Source: Acidobacteriota bacterium (GTDB lineage: Bacteria > Acidobacteriota > Terriglobia > Terriglobales > Acidobacteriaceae). From it: DNA of 55,933 nt. This document shows positions 1-55,933 of the stretch, piece after piece; position 1 is the stretch's first letter, and every line of letters starts with the position of its first letter. Both the position numbers and the translations under genes were made by a program. Location of the stretch: the NCBI GenBank assembly GCA_021793405.1, contig JAJYSV010000021.1, forward strand, positions 1-55,933, written 5' to 3'. Below the pieces are notes generated by a model that searched no databases, was not told where the DNA came from, and was given only the letters and a program-made list of their open reading frames with translations.

Positions 1-607
1 TGTTTCATCGATTGCAATTCGTCCCGTCTTTGAAGACGGGTCGAACCTTTGTCATCGCGATCTATTTCTGGTGTATGAGACCGCTTCCAGTACTCTAACA
101 AGAGAGTCGAGCGTTGTCAGCGCAATTTCCTGGTTTGAGTTGAGTTGGCGTCGCCAGCCTGGTCGACTGACCCCGCGGATTGGAGCGAACCTCAACCACA
201 TCGACGTCGCCTAACTTGCCACAAGCGCGAATGGAGCGCAGACGTCAGGTAGGCTCCTCTGAATCTTGAAGATGCTCTGAGCGCTGGGTTGGGAGATGTA
301 TTCACTGCGGATCCGGATTTCAGGCATTTCACCGCATTGCCGTCTGACCCCGTGTCTTCGATTCTGCAAAAGCGAAAACCGCTCGTCGGCGCAATGCTGA
401 CCAGGATCGAGAGTTGCTCGACTGCAACGATGCCGGCGAAATTCAACAGCAATTCCGTCCAGTCGCAACCTGCCGAGAACTGGTCAGCGAACCGCAAAGG
501 CGGACAGTGGAGCTGATGATACTCGACTTTCCGGGACACGGACAGCCGTTGCGCTTACCCTCTCGAGCGCAAAGAGCGAGCGATAGCCTGACAAATTGAA
601 GAGTAGG
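1..607. other. No confident gene; short hairpin near the left edge
   Basis: I find no open frame here that resembles a protein family. Overlapping short frames exist on both strands between about 190 and 600, but none has a convincing ribosome binding site or recognisable motif, so they are left uncalled. At 23-40 there is a perfect 8-bp inverted repeat (CCCGTCTT, 2-nt spacer, AAGACGGG). It has no T-run on either side, so it is not a clear terminator. The stretch may hold the remains of an older gene, which the sequence alone cannot settle. Confidence 0.4.
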
Positions 608-1684
608 TTATGCCAGCCCGGCGCGCGATTGATGGGCTCGAATTGCGGCTGCGATATCTAGTGCGACAGCGAGCGCGGCACGGCCGTCCTGCGCTGAAAC
701 TTCAGGTAGGGTACGTTCTCGTACGGAACGCAGGAAGGACTCCAGTTCAAGCTGCAACGGTTCTCCTGAAGGGACCTCGATCTTGTGCAGGGAGAATCCT
801 GGCGTTGGATGAACAGCTTGCACAGACTGAAACTGGAGCGGCCCCAACGTCGGTGCGGTCGGTTGGCTGGATTTTGGAGATTGCAATGCGGGTACATCGA
901 TGCAAAGGACATCCTGGCGGGCGTAGTCGACGGAAATGTACTGGTGTGGCTGAAAAAAACGGACTTTGCGGACGCGCTCCGTACTAACGCGGCTGGCGGT
1001 GAAGTTCGCGACACAGCCGGACGCAAACTCAATGCGAACATTGGCGATATCGACTTGCGAGGACAGGATCGGAAGCCCAACCGCATGCAACTCGCGAATC
1101 GGGGATTGAGTCCAGTTGAGAACAATGTCAAGATCATGAATCATGAGATCGAGCACGACATCGACATCGAGCGCTCTAGGCGTGAAAACACTGAGCCGAT
1201 GAACCTCAAAAAATAGCGGTTGATGCAACAAGGGACGAACCGCTCGGACAGCTGGATTGAAGCGTTCGAGGTGGCCAACCTGAAGGATGCACTTGTGACG
1301 CTGCGCCAGGCAGATCAGATCGTCTGCTTGTTGGAGAGTAGCTGTAAAAGGTTTTTCCACCAAGACATCCACGCCGGCAGTCAAAAGTTGAGATGTTACT
1401 GTTGCATGCAGTGAAGTAGGCACGGCGACTGAAGCAGCGTCCGGGGGCGACTGCGAAGAGAGTATTTCGCTTGTAGAGGCGAATACAGGGAGTTGGTATT
1501 CTGCTGTGAGGTTGGCGGCCAGGGTCTTATCCGGCTCCACTATTCCGATGAGACGGACAGGCGCTCCAGCATTTTCGAGAGATCGCCAGACGCGTATGTG
1601 ATTTCGTCCGAATGCACCGGCACCGACAACGACGATCCGTGATGGGAGCAGCTTCAGCAATCGCGTCGAGCTACTTTCCTTCAA
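608..1684 (-). CDS. Gfo/Idh/MocA family NAD(P)-dependent sugar(-nucleotide) oxidoreductase
   Basis: The 358-residue protein has an N-terminal Rossmann fold with a GAGAFG dinucleotide-binding motif (residues 21-26) and the family's EKP motif (110-112, VEKPF), whose lysine is normally catalytic. A conserved HD pair (LMIHDLDI) lies in the C-terminal substrate domain. Such enzymes oxidise or reduce a sugar C-OH using bound NAD(P). The GHLERFNP stretch is reminiscent of the UDP-GlcNAc 3-dehydrogenase (GnnA type) that supplies amino sugar for lipid A in some bacteria. That assignment is inference, because the lpx genes that would support it are not visible here. Its 5' end overlaps the small upstream gene by 14 nt, which suggests an operon. 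Confidence 0.85.
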   Translation of the reverse strand: MKESSSTRLLKLLPSRIVVVGAGAFGRNHIRVWRSLENAGAPVRLIGIVEPDKTLAANLTAEYQLPVFASTSEILSSQSPPDAASVAVPTSLHATVTSQLLTAGVDVLVEKPFTATLQQADDLICLAQRHKCILQVGHLERFNPAVRAVRPLLHQPLFFEVHRLSVFTPRALDVDVVLDLMIHDLDIVLNWTQSPIRELHAVGLPILSSQVDIANVRIEFASGCVANFTASRVSTERVRKVRFFQPHQYISVDYARQDVLCIDVPALQSPKSSQPTAPTLGPLQFQSVQAVHPTPGFSLHKIEVPSGEPLQLELESFLRSVRERTLPEVSAQDGRAALAVALDIAAAIRAHQSRAGLA

Positions 1685-1880
1685 CCGCGCGCAGACAACG
1701 GGCGTAGAGATTCAACAGGTGACCCACCTGGTCCTCGGTTTTAGGATTTCCGCCTGCGACAAATCCTGCGGAAGGCGCGGTCGGCCGACCTACGCTGGCT
1801 GTGACGGCGACGAACTTCAGAAGGTCCAGAGCGATGTCCTCATTGCGCCGGATACCCGTGCTGACAGGGAGTTCTTCCAT
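1671..1880 (-). CDS. Small hypothetical protein, 69 aa
   Basis: I do not recognise this protein. The ATG at 1880 is preferred because a GGAGG sits 11 nt upstream on the minus strand; a TTG at 1898 would place that GGAGG inside the coding region. The product is soluble-looking with a hydrophobic helix (ALDLLKFVAV) and a C-terminal amphipathic stretch (HLLNLYARCL). The alternation of hydrophobic residues suggests a small helical protein rather than a membrane protein. It overlaps the downstream oxidoreductase, so the two are probably co-translated. Confidence 0.65.
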   Translation of the reverse strand: MEELPVSTGIRRNEDIALDLLKFVAVTASVGRPTAPSAGFVAGGNPKTEDQVGHLLNLYARCLRAVEGK

Positions 1881-1949
1881 GAGCTTTGATTCCTCCAAAG
1901 GCGATGCTAGCAGATCAGGTCCCTGAACGAGGCATGGTCGAAGAAAAGC

Positions 1950-1980
1950 AGAAGGCGGCTTGGTGATGAGTGTGCCTTCT
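1950..1980 (-). terminator. Possible rho-independent terminator after the HTH regulator
   Basis: On the minus strand a 7-bp stem (AGAAGGC/GCCTTCT) with a 17-nt loop begins at the regulator's stop codon and is followed by TGCTTTTCTT. The long loop makes it weak, but its position directly at the end of the gene is right for a terminator. Confidence 0.4.
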
Positions 1981-2687
1981 CAGAATTCCGATAGAACGTA
2001 ACAAACCCGGCCTACGATGTGGTCCGCAGCCTGCTCGTTGCCAGCGAGTTCAATGAGTCGCACAGGAATCTGGTGATTTCGAGGTCGTAGAATCAACCGG
2101 TTTGCCTCGAACTCCAGGAAGCATAAGTGCAACGAGTCAGATGTATGGACAGCATAAATGGTAGGCAACTGTGAGCGGTACAGGGCCAGCGAATTGTAGT
2201 GACGGTCGATGACCGCAATAAAGTACTGGCGCAGGAGAGGCTCCATGGCGGCCGCCTGAAGGGCATCTACGCGAATCGCTACGAAGCGCTGCCAGAGTTC
2301 TCTTCCTGGGCTAGGACGGTCTCTGGAAGAACGGGATACGCTCTCCGGCATTTCAACCGTGTCGACCATCTCTGAGGGCTGAATGCGGGCGGATAAAGCC
2401 GCAGCAGTATGGGTGACAACGGCAATTGTTTGGGTTAGAGATGGGCCGCGAGCGGGAGCACTGGGTAGAACATCTGCAGGGAGAAGATCCAGAATGGAGA
2501 GATTCTGGGCCGTCAGGACACGATCCAGGCCTTCGAGGCTTAGAGAGCGCTTTCGATTCAGGAAATTGGAGATATGAGCTTGTTGGAAATCAGTAGCCCT
2601 GGCGAGGGTGGAACCGGTAAGGAGTCCGCGATCGATGCGGCGAAGGATTTCGAGCCGAAGATTTTCATGAAGCGTGTCGAATTTCAT
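1980..2687 (-). CDS. HTH (XRE-like) transcriptional regulator
   Basis: The 235-residue protein has an N-terminal helix-turn-helix, roughly residues 20-60. The motif LTGSTLARATDFQQAHISNF followed by NRKRSLSLEGL is typical of XRE/Cro DNA binding. The C-terminal two thirds is unrecognised and could sense a ligand or form dimers. The ATG at 2687 is preferred over one at 2744 because the HTH fold then starts at once, and because the candidate promoter lies between the two. It is divergent from the phage-like cluster, with a strong promoter for that cluster about 130 bp away, so it is a candidate repressor of the cluster and of itself (inference). No peptidase or autocleavage site was seen. Confidence 0.75.
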   Translation of the reverse strand: MKFDTLHENLRLEILRRIDRGLLTGSTLARATDFQQAHISNFLNRKRSLSLEGLDRVLTAQNLSILDLLPADVLPSAPARGPSLTQTIAVVTHTAAALSARIQPSEMVDTVEMPESVSRSSRDRPSPGRELWQRFVAIRVDALQAAAMEPLLRQYFIAVIDRHYNSLALYRSQLPTIYAVHTSDSLHLCFLEFEANRLILRPRNHQIPVRLIELAGNEQAADHIVGRVCYVLSEF

Positions 2688-2693
2688 GTCCGT

Positions 2694-2723
2694 ACAATAG
2701 CATAAAGCTATTTCATAGATCAA
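2694..2723 (-). promoter_or_regulatory. Regulator promoter overlapping an inverted-repeat operator candidate
   Basis: On the minus strand TTGATC (2718-2723) and TATTGT (2694-2699) are 18 nt apart, which would give a nearly leaderless transcript beginning just before the ATG at 2687. Overlapping the -10 is a perfect inverted repeat AATAGC-N5-GCTATT (2696-2712). A third AATAGC copy lies near 2727-2732. The arrangement fits autorepression, but only the sequence pattern is seen. Confidence 0.5.
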
Positions 2724-2814
2724 GAGAATAGCTAGGAGATACATCTTATCAGCTCGCGTTTACGGCAAGATGTTCCGGAATGAACCATATTGTTAGCTTA
2801 GAGATACTTTTATG

Positions 2815-2843
2815 TTGACATCTTTTCGATCATGAAGTATTAA
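2815..2843 (+). promoter_or_regulatory. Near-consensus sigma-70 promoter facing the phage-like cluster
   Basis: TTGACA (2815-2820) is followed after exactly 17 nt by TATTAA (2838-2843). This is the best promoter match I noticed in the window. It points towards the zinc-ribbon and sigma-like genes, with a predicted start near 2850. It lies about 130 bp from the divergent regulator gene, so the two could be controlled together. Confidence 0.65.
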
Positions 2844-2849
2844 AAACAG

Positions 2850-3259
2850 ACCCTCCCAATAAAAAGATGAGGTTGAAAAATGCTGATCTTCCTCTCCCAA
2901 CTCCAGGTCAACACGATGATGTGGCTCCGCATACGGTTTGCTTCACTATGTGGGCAAATTGCGGAACCATTTGCAGGAAGCCTATTGAGTCGCAGTTGGC
3001 TTCGAAGACGGCACGCCAGGTTGGCTCGCTGACTTCGGAAGTCCATTGTGGATGGAAAACCACCCGTCAATTGCTTGTCTATGGACTTCGACATCAAAAA
3101 ACGACTGACGTTCAAATTGGAGACATGCCCACTGGGCCGTAATCGAACCGTAGAGTTCAACTGCTAAGCAGTCTCCGCAAACTGCTCCTTTAGGGCGCAA
3201 GGTAAGCCGCGCCTAATCGAGGAGAGTAAATCTTTTCTTGCCTTGGAGAATAGTTACTC
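2850..3259 (+). other. Long untranslated leader or uncalled small ORFs
   Basis: About 400 nt separate the predicted transcription start from the first convincing gene. Short frames exist, such as 2867-3142 (91 codons) and a 50-codon frame from 2880, but neither resembles a known protein. The 2867 start lacks a Shine-Dalgarno sequence, while the 2880 start has only a weak GAGG. A small inverted repeat (ACTGCT/AGCAGT) lies near 3160-3172. The stretch could be a regulatory leader; nothing more can be supported. Confidence 0.3.
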
Positions 3260-3466
3260 ATGACCCATTATTATCTGCACTTGAAGATCTGTGAGGGCTG
3301 CGGACGTCTCTGGATTCGCAACCACACAGTTACCGGTGTCTACTGCCGTCGATGCACGGTCCGTCTTTCAGACTTTCCCCTGCCGCTCAGCCGCCGCCGC
3401 ACGGGACGCCCTCAAAAAGAAAAGACATCCATCGCAATATTGAGCACAAAAGGAGGTCAGCAATGA
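3260..3466 (+). CDS. Small zinc-ribbon-like protein, 68 aa
   Basis: Two Cys pairs (C11/C14 and C29/C32, CEGC...CRRC) are spaced as in a zinc ribbon. The C-terminal half is basic and proline-rich, so nucleic acid or protein binding is plausible. A GGAG lies 11 nt before the ATG. The stop codon overlaps the start of the next gene as ATGA (3463-3466), so translation of the sigma-like protein is probably coupled to this one. I do not recognise a named family. Its place as the first gene after the promoter suggests a regulatory role in the cluster (inference). Confidence 0.7.
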   Translation: MTHYYLHLKICEGCGRLWIRNHTVTGVYCRRCTVRLSDFPLPLSRRRTGRPQKEKTSIAILSTKGGQQ

Positions 3467-3984
3467 GTGCCGCCCTCACTCTGTACGATCTGCAGGCCGC
3501 CGAACAATTGCAACTCGCTTCCCCGAAGGAGCGATTAGCGAAAAGCCTTAAACAAGTTCGAAGTAAAGCGAGCCCCAAGCCGGAACTTGCTTTCTATAGA
3601 AAATACACGGAGGCCATGTTGCGAAGGTATATGAGGCTGTCGATGACCGTAGGAAGAATGCCTGCGCTGCTTGGTCACGATGCATTTCGAGGAAAGATGA
3701 GTACCTACCGCGTGACGAGCTTCGAGGACTCTGTAATTTTCGTCTATGACGTAGAGAAATGTCTGAAGAGACTTGACGATTTTTCCCAAGAGTTAATTCG
3801 GCGTATAGCTCTACAGGAATATACGCAAGGTGAGGCAGCAGGACTCCTGCGTGTAAGCCTAAGGACAATCGTGCGAAGATATGGAGAAGCGATTGATTCT
3901 TTGACGCAAATCTTTGTAAACTACCGGTTACTGGAAATAGATCCGATGGATGAGTCAAACACCAACCAACGACGATCCGTGTAA
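3463..3984 (+). CDS. Sigma-70 region-4-like DNA-binding regulator of the phage-like cluster
   Basis: The 173-residue protein has a C-terminal helix-turn-helix at about residues 105-150. The stretch LIRRIALQEYTQGEAAGLL followed by VSLRTIVRRYGEAI resembles sigma factor region 4 and the ArpU-like late regulators of phages. No region 2 (the -10 reading domain) is evident, so it is probably not a complete sigma factor. The start at 3463 is supported by an AAAGGAGGT sequence just upstream, nearly a perfect complement to the 16S tail. ATGA overlap with the zinc-ribbon gene implies coupled translation. By position it may switch on the structural genes downstream (inference). Confidence 0.65.
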   Translation: MSAALTLYDLQAAEQLQLASPKERLAKSLKQVRSKASPKPELAFYRKYTEAMLRRYMRLSMTVGRMPALLGHDAFRGKMSTYRVTSFEDSVIFVYDVEKCLKRLDDFSQELIRRIALQEYTQGEAAGLLRVSLRTIVRRYGEAIDSLTQIFVNYRLLEIDPMDESNTNQRRSV

Positions 3985-4180
3985 CTATATGAAAACGCTC
4001 TAGCTAGCAGAGAGGTCCAGTGGCGTGCCATAATGCTCCTCTCTGTTAGTCTTAACTCATGGTGAGACAACACGCAAGACGGGGACGCCGGTCAGAATAG
4101 CCTGAGGTTGACTTCCTTGGCTACGCGATCGGCTTCCTTGCTGCTAAGTAGAGTAACTGCGGTAATTAGAGCAAAGAAAG

Positions 4181-4212
4181 TAAGAGGGCGATCGAAAACG
4201 ATTGCCCTCTTA
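4181..4212. terminator. Strong hairpin terminator, probably bidirectional
   Basis: A 14-bp stem (left arm 4181-4194, right arm 4199-4212, with one G-U wobble) closes a 4-A loop and is followed by TCATTTTA; A-rich sequence precedes it. It lies about 200 nt beyond the sigma-like gene and 22 nt before the next gene. The early regulatory pair is therefore probably transcribed separately from what follows. Confidence 0.65.
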
Positions 4213-4234
4213 TCATTTTATAGTCAAAGACAGG

Positions 4235-4639
4235 ATGGTAAGTGTGCCGAAGCACCACGCAGCACGGAACGCTCCCGTGAGGCAAAAAGTCACTCGGAAG
4301 AGCGTGCCGACCTTCAATCGCGGCCGACTGAAAAATACAGCATTATCGACAAAAGGCAAGATGCCGTATTGCGAGTTAGCGCGGTCGGAAGTCCTAACCG
4401 CATGGCCACAAATTTTAGAAGGTCTCATCGATAAAGCGATGAGCGGTGGATACCAACAGGTCAAGCTTCTATTGGAATTATGCGACTTATCAAGTATGGA
4501 TCCGCCTGAGTCGAGGCAGCAGCATAAGAGAGAGCTTTGTGATGCGTTGCTTGAAGGCTTGCGCCTGCAATTACCGGAGCCAGAAAGATCGATGGCCGAA
4601 TGTGCCAGCCGCACAGACAGAAACGCAGGGGAGAAATAA
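4235..4639 (+). CDS. Hypothetical protein of the phage-like cluster, 134 aa
   Basis: I do not recognise a family. The N-terminal 40 residues are strongly basic (many Arg/Lys) and the rest is helical (AWPQILEGLIDKAMSGGYQQ, then VKLLLELCDL). The start at 4235 is uncertain: an AGG is immediately adjacent to the ATG, while a TTG at 4202 lies inside the terminator arm and seems unlikely. The stop overlaps the next start as TAATG, so the gene is coupled to the tail-fibre-like gene. A basic N-terminus with a helical body is compatible with a small terminase or other DNA-binding packaging factor, but this is speculation. Confidence 0.55.
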   Translation: MVSVPKHHAARNAPVRQKVTRKSVPTFNRGRLKNTALSTKGKMPYCELARSEVLTAWPQILEGLIDKAMSGGYQQVKLLLELCDLSSMDPPESRQQHKRELCDALLEGLRLQLPEPERSMAECASRTDRNAGEK

Positions 4640-7600
4640 TGATAGAGACGGGGAATCTCCTAGTTCAATCAACACACGCATGCCGGAGGAGCCAGCGAGC
4701 AGTGCGCATATGCCGATCCATAGGCTTGGCTCTGTGCATCGCTGCTGCTGTACTCCCATGCTACTCCCAGGTCACAACAACCCAGGTGCAGGACACGGTA
4801 TACCACGCCGACGGCACATTTGCGGCGGGAACAATTCTGATTTCCTGGCCCGCATTCGTAACGGCGAAAGGAAATACTGTGGCCGCCGGAAAACTGGCTG
4901 CGCAGATCGGTGCAAACGGGCAGGTCTTGCTCAATTTGGCGCCGAATGTTGGAGCTACGCCAGCTGGGTTGTATTACACCGCCGTATACCACTTGGATGA
5001 CGGAACAGTTAGTAAGGAATATTGGTCGATACCCAGCGTGCCGGCAACAACGATCGCTGCTATCCGTAGCGTTGTGATGCCGGCTAGCGTTGCTGTTCAA
5101 ACGATCACGGCTACGCAGATCAGTTCCATGCTTGGAAATTATCTACCGCTTGCTGGCGGAACCCTAAGTGGAGCATTGCAACTATCCTCCAATCCTCAAA
5201 GTGCAATGCAAGCAGCAACCAAGAGCTATGTAGATGGCGCGGTTGCTCCGTTGGCAACGCAAGTAACAAAAGCAATTTCATCGACGCCAACGTCAAGTCA
5301 AGTAATTCAGCAACCGGCCGGAACGTCACTCTCTGCGAATATATTCCAAGGAAAATACTATGCTAGCACTTTTCAGACGGGCAACCAGAACAACGGAATC
5401 GCCAACTTGACAGGGAGCGCGAACTGTACAATGAGCTCCCCTGCGGGGCTGAGCGGCTGCACAGTTGATGTAGAGCCAACATATGGAAACGGGGAGAACC
5501 CACAGGGATACGGGTCCTTTTTGTATGGCAATAATACGAATAATATGCCGTGGCCCCTTGACACCCACGTACATGATGAACGGAATGGCGTTACCGCCGA
5601 TTACTATGAAAATCCGTTCTCAGTAGTCCCCTATCAATCCGCAGGCGAGAACATAACCTCTGGAATTTCTCTAGATTATCAGAAGTGGCCGCCGTACGGA
5701 GGAACCGCAGCCGGCTCAGAGTACATTCAAACAACAGACTATGCCGGCGGGTACAATTTCGACAACTATTTCGGTCCCGGCCAGCCAGAATATTTTTTTA
5801 AGACGTACTACGACGATCTAGCGCTTGCTACAACGAATTACACCTCCGGTCAGCAAGAGGCCATCAATAATGTGGTCAACTGCCACGGTACAGGCGATTG
5901 TTTGGCAATGACTACACTATTGACTTGCGACGGTGGAGAGAACACTAGTAATGATGAAGGTTGCCACGGCGGCGACTTTACCGTGTCAGAAGACCCAGTC
6001 ATATACAAGGGCACCGTCACCGCGACTACTGCCGTAGGGTCTACTACTGTAGCTACGAATGGAACTGCCGGCCAAGGGACAGAAGGACAAGATCGACAGC
6101 TTCTGGATACCAACCCGGCAGACGTTCTTTCCGGTACTTCTATCACGGGGTATGCTGCGTCAGTTCCGACAGGACCCAGTACGAACAGTGCTGTGAATCC
6201 AGATTCCGCTTCAGACAGCAATGCTAACTTCCCGGTATCTACGATGATTCAGTTGTGCTATGCAGGCTCGGATAACGGAGCGGGAGGATCGGCAGGATGT
6301 GTTGCAGGAAGCCAACCACGTGGTTTTATTCCATCCGCGCCGAATATGATTAATCCCGCTGCGTCTATCGTAACGAATGTGGTTGCTCCTTATAACGCGA
6401 CCTCCCCTCAGACCGGGCTTCCTTCCGGTTTCTGCACGCCGAGCACGCTGCAGTCCACAAACTCCGCAGCGGCCTGCTATCTGCCCTCCACGGGAACCGC
6501 CTGCATCACAGACCAAGAAGAGTATGAGACCGTAAATTACACATACGATCCTTCGGCGCAGCAGATCACATTGCTAAATCTGCGGTTCCCGCATTTGAAT
6601 GGACTCTTCTTTGCTCACGGTGGTCTGTGCGGCTATGGGGCGGAGGAGCAAGCAGATGTATTTAGCGGAGATGGCAATAATAACGGAATCAGCCAAGTAT
6701 TCCCGGTCGAGGGTTCTCCGAATTCCACGACGTTTTACTATATCAGCCAAAGGGCTAATCTCGGGTACACGCTGCCAGTGCTCGGCGTAAGTAACAGGCA
6801 GGATGGAAATAATATGGTGGGCGGTGGTGAGTGTTTTACGCTGAATGCGTTCATATTTCAGTTACAAAGCGATAATCATACGGTTATTGTAGCTTCGAAT
6901 GTTCCATTCGATTCAGGGGACTTGTCCGAAGTAAATGGAATGAAATTAAATATTACAACACCAAACTCAACTTACAGTGGGAATTATGTGGTGAGTTGGG
7001 GGACTGTTACTGGCAACGCGAACGAGTTTTCGTACTATTTGCCAAGTCCTCCAACGGGAGCTCCGCCGACGTCGGGAACCGCATCATTCTGTAACACCGG
7101 CTACAGGCTCTATCCATCTGTTCGAGTCAATAGCGTGCTCAATACAGTTACTAATAAGGTAGACGGCACGATGACGACGATGCCGTTGCCGATTGCGTTT
7201 GGACAGAACGATACAGTCATGGAAGCCCACTATCCGTGGATCTATACAGCCCATGACGGTGGACGGGGCGTCAATCAATTTCTCCCTCGCGAGTACAATG
7301 GCGGCTCCCTGTATGGAATGAGTTACGGTTATCTGTTGAGCGGCCTTCCGTTTGAAGGATTCGCAATTAACAATCAAACCGATCAAAGCAGGTATCTCGG
7401 ATATGGGGGCACGCACATACCTCCTGGTACAGGATACGTTCTAGGTGGGGACTGGTACGATTCCTTTCTCGCAAGCCAGGCTCCGGAGGAGTCTGTAATT
7501 AAAGTGGGAAGTTGCAAGCCTTCACCGATCGGCTGCAGCAATACGGCCAGCAACTTCAACGTTCTCATGATGCCAGACCTTCAGGCGTTGAATTATGACC

Positions 7601-8301
7601 CGAAGTTGGCCACGTGGACATTCGGCGCTTCCTATGGCGAAAATCACAGCCCTGTGATCAATCCGGCGGGAACTGTGCAAGCGTATAACCTCCATGCCAT
7701 CAATGCCGTAAGCGCGCCGCAAGTTGGGGTAGGCGGCACGTACCTGTTCAATGACAACGGAGCGATTGGAGCGACGAATACTCCCAGCAGTCCTGGTTTC
7801 AACGAATGGTTCGTAAACTATGCGTATGGCTTTGGTGCCCAGGGTACAACAGAAATTGACGGATACCTCTATCGCGGCTCAACTGCAAACTCTGTGGATT
7901 GCGGTACGGGTACTGGTGACACGAGTTGCACATTCACACTCGGTGTTCTGAATGCTGGAAGTTCAGTGAATGCTCCGACGATATCAGCGTCAACCTCGAT
8001 CACAACTCCAAGCGTAACGGTGGGAGGAGGCTCGCCGATCTCGCACGTTGCTTACTACACGACCGGAGCCGTAGTGCCTGCGGCAGTGGCAGCCCAATCC
8101 TGCAGTGACCAGACATTTACGGTAAGTGGCCTTGTCACGGCGGATAATCTTGGGTCAATCCGACCGCCGGCGGCATTAGGTAATTTGAGTATCGAGGGCT
8201 ACACTAGCTCGGCGAATACTGTGTCGTTGCATTTCTGTAACGTGAGCGGGACGAGCGCCGTACCTCCCGCTGGAGCGTATACATTTCTCGCCATGCATTG
8301 A
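4639..8301 (+). CDS. Exported tail-fibre/tail-spike-like protein, 1220 aa
   Basis: Residues 1 to about 45 form a Sec signal peptide: a basic stretch, a hydrophobic core (IGLALCIAAAVLP) and cleavage near CYSQ. Near residue 180 is the fibre motif LPLAGGTLSGALQLSSNP followed by AATKSYVDGAV, common in phage tail-fibre and collar proteins. A long Gly/Asn/Thr-rich middle suggests a beta-structured shaft or receptor-binding domain, and the C-terminal 80 residues form a compact beta domain with two Cys. ATG 4639 has AGGGGAG upstream and overlaps the preceding stop (TAATG). A signal peptide is unusual for a virion protein assembled in the cytoplasm. The protein may instead act at the cell surface, or the cluster may have been domesticated. 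Confidence 0.75.
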   Translation: MIETGNLLVQSTHACRRSQRAVRICRSIGLALCIAAAVLPCYSQVTTTQVQDTVYHADGTFAAGTILISWPAFVTAKGNTVAAGKLAAQIGANGQVLLNLAPNVGATPAGLYYTAVYHLDDGTVSKEYWSIPSVPATTIAAIRSVVMPASVAVQTITATQISSMLGNYLPLAGGTLSGALQLSSNPQSAMQAATKSYVDGAVAPLATQVTKAISSTPTSSQVIQQPAGTSLSANIFQGKYYASTFQTGNQNNGIANLTGSANCTMSSPAGLSGCTVDVEPTYGNGENPQGYGSFLYGNNTNNMPWPLDTHVHDERNGVTADYYENPFSVVPYQSAGENITSGISLDYQKWPPYGGTAAGSEYIQTTDYAGGYNFDNYFGPGQPEYFFKTYYDDLALATTNYTSGQQEAINNVVNCHGTGDCLAMTTLLTCDGGENTSNDEGCHGGDFTVSEDPVIYKGTVTATTAVGSTTVATNGTAGQGTEGQDRQLLDTNPADVLSGTSITGYAASVPTGPSTNSAVNPDSASDSNANFPVSTMIQLCYAGSDNGAGGSAGCVAGSQPRGFIPSAPNMINPAASIVTNVVAPYNATSPQTGLPSGFCTPSTLQSTNSAAACYLPSTGTACITDQEEYETVNYTYDPSAQQITLLNLRFPHLNGLFFAHGGLCGYGAEEQADVFSGDGNNNGISQVFPVEGSPNSTTFYYISQRANLGYTLPVLGVSNRQDGNNMVGGGECFTLNAFIFQLQSDNHTVIVASNVPFDSGDLSEVNGMKLNITTPNSTYSGNYVVSWGTVTGNANEFSYYLPSPPTGAPPTSGTASFCNTGYRLYPSVRVNSVLNTVTNKVDGTMTTMPLPIAFGQNDTVMEAHYPWIYTAHDGGRGVNQFLPREYNGGSLYGMSYGYLLSGLPFEGFAINNQTDQSRYLGYGGTHIPPGTGYVLGGDWYDSFLASQAPEESVIKVGSCKPSPIGCSNTASNFNVLMMPDLQALNYDPKLATWTFGASYGENHSPVINPAGTVQAYNLHAINAVSAPQVGVGGTYLFNDNGAIGATNTPSSPGFNEWFVNYAYGFGAQGTTEIDGYLYRGSTANSVDCGTGTGDTSCTFTLGVLNAGSSVNAPTISASTSITTPSVTVGGGSPISHVAYYTTGAVVPAAVAAQSCSDQTFTVSGLVTADNLGSIRPPAALGNLSIEGYTSSANTVSLHFCNVSGTSAVPPAGAYTFLAMH

Positions 8302-8473
8302 TGAACGCGTCCGTCTTTTAAGACACATTCCATCGCAGGCACATCGGAAATCCGATCAAAGAATGTTGGGAATTCTTGCAGTCGCAGAGTTCCTGCGGCA
8401 ACTTCGGTGCGCGACAAAGAGCGCTTCAAGAGAGAAGTCTTCTATAGGTTTAACAGACAGACTGGAGGAGGCC

Positions 8474-8710
8474 ATGGGATTAGTCAATGGCCTGAATACC
8501 ATCAGTTCCCAGGTATGGGCAGTCGTATTGATCTTGCTGGGAATGGGGGCATTCGGGATGGCGTGTGCATGCAACGCAGCAGATGTGCGGGCTGCACTTA
8601 TGAGTTCGGGTACAGGAATGATAGGAGGCGGAATCGCCATGTTTCAGCACGAGGCGAAAGACGCTGAAGCGTCCGCGACCTCATCGACAGTTTCACGGGA
8701 GACAACATGA
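8474..8710 (+). CDS. Small membrane protein, holin-like, 78 aa
   Basis: The start at 8474 has GGAGGAGG immediately upstream. The product has one clear membrane segment (about residues 12-35, VWAVVLILLGMGAFGMACAC). A second, Gly-rich weak one may cover 42-58, followed by a hydrophilic acidic tail. Size and topology fit a holin or another small phage membrane protein. It is followed with an ATGA overlap by a lipoprotein and then, two genes later, a cell-wall peptidase-like gene, an order that resembles a lysis cassette (inference). Confidence 0.6.
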   Translation: MGLVNGLNTISSQVWAVVLILLGMGAFGMACACNAADVRAALMSSGTGMIGGGIAMFQHEAKDAEASATSSTVSRETT

Positions 8711-9087
8711 AACGACATATATCAAGCGGCTTTCTATCGCTGGCACTCGTGCTTGCGGGGAGCGGATGCCTGGGATGCAAGGCGGTGAGCACAACGGGAC
8801 CCGCTACGGCACCGACATTGACCTTCGCTCAGGCGACGAACGCGAGTCTGCAGGCGGCGCACAAGTTTGGGACGGATATTGCCGCAAGCGAGCGGAGCGG
8901 CGCCCTGGTGCTGACCCCGGTAGAAAAACGGGCGTTCGATGCGTTTGCAGCGAGCTTGAATTCGACCGATGCATTATTCATCGCTTACTCCAGTGGAGCG
9001 GCGACGCAGGCGCAAGTAACAACCAGTCTGGCAAATACGACCAGCTTACAGACGGCGGCGCAGACGGCGCTGGCAGGAGCAAACTAA
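8707..9087 (+). CDS. Putative lipoprotein of the lysis-like cassette, 126 aa
   Basis: The N-terminus is a lipoprotein-type signal: a basic start, a hydrophobic core (FLSLALVLAG) and a Cys at residue 21 in SGCLGC, a plausible lipobox. The mature part is Ala/Thr/Ser-rich and helical, with no recognised domain. The start overlaps the holin-like gene as ATGA and the stop overlaps the next gene as TAATG, so three genes are translationally chained. A small lipoprotein beside a holin-like gene could be an outer-membrane spanin subunit, but I see no matching inner-membrane partner, so this stays a suggestion. Confidence 0.6.
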   Translation: MKRHISSGFLSLALVLAGSGCLGCKAVSTTGPATAPTLTFAQATNASLQAAHKFGTDIAASERSGALVLTPVEKRAFDAFAASLNSTDALFIAYSSGAATQAQVTTSLANTTSLQTAAQTALAGAN

Positions 9088-9479
9088 TGGCGACGACAAC
9101 CGTAACACCCACGTCTCCGACTCCGAACTGGCTGGCGCTGGTGCAATTGTTTTCCAATGTGGCGCTGACGGGGTTGACCGCAGGCGGCGTGTTGCCACCA
9201 GGGACATCTCTGTTGGTGTCGGGTATTGAGAACGCGATCTTGCCGTTGCTATCGAACATCCAGAGCGGTCAGACAAAGACGCAGGATACGCTGGCGGCGT
9301 TCGGCGCAATGGTTGGGATTCTGCAAGCGACGAGTAAGCAGACTGGCCTGAGTGCGCAGCAATTGAGCAACATTCAAGCACTAGAAACAGCGGTGAGTGA
9401 CGCCATTGTCGCGTTTATGACTGGAGAAAGTGGAACACCGGATCTGGCGACGCTGGCCGTGCCAGTGCCGGCAATCTAG
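9087..9479 (+). CDS. Hypothetical protein of the lysis-like cassette, 130 aa
   Basis: I do not recognise this protein. It starts with a Thr/Pro-rich stretch and continues with amphipathic, Ala/Leu/Thr-rich helices (FSNVALTGLTAGGVLPPG; ALETAVSDAIVAFMTG). The hydrophobicity is moderate and not clearly transmembrane. The start overlaps the preceding stop (TAATG), tying it to the lipoprotein gene. Confidence 0.6.
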   Translation: MATTTVTPTSPTPNWLALVQLFSNVALTGLTAGGVLPPGTSLLVSGIENAILPLLSNIQSGQTKTQDTLAAFGAMVGILQATSKQTGLSAQQLSNIQALETAVSDAIVAFMTGESGTPDLATLAVPVPAI

Positions 9480-9508
9480 CGCATTGGTGCAAATAATTTG
9501 AGGGAACG

Positions 9509-9688
9509 ATGGGTACTTGGAGCGCGAAAGACAAAGCCGCAATCGAAGCAATGGAGCTGACTCTGGCGAACCTGGGCGCGAGCGCGAATTTGGTGCAATT
9601 TGCCAATGAAGACTACACCGGACCTTCGTACAACGTCTTTGTGAGCGCGTGGAGGTGGATACGGAGAAAACTTGGCTATTCACATTAG
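9509..9688 (+). CDS. Small protein between the cassette and the peptidase, 59 aa
   Basis: This short gene begins MGTWSAKDK and ends RKLGYSH. A GAGGG lies 5 nt before the ATG, and its 3' end overlaps the start of the peptidase gene by 17 nt. Both facts argue it is real. The protein has an N-terminal Ala/Glu-rich helix and a Trp/Arg-rich end (SAWRWIRRKLG) that could be amphipathic. No family is recognised. Confidence 0.55.
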   Translation: MGTWSAKDKAAIEAMELTLANLGASANLVQFANEDYTGPSYNVFVSAWRWIRRKLGYSH

Positions 9689-10292
9689 CTCTGTGGTCGC
9701 ATCGGGCATACCGAGAGTCAGTAAGGACGATTTCTACAATTTGCTGGTGGGAGGGGACCTCGTTTTCTGCTCTGGACGGGAAGAGGTGAGCACCTGCATC
9801 GAGAGGATGACGGATTCTCCTTTTAGCCACGTGCTGATGGCGTGGCTGCCGGCACATGCGAATCAATGGCTCACTATCGAAGCAACGATGAATCGGGGAG
9901 TGCATGTGGGCAAGCTCTCCGATTATGTGGATGTCTATGATGGCGATCTGGTTTTGGCGCGGCGACCCATACTGACCGATCATGAAAAGATCGCGGAACT
10001 TAACGCGGGATTTACTGTACTGGAAGATAGTTACGATTGGCAGCAGGAAGTCAGCATCGTGGCACATAAGTTGATCGCGGCAGTACCTGTCATCCATCCA
10101 GACAACAGGTATTACTGCTCCGGGCTGATGTATCTGATGAGTTTGGCGAGTGGTCATCCGCTGCAGAAACCAGGGCCAAACCTGCCGACGCCAGAAGATA
10201 ACTGGACCGATGCAACCGTGTTGCCGGTGTGTGCGATGTTACATTCGGCCAAACACAGCGAAGCAATCGGGGCTCAAAGAAGGGCCGCCTGA
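9672..10292 (+). CDS. Permuted NlpC/P60 (YiiX-like) papain-fold peptidase, possible endolysin
   Basis: The 206-residue protein shows the permuted papain-like order: GDLVF (28-32), FSHV with candidate catalytic His53, an acidic position in WLTIEAT (Glu70), GVHVGKL (76-82), then YYCSGL with candidate nucleophile Cys149. In this superfamily the fold cleaves peptidoglycan peptides or amide/lipid bonds. Next to holin-like and lipoprotein genes, a cell-wall lytic role is the best guess. No signal peptide is seen, as expected if a holin releases it. The TTG start at 9672 has GGAG 5 nt upstream and overlaps the preceding small gene. Confidence 0.65.
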   Translation: MAIHISSVVASGIPRVSKDDFYNLLVGGDLVFCSGREEVSTCIERMTDSPFSHVLMAWLPAHANQWLTIEATMNRGVHVGKLSDYVDVYDGDLVLARRPILTDHEKIAELNAGFTVLEDSYDWQQEVSIVAHKLIAAVPVIHPDNRYYCSGLMYLMSLASGHPLQKPGPNLPTPEDNWTDATVLPVCAMLHSAKHSEAIGAQRRAA

Positions 10293-10336
10293 TGTCTTCC
10301 TGACGGGTCGGCTTCCGGCAAGGTCTGGGAGCTAGA

Positions 10337-11923
10337 TTGAGAAGTTCGTCTATACAACGATTGTTCGGAAATGGAATGGACAACGACTTTATTGTCTTGC
10401 AGGCGGAGACATTTCCCAGCACAAGCGAGCGAACCGATCGCGAACGACTGTGCTGGCTTGGAGAACGACTGGATTTCCGCTCACCAGTATTGAACGGCGA
10501 CACTGTAGCGATGTGGTTGGGCAGCGTATTGCTGCGGGTCCGCGATCGAAAGGGAGCTGTCGTTCCACTCGAAGCGAATACAGCGCAACAAGCTTATGAG
10601 CAGCGGCGTGGTAAGCGGAACATCATATTGAAGGCACGACAGATGGGCATCAGCACCTGGATTGCGGGGCGTTTTTTCCTGAAGACGATTACGCGACCCG
10701 GGACTTTAACTGTCGAGGTGGCGCACAACCGGGAAGCTGCGGAGCAGATATTCCGCATCGTTCACCGATTTTACGAGTCATTGCCGGAAGGACTGCGCAG
10801 CGGCATATTGCGGGCATCACGGGTAAACACGGGACAGATACTATTTCCGGAGCTGGACAGTGAATACCGAGTGGAGAGCGCAGCGGACGGAAATGCTGGA
10901 CGCGGCATGACGATTCAGAATCTCCATTGTTCCGAGGTGGCCCGGTGGAAAGGCGACGCTGCGGGGACGATGGCCAGCTTACGGGCGGCCCTCGTCCCGG
11001 ACGGAGAGCTTGTTCTGGAGTCAACTCCCAACGGTGCGTATGGCCATTTCTATGAAGAGTGGCAAGGCGCTAAAGAAAGGGGGCTGGTTCGGCATTTTTT
11101 CCCGTGGTGGATGGAGCCCGCTTACGCTGGATCTGCCGTCCAAGAAAGCGAGTGGACAGCGGAAGAGAGCGCGCTGGTCCAAAGGGACGGGTTGTTGCCA
11201 GAACAGATTGGGTTTCGACGCCAGCTACAGAGCAATTTTCGGGAAATGGCGGCGCAAGAATATGCGGAAGATCCCAAGGCTTGCTTCCTGGCGAGCGGCA
11301 GTTGCGTATTTGATCTGGAATGCATTGCGAAACGGGCACGAGAGGTTCATGAGCCGCTGGAAAAGCGGTTCAATGGTCAGTTGTGGATATGGTATCCGCC
11401 GCAACCCGGGCGCAGTTATATTGCGGGGGTGGATCCTGCGGGGGGTGGTACGGATGGTGACTATGCATCAATCCAGATCATCGAGCAACGATCGGGGATG
11501 CAGTGTGCGGAATTCCGAGGGCATATCGACCCACAGGAATTGGCGAGACAGTCTGCAGAACTGGCGACGCAGTTCAATCAGGCATTGCTGGTGGTTGAGC
11601 GAAACAATCATGGCTTGGCTGTGCTGGCGTATCTGACCACTGTCGAGCATTATCCGGCAATCTACGAACAACGTGGCCAGGCAGGCTGGCTGACAACCTC
11701 AGTGTCACGACCGGCGATGCTTGCACAGTTGGGCGCCGCAATGGCAAACGGATCCGAGATTTTTTCCAGTTCTCGCTTGTTGGCGGAATGTCGAACATTT
11801 GTGAGGCAGAGCGATGGGCGCACCGGAGCGGCTGCTGGGGTACACGATGATTGCGTTATGGCCATGTCGATCGCCTTACAAGTTCGGGCAGAAATGGCCG
11901 AACGGTCGCGAGTGGAACGATAG
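10337..11923 (+). CDS. Phage terminase large subunit (TerL)
   Basis: The 528-residue protein carries a terminase ATPase with a Walker-A-like motif KARQMGIST (99-107) and a Walker B/coupling region NLHCSEVARWKG near 195. The C-terminal RNase H-like nuclease shows GVDPAGGGTDGDYASI near 364, VVERNNHG near 418 and an acidic HDD near 501. TerL packages DNA into preformed heads through the portal. The TTG at 10337 has GGGAG upstream; an in-frame ATG at 10376 is an alternative. Unusually, two non-packaging genes separate it from the portal gene. No small terminase is recognised next to it. Motifs appear intact, so it is probably functional. Confidence 0.92.
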   Translation: MRSSSIQRLFGNGMDNDFIVLQAETFPSTSERTDRERLCWLGERLDFRSPVLNGDTVAMWLGSVLLRVRDRKGAVVPLEANTAQQAYEQRRGKRNIILKARQMGISTWIAGRFFLKTITRPGTLTVEVAHNREAAEQIFRIVHRFYESLPEGLRSGILRASRVNTGQILFPELDSEYRVESAADGNAGRGMTIQNLHCSEVARWKGDAAGTMASLRAALVPDGELVLESTPNGAYGHFYEEWQGAKERGLVRHFFPWWMEPAYAGSAVQESEWTAEESALVQRDGLLPEQIGFRRQLQSNFREMAAQEYAEDPKACFLASGSCVFDLECIAKRAREVHEPLEKRFNGQLWIWYPPQPGRSYIAGVDPAGGGTDGDYASIQIIEQRSGMQCAEFRGHIDPQELARQSAELATQFNQALLVVERNNHGLAVLAYLTTVEHYPAIYEQRGQAGWLTTSVSRPAMLAQLGAAMANGSEIFSSSRLLAECRTFVRQSDGRTGAAAGVHDDCVMAMSIALQVRAEMAERSRVER

Positions 11924-11944
11924 AGAAGTTCGAGGACAGTACCG

Positions 11945-12106
11945 ATGTTGAGTCGCTCTGAGCTCGTCTCCGGTTACAATCCGGAAGCAGGCGTGATTCT
12001 AGTAGTAGGCACGATTGCATGGGGACTGAAGGGACGTAGCGCTCAGTGGCGGTCACAGCGGTGCAGCAGATCCGACGGATGCGAGGCGGTGCGCAGGGTC
12101 ATTTGA
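11945..12106 (+). CDS. Possible small ORF between terminase and HipA-like gene, 53 aa
   Basis: An ATG with GAGGAC upstream opens a 53-codon frame that has a hydrophobic centre (AGVILVVGTIAWGLKG) and a basic tail. It overlaps the start of the HipA-like gene by 61 nt in another frame. It could be a short membrane-associated peptide or simply chance. Confidence 0.25.
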   Translation: MLSRSELVSGYNPEAGVILVVGTIAWGLKGRSAQWRSQRCSRSDGCEAVRRVI

Positions 12107-12921
12107 TGCTGGGCTCGGACGGACTGCTCTATGTGGTCAAGTTCCAGAATAATCCGCAGCATTTGCGGGTTTTGGCGAATGAATTATTTGCAACGCGTCT
12201 GGCCGAGGCGGTGGGGCTGTCCGTTCCTCCGACGGAGGTGGTGGAGGTCAGCGAATGGCTGATCGAGAACACTCCCGAACTGTATATGGATACAGGCCGC
12301 CACCGGGAACGTTGCGTGTCTGGATTGCAATTTGGCTCGCGGTATGTCGGTGGGCTGATGCCCGGACAGGTGGTCGATTATTTGCCGGAAGAGCAGTTGG
12401 CCGAAGTGAGGAATCTGACCGAGTTTGCCGGGATGCTGGCACTGGATAAGTGGACGTGCAATAGCAATGGCAGACAAGCCGTGTTCCACCGAAAGCCCCG
12501 GGAGAAACGATACGCGGCAAATTTTGTTGACCAGGGATACTGTTTCCATGCGGGGGAATGGAGCTTTCCTGACGCGCCGTTGCGGGGTGTGTATGGCCGA
12601 AATCGGGTATACGCTGATGTGACAGGTTGGCATAGCTTTGAACCCTGGCTGAGTCGGATTGAAGAACTGGAACCGGATTCCGTGTGGCAGATTGCGGAAA
12701 CCATTCCTCCGATCTGGTACGGTGGGGATCTGCGCGAGATGGAACGATTGACGGTGATGCTGTTGACCCGCAGGCAACGAGTGCGGGACCTGATTGTGCA
12801 GTTTCGGGATAGCACACGGGCGCCATTTCCGAAATGGATGGGAGTGGAGAACAGAAGTGGCGAGGGACAGTTTCGGGAGCAGAAAAAGATTGAGAATGGT
12901 GCAGGGTCGAATGCGGGATGA
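12046..12921 (+). CDS. HipA-like protein kinase (HipA_2 type)
   Basis: The 291-residue protein resembles the short HipA-like kinase family. A Gly-rich N-lobe loop (GGAQGHLML, 14-22) is followed by candidate ATP-binding Lys32 (YVVKFQ). The catalytic-loop-like stretch is ALDKWTCNSNGRQ (Asp134 with Asn139/141), and a metal-binding DxG-like Asp162 lies in FVDQG. HipA kinases phosphorylate translation factors such as tRNA synthetases in toxin-antitoxin systems; the target here is unknown. It starts at GTG 12046 and is followed 61 nt later by a DUF3037 gene. To my knowledge this is a recurrent partner, suggesting a two-gene module. Lying inside a virion gene cluster, it could be a defence or addiction cargo. 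Confidence 0.75.
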   Translation: MAVTAVQQIRRMRGGAQGHLMLGSDGLLYVVKFQNNPQHLRVLANELFATRLAEAVGLSVPPTEVVEVSEWLIENTPELYMDTGRHRERCVSGLQFGSRYVGGLMPGQVVDYLPEEQLAEVRNLTEFAGMLALDKWTCNSNGRQAVFHRKPREKRYAANFVDQGYCFHAGEWSFPDAPLRGVYGRNRVYADVTGWHSFEPWLSRIEELEPDSVWQIAETIPPIWYGGDLREMERLTVMLLTRRQRVRDLIVQFRDSTRAPFPKWMGVENRSGEGQFREQKKIENGAGSNAG

Positions 12922-12982
12922 TCGGTAAAGAGGCCCGAACCAGTCAGAACTACTCGCCTGACGGAAGGAATGCGCAACAGGA

Positions 12983-13843
12983 ATGAACGGCGATCGCATG
13001 CAGTGTGAATTCTTTCTGGTCCGCTATGTTCCGGATGCAGTGAAGAATGAGTTCGTCAATATTGGCGTCGTGCTGCGCGAAGCAGGGCGGCCGGAGACGG
13101 CGCGCGTGCGATTTACCAGGGATTGGGCCCGCGTCCGATGTGTCGATCCGGAAGCTGACACTGGAATGCTGGAAGCGCTGGAAAATGAAGTCCGAGAACG
13201 ACTCTCCAACGGAGCCATCGAAACTGCGGCGATGATGAAGGCGCTGGAGGAAAGTTTTTCCAACATAGTGCAGATCACTGAGCCGAAAGCGTGCCTGGCA
13301 GATTCAATATCAGCAGAAATCGAACAGCTGAGCCGGATGTATATCGAAAGCAGAAAACAGCGGGAGGCGCGCAGAGCAACTGGACGGCAGGCCATCGCGA
13401 CGTCGATCCGGCGTCAATTTGAAGCTGTGGGCGTTTGGCATGTGATGCGCAAGCGAATCCAGGCGGCGATGTATACGCAGCCTGGGGATCCGCTGCGAAT
13501 TGACTGCGGTTATCGACCCAATGGGGTCATTCGTATGTTTCATGCAGTCTCTCTGGAAGGAGACTTGGAAGCTGCGAAGGTGCTTGCCTTTAGCGCTCCG
13601 CAAATGGCGGATGGAGTAGCACGTGTGGAGAATGCAGCGCTGGAATTAACGGCCATCGTGGAACCTCTACGAGGATTGCTCGGTAAGCACTCGGAAGAGA
13701 TTCTAAGCAGTGGCGCTGAGCAGGACCGGATCGACCAATATAGATTTGGCGTGGAGACAATGGAACGGAACCAAATCCGGGTCATGACCGTGGCAGATCT
13801 ACCCCGTATCGGCGAGAGGGCCCGCGAAGAATTACGGATGTAA
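12983..13843 (+). CDS. DUF3037 family protein, partner of the HipA-like kinase
   Basis: The 286-residue protein begins with the typical DUF3037 signature (CEFFLVRYVPDAVKNEFVNI, then GVVL). The N-terminal domain, about 120 residues, is followed by a helical, Arg-rich linker (SRKQREARRATGRQ) and an alpha/beta C-terminal part. No function is known for the family. Its pairing with HipA-like kinases is the main clue, and it may be the antitoxin, substrate or adaptor. The start at 12983 has AGGA very close to it; an ATG at 12998 is an alternative. It is followed by a perfect palindromic terminator-like element. Confidence 0.7.
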   Translation: MNGDRMQCEFFLVRYVPDAVKNEFVNIGVVLREAGRPETARVRFTRDWARVRCVDPEADTGMLEALENEVRERLSNGAIETAAMMKALEESFSNIVQITEPKACLADSISAEIEQLSRMYIESRKQREARRATGRQAIATSIRRQFEAVGVWHVMRKRIQAAMYTQPGDPLRIDCGYRPNGVIRMFHAVSLEGDLEAAKVLAFSAPQMADGVARVENAALELTAIVEPLRGLLGKHSEEILSSGAEQDRIDQYRFGVETMERNQIRVMTVADLPRIGERAREELRM

Positions 13844-13862
13844 GACATAGATCGGAGAAGTA

Positions 13863-13906
13863 CTGCAAACAAAGAGCGTGGCCTAGGCCACGCTCTTTGT
13901 TTGCAG
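13863..13906. terminator. Perfect 44-bp palindrome, bidirectional terminator-like
   Basis: Two 21-nt arms (13863-13883 and 13886-13906) are exactly complementary around a TA centre. The inner stem is GC-rich (GCGTGGCC...) and the outer arm is AAACAAAG/CTTTGTTT, giving a short T-rich segment after the GC core on either strand. It separates the HipA-like/DUF3037 pair from the portal gene. A terminator is the simplest reading, but its perfection and length also allow a protein-binding or recombination site. Confidence 0.6.
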
Positions 13907-13993
13907 GAAAATCGGAGGATGCAAGCCCACGCGATAGGTACAGCATCGATCCGACAACAGACAAGAAAGGCGGGGACAGTGAGTTGGAGAACA

Positions 13994-15283
13994 ATGCTCG
14001 ACAGGATCTGGAGCAGTGAAGCAGCGAACGGGGTGGGCCATCCTGCTGCCCAATATGGAGTCGATATGGCGGGTGCCAGTGTCGACGGGGCCCAGCGCAA
14101 GACGGTACCACTACCCTCAATCCTAGGGCCAGTGCGGCCTCCGAACGCATTGTTGCCCAAAGGAACGCCCGCAAACCTGCGGCGTTTCGCGGAAAGCCCG
14201 GTTCCAAGACGGGCAATCAACGTCATCAAGGACCGCATTGCAAGCATGGACTGGCAGATTCAATTGCGACGAGGATACACTCTGGCCGATGTCCCGGATG
14301 CGCATGTCAGGATGGAAATACTGCGGCGGACGCTGGAAGAGCCGAACGATGCAGATTCATTCCGTTCCGTGATGGAGCAGGCGCTGGAAGATGCGCTGGT
14401 AGGCGGTTTTGGCGCTATCGAGATGGAGCGAACGGAAGACCCGGAGCGGCCCTTCGCTCTGTGGCCAGTGGATGGAGCGACGATCCAGTTGAATGCCAAC
14501 TGGGATGGAGATCAGAATTCGCCGCGCTACGCGCAGAACACAAACCGCATCGGACCCGGATCGCAGATTCCTCTTCACGACAATGAGCTGATTTATATCC
14601 GCTTAAATCCGCGATCTCATACGCCATTCGGCCTGGGTCCGCTGGAAGTCGCGTTTGAAACGGTGAATACATTTCTGGCGGCGCACCGGTATGCGGGAAG
14701 GCTTGCGAGCAACAGCGTCGTGCAGTATGCGCTGTGGCTGAACGAGACAACCCCTGACCACCACAATCGTCTGCTGCGCTGGTGGCAGGACGAGATCGAG
14801 GGTACCGGCCGGGTGCCGTTGCTGACCTGCGAGCAGAAGCCAGAAGTATTGAAGTTCACTGGAGGCACGGACGCGGAACTGCGGCTGCAATGGCAGGAGT
14901 TCCTCATCCGCATGATCGCGAACGCTTTTGGTCTGCCGCCGATGTTGCTGGGCCTGGAGAACGATGTGAATCGCAACACCGCCCAGGAACTTCTAGACGA
15001 GTCGTTTCGCAGCACGATCGCTCCGATGGCGCGGATGTTAGCCGAGCATTTCACTCGCGACCTGTTTTGCAAGCGGTTGGGATGGCGCGAGTTTGAATTC
15101 GTTTTCAACGATCTCGATGTGGGGGACGAAATGGAGATGGTTCAGATTCAAACGGCGCTGTTGAAGGCCGGGATTCTGACCGTCGATGAAGTGCGCGCGC
15201 AGCGCGGACTTCGTCCACTCGAGCCTACCCTGCAGCTGGAAAAAGCTGCATCGGAATCCAACGACAGGGAAAGTGCGCAATGA
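13994..15283 (+). CDS. Phage portal protein
   Basis: The 429-residue protein matches HK97-type portals: a conserved beta/alpha body (RRAINVIKDRIASMDWQI near residue 70), the motif IANAFGLPPMLLGL near residue 310, and a following helical stretch with EEFRST-like packing. The portal forms the dodecameric DNA channel at one head vertex and contacts TerL. The ATG at 13994 has GGAGA 4 nt upstream. In-frame starts further up (13919, 13901) either sit next to their Shine-Dalgarno sequence or inside the palindrome. The last 40 residues are acidic and probably disordered. It is followed by the protease gene in the usual order. Confidence 0.9.
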   Translation: MLDRIWSSEAANGVGHPAAQYGVDMAGASVDGAQRKTVPLPSILGPVRPPNALLPKGTPANLRRFAESPVPRRAINVIKDRIASMDWQIQLRRGYTLADVPDAHVRMEILRRTLEEPNDADSFRSVMEQALEDALVGGFGAIEMERTEDPERPFALWPVDGATIQLNANWDGDQNSPRYAQNTNRIGPGSQIPLHDNELIYIRLNPRSHTPFGLGPLEVAFETVNTFLAAHRYAGRLASNSVVQYALWLNETTPDHHNRLLRWWQDEIEGTGRVPLLTCEQKPEVLKFTGGTDAELRLQWQEFLIRMIANAFGLPPMLLGLENDVNRNTAQELLDESFRSTIAPMARMLAEHFTRDLFCKRLGWREFEFVFNDLDVGDEMEMVQIQTALLKAGILTVDEVRAQRGLRPLEPTLQLEKAASESNDRESAQ

Positions 15284-15368
15284 TCGTCGGCACCGGGATC
15301 GAAACTGCGGACGTGCAACCACACACCGCACGACAACAACATCCACAACGAGAATTACGGGAGAGCAC

Positions 15369-15920
15369 ATGAAACTGGATGCAATGGCGGTCGAGTTCCC
15401 GACCATCCAAGGGCACCCGAACCGGATGCCGTTTGAAGGAGTGCTGACGCTGGTCGATGTGCCTAGCGATCGTGCACCTAGCGGATCACGTGGCCACCGC
15501 GTGACACTGAACCGTAGCGCTGCGGAGGCAGCGTTGCCATCCTTGCTAGGAATGGCGGTAGATTTCCGTCCTGACTGGGACGGTCATGACGCGCGCAGCA
15601 AATGCGGGATTCTTACTTCAGCCGATATCGTGGGTCAACGGCTTATGGTGGGCGGATATCTGTATGCACGCGACTTTCCTGAGGTCGAAGCAAAACTGCA
15701 CGATCTCGCAGCCGGCAGCATGGGAATGTCCTACGAACTGGCCGACGCGCATGTAGAAGATATGCGCGCATCGATATGGAAACTGAATCGCGTGACCTTT
15801 ACCGGGGCCGCGATTCTGCTGCGGGATAAAGCGGCCTACCGGCAGACCTCTTTTCGATTGAAACCTCACGCAATGCGTCGTCATGGAGTTTCCTTGGCAG
15901 CGTATTGCGGGGCTGCGTGA
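15369..15920 (+). CDS. Prohead maturation protease-like protein, 183 aa
   Basis: The order portal-protease-scaffold-capsid and the sequence both point to a head maturation protease. Candidate catalytic residues are His73 (DWDGHDAR) and Ser117 or Ser121 (AAGSMGMSYE), followed by the family-like ending FTGAAILLRDKAAYRQTSF. These enzymes digest the scaffold inside the prohead before DNA packaging. The ATG at 15369 has GGGAG 5 nt upstream; a longer in-frame reading into the portal gene is unlikely. Confidence 0.75.
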   Translation: MKLDAMAVEFPTIQGHPNRMPFEGVLTLVDVPSDRAPSGSRGHRVTLNRSAAEAALPSLLGMAVDFRPDWDGHDARSKCGILTSADIVGQRLMVGGYLYARDFPEVEAKLHDLAAGSMGMSYELADAHVEDMRASIWKLNRVTFTGAAILLRDKAAYRQTSFRLKPHAMRRHGVSLAAYCGAA

Positions 15921-15959
15921 TGCAGTACCGATGAACACTCAAGAACAGAAAATAATCCA

Positions 15960-15994
15960 GTGCCGGCTGTCATCCTAAGGCGACAGTCCGGCAC
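15960..15994 (+). other. Hairpin between protease and scaffold genes
   Basis: A 12-bp stem (GTGCCGGCTGTC pairing with GACAG-T-CCGGCAC, one bulged T) encloses a 10-nt loop. No T-run follows, so it is unlikely to stop transcription. It lies just before the scaffold gene's ribosome site and could be an mRNA processing or stability element. Confidence 0.4.
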
Positions 15995-16017
15995 CCATAG
16001 AAAAAGGAGCAATCAGT

Positions 16018-16464
16018 ATGGAACAGGGAGCAGAACGTTCTCTTGAAACATTGGCATTGACGCTGGATCGGCTGGCGGGCGCCGCGAGCTTACTGGAACA
16101 GACAGTGAGCCGTCTGGAAGAGCAGCATCTGACCATGTCTGGCCAAGTGCAGAAAATTGTCGCGACTGTGGAACAAGGCCCGAATGGGTCGCAGGGAGCA
16201 GGCAATGAGCGCATCTATGAGCTGGAGCGCAAGTTGCATGAAGCTGTGATGCAGATTGCTGAGTTGCGCGCGCAAAGTGCATCTTCCGTTTCGACCGGAC
16301 GTAAGACCGTGACCGCGGCTACCGTGTCTTTGCTGGCAAAGCAGGGAATTTCCTCACTTGAGTCCATTGAAGCCGGGTCGTTGGATGCAGCTCTGACCGG
16401 ACTTAGCATTGAGCAGCGGATTGCAGTGAAGTCACAATTACTGCGGGCTGGACTACTCAGCTAA
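16018..16464 (+). CDS. Coiled-coil scaffold-like protein, 148 aa
   Basis: Heptad-like leucine/isoleucine spacing covers about residues 8-50 (LALTLDRLAGAASLLEQTV) and 65-90 (IYELERKLHEAVMQIAELRA), indicating coiled coils. The C-terminal third is a compact helical domain (SLLAKQGISSLESIEAGSLD). Size, coiled coil and position between protease and capsid genes fit a head scaffold. Homology cannot be judged by eye. GGAG lies 8 nt before the ATG. Confidence 0.6.
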   Translation: MEQGAERSLETLALTLDRLAGAASLLEQTVSRLEEQHLTMSGQVQKIVATVEQGPNGSQGAGNERIYELERKLHEAVMQIAELRAQSASSVSTGRKTVTAATVSLLAKQGISSLESIEAGSLDAALTGLSIEQRIAVKSQLLRAGLLS

Positions 16465-16616
16465 GCCGGTCGTTCCACGCTGGAAGCAGAATGATAACCA
16501 CCGTCCGGCCTGCTGTTCTCGCTTTGATACCGACAGGGCAACAAGGGCCATGCTCTTTCCAGACTACGAGATCTACTCATTGCCAACAAAGGCCGACAGG
16601 CCAGTGAAAGGACAGA

Positions 16617-17591
16617 ATGAAAGCCAATTTTCATGACATCCATGCCGCCGCAGATTACATCGGGCCAGGTGCGATCGAAGTTCCGATTTACCAGACAGAG
16701 ATCACCGACATCGTCCGCCGCCGGGGACTTTTCGGTCAACGCATCAAGCAGGTGCCCGCGACGGGCCATCCATCACGATTCTTTGAGGAAACTGCCATTC
16801 CAGAGGCCACCGCAGCCACGGGTTTCGTCGATCCTCGTAATATCTCTGCTCCGTTGGTAAGCCCAACGCGAATTGAAAGCGCAGTTCCGTTAAAGGCGTT
16901 GGTGGCCCAAATCAACTACAACCTATTCGATATCGAACTTGGCAACCAGCAGAGCCAGTTCGCTTACTTGCAGGCGAAAGACCTTGCCGACACAATTGAA
17001 GGAGTGATGCACATTCACGATCTGGCATTGTGGAATGGCACGGATACTTCCCTGAGTACCCCGACTACGGCGCAGTATTTCGGAGCAGCGGCACAGATTG
17101 CCGCGAGCGGCAATACGACAACTATTACCACGACCGAGCTGATCGTGGACAATCTGAAATCGACGATTGCGCAAATGGTCTCGAACAGTAGCTTTGCGGT
17201 CCGTCCGACAGCGATTTATGCCAATCCAGTCTTGTTGGATCTGGTTGATCGAGAAATGAAGACCGAGTTCAACGTGGTGCTCGATACCAAGGAGATCAAC
17301 GGAGGATTCAGAGTAAAGACGCTGATCACCCAGGCGGGTGAGTTGCCGCTGATCCCAGACTGGTCGTTGAGCTACACGGGAACGCCTGGCTCGGGAAGCG
17401 CGCTACTGCCAGCGTATATTGTGACCGAAGACCTGATCGAATACCACTGGCTGAGCGATCCGAATCCTCGCGTATTTCAACTCGGCGTTCCGGGATCATT
17501 GGCTTCACAGTATGTTGTTGTAAAATTTGGTGCTCCCGTTGTCAAGATGACCAGCGCCGGCGCTCACTTTCAAGTCATCGTTCAGCGGTAG
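16617..17591 (+). CDS. Major capsid protein
   Basis: The 324-residue protein has the layout of an HK97-fold major capsid protein. An extended N-terminal region is followed by helical and beta segments (LFDIELGNQQSQFAYLQAKD; IYANPVLLDLVDREM near residue 200) and a C-terminal domain ending VVVKFGAPVVKMTSAGAHFQ. The IYANP...LVDRE region matches the spine-helix area seen in many phage capsid proteins. AGGA precedes the ATG. A strong terminator directly downstream would lower transcription of the following genes, as is common after capsid genes. Confidence 0.82.
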   Translation: MKANFHDIHAAADYIGPGAIEVPIYQTEITDIVRRRGLFGQRIKQVPATGHPSRFFEETAIPEATAATGFVDPRNISAPLVSPTRIESAVPLKALVAQINYNLFDIELGNQQSQFAYLQAKDLADTIEGVMHIHDLALWNGTDTSLSTPTTAQYFGAAAQIAASGNTTTITTTELIVDNLKSTIAQMVSNSSFAVRPTAIYANPVLLDLVDREMKTEFNVVLDTKEINGGFRVKTLITQAGELPLIPDWSLSYTGTPGSGSALLPAYIVTEDLIEYHWLSDPNPRVFQLGVPGSLASQYVVVKFGAPVVKMTSAGAHFQVIVQR

Positions 17592-17627
17592 ACCTGATAC
17601 GCTGGCGCGCTTTGATTGTTCCTATCA

Positions 17628-17666
17628 CGGCTGGCTTCCTTTTCTGGAGGCCAGTCGTTCTTTTTG
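17628..17666 (+). terminator. Rho-independent terminator after the capsid gene
   Basis: A 12-bp stem (left arm 17628-17639, right arm 17646-17657, two G-U pairs) with a 6-nt loop is followed by TTCTTTTTG. It sits 37 nt after the capsid stop, so connector and tail genes depend on read-through or another promoter. Confidence 0.75.
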
Positions 17667-17715
17667 TAATTGGCCGCGAATGGCGGCTCCTCGAACCGCT
17701 ACCGGAGGACATCTT

Positions 17716-18339
17716 ATGGGTTACCTGCTGCCGACCGACTATGCGACTTATGGTCTGCCGGGGGATACAACAGACGATTGGATCACGATGGCTTCGGCTT
17801 TGATCGATTCGTATTGCCGTCGAACCAGCCTAAATCCGACGCAGTACGAAGAACGGCTGCGCATCACAGCACATGTGCAAACGGTACGGCTGAGCTATCT
17901 GCCTCTGGTTGCAGTCACCCCCAATACCTCTCCGTTGATCTCTGTGCAGGCCCGCTATTGCCGGCCTCGACGCGGAGAGCTGATCGATCCTGCGTACGAG
18001 CAAATTGCCTGGGTTTTCGGTCTGCCGGGGGCTTGGAGCACCCTCAATATCGCCGATGTAGATTTTGTTCCCAATACGGGCGAACTCACCTTTCCCATGA
18101 ATATTCTCGGGCTTCCTTACAACGAGATAGATGCGGTCTACACCGCAGGTCTGGCAACAATTCCCTATACGGTACAAGTGGCATGTGCACAGATTGTAAA
18201 GAATGCACAGACAACACCGGGTCTCAACGTAAAGTCCAGCAAGATCGACACGATGCAGATGGAATATTTTTCCAATTCACTGATTGATCCGCAGGTGGCT
18301 GCAATGCTGCAGCCGTATGTGGCGACGATGTTGGGGTGA
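17716..18339 (+). CDS. Head-tail connector (gp6-like) protein, 207 aa
   Basis: The N-terminal part (TDDWITMASALIDSYCRR near residue 20) resembles gp6-like head-tail connectors, small helical proteins that form a ring below the portal. A beta-rich middle and a helical C-terminal part follow (PQVAAMLQPYVATML). The ATG at 17716 has GGAGG 7 nt upstream. The position immediately after the capsid gene supports the assignment. Confidence 0.7.
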   Translation: MGYLLPTDYATYGLPGDTTDDWITMASALIDSYCRRTSLNPTQYEERLRITAHVQTVRLSYLPLVAVTPNTSPLISVQARYCRPRRGELIDPAYEQIAWVFGLPGAWSTLNIADVDFVPNTGELTFPMNILGLPYNEIDAVYTAGLATIPYTVQVACAQIVKNAQTTPGLNVKSSKIDTMQMEYFSNSLIDPQVAAMLQPYVATMLG

Positions 18340-18342
18340 ATC

Positions 18343-18783
18343 ATGAGCAGCGACTTAAGTGTACGAAGTCCATCCGCAGGTCCGCAGCGCGCTGCGGACG
18401 CGCTCTTGCGTTGTCTGGGAGGCAGAACTGCTTTATTGCGTCTGCCTATAAGCGCGGCGAATAGCTCGAATGCCCAACAATTGGGAGCAGGCAGTCCATC
18501 TTACGAAGATATTCCATTGTCCCCGACCGTATTCCGGAGACTCCGACCCAAGCTTCGCGAAGGCAATGTCAATCAGTATGAATTATTGATTTCCGCAGCG
18601 TCCGTTCACGCCCAACTCGGACTGCTGCAGTTGGCTTCGACGGACCAATTATTCACCATGGCTGTTGGAGTAGTTGTAGACGGCGAAGTGATGCTGATCG
18701 AAGCCGCTGCCGAGGCTGAGGCATTTGGATGTCCTTACCTGTACCGCCTGATATTGAGGGCACCCCAAAATCAAACATTGTAA
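18343..18783 (+). CDS. Hypothetical head-closure/neck protein, 146 aa
   Basis: This protein is not recognised by sequence. The C-terminal half looks beta-rich (LREGNVNQYELLISAASVHA; FTMAVGVVVDGEVML), consistent with a small head-closure or neck protein. It follows the connector by 3 nt and precedes a tail-completion-like gene. The N-terminus is Ser/Ala-rich and probably flexible. GGGG lies a few nt before the ATG. Confidence 0.55.
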   Translation: MSSDLSVRSPSAGPQRAADALLRCLGGRTALLRLPISAANSSNAQQLGAGSPSYEDIPLSPTVFRRLRPKLREGNVNQYELLISAASVHAQLGLLQLASTDQLFTMAVGVVVDGEVMLIEAAAEAEAFGCPYLYRLILRAPQNQTL

Positions 18784-18797
18784 GAGGAGAAAGTGTC

Positions 18798-19286
18798 ATG
18801 CAAAATGCACAAAATACTTTCTACATTGCATTGCGCAATCGCCTCGCAGCGTTAAACCCAAACCGTACGATTTATCTGCGAGGAGTGACGAGGCCCGGCA
18901 TTCTGGTCGAAAGCAATGAATTGGTAGTAGCTCAGCCTCCCTCAGATGTATTTGTACTGCGATGGATTGGACTGCACAACGATCCCTATCTGTCGGAGGT
19001 GCTACTCCAAATGGAGTGCGAAATCGGTTACATGACCGAAGGGACGACAGCAAATCTTGGCATGGACCGCGGAGCGATGTTGACAGAAATGGACGCCGAA
19101 CTCATATCCATGGTGCAGCCGAATACAGCGCAGAAGATGAACTATTCGCCATCGACCGCAGTTCCAATGGAGACTCAGATTTTTTGGACAGAGCCGACAT
19201 TTGGACCAGTAAAGATTGAACGCGACCGGTTATTACGAATCGCCACGGTCTCGGTTTTCAGCTATGAAGAGCCGGGGGAGCAATGA
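18798..19286 (+). CDS. Hypothetical tail-completion-like protein, 162 aa
   Basis: The ATG at 18798 has GAGGAG upstream. The protein starts with a helical segment (TFYIALRNRLAALNP), continues as beta strands (VFVLRWIGL, EVLLQMECEIGYMTE) and ends with an acidic tail. Size and order (connector, neck, completion, tail) fit a tail-terminator or completion role, but no signature motif is visible. The stop overlaps the next start as ATGA. Confidence 0.5.
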   Translation: MQNAQNTFYIALRNRLAALNPNRTIYLRGVTRPGILVESNELVVAQPPSDVFVLRWIGLHNDPYLSEVLLQMECEIGYMTEGTTANLGMDRGAMLTEMDAELISMVQPNTAQKMNYSPSTAVPMETQIFWTEPTFGPVKIERDRLLRIATVSVFSYEEPGEQ

Positions 19287-20284
19287 GCACGACTGCTATC
19301 ACTCCAATTCCGCTAACGCCACCTATTGTGCGGAGGATCCGAGCCTATTTTGCTCCCGTCAATCGAACTGCTGGAATTCCAGCGATTTTTGATCCGGCGC
19401 AGAACTGTGGCTTTAATCTGGACGCTCCTCCTGCCCCTTGGCTTGACCTAGGATGGCTTGACGCGTTCGAACGTAAGACTGGAACAAAGGTCATTCCACT
19501 GCGGAGCGGAGCGCCAGGGCTTCCTTTATCGCAGGTGCGAACTGAGATCGATTCCCTTGTTTTCATCAATTTTATGAACTGGGGAAAGTTGCAGATGGCA
19601 GTTACGGCTGGTTCGGAACAGATGAACTTACTGGCCACAGCAGCGGGCGCAGCCGCGAATGGGTCTGGCGGAACAGGCGGTGCCGCCGTGCCGTTGTCAG
19701 TGGGCAGCACCGCGACATTTCTGAACGTAGCGGCGAATCAGCTCTCCGCATTTTCTCCGGGGCAAATGGTAACTGTGGATGTCGATTACGCCGGCCAGAC
19801 AGGCTATGTTGGTAGCGGCGTCAGCTCTGCTTATGTGAGTTCTCCAAGTGCAGTCAATTCCGATGTGAATTATATCCGGCGGATAAGTTTTAATGTGGCC
19901 CGGATTACTACTGTAACGGCAACCGGTCTGCAGTTGGCACAGCCGCTGATTGCGGGTGCACCAGTGGCCGGAATGTCTGTGCAGCCCATTCTTGGGTTCG
20001 TCGACCGCGAGGGGAGCAATTTTTTCCAGGAGTGGTCCGGGCTGTTTGTTATCCCGGGTGAACAAGGCGACAGAATCCTGCTCCATTATCCTCGCCTACA
20101 AATTGCTTCCAGTGCTACCGAAGCGGTGAGGTTGTTGAATGCACCTCTCAGCAAGGTGGACACACTGGGACGGGTTACACAGGTGGCCCAGTTTCGGGCT
20201 CTGCCTGTGACAGATGCAAACGATGGAGCGCAGGTAGTGTGTTTCCGGAGTTATATTCCGGCCGCCGCCGCCAATCTCTGGTAA
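19283..20284 (+). CDS. Putative tail tube-like structural protein, 333 aa
   Basis: I do not recognise a specific family. The protein is beta-rich, with a Gly/Ala/Ser-rich loop near residues 120-140 and a region resembling a beta-sandwich insertion (STATFLNVAANQLSAFSPGQ, then MVTVDVDYAGQTG). Its size and its place before the large tail protein suggest a tail tube or adaptor protein. ATGA overlap with the previous gene indicates coupling. Unusually for a long-tailed phage, no tape-measure gene follows. Confidence 0.5.
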   Translation: MSTTAITPIPLTPPIVRRIRAYFAPVNRTAGIPAIFDPAQNCGFNLDAPPAPWLDLGWLDAFERKTGTKVIPLRSGAPGLPLSQVRTEIDSLVFINFMNWGKLQMAVTAGSEQMNLLATAAGAAANGSGGTGGAAVPLSVGSTATFLNVAANQLSAFSPGQMVTVDVDYAGQTGYVGSGVSSAYVSSPSAVNSDVNYIRRISFNVARITTVTATGLQLAQPLIAGAPVAGMSVQPILGFVDREGSNFFQEWSGLFVIPGEQGDRILLHYPRLQIASSATEAVRLLNAPLSKVDTLGRVTQVAQFRALPVTDANDGAQVVCFRSYIPAAAANLW

Positions 20285-20332
20285 AGTCGCGCGATTCGAG
20301 TACCCATCAGGGCAACACAAGGGAGATGCTGG

Positions 20333-22666
20333 ATGAAGGTTACGATTGACAATCAGGATGGCAAAGGTTCCGTCGATTATTCCCGGGCGTTGTGCGCAGA
20401 TGAAGCGACGGAAAAGGCCGCCGTGATCAATCGTGGCCTGAATCAGCCCACGATGGCGCGACTTCACCTTGACTGCGCAAGCCATGGACTGCCGACACCC
20501 GTGATCAACGCTTTCGTTGTGATTACATCAGACAACGGAACATTCTTATTTACGGGATATCTGCCTTCTGCTGCCGAACCGATCTTTGTGGGGTATAGTT
20601 CCGCAGGCCCACAGTATCGTGTTGCTGTGAACGCGGTGAGTGAGGATTGGCTATTAAACCGTGACGCTCTGCCTCAAACCGCTCCTTTGCTGGGACAGAC
20701 GGCAGGCGAAATGGTCAGGATATTGACGAATCGAGTAAATCCGACCCTGGTGCAGATGAACGGCCTCCAAGATGTAGGGACAATCGGATTTTTTGAGCCG
20801 ATGTCCAGCCTACCTTGGTCAGAAAATGTTGCCGCGCTCGCGAACCAGGCACGTTCTGCTTATCGCGTGCTCAATGGACAGTTGACCCTCGCTCCAGTAG
20901 GATCGACCGTTCACAACATGAGCGACACGGTGGGAACCATTGATTATGCTGCATTAAACGCAACCAATGCGAAACAGGTCGTGAACGATGTAACGATTAC
21001 CGGCTTGAGTCAGCCCATGGAATATGTGACTGAACTGTTTGAGGGGGATGGCGCCACGGTCCTCTTCCAACTACAGCGAGACCCATTTCGGATCATCCGG
21101 CCCATTTTATTGGATGAAGAGTTTACGACCTCCAGCCTGAACACGTCGATTTGGCAGGTGAATGATGCAGGAGGATATTTGAGCGTTGGCGGCGGTGGGC
21201 TAGCCATGACCGGAGGTGTCGGTACAGACGGTACGACAACACTTACCACAATCGATCCTGTTGAATTAGGCGGAGAGCTTGTGATTGAGTCTGGTTTCGT
21301 CCAACTGAACAGCGGCAGCGATGGAGTTTTGTGCGGTCTTTACTCCGGTGCTGTCGGGATTGCAAATTGCCTCGCAGGCTATAGAGTGAGAACGAGCGGC
21401 TCGAACACGATCGTTATCCCTCTGGTAGAAGGGAACGAGGTGGGGACCGCGTATACAATGCAAACCGGTCACAGCTACATTCTGCGTATCCATGTTCACA
21501 GTAGCGAATTGCAGCGTATGCTGAACAGCTACTTTTCCTATGGAAGCGATGGACCCGCAGTCTACGGTGGAGGTACGGTACAGTCGCCCTTGCAGCTATT
21601 GTTTGAGCTGCAAGACATGGCGCTGCTGCCGTACGTCAACATCGGCTCTACCATTTTGTACGACGGCTCTGTCTCAACTTCACCGGCCATCGCATCTTTC
21701 GCTTGCGTCAACAGCATAAACCTGCAAGGGAACGTCGGGTATTTCAAGGTTACGCAGCCGGGGACGATGTGGGTAGTGAGCACACCTTCCGGCGGCACCT
21801 CCTTCACCAGGAGGATCGGATCCAATACCCAGGGTGCGGACTGCAATGTGCTGCGGAATGGATTTCTTCATTTCTATAAGCTTGCAATACCTCAGCCCGG
21901 GGAGATGGTGGCTGTAACTTATCGCGTGGCTGCCCCTTCCGTGGCTCGTTTGGCGAACAACTCCATTCAGCAGGAAGGCGGGACGGGAGTTCCTGCCGTC
22001 TCCCAATGGGTTGGACACATCGTTCGGCCGCCCGCGCGAAGCTCCGTGGATTGTGAAAATGCCTGCCAAGCATTGCTGAATTTCTCTTCCAACCCAGCAG
22101 CAGCCTGGAAAGGAACATATAGTTACTATAATTTGCAGGATCAATCGGACATTTGGCCAGGGGATGCGCTGAACTTCAACTCTTCCGCCGCAGGCTTCAA
22201 CGTGAACGTTATCGTTCGCAAGGTGACAATCGCATCCACAAGTAGCTCGCCAGAAGTATTGGATTATGCGATCGAGTTTGCCAACGACTGGGCAGAGACG
22301 ATTGCCGTGAAGCTGACCGATTCCATTTCCCCCGATGTTTATCTGCCGCAAGAACCGGAGGTCACCCCGGGCGCATATTTACCAAACTTAAACGCATTGC
22401 AAGTAGCTTCAATTAGCACGACCGAGATCACAGTCAATGCGAATACGACTCCTCCTGCAAATGGCGGCTTTGAGGTTAGGAGTCGAGACTATACGTTTGG
22501 AACCAATGTAGATGAAGACTTGGTTCTTCGTAGCCCAGTAGCGAGCTTTACTATCACGCGTTCAGCCGATGAGGAGCAATTCTATGTTCGGATGTACGAC
22601 GGATCCAAGCCTCCATTATATTCACGATTGTCTAGCGCGATCTTTACCAATGTTTCTATTTCTTAA
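20333..22666 (+). CDS. Large tail/baseplate-hub-like protein with LamG-like insertion, 777 aa
   Basis: The N-terminal 250 residues resemble a phage tail hub or baseplate protein (LLGQTAGEMVRILTNRV; VTITGLSQPMEYVTELF). Residues about 260-430 form a beta-rich module (FTTSSLNTSIWQVND...GGGLAMTGG) that looks like a concanavalin/LamG-type jelly roll, possibly carbohydrate binding. The last 90 residues resemble a fibronectin-type III domain. AAGGGAG precedes the ATG. It is probably the tail tip protein that contacts the host. The reading frame is intact. Confidence 0.6.
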   Translation: MKVTIDNQDGKGSVDYSRALCADEATEKAAVINRGLNQPTMARLHLDCASHGLPTPVINAFVVITSDNGTFLFTGYLPSAAEPIFVGYSSAGPQYRVAVNAVSEDWLLNRDALPQTAPLLGQTAGEMVRILTNRVNPTLVQMNGLQDVGTIGFFEPMSSLPWSENVAALANQARSAYRVLNGQLTLAPVGSTVHNMSDTVGTIDYAALNATNAKQVVNDVTITGLSQPMEYVTELFEGDGATVLFQLQRDPFRIIRPILLDEEFTTSSLNTSIWQVNDAGGYLSVGGGGLAMTGGVGTDGTTTLTTIDPVELGGELVIESGFVQLNSGSDGVLCGLYSGAVGIANCLAGYRVRTSGSNTIVIPLVEGNEVGTAYTMQTGHSYILRIHVHSSELQRMLNSYFSYGSDGPAVYGGGTVQSPLQLLFELQDMALLPYVNIGSTILYDGSVSTSPAIASFACVNSINLQGNVGYFKVTQPGTMWVVSTPSGGTSFTRRIGSNTQGADCNVLRNGFLHFYKLAIPQPGEMVAVTYRVAAPSVARLANNSIQQEGGTGVPAVSQWVGHIVRPPARSSVDCENACQALLNFSSNPAAAWKGTYSYYNLQDQSDIWPGDALNFNSSAAGFNVNVIVRKVTIASTSSSPEVLDYAIEFANDWAETIAVKLTDSISPDVYLPQEPEVTPGAYLPNLNALQVASISTTEITVNANTTPPANGGFEVRSRDYTFGTNVDEDLVLRSPVASFTITRSADEEQFYVRMYDGSKPPLYSRLSSAIFTNVSIS

Positions 22667-22701
22667 ATAGCCACGCCGCGGCTGGTGAAGGATGTATTTA
22701 C

Positions 22702-22917
22702 ATGGATGATTTCGAGATAACTGTTCTTTCAGATTTAGCGGCACTTAAAAGCCAAATGGCTTCGTTGATAGGATTAGGACAGCCCGGACGATTAACAATG
22801 CTCGAACAGAGAATGGAGCAGCACGAATTGTATTTGCAGAGAATGAAGGGCTTGGTGGGTGCATTCTTTGTGTTTCTGACAATCGCACAAATCGCCGTCG
22901 ATTACTTTAAGCATTGA
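22702..22917 (+). CDS. Holin-like (XhlA-type) protein, 71 aa
   Basis: An N-terminal coiled-coil-like half (LAALKSQMASLIGLG; MLEQRMEQHELYLQRMKG) is followed by one C-terminal membrane segment (LVGAFFVFLTIAQIAVDYF, about residues 50-68). This is the layout of XhlA/haemolysin-type phage membrane proteins that help lysis. It is the last gene of the phage-like cluster, next to a transposase remnant. With the 8474 gene there would be two holin-like proteins in one cluster. Confidence 0.6.
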   Translation: MDDFEITVLSDLAALKSQMASLIGLGQPGRLTMLEQRMEQHELYLQRMKGLVGAFFVFLTIAQIAVDYFKH

Positions 22918-22920
22918 GCG

Positions 22921-23169
22921 GAGAGGCGGCAATCCCTTCACGCATGGTATATCCGAAGTAATGCGAATGCGTTTTCGAAGAAAGTGGAGAACCATGGGCA
23001 CATGCTGGCGATCTACTTCATGTACTACAATTTCTGCCGCGTGCATCAGACATTGCGGGTGACGCCTGCAATGGAGGCTGGACTCACCGCTCACGTATGG
23101 AAAATTGAGTACATGGTTAAGCTCTTGGAGCCGAAATCGATTCTTGACGGACTTGGAATGTCTGCCTAA
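22921..23169 (+). pseudogene. C-terminal remnant of a transposase (IS1-like)
   Basis: One frame reads NAFSKKVENHGHMLAIYFMY, then YNFCRVHQTLRVTPAMEAGL. This matches the C-terminal end of a widespread DDE transposase family often annotated IS1-like. The rest of the transposase is missing and no start codon or inverted repeats are evident, so it is a relic. It marks the right edge of the phage-like cluster and may reflect an insertion that truncated it. The next gene, on the opposite strand, ends within it. Confidence 0.7.
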
Positions 23170-23900
23170 AGGCCCGTCTTTATCACGCCAACTCCGGGGA
23201 GTGTAAATTCTCCTGTACGGTCAATCGAATGAGATTTGGAATGGTCTTTGCCTGTCACAACGTCTCGGCAAGAGAATATAATCCTTGTCCCGGCAGGATT
23301 AAAAGTTGCCGGAAGCGTCCTAAAGACTGACATTATCCAGCCATCGACTATTCCTCCAGTCGGAATTGGCGACGAGGATTGCCTCCCAATTTCTTTGTTC
23401 TTTGGAAGAATCATAGTATTGTCCGGGTTGAGGGGGATGCGGATATCTTCTGGAGTTGAAAATGGAATCTCCCCGATCAATTTAGTGGAGTCCGCGAGTT
23501 CAAGTTCGGCCTTCCAATGGGACAATCCCGTAGATGGGCCGTGGGGGTTGGACGCAGATAAAGCTGCAAATGTTGCGAAAAACTTATCCCTTGATCCCCA
23601 CGAGACCATTGCGATTTCAATGCGAATGTCTGGCGTTGCAAGGCGGCTTTGCAATTTCTCACGTTGCTTGTCCTGATCTCTCCACGCTGCAAAGCATGAC
23701 CAGAAGAGTAAAACACCGGCAATTGCTAACCATAGGTAAGGCGGAAAGGTCTTTACCCATCCCGGAATCTTGGCCGGATCGCCGGTAGCCAAATAAATGT
23801 ATTGACCAAGGGACAGAATCACGGCAAAGGTCGTGCCGAAGCGCGCCTCCCAATGACCCCAGACCGAAACGCAGAACCGGACGAACGGTAGCTTTCCCAT
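23166..23900 (-). CDS. Membrane protein with two N-terminal helices, 244 aa
   Basis: The ATG at 23900 has GAGAGG upstream; an earlier in-frame start at 23978 adds an unlikely hydrophilic stretch. Two membrane segments lie near residues 20-38 (FGTTFAVILSLGQYIYLATG) and 52-70 (YLWLAIAGVLLFWSCFAAW). They are followed by a basic coiled segment and a beta-rich C-terminal domain of about 150 residues. No family is recognised. Its end overlaps the transposase remnant by 4 nt in convergent orientation. Confidence 0.6.
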   Translation of the reverse strand: MGKLPFVRFCVSVWGHWEARFGTTFAVILSLGQYIYLATGDPAKIPGWVKTFPPYLWLAIAGVLLFWSCFAAWRDQDKQREKLQSRLATPDIRIEIAMVSWGSRDKFFATFAALSASNPHGPSTGLSHWKAELELADSTKLIGEIPFSTPEDIRIPLNPDNTMILPKNKEIGRQSSSPIPTGGIVDGWIMSVFRTLPATFNPAGTRIIFSCRDVVTGKDHSKSHSIDRTGEFTLPGVGVIKTGL

Positions 23901-24121
23901 GTCCGCAATCCTCTCACCGGGCACCCCCGTAAGTCGAGGATTTTGATTTTTGAGGAGCGCAAGGCCCTGTGAATCCAAATTGACCCACTACCTAATTTCT
24001 ACTGAAGTCTTTAGCCTGAACGGTCAAGGCGCGCATCCTCTGAGCCTGACCCGAGACTGATAATTGGACCCGGCGGCGCTCCGAGGCGTAAATGCTTTTG
24101 TCTAGACAGTTTCCGGAAAAG
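23901..24121. other. Intergenic region, nothing convincing
   Basis: I see no gene, tRNA or terminator in these 221 nt. Short motifs such as GACCCACTACC and AATTGGACCC recall insertion-sequence ends, but no inverted pair could be traced, so no mobile element is called. Confidence 0.3.
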
Positions 24122-27100
24122 TCACTGTACCTGAATCGTCAGACTCACGGTTTTTTCGAGGCCGCCAGCAGCGGCAGTAACGGTGACAGTGTATGTTCCA
24201 GATGGTGTCCTCGAGTTGTTGGACAACGGTGCCGGAGTTCCCGACCCAAGTACGCCGCCGCCGTTTCCGCAGGCTACCATCCCACTGATGAGTCCAACTA
24301 CTAGGATCACCATTACGGGGCGATACATACCTGGTTGCAGGGCAATGTAGTGGCGGCGTATGAACCCAACCAGCGTGACTAGCAGGAGCAATCCCAGAGG
24401 CCATGGAATTTGTCCTACCATGCCAGCGCGGTGTATTCGCGCTGAATTTCCAACACCTGTAGCCACAGCTACCTGGATATTGGATGGGCTTAGCAGCGTA
24501 TCGGTACCAGGTGTGACCGTGCAGGTTGAATTCGGCGGAAGATTGCCGCAGCTTATAGTTGCATTGCCGGTTGAGCCGGTTACGGGCATCAGTTCGAGAG
24601 AGTAACTCGCGGCGTGGCCGCTGGAGATAGAGACAGTTGTAGCGCTGAAAGGCAACAATTCAAACGAAATACCAACTCCTGTTAACTGCACCAACGTGGT
24701 TCCACCATTCGTGCTGCTGATAGCGGCGGTTCCGGTTTGACTTCCCGTGCCGGTCGGTGAAAATACCAGCGAAAGGCTGCATGTCCCGCCTGGCGGTAGA
24801 CTGGTGCCGCAGTTGCTCGTTTCGGCAAATGGCCCGCTTGTTGCAATCGATATTCCACTGAGTGTGCTTGTGCTTCCATTGTTAAGCAAAAGCGGTTGCG
24901 CTGGCGAAGAGACATTAACGCCGATGGCCCCAAAATTCAAAGTTACCGGAGTAAGTGTGATGTTGGGCAACTCCCCAGTCCCCAATAATGGAATCTGCTG
25001 TATTCTCTCTGCGTCGGAGACGGTTAGAACGCCACTATCGACACCGACGGCGTGAGGCGCGAAAGAAACCTCAATCGCGCATATACCTCCTATCTGCAAA
25101 GCGGCTCCGCAGGTCGTCGTAAACATGAAATCTGGATTGCCGGACTGTATATGGATCGCGGTTAGCGTCGCCAATCCATTGTTGCTGAGGGTTATCGTCT
25201 GTGCCGCACTGAGGGTACCAATCACCTGGTTGCCGAAACTGAGCGACAACGGTGAAAGATTATCTTCCGCCGGGGTTTCTCCTAACGCGGTGAGCTGGAT
25301 GACCTGGGTCCGAATCGAATCGGCGACATCCACCTGTCCCGTTGCGTTTCCGGAAGTTGAGGCTTGAAAGGTCACTGTGATTGTGCAACTGGTATGCGCC
25401 CCCAGGGCGTTCCCGCAGTTGCTGCTCTGTCCAAATCCGGCGCCGATGGATTGAATGCTCAATTGGGCCAGGGCTACATCGCCGGAATTGGTCAGCGTCA
25501 CTGTTTGCGATGGTGCGCTTTGTCCGACTGGAGTCGCGGGAAAAGCTAGCGACATCGGCGATAATGTGTCCGTCGCCGGAGCGGTCCCCGTTCCGCTCAA
25601 GGCAACGACTTGATTGCCCAAGCTGTCTGTGACAGTAATGCTGCCGGTCTCCGCTCCAGCGATGTGGGGAGTGTAGCGCACCGTCAGCGTGCAGGCAGAC
25701 TGCGCGTTCAGCGAATAGCTGCAGCCATCCGTCACCTCGAAATCACCGGTCGTCTGTACTTCGATTCCCGTCAATGGAGTTCCACCGCTGTTTGTCAGAG
25801 TGATCGTTTGAGGTGCGCTCGCCAGGTTTACCAGTGTGGCGGGAAATGTTAGAGATGTCGGAGATAGCGTGCTCGTCGCGGGGCTTTCACCCGTTCCATC
25901 CAGGCCGATTGTTTCGGTACCCTGACCAGTTGCAACCGTCAGTACGCCGCTGGCAGGTCCAGTCTGTGTCGGTTGGAATACGACTGCCAGGGTACAACCG
26001 GTATTCGCAGCCAGTGGGGTGGAACATGTGTTGGTTTGAATTGCAAACGATCCGGTAACGCTTTCGGAAGTGAGCGCGACAGAACTCGCGCCGGTATTTG
26101 AAACGGTTACTTGTTGCGCGGCGGATGTCGTATCGATCTGTTGCCCACCAAAGTTCACATTGTTCGGGAAGAGAACAATTGGCGATTGTGTCGTGCCAGT
26201 GCCACTCAGGTTCACGCTCTCCTGACCACTCGCGATATTGCCGGATACCGTTAAGGTTCCCGCGCGCATTCCGGAGGTTGAAGGACTGAACGCCACTTGG
26301 ATTTGACAGGTGCTGTTGGGTGAAACGGAACTGCTACAAGTGTCGGTTTCTAGGAAGTCTCCGGTGACCGCAACACTGCTCACAGCCAGGCTCACGCTTC
26401 CCGTGTTCGTGACGGTGACGGTTTGCGGACTGCTAGAAGTCTGCACCTGTTGCCCGCCGAACGTCAGCGTCGTCGGTGCTAGAGTCATCGTGGTTTGCGG
26501 TACGCCGCTCAGCAATGGAACCTGCCAGATCCCCCGCCCATACGTACCCACCCGCAGAAGCCCTCCACCAGCCAGCGTCGATGTAAGTGAAACCGCCGGA
26601 GCCAACGGTAGACCCGTTCCGAGGATGTTCCAGCACTGGCCTCCACTCAATGCACAGTTCGCGACATTTTGGGTGACGAACACGCCGCCGTCAGAGGCGA
26701 CGTATATCACGCTCGCATTGTTTGGATCGACCAAAACATCGTTGAGTGGGAGATCCGGAAGATTTTTCGAGATGTTGATCCAGTCCGCGCCGCCATCCGT
26801 CGATAAGTAGAGATGCGGAGCACCGAAGCCCTGGATCGTTGCATACACGGTGTTGCCGGTGGCGTCGTGTGGGTCGACATATAGAGAGGAGACATCGAAG
26901 AGATATGGATTGAAAACTCCGTTGTAACTCTGCTCGTTCGCTACCGGCGAAAGCGCGAGATCCATCCACGCCGCTGCGCCGCTTGCTGTGTTGGCTGTTT
27001 TTGTCGAAAAGACATGACCGCCAACCCCGGCACCTCCGCCATCCAGCAGTCCCGCCATACCCGCATATATCACCTGTGAGCCGCTGCTCTCCGCGCCCGT

Positions 27101-29278
27101 CGCCGATTGTACATTTGCGCCTCCCGCGGCGAGGGATCGAATCAACGCATTCCCATTGCAGCTCGGTTGCGCGTGTCCATCGAGCATCGGGCTGATGGCA
27201 TTTGCCGGGCTCCACGCATTGCCGCCGCTCGCTGGCCCGCGCCACACCCTGCAGGTCCCCACAATCAAATTCGTACTGTCCGCTGGATCCAACGCATATG
27301 GCGCAAAAAGCAGCGCTTGGTCGCCACTTGTTTCCGTCGCGCCAATTGCCGGGGCAAAATCTGTGGCTGCGCAGTGGGAGCCCTGTATACACTGCCCAAT
27401 CGCAACATAGGACCCCATGGTCGCATACCAATTCTCAGGATTTGACGGATCGATGGCGGTTAGTCCGCCTTCGCCATTTAAGAGCTGCGGCCACGCAGTT
27501 TGACCATTGTTCGTCATCGCCGCAGTTCCGTTCACGCCAAACCCTGCCAGCAGGACATTGGTGTCACTTTCGCTGTTTGCCATGCCTGTGACTTCCGCTA
27601 GAGATCCCAGTCCTCCGTTGAGATTTTGATAATGCGTGGCATCGCTCACCGCACATGCGGCGCCTGTTTGATTCACCCCATCCGTCGACCGCCACAAACC
27701 ACCATCATTACCAAAGTAAAGCAAGGGCAGCGCTTGCCCAGCCGGCGGACCCAGAAACACAATTGCGTGTTGCGCTGGCGCCACCTGTCCGGAAACGCAC
27801 GTCGTCGTATTGGTCGTATTGCGCCATGCGCATCCTGCCGCCAGACTGCAACGAAAGATATCCTGCGTGCCGGCGAAAAGAAGTGTGTCCGCGCCGTTGG
27901 GTACCGCAGCCAGCGTCAGATTGTATGCGCCTTGTGGAATGGTCCCATTCCCGATGGGATCGTCTAACGGCGTATCGGCGATTTGCGTTCCGAATTGTAC
28001 AGTCGGATTCGCGCACCCGTTCGGGCCTGCATTGCAGACATCCTGCCACAAGCCTTCATCCACATTGTTTAACCCGAGTGCGTTTGTCCCTATGGTCAGC
28101 GCGAACATATCGCCCGTCACCGGCTGCACCGCCAGCACCCCGCGCAAGATGGCGCAGGAATTGCTCCCATTCGTGCCTGGATTCGCTGGGCAATCTCCCG
28201 TCGTCAATGCTGTTCCGGGCTGATTTGCCATCCGCGTCCACGTCACCCCATCCGGCGATTGATAGTACCCGTGGAATTGCACTGCGGCAAAAAACATGTT
28301 GCGCATGGGATTCCATACCACCGCAGTCACCGGCACTCCCGGGAATACACCAGGAAGCGTGGTTTGCGAGGACTGGATTACCTGATCGGGTCCATCTTCA
28401 ATGGTGGAAAGGTGCCAGGTTTGCCCGGCGTCGGTCGAGTAATACAGTCCCGCCTCGGCCACGTTGCCAGCACCGCTATTGAAGCTGCTGTTGTTGACGT
28501 TGTTGATGAAGCCATCGTAGGAATCTGTCACGGCTGCCACTACAAGATTGTTATTAGCCCCGCTCCAGGCAAAGCCGGAGAAGGCATCTCCCACGAAACT
28601 ATAATTCGTGACGCCGCCGGAAAATGCATCGCTGCTCTGTGTGATCAGACTCCACGTCGTGCCGCCGTCTGGGGAACGAAGAATTCCAGCACCATAGTAG
28701 GAATCCAGCACATCGTTGGGGTCGCCGGTACCCGCCAGCACTATGCCATTCACGCTTGCGCTGGGCTGTACGCTGACCGCTCCAATACTCAGCGAGGTGA
28801 CGTTGACGCCGGAATATGGGGGAGGGTCATCCGTCAGAGCGTGCCATGTCACCGTAGTGGGGTCAGCGGCCGCAGCATTGGTCGAAAGCCAAACGCCACC
28901 CCCTGTCGAGCCAAGATAGACCGTGTTCCCAGACTTGTCCCATGGAGCGATGGCGATGGAAGTGATGCGTCCGGTAACATCGCCAAATTGCGAAGTGACA
29001 ATTTGGCTGGGTCCCACCGGCTGCCACGGTTGGTCGCTCGACTGCAATCGCGGCAGCGCCAATCGCTGCTGCATTCCACGCAGGCGCAACGCGGCAGAGG
29101 ATTGCCCGGATATTATCCTGGGCAACAAAAACGACTGGGCGCGTAGCTTACCAGGCCCACTTTGCGATGAAAAAGAAGCGTAGCCTGGAGCGCGAAACCG
29201 CGTAGGCGCTTGCGCGCCGAGAACCGTCGGCAAGAAAAGCGCAAGGCAGCAAGCCAGACGCCAGGGGAGTCCGCGCAT
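24122..29278 (-). CDS. Giant exported beta-propeller protein with choice-of-anchor-D-like repeats, 1718 aa
   Basis: A signal peptide (WRLACCLALFLPTVLGAQA) is followed by roughly 900 residues of sortilin/BNR-type beta-propeller repeats (YYSTDAGQTWHLS, LRSPDGGTTWSLI, LYLSTDGGADWINI). Residues about 930-1538 hold six tandem Ig-like ASH/choice-of-anchor-D domains of about 101 residues. Each starts like LSPTSLTFPATLVN and contains a Cys pair. The end has an unusual order: a Gly/Thr/Cys domain, a hydrophobic helix (PLGLLLLVTLVGFIRRH), a second one ending in VACG, then a final beta stretch. It is probably a surface-exposed or secreted protein of unknown ligand. No strong ribosome binding site is seen. 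Such proteins are common in Acidobacteriota. Confidence 0.8.
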   Translation of the reverse strand: MRGLPWRLACCLALFLPTVLGAQAPTRFRAPGYASFSSQSGPGKLRAQSFLLPRIISGQSSAALRLRGMQQRLALPRLQSSDQPWQPVGPSQIVTSQFGDVTGRITSIAIAPWDKSGNTVYLGSTGGGVWLSTNAAAADPTTVTWHALTDDPPPYSGVNVTSLSIGAVSVQPSASVNGIVLAGTGDPNDVLDSYYGAGILRSPDGGTTWSLITQSSDAFSGGVTNYSFVGDAFSGFAWSGANNNLVVAAVTDSYDGFINNVNNSSFNSGAGNVAEAGLYYSTDAGQTWHLSTIEDGPDQVIQSSQTTLPGVFPGVPVTAVVWNPMRNMFFAAVQFHGYYQSPDGVTWTRMANQPGTALTTGDCPANPGTNGSNSCAILRGVLAVQPVTGDMFALTIGTNALGLNNVDEGLWQDVCNAGPNGCANPTVQFGTQIADTPLDDPIGNGTIPQGAYNLTLAAVPNGADTLLFAGTQDIFRCSLAAGCAWRNTTNTTTCVSGQVAPAQHAIVFLGPPAGQALPLLYFGNDGGLWRSTDGVNQTGAACAVSDATHYQNLNGGLGSLAEVTGMANSESDTNVLLAGFGVNGTAAMTNNGQTAWPQLLNGEGGLTAIDPSNPENWYATMGSYVAIGQCIQGSHCAATDFAPAIGATETSGDQALLFAPYALDPADSTNLIVGTCRVWRGPASGGNAWSPANAISPMLDGHAQPSCNGNALIRSLAAGGANVQSATGAESSGSQVIYAGMAGLLDGGGAGVGGHVFSTKTANTASGAAAWMDLALSPVANEQSYNGVFNPYLFDVSSLYVDPHDATGNTVYATIQGFGAPHLYLSTDGGADWINISKNLPDLPLNDVLVDPNNASVIYVASDGGVFVTQNVANCALSGGQCWNILGTGLPLAPAVSLTSTLAGGGLLRVGTYGRGIWQVPLLSGVPQTTMTLAPTTLTFGGQQVQTSSSPQTVTVTNTGSVSLAVSSVAVTGDFLETDTCSSSVSPNSTCQIQVAFSPSTSGMRAGTLTVSGNIASGQESVNLSGTGTTQSPIVLFPNNVNFGGQQIDTTSAAQQVTVSNTGASSVALTSESVTGSFAIQTNTCSTPLAANTGCTLAVVFQPTQTGPASGVLTVATGQGTETIGLDGTGESPATSTLSPTSLTFPATLVNLASAPQTITLTNSGGTPLTGIEVQTTGDFEVTDGCSYSLNAQSACTLTVRYTPHIAGAETGSITVTDSLGNQVVALSGTGTAPATDTLSPMSLAFPATPVGQSAPSQTVTLTNSGDVALAQLSIQSIGAGFGQSSNCGNALGAHTSCTITVTFQASTSGNATGQVDVADSIRTQVIQLTALGETPAEDNLSPLSLSFGNQVIGTLSAAQTITLSNNGLATLTAIHIQSGNPDFMFTTTCGAALQIGGICAIEVSFAPHAVGVDSGVLTVSDAERIQQIPLLGTGELPNITLTPVTLNFGAIGVNVSSPAQPLLLNNGSTSTLSGISIATSGPFAETSNCGTSLPPGGTCSLSLVFSPTGTGSQTGTAAISSTNGGTTLVQLTGVGISFELLPFSATTVSISSGHAASYSLELMPVTGSTGNATISCGNLPPNSTCTVTPGTDTLLSPSNIQVAVATGVGNSARIHRAGMVGQIPWPLGLLLLVTLVGFIRRHYIALQPGMYRPVMVILVVGLISGMVACGNGGGVLGSGTPAPLSNNSRTPSGTYTVTVTAAAGGLEKTVSLTIQVQ

Positions 29279-29461
29279 CCAACACCGGAAGACAATGGAA
29301 AAGCTGTTTCCACAATCATCGGAGCTTTTGTGCAGGAGTCAAAAAACTTTCGTAACTTGACAGTCCCGAAACGGTATGACTGATGCCGAGCGGGCGCCAC
29401 CCTCCTCCTGGCCTCGACAAGGAAAAGTAGAAAAACTACAGCAACAATTGAACTCGAGCGC

Positions 29462-30439
29462 CTATACGCGTGTGCCGACCGGCTTCCGTGATTCCTGCTG
29501 GTGCTGCTCGCGATACCAGTCCACGGTGCGACGCAGACCTTCCAGAAAGTCCACTTTTGGGGCATATCCTAGCGTTTCTCGAGCGGCGGAAATGTCCGCA
29601 TAGGAATGTTTGATGTCGCCTTCGCGCGATGGTCCATACAGCGGGGGATTCTTGTAGCCGGTCAACTCCGCCATCAGCTTATATGTCTGGTTCAGCGTGT
29701 ATGGCTTGCCACAGGCGCAGTTGAACATGCGACCTGCCACTTTTTCCGCCGGAGCAGCCGCAGCCTTCAAATTCGCCTGCACGACATTCTCAATATAGGT
29801 GAAGTCGCGGCTCTGCTCGCCGTCCCCGTGGATTGTGGGTTGCTCTCCGGCCAACATCATTTTGGCAAACTTTGCCATCACGCCGCTGTAGGGCGAATCC
29901 GGCGCCTGCCGCGGACCAAAGATATTGAAGTATCGGAGGGCGACTGTCTCCAGTCCGTACACTTCCCAATAGCTGCGCAAATAGAGTTCCCCCGCGAATT
30001 TCTGCACTGCGTACGGGGACAGGGGGCCGGGGAGCATGGACTCTACCTGGGGCAGGGGATTGCGATTTCCATAGGCGGAAGAGGACGCGGCATAGACCAC
30101 GCGTCTAACCCCGGCGTGGCGCGCGCCTTCCAGCAGATTGAATGTTCCGTCGATGTTGGCCGTGTGGCTGGTGCGGGGGTCTTTCACGGAAAGAGGAACT
30201 GAGGGCAGGGCGGCTTCATGGAAAATGATTTCCACGCCTTCGCACGCCCTGGCAGTCGCGTTGGCATCGCGCAGATCTACTTCCAATAGCTCAATTTTCT
30301 GCCGCCATGGGGCCAGATTTTCTCTCTTGCCGGTGGAAAAATTATCAAGAGCGCGGACTGTCTCGCCTCGCTCCACCAGCGCCTGTGTCAACCAGGAGCC
30401 AATAAATCCGGCAGCTCCTGTAACCAAATAGGTGGCCAT
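29462..30439 (-). CDS. NAD-dependent UDP-sugar 4-epimerase (extended SDR)
   Basis: The 325-residue protein has the extended-SDR motif TGAAGFIG (residues 7-14) for NAD and the catalytic YxxxK in SPYAVQKFAG, preceded by SSSAYG. The sequence resembles the WbpP/UDP-N-acetylglucosamine 4-epimerase branch more than classical GalE, which is inference from motif flavour (RYFNIFGPRQ; PYSGVMAKF). Such enzymes supply nucleotide sugars for surface polysaccharide. AAGGAGAAG lies just before the ATG. No other glycan genes are adjacent. Confidence 0.88.
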   Translation of the reverse strand: MATYLVTGAAGFIGSWLTQALVERGETVRALDNFSTGKRENLAPWRQKIELLEVDLRDANATARACEGVEIIFHEAALPSVPLSVKDPRTSHTANIDGTFNLLEGARHAGVRRVVYAASSSAYGNRNPLPQVESMLPGPLSPYAVQKFAGELYLRSYWEVYGLETVALRYFNIFGPRQAPDSPYSGVMAKFAKMMLAGEQPTIHGDGEQSRDFTYIENVVQANLKAAAAPAEKVAGRMFNCACGKPYTLNQTYKLMAELTGYKNPPLYGPSREGDIKHSYADISAARETLGYAPKVDFLEGLRRTVDWYREQHQQESRKPVGTRV

Positions 30440-30588
30440 ACTTCTCCTTCGCGTAGGGGGATGCGTTGGGTTTCGAGGCCTGTTTTTCTACGCAGGCTTT
30501 CATCATAACAACGAGAACGCTGGAATTTGTCCTAAGCGAGGCTCTTATTCCTCGATAGTTCGTTACGGTTCAGATACCATAGTGATTG

Positions 30589-30613
30589 GCAGGCGGCTGG
30601 GCGATCGCTGCCG
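30589..30613 (+). repeat. Exact 25-nt copy of the rnpB 5' end
   Basis: These 25 bases are identical to 31518-31542, the first 25 nt of RNase P RNA including the 5' strand of helix P1. Sequence diverges immediately on both sides. The copies are direct repeats 929 bp apart and bracket the membrane-protein gene at 30725-31486. This copy cannot encode RNase P RNA because none of the catalytic core follows. Confidence 0.85.
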
Positions 30614-30724
30614 CGATTTCTCTTCCCCCATAAAAACAGGGCTCCGCTCGTGTATCGATGGTATTCTGGCCTCCCCTTTGAAAGCAGGATCCTTTTTTTC
30701 ATTCTGATCGATTGGAGTACGGCT

Positions 30725-31486
30725 ATGGCAACCGAGCAGGTTCGCCTCGCGGAAGCTCCGAAGCAACGCGGCGTCACGAAACACTCTGGAGTTTCGCGTT
30801 TTCTGAACCAGTATTTCTACTTCTGCATGTCGCTGCTCGTTGCAGTAGTAGTCATCTATGGCTTCGGCCATACGGTGGACAACCGCCTTGTCCACGCAAC
30901 GCCGCCGCGACCGTGGATTCTGTGGGTTCATGGTGCGGTTTTTTCTGGATGGGTGGTTTTCTTTATCTTCCAGTCGGCGCTGGTGCGAACCCATCATGTG
31001 AAGCTGCATCGGTTGACGGGTTGGTTCGGCGCGGCGCTCGGCGTATTGATCCCAGTCCTGGGGATTGCGACCTCCATCGTCATGTTTCGTTTTAGGATCG
31101 CTCACTTCCATGAAGCTGGCATTAAACCGTTCTTCGGTCTCTCGGTATTGGACATGACTTCGTTCGCGCTTCCGTTCTTGCTGGCGATCTATTGGCGCAA
31201 GAAGCCGGAGTTCCACCGCCGCCTGGTGCTGATCGCGACCTGTGCGCTTACGGGTGCGGCCTTCGTGCGCTTCCCGATGATGCCGATGCCGCACAAATGG
31301 GCCTATGCAGGCGTCGATGCGCTGATTTTGTTGGGGATCGCGCGCGACTTGATTGTCAACCGGCGAATGCATATTGTTTACCGTTACGCACTCCCGATAT
31401 TGGTAGCGTGCCAGATCTTTGCTGTGCAGCTTGCGTTCCATCCCCCTGCATGGTGGGTCAAACTCACGAATGCGATCATCGGGTGA
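30725..31486 (+). CDS. Multi-pass membrane protein, 253 aa
   Basis: The ATG at 30725 has GGAG 8 nt upstream. About six membrane segments are visible (YFYFCMSLLVAVVVIYGFGH; WVHGAVFSGWVVFFIFQSAL; WFGAALGVLIPVLGIATSIV; MTSFALPFLLAIYW; ALILLGIARDLIV; ALPILVACQIFAVQLAF). Conserved-looking histidines (GFGH, WVHG, KLHRLTGW, HIVYRY) recall haem-binding or DUF2306-like membrane proteins. No redox partner is adjacent, so function is unknown. It lies between two copies of the rnpB 5' end. Confidence 0.65.
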   Translation: MATEQVRLAEAPKQRGVTKHSGVSRFLNQYFYFCMSLLVAVVVIYGFGHTVDNRLVHATPPRPWILWVHGAVFSGWVVFFIFQSALVRTHHVKLHRLTGWFGAALGVLIPVLGIATSIVMFRFRIAHFHEAGIKPFFGLSVLDMTSFALPFLLAIYWRKKPEFHRRLVLIATCALTGAAFVRFPMMPMPHKWAYAGVDALILLGIARDLIVNRRMHIVYRYALPILVACQIFAVQLAFHPPAWWVKLTNAIIG

Positions 31487-31517
31487 GGCGTCGCGCCGCA
31501 CGCGTATCATTGGGATA

Positions 31518-31913
31518 GCAGGCGGCTGGGCGATCGCTGCCGGGGAGCTGAAAATGCTCATCGGGAGAGGAAAGTCCGAACTCCGCAGGGCAGTGTGCCG
31601 GATAACGTCCGGGACCGGAGCGTCAAGGCTTCGGGACGGCAAGTGCCACAGAGAATATACCGCCGCGCCCGCAAGGATGCGGTAAGGGTGAAAAGGTGCG
31701 GTAAGAGCGCACCGCTCCGGCTGTAAAGTCGGAGGCATGGTAAACCCCACACGGAGCAAGACCAAATAGGCGGGAAGCTTGGCGGCGCAAGCTGCCAAGC
31801 GCGTGCTGGCCCGGCGCGCCAAACCCGCGGGTAGGTCGCTACGAGCGTCCGCAGTAATGCGGCGCCTAGAGGAATGATCGTCCTCGACAAAATTCGGCTT
31901 ACAGGCCGCCTGC
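31518..31913 (+). ncRNA. rnpB: RNase P RNA, class A
   Basis: This is the RNA subunit of RNase P, the ribozyme that trims the 5' leader of tRNA precursors. The diagnostic core elements occur in order: GAGAGGAAAGTCC near 31564, a central CCACAGAGAATATACC segment near 31645, AAGGGTGAAAAGGTGCGGTAAG near 31685, AGAGGAATGATCG near 31867 and the CR V-like end near 31888. The first bases GCAGGCGGC and the last bases GCCGCCTGC pair as helix P1, fixing the ends at 31518 and 31913. TATCAT at 31505-31510 is a possible -10. Its 5' 25 nt and 3' 21 nt are each duplicated elsewhere nearby. The gene itself appears intact. Confidence 0.95.
31893..31913 (+). repeat. Left attachment-like repeat: rnpB 3' end (21 nt)
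   Basis: The last 21 nt of rnpB match 34503-34523 exactly, in the same orientation. Duplication of a structural RNA's 3' end is the classical trace left by a site-specific integrase, which restores the RNA gene on integration. The region between the copies, about 2.6 kb, has island-like content. Confidence 0.8.
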
Positions 31914-31950
31914 CTTTATTATCAACAACTTAAGTGCTCAGAATAGGCCA

Positions 31951-31968
31951 TTGTGACGGTAATGTGAC
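31951..31968 (+). repeat. Arm-type repeat candidate, left
   Basis: TTGTGAC-N6-GTGAC lies 38 bp inside the left end of the island. The same arrangement recurs at 34391-34408 near the right end, in the same orientation. Direct repeats near both ends of an island resemble arm-binding sites of tyrosine integrases. The match is only 12 defined bases. Confidence 0.4.
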
Positions 31969-32093
31969 ATTTTCTCGATCTTTAAGGAAACAAAGGCAAA
32001 AACCGGCTGTTGGCTGTCTGAAGGGTATCAGCCTTCGATTGGTGCGTCGACTAAATCAATGGATTTCGCAAATTCATAGAGTGGGACATCTCT

Positions 32094-32414
32094 TTGACGC
32101 AGTTTAACAATCAGCGAGCACTAGGGTCGCCTACGCAGGCCAACCTGCATCACATGAAGGGTATGGCACGAGAGTCCACTGAGATCGCAAGAATTGAACA
32201 GCGAATCCGAGATCTGGCGTCTTGGCTTAAAGAAAACGGTCCCGAAGGCGGACTAGAACAAAAACATCTCCAGGAGGGAAGCCCGGAGCGCGTCTATTGG
32301 CACCTAGGATATATGGTCGCCCTGCGAGATACCCTATCTTTGCTTAGAGGCCAAGATTCAACTACTCGAAGAGACGGCACGACGGACAGTTCCAGTATGT
32401 ATTCTGCATTCTAG
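32094..32414 (+). CDS. Small hypothetical island protein, up to 106 aa
   Basis: The TTG at 32094 has GGGA 7 nt upstream; ATG codons at 32154 and 32163 are alternatives that would give 86 or 83 residues. The core (STEIARIEQRIRDLASWLKE; ERVYWHLGYMVALRDTLSLL) is helical and looks like a real small protein, possibly coiled-coil, but I do not recognise a family. Its 3' end overlaps the frameshifted gene on the opposite strand by about 50 nt. Confidence 0.5.
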   Translation: MTQFNNQRALGSPTQANLHHMKGMARESTEIARIEQRIRDLASWLKENGPEGGLEQKHLQEGSPERVYWHLGYMVALRDTLSLLRGQDSTTRRDGTTDSSSMYSAF

Positions 32415-32693
32415 CGGGATGCACCTTGTTATCCGGTGGATTGAAAGTGTGGTAGAGACTGCATCCCTTTTCAAACGCAGCTTTAGCACTCGGAAGGTAT
32501 CCGTACTTAAATTCCTTGTATTTTCCGACCCAATCGCCTAAACGACCGCCGACATCACCGTCTGAGCGACCGGCGTAGGAGATATAGAAGGTGATTCTCC
32601 TAACACATAAACTCCAGGGGAAATGTTACCGACGTTGCGCCAAATTCCATCCGAAGTTAGAGGGAACGGTCCATTTAATCCGCTTGAGGCCAT
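32362..32693 (-). pseudogene. Frameshifted small gene within the island
   Basis: From an ATG at 32693 the minus strand reads MASSGLNGPFPLTSDG...SPGVYVLGE. The sense then continues in another frame as ITFYISYAGRSDGDVGGRLG, WVGKYKEFKYGYLPSAKAAF, KGCSLYHTFNPPDNKVHPAR, ending CPSCRLFE. The two halves fit together as one roughly 110-residue protein that recalls small proteins of unknown function in soil bacteria. The switch lies near 32585-32605. Either the gene is broken by a small indel or the region contains a sequence error. A zinc-binding-like CPSC is near the end. Confidence 0.6.
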
Positions 32694-32795
32694 AATTTTA
32701 CATCAACTTTCTGGGCATACTCCGCCCGGTTAATTGTTCAGACGATGGGCCGAAGAATTCAGAATGCATTCAAGCGGCCATCAGCTTCTAAAGGG

Positions 32796-33242
32796 CTATT
32801 CAACCTCCACCGAGCCGAACCCCTCTGGTAGTTGTTCCGCAATTCCAGCGGGAATGTTGGCCTCCATCCCAATCAAGCCAAATATATTCGGGCCGGGTCG
32901 AGTGAAAATTACTCTCTTACGCACATATGAGCCCAACGAGCCAACTAGAGAGACTCTTGCAGACTTGGTATTTTCCGAACCTATAGCCGCGAGGAGATCC
33001 TCAATATACATCGGCTTACCATTCCTATGGATCGCGTCTCTGGCCTTTGATAAGAGTGTCCCGGGCCGTAAAACGGCTTTGCTATCTCCGTCAATATTCG
33101 GCGAAATCTCTCGGGGAAGAGCCTTTATAGAGTCTTGGATCGCTTGAAGATAGACACGGGCCATCTCAATTTGTCTCTCTAAATCGTCGATCTCCTGAGA
33201 CTTCTTGTCGGCTAACCGTTGTAAAGACTCTCGTGCTCCCAT
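32796..33242 (-). CDS. Coiled-coil plus HARE-HTH-like protein, 148 aa
   Basis: An N-terminal coiled coil (residues about 5-45, LADKKSQEIDDLERQIEMAR) is followed by a winged-helix-like domain. That domain (KARDAIHRNGKPMYIEDLLA, then AIGSENTKSARVSLVGSLGS, VRKRVIFTRPGPNIFGLIG) resembles HARE-HTH/ASXH domains linked to DNA or chromatin-type targeting. ATG 33242 or GTG 33245 could start it; GAGAGG lies upstream. It is divergent from dinD and may regulate island genes (inference). Confidence 0.6.
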   Translation of the reverse strand: MGARESLQRLADKKSQEIDDLERQIEMARVYLQAIQDSIKALPREISPNIDGDSKAVLRPGTLLSKARDAIHRNGKPMYIEDLLAAIGSENTKSARVSLVGSLGSYVRKRVIFTRPGPNIFGLIGMEANIPAGIAEQLPEGFGSVEVE

Positions 33243-33359
33243 CACAGAAATACCTCTCTAGAGAAGGTAAATGGAAAAAAGAGAAAATGCAATAATAAAT
33301 GTGGCCAAAGCTGTAAGGCATGATTTATCCTTATCTCGTCAGCCTATTGGAGCGTAAAG

Positions 33360-34190
33360 ATGACCCAGCTTACCAACGTTGTTATTGAGCGTTTAAAGGC
33401 GATTAAACGCACAACTGATAAAGGGATTTCGCTCTGGTGGGGTCGCGAAATCATGGACGTGCTTGACTATAAGGAATGGAGAGACTTTCGTGAAGTGATC
33501 GACAGGGCAAAGACTTCCTGTGAAATGGCCGGAAATTTTTCGGCTGACCATTTTGTGCCCATGCCCGAAATGGTATCGATCGGAAGTGGGGCGCAGAGAG
33601 AAAGAGAAAACTTTGTCCTCAGCCACTATGCCTGTTATCTCATCGCGATGAATGGTGATCCTGGCAAACCGGAGATCGCCAGCGCACAGAGTTACTTCAC
33701 GGAGCAGACCTACCGCCAAGAACAACAGGATTCGCTTTCAGAATCGGAGCGGAGGCTGGTCATCCGCAATCGAGTGAAGGATGCGAACCGAAAACTAAGT
33801 GGTGCTGCTAAGGTATCGGGGGTGCGAGGTAAAATGTTCGGCGTCTTTCACGACGCTGGGTACAAGGGCCTGTATGGAGGCCTGGGCGTAGAGGCCGTCA
33901 AGGCTCTCAAGAAAATTGATCCCAAGGAGAATCTTCTCGACTGCATGGGGAGAGCGGAACTAGCCGCAAATGAGTTCAGAATCACACAAACCGAGCAGAC
34001 CCTGACCAACAAAGGAATTAAGGGCGAGCAACTGGCTATTGATACACACATGGCAATCGGCAAAAAGGTACGCACGACGATGAGAGATTTGGGCAATCCT
34101 CTTCCGGAGGATCTAGTCGCTGAACCCTCAATAAAAAGGCTTGCGACGTCGAAAGCACGAGAGACAAAACGACTAAAAGCGGATCAATGA
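33360..34190 (+). CDS. dinD: DNA damage-inducible protein D (DinD) homolog
   Basis: The 276-residue protein matches DinD: an N-terminal BRO-N-like domain (ISLWWGREIMDVLDYKEWRD; AKTSCEMAGN; DHFVPMPEMV), the sequence NFVLSHYACYLIAMNGDPGKPEIA, then a second domain near 135-250 (VKDANRKLSGAAKVSGVRGK; FHDAGYKGLYGG). In E. coli DinD is SOS-induced and inhibits RecA filament activity. It is often carried on mobile elements. GGAG precedes the ATG by 7 nt. No recognisable LexA box lies upstream. A perfect TCTCTAGAGA palindrome sits between it and the divergent gene and might be an operator. Confidence 0.88.
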   Translation: MTQLTNVVIERLKAIKRTTDKGISLWWGREIMDVLDYKEWRDFREVIDRAKTSCEMAGNFSADHFVPMPEMVSIGSGAQRERENFVLSHYACYLIAMNGDPGKPEIASAQSYFTEQTYRQEQQDSLSESERRLVIRNRVKDANRKLSGAAKVSGVRGKMFGVFHDAGYKGLYGGLGVEAVKALKKIDPKENLLDCMGRAELAANEFRITQTEQTLTNKGIKGEQLAIDTHMAIGKKVRTTMRDLGNPLPEDLVAEPSIKRLATSKARETKRLKADQ

Positions 34191-34502
34191 AAGTTGCCGA
34201 AAACCAATCCGGCGAGTGGTCCTGATTGCTGTTTGATTGGATCGACTCCAAGAAGCTCAAGGCTCTAATCGCTCGGTTCAACAATGGAATTCGGCGAACC
34301 CGATTGACCTAATCTCAATATTGAAGCCAATTGAGCTTGGCAATCCTGTGGCGCTTGATGTTCATGTCTGAAAAATAGACAAAATTGACTTGTGACTATT
34401 ACGTGACGAAATCGCATCCGTATTCATTCGGTTGCGCTGCTTTAACGGTATATGCTCGGTCCATCGTATTTAGAATCAATATGTTGTAAACTCTGCAGTA
34501 AG
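34191..34502. other. Gene-poor right end of the island
   Basis: No gene is supported in these 312 nt. The stretch is AT-rich and carries the right arm-type repeat candidate (34391-34408). It leads into the right copy of the rnpB 3' end. Confidence 0.4.
34391..34408 (+). repeat. Arm-type repeat candidate, right
   Basis: TTGTGAC-N6-GTGAC, the same pattern and orientation as 31951-31968. It lies 95 bp inside the right end of the island. Confidence 0.4.
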
Positions 34503-34523
34503 TTCGGCTTACAGGCCGCCTGC
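34503..34523 (+). repeat. Right attachment-like repeat: copy of the rnpB 3' end (21 nt)
   Basis: Exact copy of 31893-31913 in the same orientation. It lies only 7 nt from the stop codon of the convergent flavoprotein gene, and no other rnpB sequence precedes it, so it is a fragment and not a second gene. Confidence 0.8.
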
Positions 34524-34530
34524 TGAAGTC

Positions 34531-35943
34531 TTACTGTTCGAAATGCCCGAAGATCACGTTCAGCGATTCCGACAGGGTCGGATGCGAGAAAATTCCTTCC
34601 TGCAACACTGGATAAGGTAGCTTCCCCATCATCGCGAGCTGCACCATCGCCGCGATCTCGCCGCCCTCCATCCCTAAAATAGCCGCACCCAGAATTTGCT
34701 CGGATTTTGCATCGACGATGACCTTCATCAACCCGCGCATCTCGCCAAATTCTCTCGCGCGCGCTACATAAGTCATCGGCATCTTCGCCACGCGTATCGT
34801 CCTTTTTTGTTCGCGAGCCTCTTTTTCTGTCAGCCCGATGCGTCCCAGTTGGGGATCGATAAAGATGGTGTAGGGAACCATCCGCCCTACGATGGTGACA
34901 TCTTTGTTCTCCAGAAGATTGGCGCGCAGAACCCGAAAATCGTCATACGAGATGTGGGTAAACGCCGGGCCGCCTTTCACGTCTCCAATTCCGTAAACGC
35001 CCGCGACATTTGTTTCCAACCGAGCGTTCACTCGGACAAATCCCTTATCGTCGGTCGCAATTCCAGCCGCCGGAAGATCCAAATCCTCTGTATTCGGCGT
35101 GCGTCCCACAGCGACGAGAAGATGGGTCCCTTCCAGCTTCCTCTGCTCGGTCCCTTGGCGAAACTCCAGCGTGATTTTGTTCGCGTCGCCGCCTACCCGC
35201 TGCGTCTTGGCGTCGAGTAGGACTTCGATCCCATCCTCCCGCAAAATTTTCGTGATCTCTTCAACAATGTCGGCATCTTCGTGCGTCAATAACTGCGCGT
35301 CCGATTGCACAATCGTTACCCGGCTGCCAAACCGACGAAACATCTGCCCGAATTCCAGGCCGATATATCCACCGCCCAGTACCAGTAAATGCTCCGGAAC
35401 TTGATCCAGTTCCATGATCGATGCATTATCCAGAACATTCATCAGCGAACGAACTTCGCCGAAACCGTCGATTGGAGGGATAGCCGCACGCGCTCCCGTG
35501 TCGATAAAAATCTTGTCTGCGGTCAGAGAGAGAGTCTCGCCGTCGTTTTTCCTGACGAAAATGGATTTCGCTCTCGTGAATCGCGCGTCCCCATAAATCA
35601 AATCGAGGTTTTCGGTTTTCAGCAGAGCCCTTTCGTTATTGCTGCGCGACTGCAGCACAATATCGTTCTTGCGTTGGCGAACCCGCTCCATCTCCACGCC
35701 GCTCACCCTCGCGAGGACGCCGAACTCTTCGGCTCGGCCACTCAGGTAGGCGAGGCGAGCGCTGGCCACCATCGTTTTCGTCGGAGTGCAACCCGTATTC
35801 ACGCAGGTGCCACCCACATATTTGCGCTCGATCAGGGCGGTGCGCCATCCTGCATTGGCCAGCGCTTTCGACAGGGGCGTACCCCCCTGCCCGGAACCTA
35901 GAATGATGGCATCGTAATGTTCGGCTGAGGTTTCTGAAGACAT
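34531..35943 (-). CDS. Class I pyridine nucleotide-disulfide oxidoreductase (mercuric reductase-like)
   Basis: The 470-residue flavoprotein has an FAD motif ILGSGQGG (14-21) and a redox-active disulfide in GGTCVNTGCTPTK (Cys47/Cys52). It also has an NAD motif LVLGGGYIGLEFG near 185, a second FAD motif YGIGDVKGGPAF near 310 and the dimerisation end SHPTLSE with His and Glu. The family passes electrons from NAD(P)H through FAD to a disulfide or metal. The C-terminal Cys pair of true mercuric reductase is missing, so the substrate is unknown. No E1/E2 genes are adjacent. GAGG lies close to the ATG. Confidence 0.88.
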   Translation of the reverse strand: MSSETSAEHYDAIILGSGQGGTPLSKALANAGWRTALIERKYVGGTCVNTGCTPTKTMVASARLAYLSGRAEEFGVLARVSGVEMERVRQRKNDIVLQSRSNNERALLKTENLDLIYGDARFTRAKSIFVRKNDGETLSLTADKIFIDTGARAAIPPIDGFGEVRSLMNVLDNASIMELDQVPEHLLVLGGGYIGLEFGQMFRRFGSRVTIVQSDAQLLTHEDADIVEEITKILREDGIEVLLDAKTQRVGGDANKITLEFRQGTEQRKLEGTHLLVAVGRTPNTEDLDLPAAGIATDDKGFVRVNARLETNVAGVYGIGDVKGGPAFTHISYDDFRVLRANLLENKDVTIVGRMVPYTIFIDPQLGRIGLTEKEAREQKRTIRVAKMPMTYVARAREFGEMRGLMKVIVDAKSEQILGAAILGMEGGEIAAMVQLAMMGKLPYPVLQEGIFSHPTLSESLNVIFGHFEQ

Positions 35944-35985
35944 ATGGCCTCGGATGTTTGATTTGGCTCGGCGCGCCGTCGGTCG

Positions 35986-36483
35986 TTAATACGAAAGAAA
36001 GACAGCGCGCGAAATTACCAGGATGCTGCCGCCGATCGCGACTGCATCCTCGATCAGAGCAACCGGAAAGTCGTGCCAGTGGAATGTATGCACCCATCCC
36101 TTCCGCACCTCATATCCCAGCAGCGCACCGAGGATCGCGCCCGCCAGGCCGATCGCCGCGCAGGTCTCCCAGTTTGCACCCCAGGCTTGCCCACTCACCA
36201 TGCCGCAGATAAATCCAAAGATTACGCGGCCGATCATTCCAGGGGGCTTTAACCGGCTTGGCGTATTGGGCATCTTGTCGGCGATCAATTCGCCCACGGC
36301 CAGCAGGGTCAGGACCACGACCGCAGCTGTCGTGTGTAGAAAATGAAGCGAACTGCCAGGAATGTGCATGTAGCGGAGATGCAATGTCCAGGCAAGAACT
36401 GCGATGGGGGTAAACGTTCGCAGCCCGGTCAACGCGCCCAGGCAAAACGCGACTAGAAGCACCGGCAAAATGCTGTCAGACAT
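35986..36483 (-). CDS. DUF4126 membrane protein, 165 aa
   Basis: The ATG at 36483 has GGAGGTGTGT directly upstream. The protein has four to five membrane segments (LLVAFCLGALTGLRTFTPIA; AAVVVLTLLAVGELIAD; AAIGLAGAILGALLGYEV; ALIEDAVAIGGSILVI). TGLRTFTP and the ELIADK-like motif are hallmarks of DUF4126, a family of unknown function. Upstream lies a 27-bp tandem repeat that could bind a regulator. Confidence 0.82.
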   Translation of the reverse strand: MSDSILPVLLVAFCLGALTGLRTFTPIAVLAWTLHLRYMHIPGSSLHFLHTTAAVVVLTLLAVGELIADKMPNTPSRLKPPGMIGRVIFGFICGMVSGQAWGANWETCAAIGLAGAILGALLGYEVRKGWVHTFHWHDFPVALIEDAVAIGGSILVISRAVFLSY

Positions 36484-36546
36484 ACACACCTCCACGCGAG
36501 TTCGATGGCGCGCAGCCGCAGAATGATTGCTGGGCCGCCATCTTTA

Positions 36547-36600
36547 TTCCGTTCGAACTGAATTGTAACGGGATTCCGCCCGAACTGAATTGCAGCGGGG
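36547..36600. repeat. Imperfect 27-bp tandem repeat
   Basis: Two adjacent 27-nt units (36547-36573, 36574-36600) share CGAACTGAATTG and differ at about 5 positions. They lie 64-117 bp upstream of the DUF4126 gene. The unit contains AACTGAATTG and, in the first copy, a TTCGAA palindrome. A regulatory binding array or simple duplication is possible. Confidence 0.6.
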
Positions 36601-36719
36601 ATTTGCGATGCGATCAGCGGGAATCTCCGGGACAAGTTCTTTCCGTAATCCCGGCTCGTCTTTCCTGGCGATCCGGGAGTCCAGTCTTCGCGGCGTGATC
36701 GCACAGGCTGGGATCGAAC

Positions 36720-38006
36720 CTATCTCACTCCCACGGCCGCCGGCTCGCGCAGCCAGCCGTAGAGCGGGAACCGCTCGGCCATTTCCAGCACTTGAGCGCG
36801 AATCATTACCAGCCGGGCCGTATCTCCGCGGTGTTCCAGCGCGTCCACGATCCAGCGGCCAATCACTTGCATCTCCGCTTCGCGCATGCCCCGGGTCGTC
36901 AGCGCCGGAGTACCCACGCGGATGCCGCTCGGCTTCATGGGCGGATTGGTATCGAACGGAATCGCATTCTTATTGACCGTAATTCCCGCTTCGCCCAGCG
37001 CCTTTTCCGCCTCGCTGCCGAACATGCCTTTGGAAAACACATCCACCAGCATCAGGTGCGTGTCCGTGCCGCCGGAAACCACTCGATATCCCTCCGCCAT
37101 TAACGACTCCGCCAGCGCCTTCGCGTTCGACACGATCTGCTTGGCATACACCTTGAATTCCGGCTGCAGCGCTTCCTTGAAGGCCACTGCCTTGGCTGCG
37201 ATAATGTGCATCAGCGGGCCGCCTTGTTGTCCCGGGAACACGCTTCGATCGACACTCGCCGCCAAATCCTGATTGCAGAGAATCAACCCAGCGCGCGGGC
37301 CGCGCAATGTTTTGTGGGTCGTCGTGGTTACGATCTGCGCGTGGGGTACCGGTGAAGGGTGCACGCCTGCCGCCACCAGACCGGCAAAGTGCGCCATGTC
37401 CACGACGAGAAACGCGCCGACTTTATCGGCAATCTGCCGCATTCGCGGAAAATCGAAGGTCCTAGGATAGGCGCTGCCGCCGCCGATAATCATCTTCGGC
37501 TTTTCCCGCTCGGCAATCTGCTCCAACTCGTCGTAGTCGATCACCTCGGTATCCTTGCGGACGCCATAGCTAACCACGCGATACAGCTTGCCGGAAAAAT
37601 TCAACTTGTGACCGTGCGTCAGATGTCCGCCATGCGCCAGGTCGAGACCAAGGATCGTATCGCCCGGCTGAATGATCGCCATATACGCCGCCGCATTTGC
37701 CTGCGAGCCGGAGTGCGGCTGCACATTCGCATGCTCTGCGCCGAACAATTGCTTCGCCCGGTCACGCGCCAGATTTTCGACCACATCCGCGTACTCGCAA
37801 CCGCCGTAGTAGCGCTTGCCCGGATAGCCCTCGGCATACTTATTGGTGAAGACTGAACCGGCGGCTTCGAGCACCGCCTCACTGACAAAGTTCTCCGAGG
37901 CAATCATCTCCAGGCCTTCATGCTGGCGCTGGATTTCATGCTGGACAGCGGCGGAAATTTCGGGGTCGGACTGGGCGAGCGGCAGGTGCATACGGTCATT
38001 TGCCAT
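36720..38006 (-). CDS. glyA: Serine hydroxymethyltransferase
   Basis: This PLP enzyme interconverts serine and glycine with tetrahydrofolate, feeding one-carbon metabolism. Hallmarks are MIASENFVS near residue 33, [15 protein letters not shown] near 57, HSGSQAN near 97, and the PLP-lysine motif [14 protein letters not shown] near 230. The 428-residue length is normal. ATG 38006 begins MANDRMHL. It is cytosolic and monocistronic here, divergent from a small unknown gene. Confidence 0.95.
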
Positions 38007-38146
38007 ACTGAAATTCTAACCCACCCGCGTTGGCTTCCATGGTTCAGAACCGGGCTCACGAACTAAGCTTTTTAGAAAGCTAGATGGAAAATAAGTTGAT
38101 GATGAATAATAATAAGAATATTACGACGAATAAGGAGAGCGCCTTC

Positions 38147-38389
38147 ATGCCAAGTGAAAAAGTCAATGACCTTAAAAGGGCTGATATTCTTCGCACTGAG
38201 AAAGTCTTCCGCTGGACCCGTCCGCTGCCTAAATGGACGACCATTGTGAACGGCAGAGAACTGCCTGCCCGACCCCTTGTGCTGCAAGCAGCGGACGTTC
38301 CACCGAATGATCCGACAAATTCTCATCAGGCTGTCGCAAAGCTGAAAAGTTTCGGATTTGAAGTCCGCTATGAAGGAAGGGCGGTTTAG
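38147..38389 (+). CDS. Small hypothetical protein, 80 aa
   Basis: The ATG at 38147 has GGAG 10 nt upstream. An in-frame ATG at 38084 lacks a ribosome site and would add an Asn-rich, low-complexity start. The product is soluble (RWTRPLPKWTTIVNGRELPA; HQAVAKLKSFGFEVRYEGRA), basic and aromatic, with no recognised domain. It precedes the 369-residue gene by 50 nt in the same direction, so they may be co-transcribed. Confidence 0.55.
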   Translation: MPSEKVNDLKRADILRTEKVFRWTRPLPKWTTIVNGRELPARPLVLQAADVPPNDPTNSHQAVAKLKSFGFEVRYEGRAV

Positions 38390-38439
38390 GAACGATTCTT
38401 TCTAGGGCGGAAATCCATCTAAAGTTTTTCGGAGACGAT

Positions 38440-39549
38440 ATGGGCTGGCAAGATTTCCTGATGAAACATGGTCTCGGGTCTCCAGGTTACATCGCGAGAA
38501 CGATGGCCAGGCAATACCGCGCCATGAAAGAGGCGAATCCGTCGTTGGGCGAACGCTCGATTTTGCTTCGATTGTATGCAAACCGAGCAGCTGCTCAGTC
38601 TACCTTGGGTGGTCCAGCAGAATATCGAATGAGTCGAAAGAATCCATCTTTGATGCACGCAGCAGTCGAGAAAAATTCGAACCTCTTTTCTATTGTCAGA
38701 TATGCGGTTTTCATTGAACACCCTGAGCTTCATAACCCACATACTCCGTCGAACAGATTTGAAGTTTTGGATCGCATACTTACTGAGATTCTCGACCGTG
38801 AGGCACCCGATTGGCGCAAGGCATCGCAACTACAGGGACAATTGCACAGAGAGCGGGAGAGTCTGGGTGAGCTTCGGGAACACGCTAACTCGGATTCAGT
38901 AATTCAGCGGAAGGCTCAGGTTGCAGGATTCCGGGAAGGTCTCTCCATCGAAACATCCCTCATAATGTTCGTTGACGCTTGCAAAGAGCCCCGAACGGAC
39001 ACTCTCTTCATTACAGACTCATGGATTGAACCTCGTCTTCAATCGCTGCAGGAACTGCTCTCTGAGCCGATTACCTCGGAACAAGCTGAGGCACTGAGCG
39101 ACTCCTTAGCAAAGCGCTCCAAATTGGATGACGTCATCGAGTGGTTGTCGGATAGCACTTTATCTTGGCGCGCTTTCGATCAGCACAAAAAGGAATCTGA
39201 GCTGAAACTGAGGAGAATAAGAGTCGAGGAACAGAAGCTGAAATACGAGCAGAAGTTTGCAGAAGCCGAAATGGCCTGGATGACGAAGGCAAACACACCT
39301 TGGGAAGCTGCCATGCGGGACAAAGATTTTCAGGCCAAGCACGACCCGTCAGCAGCAGTGCGGAAGTATGGGCATTTAGCCCACAGTTGCCCTAAATGTG
39401 GATCTCCCGAAGTAACTTGGTTCTATTATGTCACTCCTCCACCACCGTATGAGCAGCGGATGTTTCACGGGTTAGCGGGTTGGATGACGGCGTGCGAGGG
39501 GTGCTGTGTAAAGATAGATTTCTTCCGTGAGCGTTCAGTGCATTATTGA
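38440..39549 (+). CDS. Unknown protein with helical core and C-terminal zinc ribbon, 369 aa
   Basis: I do not recognise the family. It starts MGWQDFLMKHGLGSPGYIA, has a long charged, helical centre (coiled-coil-like at residues about 235-285, HKKESELKLRRIRVEEQKLK), and ends with two Cys pairs (CPKCGS near 320, CEGCC near 353) that look like a zinc ribbon. A GGAG lies before the ATG. Such a layout is compatible with a nucleic-acid-binding or defence-type protein, but nothing specific is seen. Codon use looks less GC-rich than the neighbouring housekeeping genes, hinting at transfer. Confidence 0.6.
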   Translation: MGWQDFLMKHGLGSPGYIARTMARQYRAMKEANPSLGERSILLRLYANRAAAQSTLGGPAEYRMSRKNPSLMHAAVEKNSNLFSIVRYAVFIEHPELHNPHTPSNRFEVLDRILTEILDREAPDWRKASQLQGQLHRERESLGELREHANSDSVIQRKAQVAGFREGLSIETSLIMFVDACKEPRTDTLFITDSWIEPRLQSLQELLSEPITSEQAEALSDSLAKRSKLDDVIEWLSDSTLSWRAFDQHKKESELKLRRIRVEEQKLKYEQKFAEAEMAWMTKANTPWEAAMRDKDFQAKHDPSAAVRKYGHLAHSCPKCGSPEVTWFYYVTPPPPYEQRMFHGLAGWMTACEGCCVKIDFFRERSVHY

Positions 39550-39647
39550 CTCTTACGGAACTCGACGTGGAATCGTTGTCCGTGATTGACATGATTCCGG
39601 TCGAGTGGTCGGCAACCCGGAAACTGCCCTGATGTGGGTAATCGCGT

Positions 39648-39858
39648 CTACTGGGAGATGAGTTCCTTCTTGGTTCGTAGCTTCGGCGGCTGCTCGACTC
39701 CTTGTTGCGCCAGCTTCTTGAAGGCGTTGTAGACGAACGATCCCAGGTACCAGCCATCAATATATTTGTAGGGAGTTTCGCCTGTGGTGTAGTGACCGCA
39801 GGGCAGCACTTTCGCGTCAAAATCGACGCCACGGGTGCGAAATTCGCGCGGAAGTGTA
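39648..39858 (-). pseudogene. Truncated copy of the alpha/beta hydrolase 3' end
   Basis: The minus strand encodes RGVDFDAKVLPCGHYTTGET and then GWYLGSFVYNAFKKLAQQGV before a stop. This is the C-terminal end of the hydrolase at 40912-42186. By hand alignment the DNA is about 85% identical over roughly 135 bp (compare 40975-41110). Upstream of about 39858 similarity ends. It is therefore a relic of a second copy, and the two copies flank the cytochrome gene. Confidence 0.75.
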
Positions 39859-39982
39859 AAGGATGTCCAGAGACAATGCGTAAAAGGATGTCATGGAACT
39901 TGACAACACGAGACGTGGGACACCCCTTGTTGATCTGTAGGCAAAATGAAATGTGGATCACCTGCGCCGCCTCCACCTCTGT

Positions 39983-40804
39983 TCAATATTTCTTATACGC
40001 CGGATTAAACTTTGGTCGAGGCTTGGTGTGGATGTACGCCGAGACATCGTAGGCGGTCTGCGCGGACAAAAGACCGGGGCAGGTCTGCGGCATGGTGTGT
40101 TGCACGAAGCGCGCCATCTTGGAGATACCGTTCATGCCTGCGCCGTCGTTGAAAGAGTCCGGCCCCCAGAGCGGCGGGATCAATGGGGGGTGACCTGAGC
40201 CCTCTTTGCCGTGGCAATTGGCACATTGTTCGGCATAGACTCTTGCCCCGTGCTTCGGGTTCGGTTGTAGCGCGGGCAAATCGATCAGCCCTCGGCCGGT
40301 GAATGGCTCGCGAGAGGGTTCAGGTTGCGACAACCACTGGATGTAAGCCACCAACGCATTCATCTCACGGCCATTTTCGGGCGGTGGAGTGCCATTTTCA
40401 CTTCGGGTGAAACACTCCTGGATCCGCTCTTGCAACGATATGACGTGGCCCGCCCGCTTGTTATACATAGGAAAAAGCGCGGGTAGCCCGACCATTGGCG
40501 AGGCGTGCTGCGCGACGCCGCCTTCAAGGTGGCAGTCACTACAGGCGAGTTTATTTCCGGTGTATTGGGGCGCATACACGGGCGTGCTGTTGAATAGTTG
40601 AATGCCGTAACGAATGTTGTCTCCGGTTGGGCTGGCTGGAATTGTGTTTGGATTGGGCGCTTGCCATGCCGACCGTGTTGCCTGCTTCCCAGGACGCGGA
40701 AACTTCGGTAGTGGAATGTGAATCGATCCCAGTCCAGGCAGGACCACCAGCGCATAGATAACTGCAAGAGAGAACCGGAACGCGAGATGACTGCGCAGCT
40801 TCAC
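39983..40804 (-). CDS. Dihaem cytochrome c, thiosulfate dehydrogenase (TsdA)-like
   Basis: The 273-residue protein has an N-terminal hydrophobic export signal (FSLAVIYALVVLPGLGS) and two c-type haem motifs, CSDCH (88-92) and CANCH (194-198). Between them RIQECFTRSENG places a Cys at 131 in the position of the distal haem-ligand Cys of TsdA-type thiosulfate dehydrogenases. The following MNALVAYIQWLS is also typical. Oxidation of thiosulfate to tetrathionate in the periplasm is therefore possible, but a neutral name is safer. The GTG start at 40804 lacks a good ribosome site. It is flanked by two copies of the hydrolase 3' end. Confidence 0.75.
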   Translation of the reverse strand: MKLRSHLAFRFSLAVIYALVVLPGLGSIHIPLPKFPRPGKQATRSAWQAPNPNTIPASPTGDNIRYGIQLFNSTPVYAPQYTGNKLACSDCHLEGGVAQHASPMVGLPALFPMYNKRAGHVISLQERIQECFTRSENGTPPPENGREMNALVAYIQWLSQPEPSREPFTGRGLIDLPALQPNPKHGARVYAEQCANCHGKEGSGHPPLIPPLWGPDSFNDGAGMNGISKMARFVQHTMPQTCPGLLSAQTAYDVSAYIHTKPRPKFNPAYKKY

Positions 40805-40911
40805 GACAAGGCGAATATACGCCCGGCAATGTTGCGTTCAAAGACACTTCTCTTAATCTGCGATAAGCGTATGTAATCGATATATGCGATATACGTCCAT
40901 CTTCGGCTGAC

Positions 40912-42186
40912 TTATTGCTCCACGGGCTGACCGTCCGGCTGCTGTTCGGGTTGTCCGTATGCTTCTTCCGCCAGTTGCTTGAATGCGTTGTAGACGAACG
41001 ATCCGAGATACCAGCCGTCGATAAATTTGTAAGGAGTCTCGCCGGTAGTGTAGTGGCCGCAGGGCAGCACCTTCGCATCGAAATCAACGCCGCGGGCGCG
41101 AAACTCGCGCAGAACGCCCTCGGAAAATTCGCGCAGAAAGGTTAGATCGTACGGAGCATAAATCACCCGCACCAACTTCTTCGGCCATCCGGGGACTTGT
41201 TGTTCCGGCGCGATTCCAGCAAAGCGATCCATGTACACCATCGGGCTTGCGCCGCTCCATAGCTGGACGAGATCGTTGTGGGTTAGCCCTGCCTGTTCGC
41301 AGGCGGCACGAACATGTCGGGTGCTTTGGCCGGTCCACACCACATCACCCGTCCATAGGGAGGCATGGTTGAATGCGTTCACGCGCAGCCGCGCATCTTG
41401 CGCGCTGGCAATAAAGGCATAGCAGGAGCCAAGACTGGTGCCCAGCACACCAAATTGCTCATATCCCTGCTGCTGCAGCCAGTCGAGGCAGCTGCGAATA
41501 TCGACTACTGCCTGGCGGCACGCGGCCAGCGTCCGTCCAATGTTCGAGCTGACGGCGTAGTCGGACCGTTCGAGTTCCGCTGGGCGGCGAATATCGTGAA
41601 AGGGTTTGCTCAGCCGCAGGGCTGAAATTCCAAAGCGGTTGAAAAGACTGCACAGAGCATTGTGGCTGAAGGCATCGGCATTCCACTGCGGCATCACCAC
41701 GATGGCCTGTTTCGGCTTGCCCATCTGCTTTTCCGGCGGCGCGGGATACCAGCGCGCGTTGACCTGGTCGTTCTCTGGATACGGCGTGCGCAGCGGGGAC
41801 GTGAAGCGTAGAAACTGCGCCTTGGGCAGCTTGCCTTCCGCCGCCAGTCGCTTCAACTCCGCGTCGTGGCGCAGAGTCTCGGGACGCACGTTGGTCGGGA
41901 ACAATTGCGGATGGCGTTCTTCCAGGCGAAAATCTTTAGGCGTCGAATATCCGAAAAATCCTTCTGAGTCTGCAATGATGCTTTCGTTCACAGTTAGCAT
42001 CGCCGCGTGGAGTTGTGCTGCGTCCCCACTGGCCAGCGCGTCCTGTATCGGCAGGTTCCGCGATGCGATCCAGTCTTCCAACCAGTCGAATCCCCATTCC
42101 AGCGGGCGGACAATGCGGTTCGTATCCCGCATCGTCAGCTTCGTTTCCCATGCATACATCCATCGTGCATATAGCTTCTTCAGCAT
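40912..42186 (-). CDS. Alpha/beta hydrolase, 424 aa
   Basis: An alpha/beta-hydrolase fold is indicated by the nucleophile elbow GTSLGS (Ser251), a plausible acid in APYDLTF and the catalytic His in PCGHYTTGETPY near the C-terminus. The N-terminal 150 residues are a helical extension. No signal peptide is seen, so it is probably cytosolic or membrane-associated; the substrate is unknown. The C-terminal tail is Gln/Pro-rich. It follows alr by 31 nt on the same strand and may be in that operon. A degraded copy of its 3' end lies beyond the cytochrome gene. Confidence 0.8.
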   Translation of the reverse strand: MLKKLYARWMYAWETKLTMRDTNRIVRPLEWGFDWLEDWIASRNLPIQDALASGDAAQLHAAMLTVNESIIADSEGFFGYSTPKDFRLEERHPQLFPTNVRPETLRHDAELKRLAAEGKLPKAQFLRFTSPLRTPYPENDQVNARWYPAPPEKQMGKPKQAIVVMPQWNADAFSHNALCSLFNRFGISALRLSKPFHDIRRPAELERSDYAVSSNIGRTLAACRQAVVDIRSCLDWLQQQGYEQFGVLGTSLGSCYAFIASAQDARLRVNAFNHASLWTGDVVWTGQSTRHVRAACEQAGLTHNDLVQLWSGASPMVYMDRFAGIAPEQQVPGWPKKLVRVIYAPYDLTFLREFSEGVLREFRARGVDFDAKVLPCGHYTTGETPYKFIDGWYLGSFVYNAFKQLAEEAYGQPEQQPDGQPVEQ

Positions 42187-42217
42187 TCTTGTTCAATGCT
42201 AGCAGCGGATGGGGAGT

Positions 42218-43438
42218 TTATTCGCAGGTGATGCGGGGCACGCGCGCGCTGATGGCGCATAGAATTTCGTAGGGAATGGTTTCCGCCCAGCGGGCATGAT
42301 CGTCGGCCGTTACGCGTTGCCCGTTCTGCTCGCCGAGAATCACCACTTCGTCGCCAGCCGCCGCGTTGGGTATATGGCTCACGTCCACCACGGTCAGGTC
42401 CATCGACACCCGGCCCACAATCGGAGCCGGTACGCCATGGACCAGCACATGGCCTCCAGGGGACGAAGTCGTCCCCGACAGTTTTCGATTCAATCCATCG
42501 GCGTACCCGACCGGCAAGAGTGCCAGGCGCATGGCTGCCGGAGCGACAAAGGTGGCGTCGTAACCGACCGTCGTTCCCGCCGGCACCGCACGTGTGGATA
42601 CGACCGCTGTCTTCCATGCCAGCACCGGTTGGAGCAGTGCGCGCGCCTGTTCGGCGACCTTGGCCCGCTTGCCTGAAAATGCAGGAGCATACCCGTACAA
42701 CGCAATTCCAGGGCGTATCAGGCCCTTAGCGCCCCATGTTTGCGCCAGTCCACACTCGGATTCAAGCTGCTGCGCAAGGATGGTCGCCGAACTCCCAGCA
42801 TGGATCCATTGTGGATGGAATCCAGCGGCGAAAATTTGTTCCAGAGCCTGACGAAATGCGGACTTCTGCTGCCTGGTCTGTTCCGCATCCAGCATTTCTG
42901 CGGAAGCGAAATGTGTATAGACGCCAGCCAGCCGCAGCACGGGCACATTCAGCAAGGTATTCAGAAACTTCGCCAGATCCGCTACGCCTACCCCCTGACG
43001 GCTCATTCCGGTGTCTATCTCCAGATGGACCGGAACGCTTCCGAAGGCCAGTGCCCGGCGCCGCGCTGCGTCTGTCAGCCAATCGAGCTGCCCAGCGTCC
43101 CAGACCGTCGGCGTCAACTGCGCCTCTATCAGTGCCTCGGCTTCGTCGCTCAGCAAACCACGCATCACCAGAATGCGGGCTTTTGAGCAGAGCCGCCGAA
43201 CGGCCACGCCCTCTTCCACCGATGTAACACCCAGCCATTTCGCGCCTGCCTGGACCAGCCATGGCGCGCACGGCGAAAGCCCATTTCCATATGCATTCGC
43301 CTTCACCACAGCAAGCAATTGGCAGCGTTGGCCGAGTTTCCCTGGCGCGGCATGTACAAGGAGCGACCGCAGATGCTCGAAATTTCCGATAAGCCGCGAA
43401 CGGGAGATTTCAGCCCTAGTAATTGGAAATGGCGGCAT
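42218..43438 (-). CDS. alr: Alanine racemase
   Basis: This PLP enzyme makes D-alanine for peptidoglycan. The PLP-binding Lys46 lies in AVVKANAYGNG and the second catalytic Tyr in TVGYDATF near residue 285. The C-terminal beta-barrel ends with IPYEILCAISARVPR, a family hallmark. The ATG at 43438 has AGGA 4 nt upstream; a TTG at 43462 is less likely. Its start overlaps the dnaB 3' end by 23 nt, so the two are translated from one message. Confidence 0.92.
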   Translation of the reverse strand: MPPFPITRAEISRSRLIGNFEHLRSLLVHAAPGKLGQRCQLLAVVKANAYGNGLSPCAPWLVQAGAKWLGVTSVEEGVAVRRLCSKARILVMRGLLSDEAEALIEAQLTPTVWDAGQLDWLTDAARRRALAFGSVPVHLEIDTGMSRQGVGVADLAKFLNTLLNVPVLRLAGVYTHFASAEMLDAEQTRQQKSAFRQALEQIFAAGFHPQWIHAGSSATILAQQLESECGLAQTWGAKGLIRPGIALYGYAPAFSGKRAKVAEQARALLQPVLAWKTAVVSTRAVPAGTTVGYDATFVAPAAMRLALLPVGYADGLNRKLSGTTSSPGGHVLVHGVPAPIVGRVSMDLTVVDVSHIPNAAAGDEVVILGEQNGQRVTADDHARWAETIPYEILCAISARVPRITCE

Positions 43439-44822
43439 CGTGTCCTGTATCCGGATTGTCAAATCGGGTGAACTCCGGTATGTACATCAAGTGAACGACA
43501 CCGGTAGGACCATTGCGCTGCTTCGCGATAATAATTTCGGCCTTGTTTTTCGATTCAAGATCTTCTTCGCCGTCACCGTCCCGGTTGTAATAACTATCGC
43601 GATGAATAAATGCGACCACGTCGGCGTCCTGCTCGATCGATCCAGATTCGCGCAGGTCGGACAGCATCGGCTTCTTGTCGCCGCCGCGTTGCTCGCTGGC
43701 GCGGCTCAACTGTGAGAGCGCAATCACCGGCACACGCATCTCCTTCGCCAGGGCCTTCAGTCCGCGAGAAATAGCTGATACTTCCTGGGTCCGATTTTCC
43801 GGTCGGCGCCCATTCGGTCCGCCACTGCCAGCGCTCATCAGTTGCAGATAGTCGATGACAATCAGGTCGAGTCCGCCCGCTTGCTGGCGCAGGCGGCGCG
43901 ACTTCGCTCGCATCTCGGCCAGAGAAATGCCAGGGGTATCGTCAATAAACAGTTTCCCCTCTATCAGCTTATCGAGCCCGCGCACGAGTTTGTCGTGGTG
44001 CTCGCGTCCGAGAAATCCTGTCTGGATTTTCCGCATCTCAACCTTCGACTGCGAGGCCAGCATGCGGCGCAGCAGCGCCTCCTTCGACATTTCCAGAGAA
44101 AATACGCCCACCACCTTGCCATCTTGCACAGCGGCATTTTCCGCGATGTTGATGGCCCAGGCCGTCTTTCCCATCGAAGGGCGCGCCGCGATGATGATCA
44201 ACTCCGACGGCTGTAGCCCACTCGTCATGCGGTCGAACTCGATGTAATGCGTGGCTAGGCCTGTAACTTCGCGGCCTTCCTTGTAGAGATTGTCGATCGA
44301 GCCGAAGGAGCCCTTGACGATCTCCGAGATACTGGAAAATCCCTGGGTGATGCCGCGCTCGGAAACCTCCAGCAGCGCAGTTTCGGTTGCGTTCAGCACG
44401 TCCAGCGCGTCTTCGCTTTGATCCGCGGCCCGTGCCTGTGCCGTAGAGCAAATACCCATTAGCTGCCGCAAAATGGATTTGTCTTTGACGATGCGGACGT
44501 AATCTTCAATGCTGAGACGCCGCGGAAGATTTTCCGTCAGCGAAAAGATATACGCCCGGTTGCCGATCGACTCCAGTTCCTTCTGGCGATCCAGTTCTTC
44601 GCTTAGAGTAATAATGTCGACGGCGCGGTTGGCGTCGATCAACTCCCCCATCCGCGCATAAATCCTACGGTGCGAGTCCAGCGAAAAATCGTCTGCAATT
44701 AGACGCTCCGCCGCCTCGCTATACGCCGCATTGTCCAGCAGGATAGCGCCCAGAATCGTGCGCTCCGCCTCCACGCTTGCAGGTAGTCCATGTTCCAGAG
44801 AAATTTGGGATAGAGTGGCCAC
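43416..44822 (-). CDS. dnaB: Replicative DNA helicase DnaB
   Basis: The 468-residue hexameric helicase has an N-terminal DnaB domain (AERTILGAILLDNAAYSEAA), then a RecA-like ATPase with Walker A ARPSMGKT near 215, Walker B LIVIDYLQLM, and a conserved ALSQLSRASEQR and SDLRESGSIEQDADVV. It unwinds DNA at the replication fork. The GTG at 44822 is the family-consistent start. No intein is present; the ATPase motifs are uninterrupted. It overlaps alr downstream. Confidence 0.95.
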   Translation of the reverse strand: MATLSQISLEHGLPASVEAERTILGAILLDNAAYSEAAERLIADDFSLDSHRRIYARMGELIDANRAVDIITLSEELDRQKELESIGNRAYIFSLTENLPRRLSIEDYVRIVKDKSILRQLMGICSTAQARAADQSEDALDVLNATETALLEVSERGITQGFSSISEIVKGSFGSIDNLYKEGREVTGLATHYIEFDRMTSGLQPSELIIIAARPSMGKTAWAINIAENAAVQDGKVVGVFSLEMSKEALLRRMLASQSKVEMRKIQTGFLGREHHDKLVRGLDKLIEGKLFIDDTPGISLAEMRAKSRRLRQQAGGLDLIVIDYLQLMSAGSGGPNGRRPENRTQEVSAISRGLKALAKEMRVPVIALSQLSRASEQRGGDKKPMLSDLRESGSIEQDADVVAFIHRDSYYNRDGDGEEDLESKNKAEIIIAKQRNGPTGVVHLMYIPEFTRFDNPDTGHDAAISNY

Positions 44823-45007
44823 TGTCTATGAGTGTAGCCTTGGCCGGCTTTCATCAGTCTTGGGAATCAACCGTGGATATCCCGGTACGACAGTGGAAAA
44901 TCCATGCGCGCGCAGTATCATATAGGAGTGTCCAGCAACAGAGCGAACCGACAGGTTTCACCGATCCGTTGGCCCCATTGCGGCACGAGGAGACATTTGA
45001 TTTGACA

Positions 45008-45646
45008 ATGCAGCGTTTTCCATCTTTTCCTGGCCTTTCGATTTTGTCCACTGTCGTAGTCGGATTTGCTCTACTCTCCCCGCTGCCATGCCGCGCTCAA
45101 TTGCCAATTGATACGGGTCAGACCGGATCGGCGGCACTGATGTCGCAGCAGATCGCAGATATCCAGAGCGTGGTCGACCGCTGGGACGAGGCGGTCACCC
45201 AGCACGATCAGTACGGGCTGGAACTGGTGCTCGCTCCTCAATACATCGACATCTCGGACACTGGACAGGTTACCAATCGCGACCAGCAGATTTCTGAAAT
45301 GATGATGAAGGACGCGCCGCGTCTCACGTTCACGCAGAAGGTAGTCAGCGTTCGTATTGTGGGAGACGTGGCGGTCGCCAACGGTACCTATGATCGCGCC
45401 TATCAGGGCAGCCGCCTGAGCCGCACCAAGCCACTCGAGCAGAAGGGCGTGTTCAGCCAGGTCTATGTCCGTGCGCGCAATACTTGGGAATGCATCAATT
45501 CTCAGCGCACAATCATCCAGGAGCCGATCCTCAAAGGCAAAAAGAAGTCAAAGGAAGACTCGAATGAGAAGCCGCTGAATCACGATCTCGGCTTCCATCT
45601 CCCTGGCCTGCATCACAGCTCCAGTTCGAACTCACAACCGCAATAA
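45008..45646 (+). CDS. Exported SnoaL/DUF4440-like protein, 212 aa
   Basis: A signal peptide (ILSTVVVGFALLSPLPCRAQ) is followed by an NTF2-like domain: DIQSVVDRWDEAVTQHDQYG, LVLAPQYIDISDTGQVTNRD and a strand pair VVSVRIVGDVAVANGTYDRA. This is typical of SnoaL/DUF4440 proteins, which form small cone-shaped folds for ligand binding or catalysis. The C-terminal 40 residues are Lys/Ser/His-rich and probably disordered. The start could also be a TTG at 45002, better spaced from GAGGAG. It runs convergent with mnmG, 18 nt apart. Confidence 0.75.
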   Translation: MQRFPSFPGLSILSTVVVGFALLSPLPCRAQLPIDTGQTGSAALMSQQIADIQSVVDRWDEAVTQHDQYGLELVLAPQYIDISDTGQVTNRDQQISEMMMKDAPRLTFTQKVVSVRIVGDVAVANGTYDRAYQGSRLSRTKPLEQKGVFSQVYVRARNTWECINSQRTIIQEPILKGKKKSKEDSNEKPLNHDLGFHLPGLHHSSSSNSQPQ

Positions 45647-45664
45647 CATCGCACGCAGAGTTCT

Positions 45665-47668
45665 CTACGCCGTCGCGGCTTCGGCCCTGCGGCCTTGAAT
45701 CTCAATATAAATATTGATCAGAGACAGGGCCGCAGGCGTCACTCCGGGAATGCGGCTGGCGTGGCCAATGGTTCCCGGGCGAACGCGCCCCAGTTTTTCC
45801 TGCATCTCGCGCGACAATCCGCTGACCGTCTGATAGTCGAACCACGCCGGGATCGTGCGCTGCTCGGCACCCTTCATCCGCTCGATCGACTTTCGCTGCT
45901 GGTCGAGGTAGCCGGCGTACTTGATCTCCGTTTCGACCGCCTTCCATTCATTCCGAACATGCGCAGGCACATGCTCGGCAGCCATCGCAGTCCGGATCGT
46001 TGCCAGATGCATCGCTTCCGCGTCCGATGCAGTCGAGATTGCCTGGTCGATGTTGCTTGGTAAGATTCGTATCAGGAATTCGATGGTCACCTCAGGCCGC
46101 TTCATCAGTTGTGCGTAGGTTTGGCCCGCGGCTGCGCTGAGCTTGGCTCCGAGTTCTGGCGATACCGCTGCCAGCCGCTCCAGATCGGGCTTCTGCGCTG
46201 TCAGCATCTTTGCGAAGCCTTGCATGCGCGCCTGCTTCGCCTCGAAGTCACCCCATGTCTGGTCATCGATCAACCCAAGCTTGCGGCCATATGGAGTCAG
46301 CCGCCGATCAGCATTATCAATGCGCAGATGCAGACGGTATTCCGCTCGCGAAGTGAACATGCGATATGGCTCATTCGTTCCCTTGCTGATCAAATCGTCA
46401 ATCAGTATGCCGGTATAGGCCTCGCTGCGGTCGAGCACGAATGCCGGCTCACCCTTCAAGTGCAGCGCCGCATTGATCCCCGCCATCAATCCCTGGCACG
46501 CCGCCTCTTCGTAGCCTGAAGTTCCATTGATCTGTCCCGCGAGATACAGTCCTGTAATGCTTTTCACCGCCAGCGCATGATCCAACTCCGTCGCATCGAT
46601 GGCGTCATATTCAATGGCATATCCCGGCCTTAGCATCTCCGCGTGCTCCAGCCCTGGGATGCTGCGCAGCACCGCGGCCTGTACATCCATCGGCAGAGAG
46701 GTGGACATGCCATTGATGTAGACCTCGTGCGTGTGTAGCCCTTCGGGCTCCAGAAACAACTGATGCTGCAATTTATCCGGAAAGCGCACTACTTTGTCTT
46801 CAATCGAAGGGCAATAGCGAGGGCCGGTTGCCTGAATCTGCCCGGAATACATCGGCGATCGATGGACATTCTCGCGGATGATGGCCAGCGTTTCCGGCGT
46901 GGTAAACGCGATGTGGCAACTGATCTGCGGCCGCCTGATCGCTTCCGTCCGAAAGCTGAACGGCGTCGGCTCGGCATCACCCGGCTGCTCTTCGAATTTC
47001 GACCAGTCGATGGTTCTCCCATCAATGCGCGGCGGCGTTCCGGTCTTCAGGCGGCAATTGCGCAATCCCAGCCGCTTCAGCGATTCCCCGAGCAAGACGG
47101 CCGCCGGCTCCCCGCTCCGCCCGGCAGGATAATGCTCCTCGCCACAGTGGATCAGGCCGTTCAGAAAAGTCCCCGTGGTGATAACCGTGGCACCGGCATA
47201 CACAATGCGCCCATCGCGCAGCTTAACTCCGCGTACGATGCGATGCGCCTCTCCGGCCGCCGCGTTCGGCACGTCTTCCAGCACCACATCGACGACTTCC
47301 GCCTGCTTGATGAATAGGCTCGGCTGCGACTCCAGAACCTCGCGCATCTTCACGCGATACTGCTGTTTGTCGCACTGCGCCCGCGGCGACCAAACCGCCG
47401 GACCACGAGAGGTATTCAGCAGGCGAAATTGAATGCCGACTGCGTCCGTTACCTCGCCCATTATGCCGCCCAGCGCGTCCACTTCGCGCACCAGGTGTCC
47501 CTTGGCAATGCCGCCCACCGCTGGATTGCAGGACATCTGCGCGATCAGGTCCAGGTTCAGCGCGAACAGGGCAGTCCGCAGTCCCATGCGTGCGCCCGCC
47601 ATGGCCGCCTCGCAGCCCGCATGACCGGCTCCGACGATAACGAGGTCGTATTGTTCCGTAAAGGCCAT
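45665..47668 (-). CDS. mnmG: tRNA uridine-5-carboxymethylaminomethyl modification enzyme MnmG
   Basis: This FAD enzyme works with MnmE to modify U34 in the anticodon wobble position of several tRNAs. The N-terminal FAD motif [13 protein letters not shown] (12-24) and the MnmG signatures [13 protein letters not shown] near 46 and [12 protein letters not shown] near 155 are clear. CGKP-like [13 protein letters not shown] is near 380, followed by the helical C-terminal tRNA-binding domain. The 667-residue length is slightly above the usual 620-640. AAGGG precedes the ATG. Confidence 0.96.
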
Positions 47669-47759
47669 AGACCCTTGATTGTATCGTGTGTCGGGAAGGG
47701 TATTGAGAAGACAACATCTGCCTCTCTAGTCGTTAAGATGAGCCATTCGGCAACGCGGC

Positions 47760-47975
47760 TTACGTCAGGATGGATTGTCCGGCCGCTTTTTTGGCCCGGT
47801 CCAGTAGATCGCGGACTTCTGCATCGCTGACGCGAGGAAAGTCCCGATACCACTGGCCGACAGCGTAAAAATTCTGCGGGGTATAGAGGCACACCGCATC
47901 GACTTCCCGTTCCACATCCTTGCACGCGGCGGACGATGCAACCGGAACAGCCGCGATTCGATCCGGGAAAATCAT
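47760..47975 (-). pseudogene. Remnant of a phosphoribosyltransferase-like gene
   Basis: The 71 codons (VPVASSAACKDVEREVDAVC; FYAVGQWYRDFPRVSDAEVR) match the C-terminal end of a class of phosphoribosyltransferase-domain proteins. In such proteins VPVA...AC..L and VGQWY.DF follow the PRPP loop. The frame stays open upstream to about 48046 without the PRPP motif, so the catalytic part is gone. An ATG with GAGAGG at 47975 means the fragment could still be translated. Confidence 0.6.
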
Positions 47976-48066
47976 CTTGCGCCTCTCAGATGAGGCAGCG
48001 AGTCGTCTTGCAATCCATTTCTTTTTTCGACTGAGACGCAGGGCGGAACTACTCTAAAATCAGCCT

Positions 48067-48777
48067 ATGCCGACGCATTTCTCTCCGCAAGCCATCCAGT
48101 TTCTGCGAGGTCTGGCGCGCAACAATCGCCGCGATTGGTTCGATGCCCGCAAGGCCGTGTACGAAAGCGAACTGAAAGCGCCCCTGCTCGCCCTGATCGA
48201 AGAGATCAACGGCGATTTCGTCGATTTCGCGCCGCAGCACATTCGTCCTGCCGAGAAATGCATGTTCCGCATCTATCGCGATACACGATTCTCCGCAGAT
48301 AAAACTCCATATAAAAAGCACATCTCCGCCTGGTGGGCTCGACAGGGACTGGAAAAGAAATCCGGTGGCGGCTTCTACTTTCACTTGTCAGGGAAGGAAC
48401 TGGTCATCGCCGCTGGCGTTTACATGCCGGAGCGAGAGCAATTGCTTGCCATTCGCACCCATCTGCTCGAACATTATGAGGAGTTTCGGCGGTTATCCAA
48501 GGCTCGCAAACTTCGGCAGATGATGAACGAGTTCGATGGGCTGCGTCTGACCCGTCCGCCGAAAGGCTTCCCGAAGGATCACCCAGCCATCGATTTGATC
48601 GCCTGCCGCCAGTGGGGAGTTTCGACTACCTTGCCTGCCGAAACAGCGCTCCAGCCAACCCTGCGCAAAGAGATCGTCGCCCGCTTCCGCGCCTCTGCGC
48701 CGCTGATCGAATTTCTGAATCGCCCCCTGACAACACAATCCACCTCCAGATCCACGCACTTGCTCGATTTCTTTTAG
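48067..48777 (+). CDS. DUF2461 (TIGR02453) family protein, 236 aa
   Basis: The hallmark order is present: FLRGLARNNRRDWFDARKAV, then FRIYRDTRFSADKTPYKKHI, then GGGFYFHL and a closing region with PKGFPKDHPAIDLIACRQWG. This is a widely distributed bacterial family of unknown function. It is soluble. No obvious ribosome site precedes the ATG; the preceding region holds the phosphoribosyltransferase remnant on the other strand. Confidence 0.88.
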   Translation: MPTHFSPQAIQFLRGLARNNRRDWFDARKAVYESELKAPLLALIEEINGDFVDFAPQHIRPAEKCMFRIYRDTRFSADKTPYKKHISAWWARQGLEKKSGGGFYFHLSGKELVIAAGVYMPEREQLLAIRTHLLEHYEEFRRLSKARKLRQMMNEFDGLRLTRPPKGFPKDHPAIDLIACRQWGVSTTLPAETALQPTLRKEIVARFRASAPLIEFLNRPLTTQSTSRSTHLLDFF

Positions 48778-48853
48778 CGAATTTCTGAAAGCGCGACCCA
48801 GCAGAGCGTTCGCATCGCGACGCTGGCTGCGATCATGCGCTTGGCAGCACGGA

Positions 48854-49285
48854 TCATACCCGAATCACGGCAAGCCCGGATGCGGGATCGAGTTGCTTTT
48901 GCAGATGTGTTGGGTTCTCGGTCAGAACCAGTTCGCATGTCGGTCGAACCCAGGCTTCCATCAGGTGACCGCCGTGCGCAGTCCCGTCTCGGCGCCCGAC
49001 AATCATGTGGGCGTGGACCTCCGGCGTTTCATCGATGATTGCAACGTCTCCGATCAAAGACAGCAATTCCACCTGTTCGTTCAGGTCTGCGCATAGTTCA
49101 TACTTTTTTGTTTCCCAATGAAACCAGCCAATCTTGGCGCGAGAAAGGGCGCCGATAGCCTTGAAGCTGCTGCCAGCCAGCTTCTGCGCGGATGCGAATC
49201 GCTTTAGCTCTGTCAGGATTTCGTCGCCCGCGTCAAAGATGAGCGCAAAGGTCATGGGTCTGTCGGATATCTGTTTGTGACGCAT
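48854..49285 (-). CDS. PPC/DUF296-domain protein, 143 aa
   Basis: The fold is that of PPC (DUF296) proteins: FALIFDAGDEILTELKRFAS, a SSFKAIGALSRAKIG strand-turn, VHAHMIVGRRDGTAHGGHL with histidines typical of a metal or ligand site, and VTLTEN-like CELVLTENPT. Bacterial members form trimers of uncertain role, and some bind AT-rich DNA when fused to AT-hooks, which are absent here. The ATG at 49285 has GGGGG upstream. Confidence 0.85.
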   Translation of the reverse strand: MRHKQISDRPMTFALIFDAGDEILTELKRFASAQKLAGSSFKAIGALSRAKIGWFHWETKKYELCADLNEQVELLSLIGDVAIIDETPEVHAHMIVGRRDGTAHGGHLMEAWVRPTCELVLTENPTHLQKQLDPASGLAVIRV

Positions 49286-49504
49286 ACAACCCCCGGATTT
49301 AGACAAGAATTCTACTCATCTTGATTGGATGCCGCGCCTGGTGATCGCCGGAAGTCGAAACGTTACTAAGGGATACTAACCACGCAACTTTTCTTCTGAG
49401 ATAGCGTTCCTAGTAGCAGAGGAATTCGGACCCCATCGGTTGGCCTGAATCCCCTACAATCAGCAATGCAGAGGCTTACAGGGCTTTGCTGAGGGAGGTT
49501 CACA

Positions 49505-50188
49505 ATGCGCTTCGTACGCTATGTCGCTTTACTCGGGGTTCTGCTCATTCCCGCTTCCTATTCGCGGGCTCAGGTCTCATTCGGACTCAGCTTTGGCGGT
49601 CCGGGCTATGATGATGGCGGTTACGCCCAGCCGGATTGCCCCTACGGATATTACAACTACTACCCCTATACCTGCGCACCTTACGGATACTATGGTCCGC
49701 AATGGTTCAATAACGGCATCTTCCTCGGTGTTGGTCCATGGTACGGCTGGGGATGGGGTGGGGGATGGTATCGCGACGGCTGGGGGCGTGGCTGGGGTGA
49801 TGGTGGTTGGCGCGGCGGCGATGGATGGCGCGGTGGCGATGGTTGGCGCGGCGGCGATGGACGCGGAGGCTACGGACGTGGAGGCTACGGACGTGGTGGC
49901 TACGGCGGACGCGGCGGATACGGCGGCGGACGGGCATATGCCGGTGGTGGCATTCGCGGCGGTGGTGGCATTCGCGGCGGTGGCGGCTTCCATGGGGGCG
50001 GCGGCGGGTTCCACGGCGGCGGCGGCGGGTTCCATGGCGGCGGAGGCGGGTTCCACGGTGGCGGCGGCGGATTCCACGGCGGCGGCGGAGGCGGGTTCCA
50101 CGGCGGTGGTGGCGGCGGGTTCCACGGCGGTGGCGGAGGCGGATTCCACGGCGGTGGTGGCGGTCACGGCGGCGGTGGACGCAGATAG
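49505..50188 (+). CDS. Exported Gly/His/Trp-rich repeat protein, 227 aa
   Basis: A signal peptide (YVALLGVLLIPASYSRAQ) is followed by a Tyr/Pro/Trp-rich segment and then by long Gly-rich tandem repeats: GWRGGD units, RGGYG units and at least eight FHGGGGG units. The His spacing suggests metal binding, or an adhesive or matrix role at the surface (inference). GAGGGAGG precedes the ATG. The DNA is a minisatellite, so length variation between strains is likely. Long frames on the opposite strand are by-products of the repeats. Confidence 0.75.
   Translation: MRFVRYVALLGVLLIPASYSRAQVSFGLSFGGPGYDDGGYAQPDCPYGYYNYYPYTCAPYGYYGPQWFNNGIFLGVGPWYGWGWGGGWYRDGWGRGWGDGGWRGGDGWRGGDGWRGGDGRGGYGRGGYGRGGYGGRGGYGGGRAYAGGGIRGGGGIRGGGGFHGGGGGFHGGGGGFHGGGGGFHGGGGGFHGGGGGGFHGGGGGGFHGGGGGGFHGGGGGHGGGGRR
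49975..50180 (+). repeat. Minisatellite of 21-24-nt units encoding FHGGGGG
   Basis: About eight tandem units built around GGTTCCACGGCGG, most 21 nt and some 24 nt, lie in frame in the Gly/His-rich protein. The small unit-length differences are multiples of three, so the frame is conserved. Confidence 0.8.
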
Positions 50189-50337
50189 TCCTCTCGTGAA
50201 TAAATTCTTAGAACTGGCGGCTGTCGGCTCAATGCTGACAGCCGTTTTCTTTGCCAAGGGAACCGAGTGCCATACGGTATGCATTCTGAGACCTGTCGCA
50301 TCTGCGATTCAACGCACGCTAATCGTATAATCAGCGG

Positions 50338-50844
50338 ATGAAACGAGTTCCGCTGGTCGGCGTGGTCATGGGTAGCCGAAGCGATTACGAGACCCTTCAG
50401 CCAGCCATTGAGATTTTGCAGGAATTCTCTGTCCCTCACGAGTCGCGAGTCGTATCCGCGCATCGCACGCCGGATTGGCTCTTTGAGTACGCTTCAACGG
50501 CCGAAGAACGCGGTCTCCGCGTGCTGATTGCCGGCGCTGGCGGGGCCGCCCATTTGCCTGGAATGCTGGCCGCCAAGACCCATCTTCCCGTCCTGGGAGT
50601 GCCCATTCCGGCAACCATGCTGGCCGGTGTTGACTCGCTGCTTTCCATCGTGCAAATGCCCAAGGGCGTTCCTGTCGGCACCCTCGCCATCGGCAAGCCG
50701 GGCGCGGCCAACGCAGCGTTGTTGGCGATTTCTATTCTCGCGTTGACGGATCGTGCTTTGCGCGATCGGTTGTGTGCCTGGCGGGAAACCCGCAAACAGG
50801 GAGTGCTGGCGCAGACTCTACCGATGTCGGAACGTCGCGACTAA
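50338..50844 (+). CDS. purE: N5-carboxyaminoimidazole ribonucleotide mutase
   Basis: PurE converts N5-CAIR to CAIR in purine synthesis. The 168-residue protein shows GVVMGSRSDYE near residue 8, VVSAHRTPDW near 38 with the catalytic His, AGAGGAAHLPGMLAA near 66 and the SIVQMPKGVPVGTLAIG ending. Its stop overlaps the purK start as TAATG. Confidence 0.96.
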   Translation: MKRVPLVGVVMGSRSDYETLQPAIEILQEFSVPHESRVVSAHRTPDWLFEYASTAEERGLRVLIAGAGGAAHLPGMLAAKTHLPVLGVPIPATMLAGVDSLLSIVQMPKGVPVGTLAIGKPGAANAALLAISILALTDRALRDRLCAWRETRKQGVLAQTLPMSERRD

Positions 50845-52019
50845 TGGAACCCCACACCCATAAAGCCATCCTTCCCGGTGCAACCATCGGCATCCTTGGC
50901 GGTGGTCAGCTGGGCCGCATGATGGCGATGGCGGCTCGCTCGCTTGGCTATCGCATCCAGGTTCTCGATCCCGATCCCTCGTGTCCAGCACGATTTGTCG
51001 TTGACGCTTGTTTTGAGGCTGCGTGGAATGACGCGCGTGCAGCCGCCGACTTGGCTCGCGGATGCGATGTGGTTACGCTCGAAATCGAGCAAATTTCCGT
51101 GCCTGCCATCGAAGCAGCGGAGCGTCATGCGCCCATGCGCCCCAGTTCGAAGATGCTGGCCATCATTCAGGATCGCATTCTGCAAAAAGATTGGCTGGTC
51201 GCGCATGGCTTGCCCATCGGTGAGTATCGTGCCGTATCTGATCTGACGCAGTTTCATGCCGCAGTTAGGGAATTGGGTGGCCGGTGTTTCGCGAAGAGTG
51301 CTCACGGTGGCTATGACGGTCGTAGTCAGGAAAAGCTGGGGTTTTCGCAATCCGCGGATGCAGCCGCCATCGATGCCGCGTGGAAATCGCTTGGGCAACG
51401 CCCCATTGTGGTCGAGCAAGCCATCGAGCTCGAAATGGAGATCTCCGTTATGGTCGCCCGCTCGCCACGCGGAGAGATGAAAGTCTATCCCGCCGCCGTC
51501 AATCATCATCAGCAGCAGATTCTTGTCTGGAGCGCGATTCCCGCCGACATCCCTGCCATTATCGCGAAACAGGCGCGCGAGCTGGCGCTGTCGATTGCGG
51601 AGCAGTTCCATCTCGAAGGGCTGCTGGCAGTGGAAATGTTTGTGGCGAAAGACGGCCGGCTATTGGTGAATGAACTTGCTCCCCGTCCCCACAATAGCTA
51701 TCACTCCAGCGAGCGAGCCTGTACCACTAGCCAGTTTGAACAGGCTGTGCGTGCTGTCTGCAATCTGCCTCTTGGAGAGGTGGAAGTGATCCAACCCGCG
51801 GCCATCGTCAATCTGCTGGGCGATGTCTGGCTCGATGCGAATCCGGAAACCGGCCCGCGCTTCGATCTTGCATTGGCCGTTCCCGGTGTGCGATTGCATC
51901 TGTATGAAAAGCACGTTCCCCGCGCCGGTCGTAAAATGGGCCATCTATCCGGAGTCGGCAAAACTGTGCAGGAAGCCGTGCAGTCTGTCCTTGAAGCAAA
52001 AAGCAGACTGCAACGATAA
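50844..52019 (+). CDS. purK: N5-carboxyaminoimidazole ribonucleotide synthase
   Basis: PurK is the ATP-grasp enzyme that makes N5-CAIR from AIR, bicarbonate and ATP. The 391-residue protein starts at 50844 with the fold's GILGGGQLGRMMA motif. ATP-grasp elements follow: GGRCFAKSAHGGYDGRS, VVEQAIELEMEISVMVARS and VEMFVAKDGRLLVNELAPRP followed by HNSYH. It is coupled to purE and closed by a strong terminator. Confidence 0.95.
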   Translation: MEPHTHKAILPGATIGILGGGQLGRMMAMAARSLGYRIQVLDPDPSCPARFVVDACFEAAWNDARAAADLARGCDVVTLEIEQISVPAIEAAERHAPMRPSSKMLAIIQDRILQKDWLVAHGLPIGEYRAVSDLTQFHAAVRELGGRCFAKSAHGGYDGRSQEKLGFSQSADAAAIDAAWKSLGQRPIVVEQAIELEMEISVMVARSPRGEMKVYPAAVNHHQQQILVWSAIPADIPAIIAKQARELALSIAEQFHLEGLLAVEMFVAKDGRLLVNELAPRPHNSYHSSERACTTSQFEQAVRAVCNLPLGEVEVIQPAAIVNLLGDVWLDANPETGPRFDLALAVPGVRLHLYEKHVPRAGRKMGHLSGVGKTVQEAVQSVLEAKSRLQR

Positions 52020-52042
52020 CAGCTGCATCAACTTTCATTCGA

Positions 52043-52074
52043 AAGAAAAAGCAGGCCATGGCCTGCTTTTTCTT
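52043..52074. terminator. Bidirectional rho-independent terminator after purK
   Basis: Perfect 15-nt arms (AAGAAAAAGCAGGCC / GGCCTGCTTTTTCTT) surround an AT spacer. The GC core with a T-run on both strands serves purK and the convergent E2 gene. Confidence 0.85.
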
Positions 52075-52092
52075 GATACTTGTCAAACCTTC

Positions 52093-53829
52093 TTACCCGA
52101 TATCGCCGTCCCAGTTCTCCAGCGTTTTCTTCATCTCCGCCATGAATTTCCCGGCATCGGCGCCGTCAATCACGCGGTGGTCGAAGCCCAGCGTGAGTCG
52201 CATAATATGACGGACAGCAATGCTGTCGTTGCCGTCGGCATCCGTCACGACCGTGGGTTCCTTAAATAGTCCGCCGACCCCAAGAATGGCCGTCTCTGGT
52301 TGGTTGATCACCGGCGTTCCGAATTGTTCGCCGAAGATTCCCGGATTGGTAATCGTAAACGTACCCCCCGAGGCCTCGTCCGGTTTCAGCTTTTTCGCGC
52401 GAGCCCGTCCGGCTAGATCAGCGATACCGCGCGCCAATCCAAGGAAGCTGCGATCCTCCGCCTGCTTGATTACCGGAACAATCAGGCCCCAATCGAGCGC
52501 GACAGCGATGCCGATGTTGATGTTCTGGTGGTAGCGGATGGCGTTGCCTTCGAGCGATGCATTCACGATCGGCATCTTGCGCAGGCAGCTGACGACCGCA
52601 CTGGCGATAAATGGCATATAGGTCAGCTTGACGCCGTTCCGTTGTTCGTACTTCGACTTTTCGCGCTCGCGAATCTTCACGATTCGCGTCATGTCGATCT
52701 TGAAGACGCTGTGGACATGGGCACTGGTGTGCTTCGACTCGACCATGCGCTGCGCGATGATGGAACGCATCTTCGATAGCGGAACCAGTTCGCCGGGTCT
52801 GGATACCGCTGCAGGCGCGGAGGCGGTCAAGGAAGGCGCAGCCGAGAGTGTGGGCGCAGCTGTTACTGCCTGGCTGGCGATAGCCGGAGTGACCGAACCT
52901 TTCCCCTGCTGGCTCAGATACGCGAGCGCATCCTCTTTCGTGATGCGTCCGCCAGCGCCCGTGCCCCTGATTTTCGAAAGATCCAGGTTATTGTCTTTGG
53001 CAATGCGCCGAACCAGCGGCGAAGACCGGCCATGCTCGCCAGCCTCAGTGGGAGCGGCACTCGAAGGGGCGGAAGCTGCCGCTGGCGTCGCGCTTGGTTG
53101 CACCGCTGCCTGCTTCTCCACCGTCGCGGCTGCGGCTGGTGCGCCTGCACCCGCTGTACTCGCGCCAATCACAGCAACCACCGTGTTGATCTCGACCGTG
53201 GTCCCTTCAGGCACCTTAATCTCCGTCAACACACCTGCGGCGGGAGCCGGAATTTCGGCGTCCACTTTATCCGTCGAAATCTCAAACAGAGGCTCATCCC
53301 GCTGTACTGTATCGCCAACTTTCTTCAGCCACTTGGTAATCGTTCCCTCGAAGATCGACTCGCCCATCTGCGGCATCACAATGTTCGTGCCGCCTGTGCT
53401 GCCCGCCGTCGATGACACCTCTCGCCCGCTCGACATATCCGCCGAACCGCCTGAAGTGGGCGCAGGTGCTGGTGCAGTTGCTGGAGGAGGAGCCGGTTCC
53501 TTTGCCTTTTCCGGGGCTGTTGCGACGGCGCCTTCTTTGGCCATTTTCGCTGCGTCAATTGTCGTCGCGGAATTCGATGCCGCCGCTCCGTCGCTTTCGC
53601 CGATCACGGCCACGATGGTATTGATCTCCACTGTCGCGCCCTCGGACACCTTAATCTCCGTCAACACTCCGGACGCTGGCGCAGGAATTTCGGCGTCTAC
53701 TTTGTCGGTCGAAATCTCGAACAATGGCTCATCCCGCTGAACTGTGTCCCCAGCTTTCTTCAGCCACTTGGTAATCGTTCCCTCGAAGATCGACTCGCCC
53801 ATTTGCGGCATCACTACGTTCGTTGGCAT
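52093..53829 (-). CDS. 2-oxo acid dehydrogenase E2, double-lipoyl acyltransferase
   Basis: The 578-residue protein has two near-identical lipoyl domains (residues about 1-82 and 150-230) with lipoylation motif ISTDKVDAEI in each. A peripheral-subunit-binding domain lies near 270-310 (SSPLVRRIAKDNNLDLSKIR). The catalytic acyltransferase domain ends with DHRVIDGADAGKF. Ala/Pro-rich linkers join the domains. It transfers acyl groups to CoA in a pyruvate, 2-oxoglutarate or branched-chain complex; which one cannot be told from sequence alone. lipB and lpd lie upstream on the same strand, supplying the lipoyl cofactor and E3. No E1 gene is in the window. Confidence 0.92.
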   Translation of the reverse strand: MPTNVVMPQMGESIFEGTITKWLKKAGDTVQRDEPLFEISTDKVDAEIPAPASGVLTEIKVSEGATVEINTIVAVIGESDGAAASNSATTIDAAKMAKEGAVATAPEKAKEPAPPPATAPAPAPTSGGSADMSSGREVSSTAGSTGGTNIVMPQMGESIFEGTITKWLKKVGDTVQRDEPLFEISTDKVDAEIPAPAAGVLTEIKVPEGTTVEINTVVAVIGASTAGAGAPAAAATVEKQAAVQPSATPAAASAPSSAAPTEAGEHGRSSPLVRRIAKDNNLDLSKIRGTGAGGRITKEDALAYLSQQGKGSVTPAIASQAVTAAPTLSAAPSLTASAPAAVSRPGELVPLSKMRSIIAQRMVESKHTSAHVHSVFKIDMTRIVKIREREKSKYEQRNGVKLTYMPFIASAVVSCLRKMPIVNASLEGNAIRYHQNINIGIAVALDWGLIVPVIKQAEDRSFLGLARGIADLAGRARAKKLKPDEASGGTFTITNPGIFGEQFGTPVINQPETAILGVGGLFKEPTVVTDADGNDSIAVRHIMRLTLGFDHRVIDGADAGKFMAEMKKTLENWDGDIG

Positions 53830-53830
53830 G
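53200..53830. repeat. Duplicated lipoyl-domain DNA within the E2 gene
   Basis: About 190-200 bp encoding the first lipoyl domain (near 53630-53830) is nearly the same as that encoding the second (near 53200-53395). For example, CTCGAAGATCGACTCGCCCA occurs in both. The protein copies differ at only a few of about 78 positions, pointing to recent duplication or gene conversion. Confidence 0.7.
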
Positions 53831-54128
53831 GATTCCTTCCTGCTTTCGTTCAGCTTTCAGATTGCCTTTGTTTTCAAATCATTCGATGCGGCGTCTGATC
53901 CCCGCCCGGGCCAGCCACAACATTTTGTCCACAGCTGGACTTGGATTTCGATTCAGGGATGGTAAGGGATGGAATTTCTATTTTCCTTGTCGCCATAAGA
54001 CGATTTTTCCTGCCGTTTTGCACCAAATTAAATTCTATATGACAGGATGCCGAACAGCGATCTCGCGGCTAGACCCCATATGTCTCTCAAAGGAACATCT
54101 CGCCTCCATTTTTCCGGGACCTGCCCTT
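53830..54128. other. Intergenic region between lipB and the E2 gene
   Basis: No gene is supported in these 299 nt. On the minus strand it must carry the ribosome site of the E2 gene, and possibly a promoter. I see no clear hexamer pair or hairpin. Confidence 0.4.
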
Positions 54129-54884
54129 TCAGTGTGAGCTGCGGGCTTTACCCGGCAGAGATTTTTGCAGCAGCGCTTCCACCGATTCCGTCCACAACAC
54201 CTGCCTGCCAAAAATTCGTCCAAAATTCCGCGCCACCGCGTGCATCGCCTGCTCCATTGTTGGCATGGCGCCGGAATGTTCGTCGATTTCCTCTTCCAGG
54301 CTGGTGACAGCACAGTCGGTGATGCCGCAGGGAACGATCAGGCGAAAATCCCGTAGGTCGGTCGTCACATTCCACGCGAATCCGTGAGAAGTAATTCCCT
54401 GAGAAATATGCACGCCGATGGCGGCAATCTTCTTCTCTGGGATGCTGCCGCCAGGTATCGTCCAGACGCCGGTGCGTCCCGCGATGCGCTGGGTCAACAC
54501 CCCATACTCCGCGCAGGTTCGAATCAACACTTCTTCCAGGTAGCGGACGTATTCGACAGCGCCCAGATGTGGGCCCTTCTTGCCGGGAAATTCTCCGCGC
54601 AAATCCAAAATCGGATAGCCGACGATCTGACCGGGCCCGTGATAGGTCACATCGCCACCGCGATCAATCTCATGGACGCTGATCCCGCGCCGCGTCAACT
54701 CCGCATCGGTGGCCAGGACATTGGCCAGATGCGCATTTCTACCCAGCGTGAGCACCGGCGGATGTTCCAGCAGCACCAGCACGTCCCCGATCTTCTGTTG
54801 CTTGCGCAGCGCCACTAGCTCCTGCTGAAGCTCCAGCGCTTCCGGATATCCAATGCGACCGAGATGGAGCAGATGCAGCAGCAT
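54129..54884 (-). CDS. lipB: Octanoyltransferase LipB
   Basis: LipB transfers octanoyl from acyl carrier protein to lipoyl domains, the first step of lipoate synthesis. Motifs: LLEHPPVLTLGRNAH, RGGDVTYHGPGQIVGYPI, the catalytic Lys in EKKIAAIG and the catalytic Cys in VPCGITDC. The ATG at 54884 gives a usual 251-residue protein; a GTG at 54956 would add 24 residues and crosses a hairpin. It lies between lpd and the E2 gene, consistent with one lipoate-related operon. Confidence 0.93.
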   Translation of the reverse strand: MLLHLLHLGRIGYPEALELQQELVALRKQQKIGDVLVLLEHPPVLTLGRNAHLANVLATDAELTRRGISVHEIDRGGDVTYHGPGQIVGYPILDLRGEFPGKKGPHLGAVEYVRYLEEVLIRTCAEYGVLTQRIAGRTGVWTIPGGSIPEKKIAAIGVHISQGITSHGFAWNVTTDLRDFRLIVPCGITDCAVTSLEEEIDEHSGAMPTMEQAMHAVARNFGRIFGRQVLWTESVEALLQKSLPGKARSSH

Positions 54885-54921
54885 GAATAAATATCGCGGA
54901 ATTGCAGGAGACCTGCGGGTG

Positions 54922-54946
54922 CCCACATTCGCGAAACTAATGTGGG
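54922..54946 (-). other. Hairpin between lpd and lipB
   Basis: A perfect 8-bp stem CCCACATT/AATGTGGG with a 9-nt loop lies between the lpd stop and the preferred lipB start. A second small hairpin (GCAGG-TCT-CCTGC) follows. No T-run is present. It may tune lipB translation or mRNA stability. Confidence 0.4.
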
Positions 54947-54958
54947 ATTCTTTCACTC

Positions 54959-55933
54959 TTATGCATTGATCGCCATATTTTCGACGCTGCCAAAACCGTC
55001 CAGCATGGCCTCGGCCAGCGTTGGATGCGCATGGATTGTAAACATCATCTCCTCGACCGTCGCTTCCAGTTCGATCGCCGTCACCGCTTCAGCAATCAAC
55101 TCCGTCGCCTGCGGCCCGATGATGTGGACGCCAAGAATCTCGCCATATTTTGCATCCGCCACAATCTTCACAAAGCCATCGTGCGAGTCCACAATCGAAG
55201 CCTTCGAGTTGGCCGTGAACGGAAATTTCCCCACCTTCACCTGCAAGCCCTTTTCCTTGGCTGCGGCTTCCGTCAGGCCCACGCTGCCAATCTGCGGCTC
55301 GCAGTACGTGCAGGCAGGAATGCGATCGCGCCGTACGGGGCGCGCATATTTTCCCGCGATCTTCGCGGCCACCACCATGCCGCACATCGCGCCGACGTGC
55401 GCCAACTGCGGCAGTCCCGCGACAATGTCGCCAATCGCGTACACGCCCGGCTCCGTCGTTTGCATCCACTCGTTGACCTTGATGAATCCGCGATCCGGCT
55501 GGATGCTTGTCTTCTCCAACCCGACATTCTCCGTGCGCGGCGCGCGCCCCACAGCCACCAGCACCTTCTCCGCTTCCTTCACCATCTGCTTGCCGTCGGC
55601 ACCGGTCGCCGTCACCTTCACGCCATTCTTGGTCTTCTCCAGCTTCTCGAACTTCGTGCCGGCGAATGATTCAATCCCGCGTTTGCGGAAGGCCCGCGCC
55701 AGTTCCTTGCTTACGTCTTCATCTTCATTCGGCACCAGCCACGGAAGAAATTCGATGATGGTGATGTCCGCGCCAAAACTCTTGAAAATCGATCCAAATT
55801 CGACCCCCACCGCGCCCGCGCCAATCACCACCATGGACTTGGGAATCTCTTTCAGCGACAGAATCTCCATATTCGTCAGCACGCGGCTGTCCGGCTCCAA
55901 TCCCGGCAGCATCTTGGCATCCGAACCCGTCGC
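54959..55933 (-). CDS. lpd: Dihydrolipoyl dehydrogenase, C-terminal part (runs off the window)
   Basis: The reading frame is open to the right edge, so the N-terminus with the FAD motif and redox disulfide lies outside. Seen here are ATGSDAKMLPG, the NAD motif VIGAGAVGVEFGSIF, the second FAD motif YAIGDIVAG and the dimerisation end IHAHPTLAEA with the catalytic His and Glu. E3 reoxidises dihydrolipoyl groups of the 2-oxo acid dehydrogenases. lipB and the E2 gene follow on the same strand. Confidence 0.93.
   Translation of the reverse strand, partial: ATGSDAKMLPGLEPDSRVLTNMEILSLKEIPKSMVVIGAGAVGVEFGSIFKSFGADITIIEFLPWLVPNEDEDVSKELARAFRKRGIESFAGTKFEKLEKTKNGVKVTATGADGKQMVKEAEKVLVAVGRAPRTENVGLEKTSIQPDRGFIKVNEWMQTTEPGVYAIGDIVAGLPQLAHVGAMCGMVVAAKIAGKYARPVRRDRIPACTYCEPQIGSVGLTEAAAKEKGLQVKVGKFPFTANSKASIVDSHDGFVKIVADAKYGEILGVHIIGPQATELIAEAVTAIELEATVEEMMFTIHAHPTLAEAMLDGFGSVENMAINA

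Follow-up and report, generated by a model that had tools for sequence, protein, structure and literature searches.

Genes for tRNA and tmRNA are the textbook landing sites of genomic islands, and integron cassettes are units of one or two genes that occur in variable order at a single site, with toxin-antitoxin pairs among their cargo. In Islander-type tRNA and tmRNA islands, which carry a tyrosine integrase, the insert restores the end of the RNA gene and a displaced fragment marks the far end of the island (portion of PMC4383910). Islands are also described at the 5′ ends of genes, including SpyCI in mutL, where the promoter is involved, and the dusA islands (portions of PMC3430984 and PMC4482086), and homology-facilitated illegitimate recombination yields one homologous and one illegitimate junction (portion of PMC3240628). 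The RNase P RNA gene, rnpB, is not mentioned as an island target in the available portions of PMC2516327, PMC3541175, PMC2705793, PMC2864759, and PMC8776855, and no report of it in this role was found in the open-access literature among the matches listed.

The window analyzed here is a stretch of 55,933 nucleotides from a member of the Acidobacteriaceae (other genomes and loci in the comparison carry G and L codes), and it contains no tRNA gene. Since copies of the rnpB ends lie both upstream and downstream of the gene, rnpB bears an insert on either side, in the following arrangement:

29462 to 30439, minus strand: NAD-dependent epimerase, native left flank (Pfam; gene order in relatives)
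30570 to 30588, plus strand: old rnpB upstream region, TTCAGATACCAT element, common to G007 and the empty site of G008
30589 to 30613, plus strand: displaced outer copy of the 25-nt rnpB 5′ end, preceded by the old upstream region
30614 to 31517, no strand: cassette A, the 5′ insert, with a single gene and the present rnpB upstream region
30725 to 31486, plus strand: orf278, 253 aa from a conserved ATG, membrane-protein-like by eye
31501 to 31517, plus strand: CGTATCAT, the present rnpB upstream region, which came with cassette A
31518 to 31917, plus strand: rnpB, class A RNase P RNA, intact (Rfam RF00010, 279.7 bits, full length)
31518 to 31542, plus strand: inner copy of the 25-nt rnpB 5′ end
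31893 to 31913, plus strand: inner copy of the 21-nt rnpB 3′ end (3′ strand of helix P1)
31914 to 34502, no strand: 3′ insert, 2,589 bp, lower GC (DNA search of 300 family genomes; GC)
32094 to 32414, plus strand: orf106, no family (no match in Pfam, PADLOC, NCBIfam, or PHROG)
32796 to 33245, minus strand: orf149, winged-helix-like C-terminal part by eye, divergent partner of dinD
33360 to 34190, plus strand: dinD, PADLOC candidate defence gene PDC-S13 (NCBIfam, Pfam, PADLOC)
34503 to 34523, plus strand: displaced outer copy of the 21-nt rnpB 3′ end
34531 to 35943, minus strand: FAD oxidoreductase (flavoprotein), probably the native right flank (order in G009)
35986 to 36495, minus strand: DUF4126 protein, directly after rnpB in four relatives (Pfam; gene order)

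The exact repeat of the last 21 nt of rnpB (TTCGGCTTACAGGCCGCCTGC; 31893–31913 and 34503–34523, spaced 2,610 bp apart), first pointed out in a first-pass annotation of this DNA, was reproduced and can be extended to 24 nt with one mismatch. With up to 3 mismatches allowed, the 4.6 Mb genome contains no further copy, and 100 shuffles gave 0 matches. The first-pass annotation was right about the 3′ insert and missed its mirror image at the 5′ end, where the first 25 nt of rnpB have an exact second copy 929 bp upstream (0 matches expected from shuffles), enclosing one membrane-protein-like gene. The anatomy is directly observed and is that of tRNA and tmRNA islands, i.e., DNA inserted at an RNA gene's end, the gene restored, and the displaced fragment on the far side. 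We consider it very improbable that this arrangement reflects a chance repeat or an assembly artefact: the assembly of the window genome comprises 137 contigs, a repeat of 21–25 nt could misjoin contigs, and G003, G007, G008, G363, and G001 are apparently metagenome-assembled genomes, but no shuffle matches are expected, the same kind of structure is seen in assemblies of 1 to 10 contigs (G406, G045, G053, G380, and G089), and the two 5′ cassettes described below are common to separate assemblies.

Profile scans, base composition, and DNA searches all agreed with the proposal of a small insert, free of any recognized recombinase, directly outside the rnpB 3′ end. Its GC content is 0.45–0.53, compared to 0.53–0.61 in the surroundings; its DNA was not found in the 9 other genomes of the same genus, and among 300 genomes of the family 5 others matched, in dinD/orf149 pieces and one 46-nt stretch. 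No integrase was detected in the open reading frames starting at 31934, 32094, 32796, and 33360 (Pfam; the last three also against NCBIfam and PHROGs), and none of the structural or packaging matches typical of PICI-like phage satellites was found in the insert (Pfam, NCBIfam, PHROGs). As for the accessory genes named in the first-pass annotation, dinD was confirmed by profile (NCBIfam DinD, PRK11525, 299.6 bits, above the curated cut-off of 242; Pfam Bro-N; PADLOC PDC-S13, E = 7.8e-95), with weak PHROG matches also to HNH endonuclease and anti-repressors. The winged-helix-like gene, orf149 (149 aa), has no significant family of its own in profile scans, and its assignment comes from inspection by eye and from weak HARE-HTH matches in 2 of 6 homologues (best E = 0.027). 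Of 24 other dinD loci examined, 7 have a divergent orf149 homologue next to dinD. Elsewhere (twice in G019, once in G414) the dinD-orf149 module has no tRNA nearby and no flanking 18-nt repeat (exact 18-mers occurring twice, among the matches listed), and thus offers no hint of its mode of mobility.

Empty sites were observed in relatives. G003 and G008, of the same genus, appear empty on both sides, with the gene order epimerase-rnpB-DUF4126-glyA: the 5′ site has the same flanks as in the window, and the 3′ side has a single rnpB 3′ end and a right flank without the flavoprotein. The empty site predicted beforehand, rnpB followed after 7 nt by the flavoprotein stop, was not seen, and four relatives instead run from rnpB to DUF4126 without the flavoprotein. 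The order flavoprotein-DUF4126-glyA also occurs in G009 (91, 96, and 95% amino acid identity), and the FAD oxidoreductase is probably the native right flank on these sequence grounds; in G009, the one close relative with the flavoprotein, homology extends through codon 423 and stops there, 145 nt short of the contig end.

The 5′ side is occupied by interchangeable units. Cassette A comprises the membrane-protein-like gene (orf278; no family in Pfam, PADLOC, or NCBIfam, and no integrase match), and cassette B comprises AraC and DUF3224 genes. Cassette A adjoins rnpB in G007 and G002, where its upstream element reads CGTACGAT and CGTATCAT, respectively, and is not beside rnpB in G003, G008, or G001; a sigma-70 scan reported neither the old (30570–30588) nor the present (31501–31517) upstream region of the window. 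The order is remnant-A-remnant-B-rnpB in G007 and B-remnant-A-rnpB in G002, i.e., units of one or two genes in variable order at one site, as in integrons. Between G007 and G002, cassette B has 90% identity across 1,507 aligned nt, and 55/64 of its fourfold sites are identical, compared to 69/147 for the flanking epimerase. For cassette A, fourfold-site identity was 97/120 (window-G007), 85/113 (window-G002), and 79/110 (G007-G002), compared to 75/149, 67/157, and 69/147 for the epimerase (Fisher p of 7e-5 or less for A and B), an excess that is smaller against glyA (window-G002, 85/113 for A vs. 128/205, p = 0.025). Their likeness at fourfold sites exceeds that of the flanking core genes, so A and B have probably been exchanged between species. 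The outer junction of A is near-constant (rnpB nt 20–25) in three genomes (window, G007, and G002) and two contexts.

Similar structures recur in related genera. Our survey covered 123 rnpB loci (246 ends), a non-random set in which the first loci were chosen for matches or kinship and G380 entered after its second rnpB-like piece had been noticed; contig ends shorten some flanks, and the rnpB 5′ end is off at L076, L077, and L088 and approximate in several others. Same-strand end copies at E < 1e-6 were found at 11 of the 246 ends, compared to 13 of 901 control windows (p = 0.009), and all 11 lay on the expected side (5′ copies upstream, 3′ copies downstream; p = 0.001), with G045/G053 and G089/G380 not independent because of cassettes in common. 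A wider, corrected 5′ window returned six loci (window, G007, G002, G363, G045, and G053), all with upstream copies and none new. Frequency alone was rejected as proof, since at E < 1e-3 random windows were repeated as often as rnpB ends (31/659 vs. 14/246, p = 0.61); the weight rests only on the strict count and the side of the copies. Weak copies in G238 (20 nt), G126 (30 nt, 83%), and G047 (15 nt) belong to the loose count only, the 22-nt 5′ copy in G002 (E = 0.002, or 5e-4 in the wider window) falls outside both counts, and two matches were set aside, one in G352 (27 nt, inverted) and one in L048 (20 nt, minus strand). Remnants measure 20, 25, 29, 44, and about 105 nt at the 5′ end and 21, 26, 29, 55, 62, and about 130 nt at the 3′ end; several of the latter start near the same point, a CGGCTTA element (window, G406, G088, and a 23-nt unit of Escherichia coli), which may mark a fixed site. 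In G380 and G089, inspection by eye found that each of the two copies has a hairpin sequence of its own after it. Separately, 16-mer matches outside rnpB in the order numbered 9 in 8 genomes, compared to 3 in a reversed-pattern control; L063–L068 were without rnpB by Rfam, and L069, L070, and L073 without an nhmmer match.

rnpB is not alone among RNA genes in having its ends copied, as indicated by arrays at E. coli rnpB, the subject of old reports, and at SRP RNA genes. Downstream of rnpB in E. coli K-12, a 113-bp unit is repeated 3.5 times in an array without any annotated gene, and the last 23 nt of rnpB have three further copies, two exact and one with a mismatch. These are likewise downstream copies of the 3′ end that start at the CGGCTTA element, but they form a short, gene-free tandem, whereas in the window the two copies, at a spacing of 2,610 bp, enclose genes, and the 5′ end of rnpB takes part as well. 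Among SRP RNA genes here (51 loci found in 50 genomes, 40 tested), 4 of 40 had a 3′-end copy, at +86 to +104, and none had genes between; cassette-like cases thus numbered 7/40 for rnpB and 0/40 for SRP RNA, a contrast biased because the 40 genomes were picked to include the 7 with rnpB remnants. End copies lacking an island, close to an outcome named in the first-pass annotation as evidence against an insertion, are found at E. coli rnpB and SRP RNA genes, and not at the window's site. Such arrays favor a scenario in which slippage first duplicated the rnpB end and unrelated genes were inserted between the copies later. We regard this as improbable: it requires two events per locus, it does not readily explain the opposite orders of A and B, each with its own upstream region, and short-range copies are rare at rnpB here, with a 3′-end copy at 1 of 123 loci (L105; 21 nt, 90%, +71) and a single 5′ match of 11 nt.

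We favor, with a probability of about 0.48, two insertions by homologous recombination, in which incoming DNA bearing part of rnpB recombined with the resident gene and no recombinase gene would be needed. Each unit would consist of one or a few genes and a fresh rnpB terminus, i.e., either a new 5′ end together with a new upstream region or, on the opposite side, a new 3′ end. Insertion would rebuild a working rnpB and shove the old terminus outward, where it would persist as a remnant, 20 to about 130 nt long, with an outer junction that is short or illegitimate; the repeated ends could then allow cassettes to stack. The site may have been favored because rnpB is an essential, constantly expressed gene. 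The variable remnant lengths suit recombination better than one fixed att core; conversely, the near-constant outer junction of A counts against it, as it would also be expected from a site-specific recombinase, and neither a donor molecule nor a circular form was seen. The window's rnpB is 99.2% identical to that of G003 over nt 70–200 and 82.9% over nt 1–70, and may be mosaic; as this signal comes from a fast-evolving hairpin in few genomes, the chimeric gene was demoted from proof of homologous recombination to suggestive.

A tyrosine integrase, acting in trans or since lost, could instead use the rnpB ends as att sites, the cassettes being non-autonomous satellites. Mobilization by another element's integrase, as raised in the first-pass annotation, is possible, and no direct evidence of it was found; we hold this explanation to be doubtful. 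The restored target and outside fragment resemble integrase islands, the outer junction of A fits it, and integrase-type matches are plentiful (5 to 56 per genome), but none occurs among the cassette genes classified or, among the matches listed, near rnpB in 12 genomes, and the remnants vary in length. The search of relatives proposed at the outset yielded strong end copies and, among the matches listed, no recombinase beside them. In viral contigs, 18 nt of the 3′ end matched one stretch and 19 nt of the 5′ end two, none with rnpB by Rfam in the part examined (for L135, 1.2 of 116 kb); a phage origin was rejected, the match in L134 lying within a reading frame of 769 aa on a phage-like contig and being taken as chance. 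Ordinary recombination is the most likely motor of insertion. Somewhat speculatively, the rnpB ends may be a natural cassette site of the family, at which non-autonomous units enter on either side, build up stacks, reorder, and cross species without a dedicated integrase, the rnpB terminus that each unit carries serving both for attachment and as a new promoter or 3′ end.

If true, a single-copy RNA gene gaining new flanks at both ends would be a simple way of acquiring genes that is readily overlooked, and rnpB end copies a marker for finding small integrase-less inserts; the possible mosaicism calls for caution in using rnpB as a phylogenetic marker. Compared to Islander-type islands, the anatomy is the same, but here the target is rnpB, both ends are used, the units span about 0.8–4 kb, and no integrase is seen. 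SpyCI and the dusA islands likewise insert at 5′ ends, but are phage-like or encode an integrase, whereas the rnpB units are one or two ordinary genes. Homology-facilitated illegitimate recombination would yield the window's anatomy without a recombinase, although reuse of a single site needs an added reason. Integron cassettes are similar in their units, variable order, and toxin-antitoxin cargo, the rnpB cassettes carrying defence-type genes (DinD/PDC-S13 and a HigBA-like pair) among ordinary ones, but the rnpB units are bounded by an rnpB end instead.

The RNase P RNA gene (rnpB, class A) of the window is flanked by two inserts, each lying between two copies of one end of the gene. The first-pass annotation had described an island at the rnpB 3′ end, carrying dinD and other genes and closed by a repeat of the last 21 nt 2,610 bp downstream. 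That island is present and its repeat exact, but the account was incomplete, as it overlooked a second insert at the 5′ end, where an exact copy of the gene’s first 25 nt lies 929 bp upstream.

Features of the rnpB locus (window positions)
30589-30613: outer copy of the first 25 nt of rnpB
30725-31486: orf278 (membrane-protein-like by eye), sole gene between the two copies of the rnpB 5′ end
31518-31917: rnpB
32796-34190: divergent orf149-dinD pair
34503-34523: outer copy of the last 21 nt of rnpB

A second rnpB upstream region also lies between the 5′-end copies. After the epimerase come the old upstream region and its 25 nt of rnpB, then orf278, then the new upstream region joined to the intact rnpB; beyond these lie the 3′ insert, the displaced 21-nt end, the flavoprotein gene, DUF4126, and glyA. 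The inserts are mirror images about rnpB, and because the 5′ and 3′ ends pair in helix P1, their repeats are partly complementary. A sigma-70 scan of the window made no call at either upstream region, and the label “promoter” therefore rests on position and conservation. The 21-nt end had no match in shuffled sequence and no third copy in the whole genome (≤3 mismatches). Past the DUF4126 gene, we also observed a 27-nt direct tandem repeat (85%; 36546-36599).

The 3′ insert has a lower GC content than the surrounding DNA and includes orf106, orf149, and dinD. Used as a query, it matched none of the nine other genomes of the genus and, besides the window’s own, five of 300 family genomes, with dinD/orf149 pieces in four and a single 46-nt stretch in the fifth. 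A search for dinD hit 3 of 61 relatives and, in a phylum sample, 21 of 395 genomes (21 other genomes altogether). An orf149 homologue lies divergently beside dinD at 7 of 24 other dinD loci, some of which are too short to tell; six genomes carry this pair (G019, twice, G414, G060, G724, G623, and G550). Together with a match of DinD to the PADLOC candidate defence model PDC-S13, this recurrence points to a probable two-gene, putative defence-type module in the 3′ cassette.

Within the genus (G001-G009), rnpB was found in five other genomes, with no match in G004, G005, G006, and G009. Of the five with rnpB, G003 and G008 have no insert at either end of the gene and read epimerase, rnpB, DUF4126, and glyA. 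The distance from rnpB to DUF4126 is ~120 nt or less in G001, G002, G003, and G008, and G007 has different genes 3′ of rnpB. The examined rnpB stretches of all five relatives contain no second rnpB 3′ end. An empty 3′ site in which rnpB would directly meet the flavoprotein stop, as had been predicted, was not seen: the flavoprotein is not beside rnpB in any of the five, and in G009 its homology ends after codon 423, with 145 nt of unrelated sequence left before the contig end (L285 1-145). Since G009 carries the same flavoprotein-DUF4126-glyA order (91, 96, and 95% amino-acid identity), the flavoprotein is probably the native right flank in the window’s lineage.

The 5′ cassette with orf278 (cassette A) also adjoins rnpB in G007 and G002, where it is combined in reversed order with cassette B, an AraC-like gene plus a DUF3224 gene (90% identity between G007 and G002 over 1,507 aligned nt). 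G007 reads remnant (a displaced rnpB end, 25 nt), A, remnant (29 nt), B, rnpB, and G002 reads B, remnant (20-22 nt), A, rnpB; the AraC part of B seems broken in G007. The rnpB-proximal upstream region travels with the cassette: A is followed by a CGTATCAT-type region in the window and G002 and by CGTACGAT, ahead of the inner remnant, in G007, while B has a TTCAG-type region behind it in both G002 and G007. G363 has a remnant of ~105 nt (81-94 nt as matched by BLAST) upstream of a lipoprotein-like gene; a related gene (66% over 947 nt) adjoins rnpB in G001, with no rnpB remnant detected.

Both cassettes are more alike between genomes than their surroundings. Identity at fourfold-degenerate sites of A was 97/120 (window-G007), 85/113 (window-G002), and 79/110 (G007-G002), compared to 75/149, 67/157, and 69/147 for the epimerase, which lies a few hundred bp from A in the window; for B, it was 55/64 (G007-G002) vs. 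69/147 (Fisher p-values for A and B, 7 × 10−5 to 6 × 10−8). The contrast with glyA was weaker (window-G002, 128/205 vs. 85/113, p-value 0.025; G007 glyA left out). The simplest reading of these raw identities is that A and B probably moved between species after the flanking genes diverged.

We located rnpB in 269 of 282 family genomes and surveyed a non-random set of 123 rnpB loci, the window’s own included, for same-strand copies of the terminal 60-mers. At E < 10−6, copies were detected for five 5′ ends (window, G007, G363, G045, and G053) and six 3′ ends (window, G014, G406, G088, G089, and G380), i.e., 11 of 246 ends vs. 13 of 901 random windows of the same loci (p-value 0.009). Every 5′ copy was upstream and every 3′ copy downstream (p-value 0.001, or 0.004 if nine are independent). 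At E < 10−3 there was no excess (14/246 vs. 31/659, p-value 0.61). A wider 5′ window, as some 5′ ends had been misplaced, yielded six loci, the previous five and G002, all upstream. Repeats of the rnpB 3′ end, which the first-pass annotation proposed seeking in other Acidobacteriota, recur within the family.

Cargo at other rnpB ends
G045 and G053: HigBA-like pair (HTH_37 and Gp49)
G014: 235-aa protein, no Pfam match
G406: DUF6438/ankyrin protein
G088: AraC, DUF4440, cupin, and aldo/keto reductase genes
G089: fn3-domain, lipoprotein-like gene, with a related one in G380

G380 retains ~130 nt from the 3′ part of the old rnpB; inspection by eye shows a separate hairpin sequence after each of the two copies, both there and in G089. 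Two copies of ~44 nt enclose the HigBA-like toxin-antitoxin pair inserted at the 5′ end of rnpB (808 bp upstream, in L167 and L169). Separately, G352 has an inverted 27-nt copy (93%) of the rnpB 3′ end lying ~1.75 kb farther downstream (L080); G221 and G310 have rnpB pieces only, each over two contigs (L142, L147, L143, and L149), from either fragmented assembly or an interrupted rnpB; and a 3′-end 16-mer occurs away from rnpB in eight genomes of the order (nine matches vs. three for the reversed control; L063-L070 and L073).

No integrase was found among the classified cassette genes, in agreement with the earlier observation that the island has no recognisable recombinase. A tyrosine recombinase next to such repeats, for which a search had also been suggested, did not emerge: among the PF00589 matches listed (E up to ~7 × 10−13) from 12 genomes, those closest to an rnpB within the same contig lay at ~30 kb in G088 and 72 kb in G380. 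The structure of the locus, its recurrence, the empty 5′ sites, the reversed cassette order, and the excess likeness of the cassettes are observations, from which the mechanism is inferred. An integrase acting in trans on rnpB ends is a less likely explanation overall, but would better explain why the outer junction of A is nearly constant and why several 3′ remnants share a CGGCTTA start. At slightly under even odds (roughly 0.48), we favor recombination of the resident rnpB with incoming DNA bearing an rnpB end: the inner crossover would fall within rnpB, the outer junction would leave the old end behind, and the resulting repeated ends would permit cassette stacking. Such recombination would explain why no recombinase was found, why remnants differ in length, and how new upstream regions were gained, along with a possible rnpB mosaic (window vs. 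G003, 99.2% over nt 70-200 and 82.9% over nt 1-70).

Copying of RNA gene ends is wider than the rnpB described here. Escherichia coli K-12 carries a 113-bp unit array (3.5 copies) downstream of rnpB, where the last 23 nt of the gene occur three more times, twice exactly and once with a mismatch. Similarly, 4 of 40 family SRP RNA loci exceeded our threshold (G116, G045, G053, and G233), with 3′-end copies 86-104 nt downstream in short, gene-free arrays; G406 and G075 have similar copies by eye, closer in and within the exclusion zone of the test. Short tandem repeats including the SRP RNA 3′ end and resembling the E. coli array follow the SRP RNA gene at L254, L258, L259, and L265. Compared to these systems, rnpB here stands out in having genes between the copies and both ends involved.
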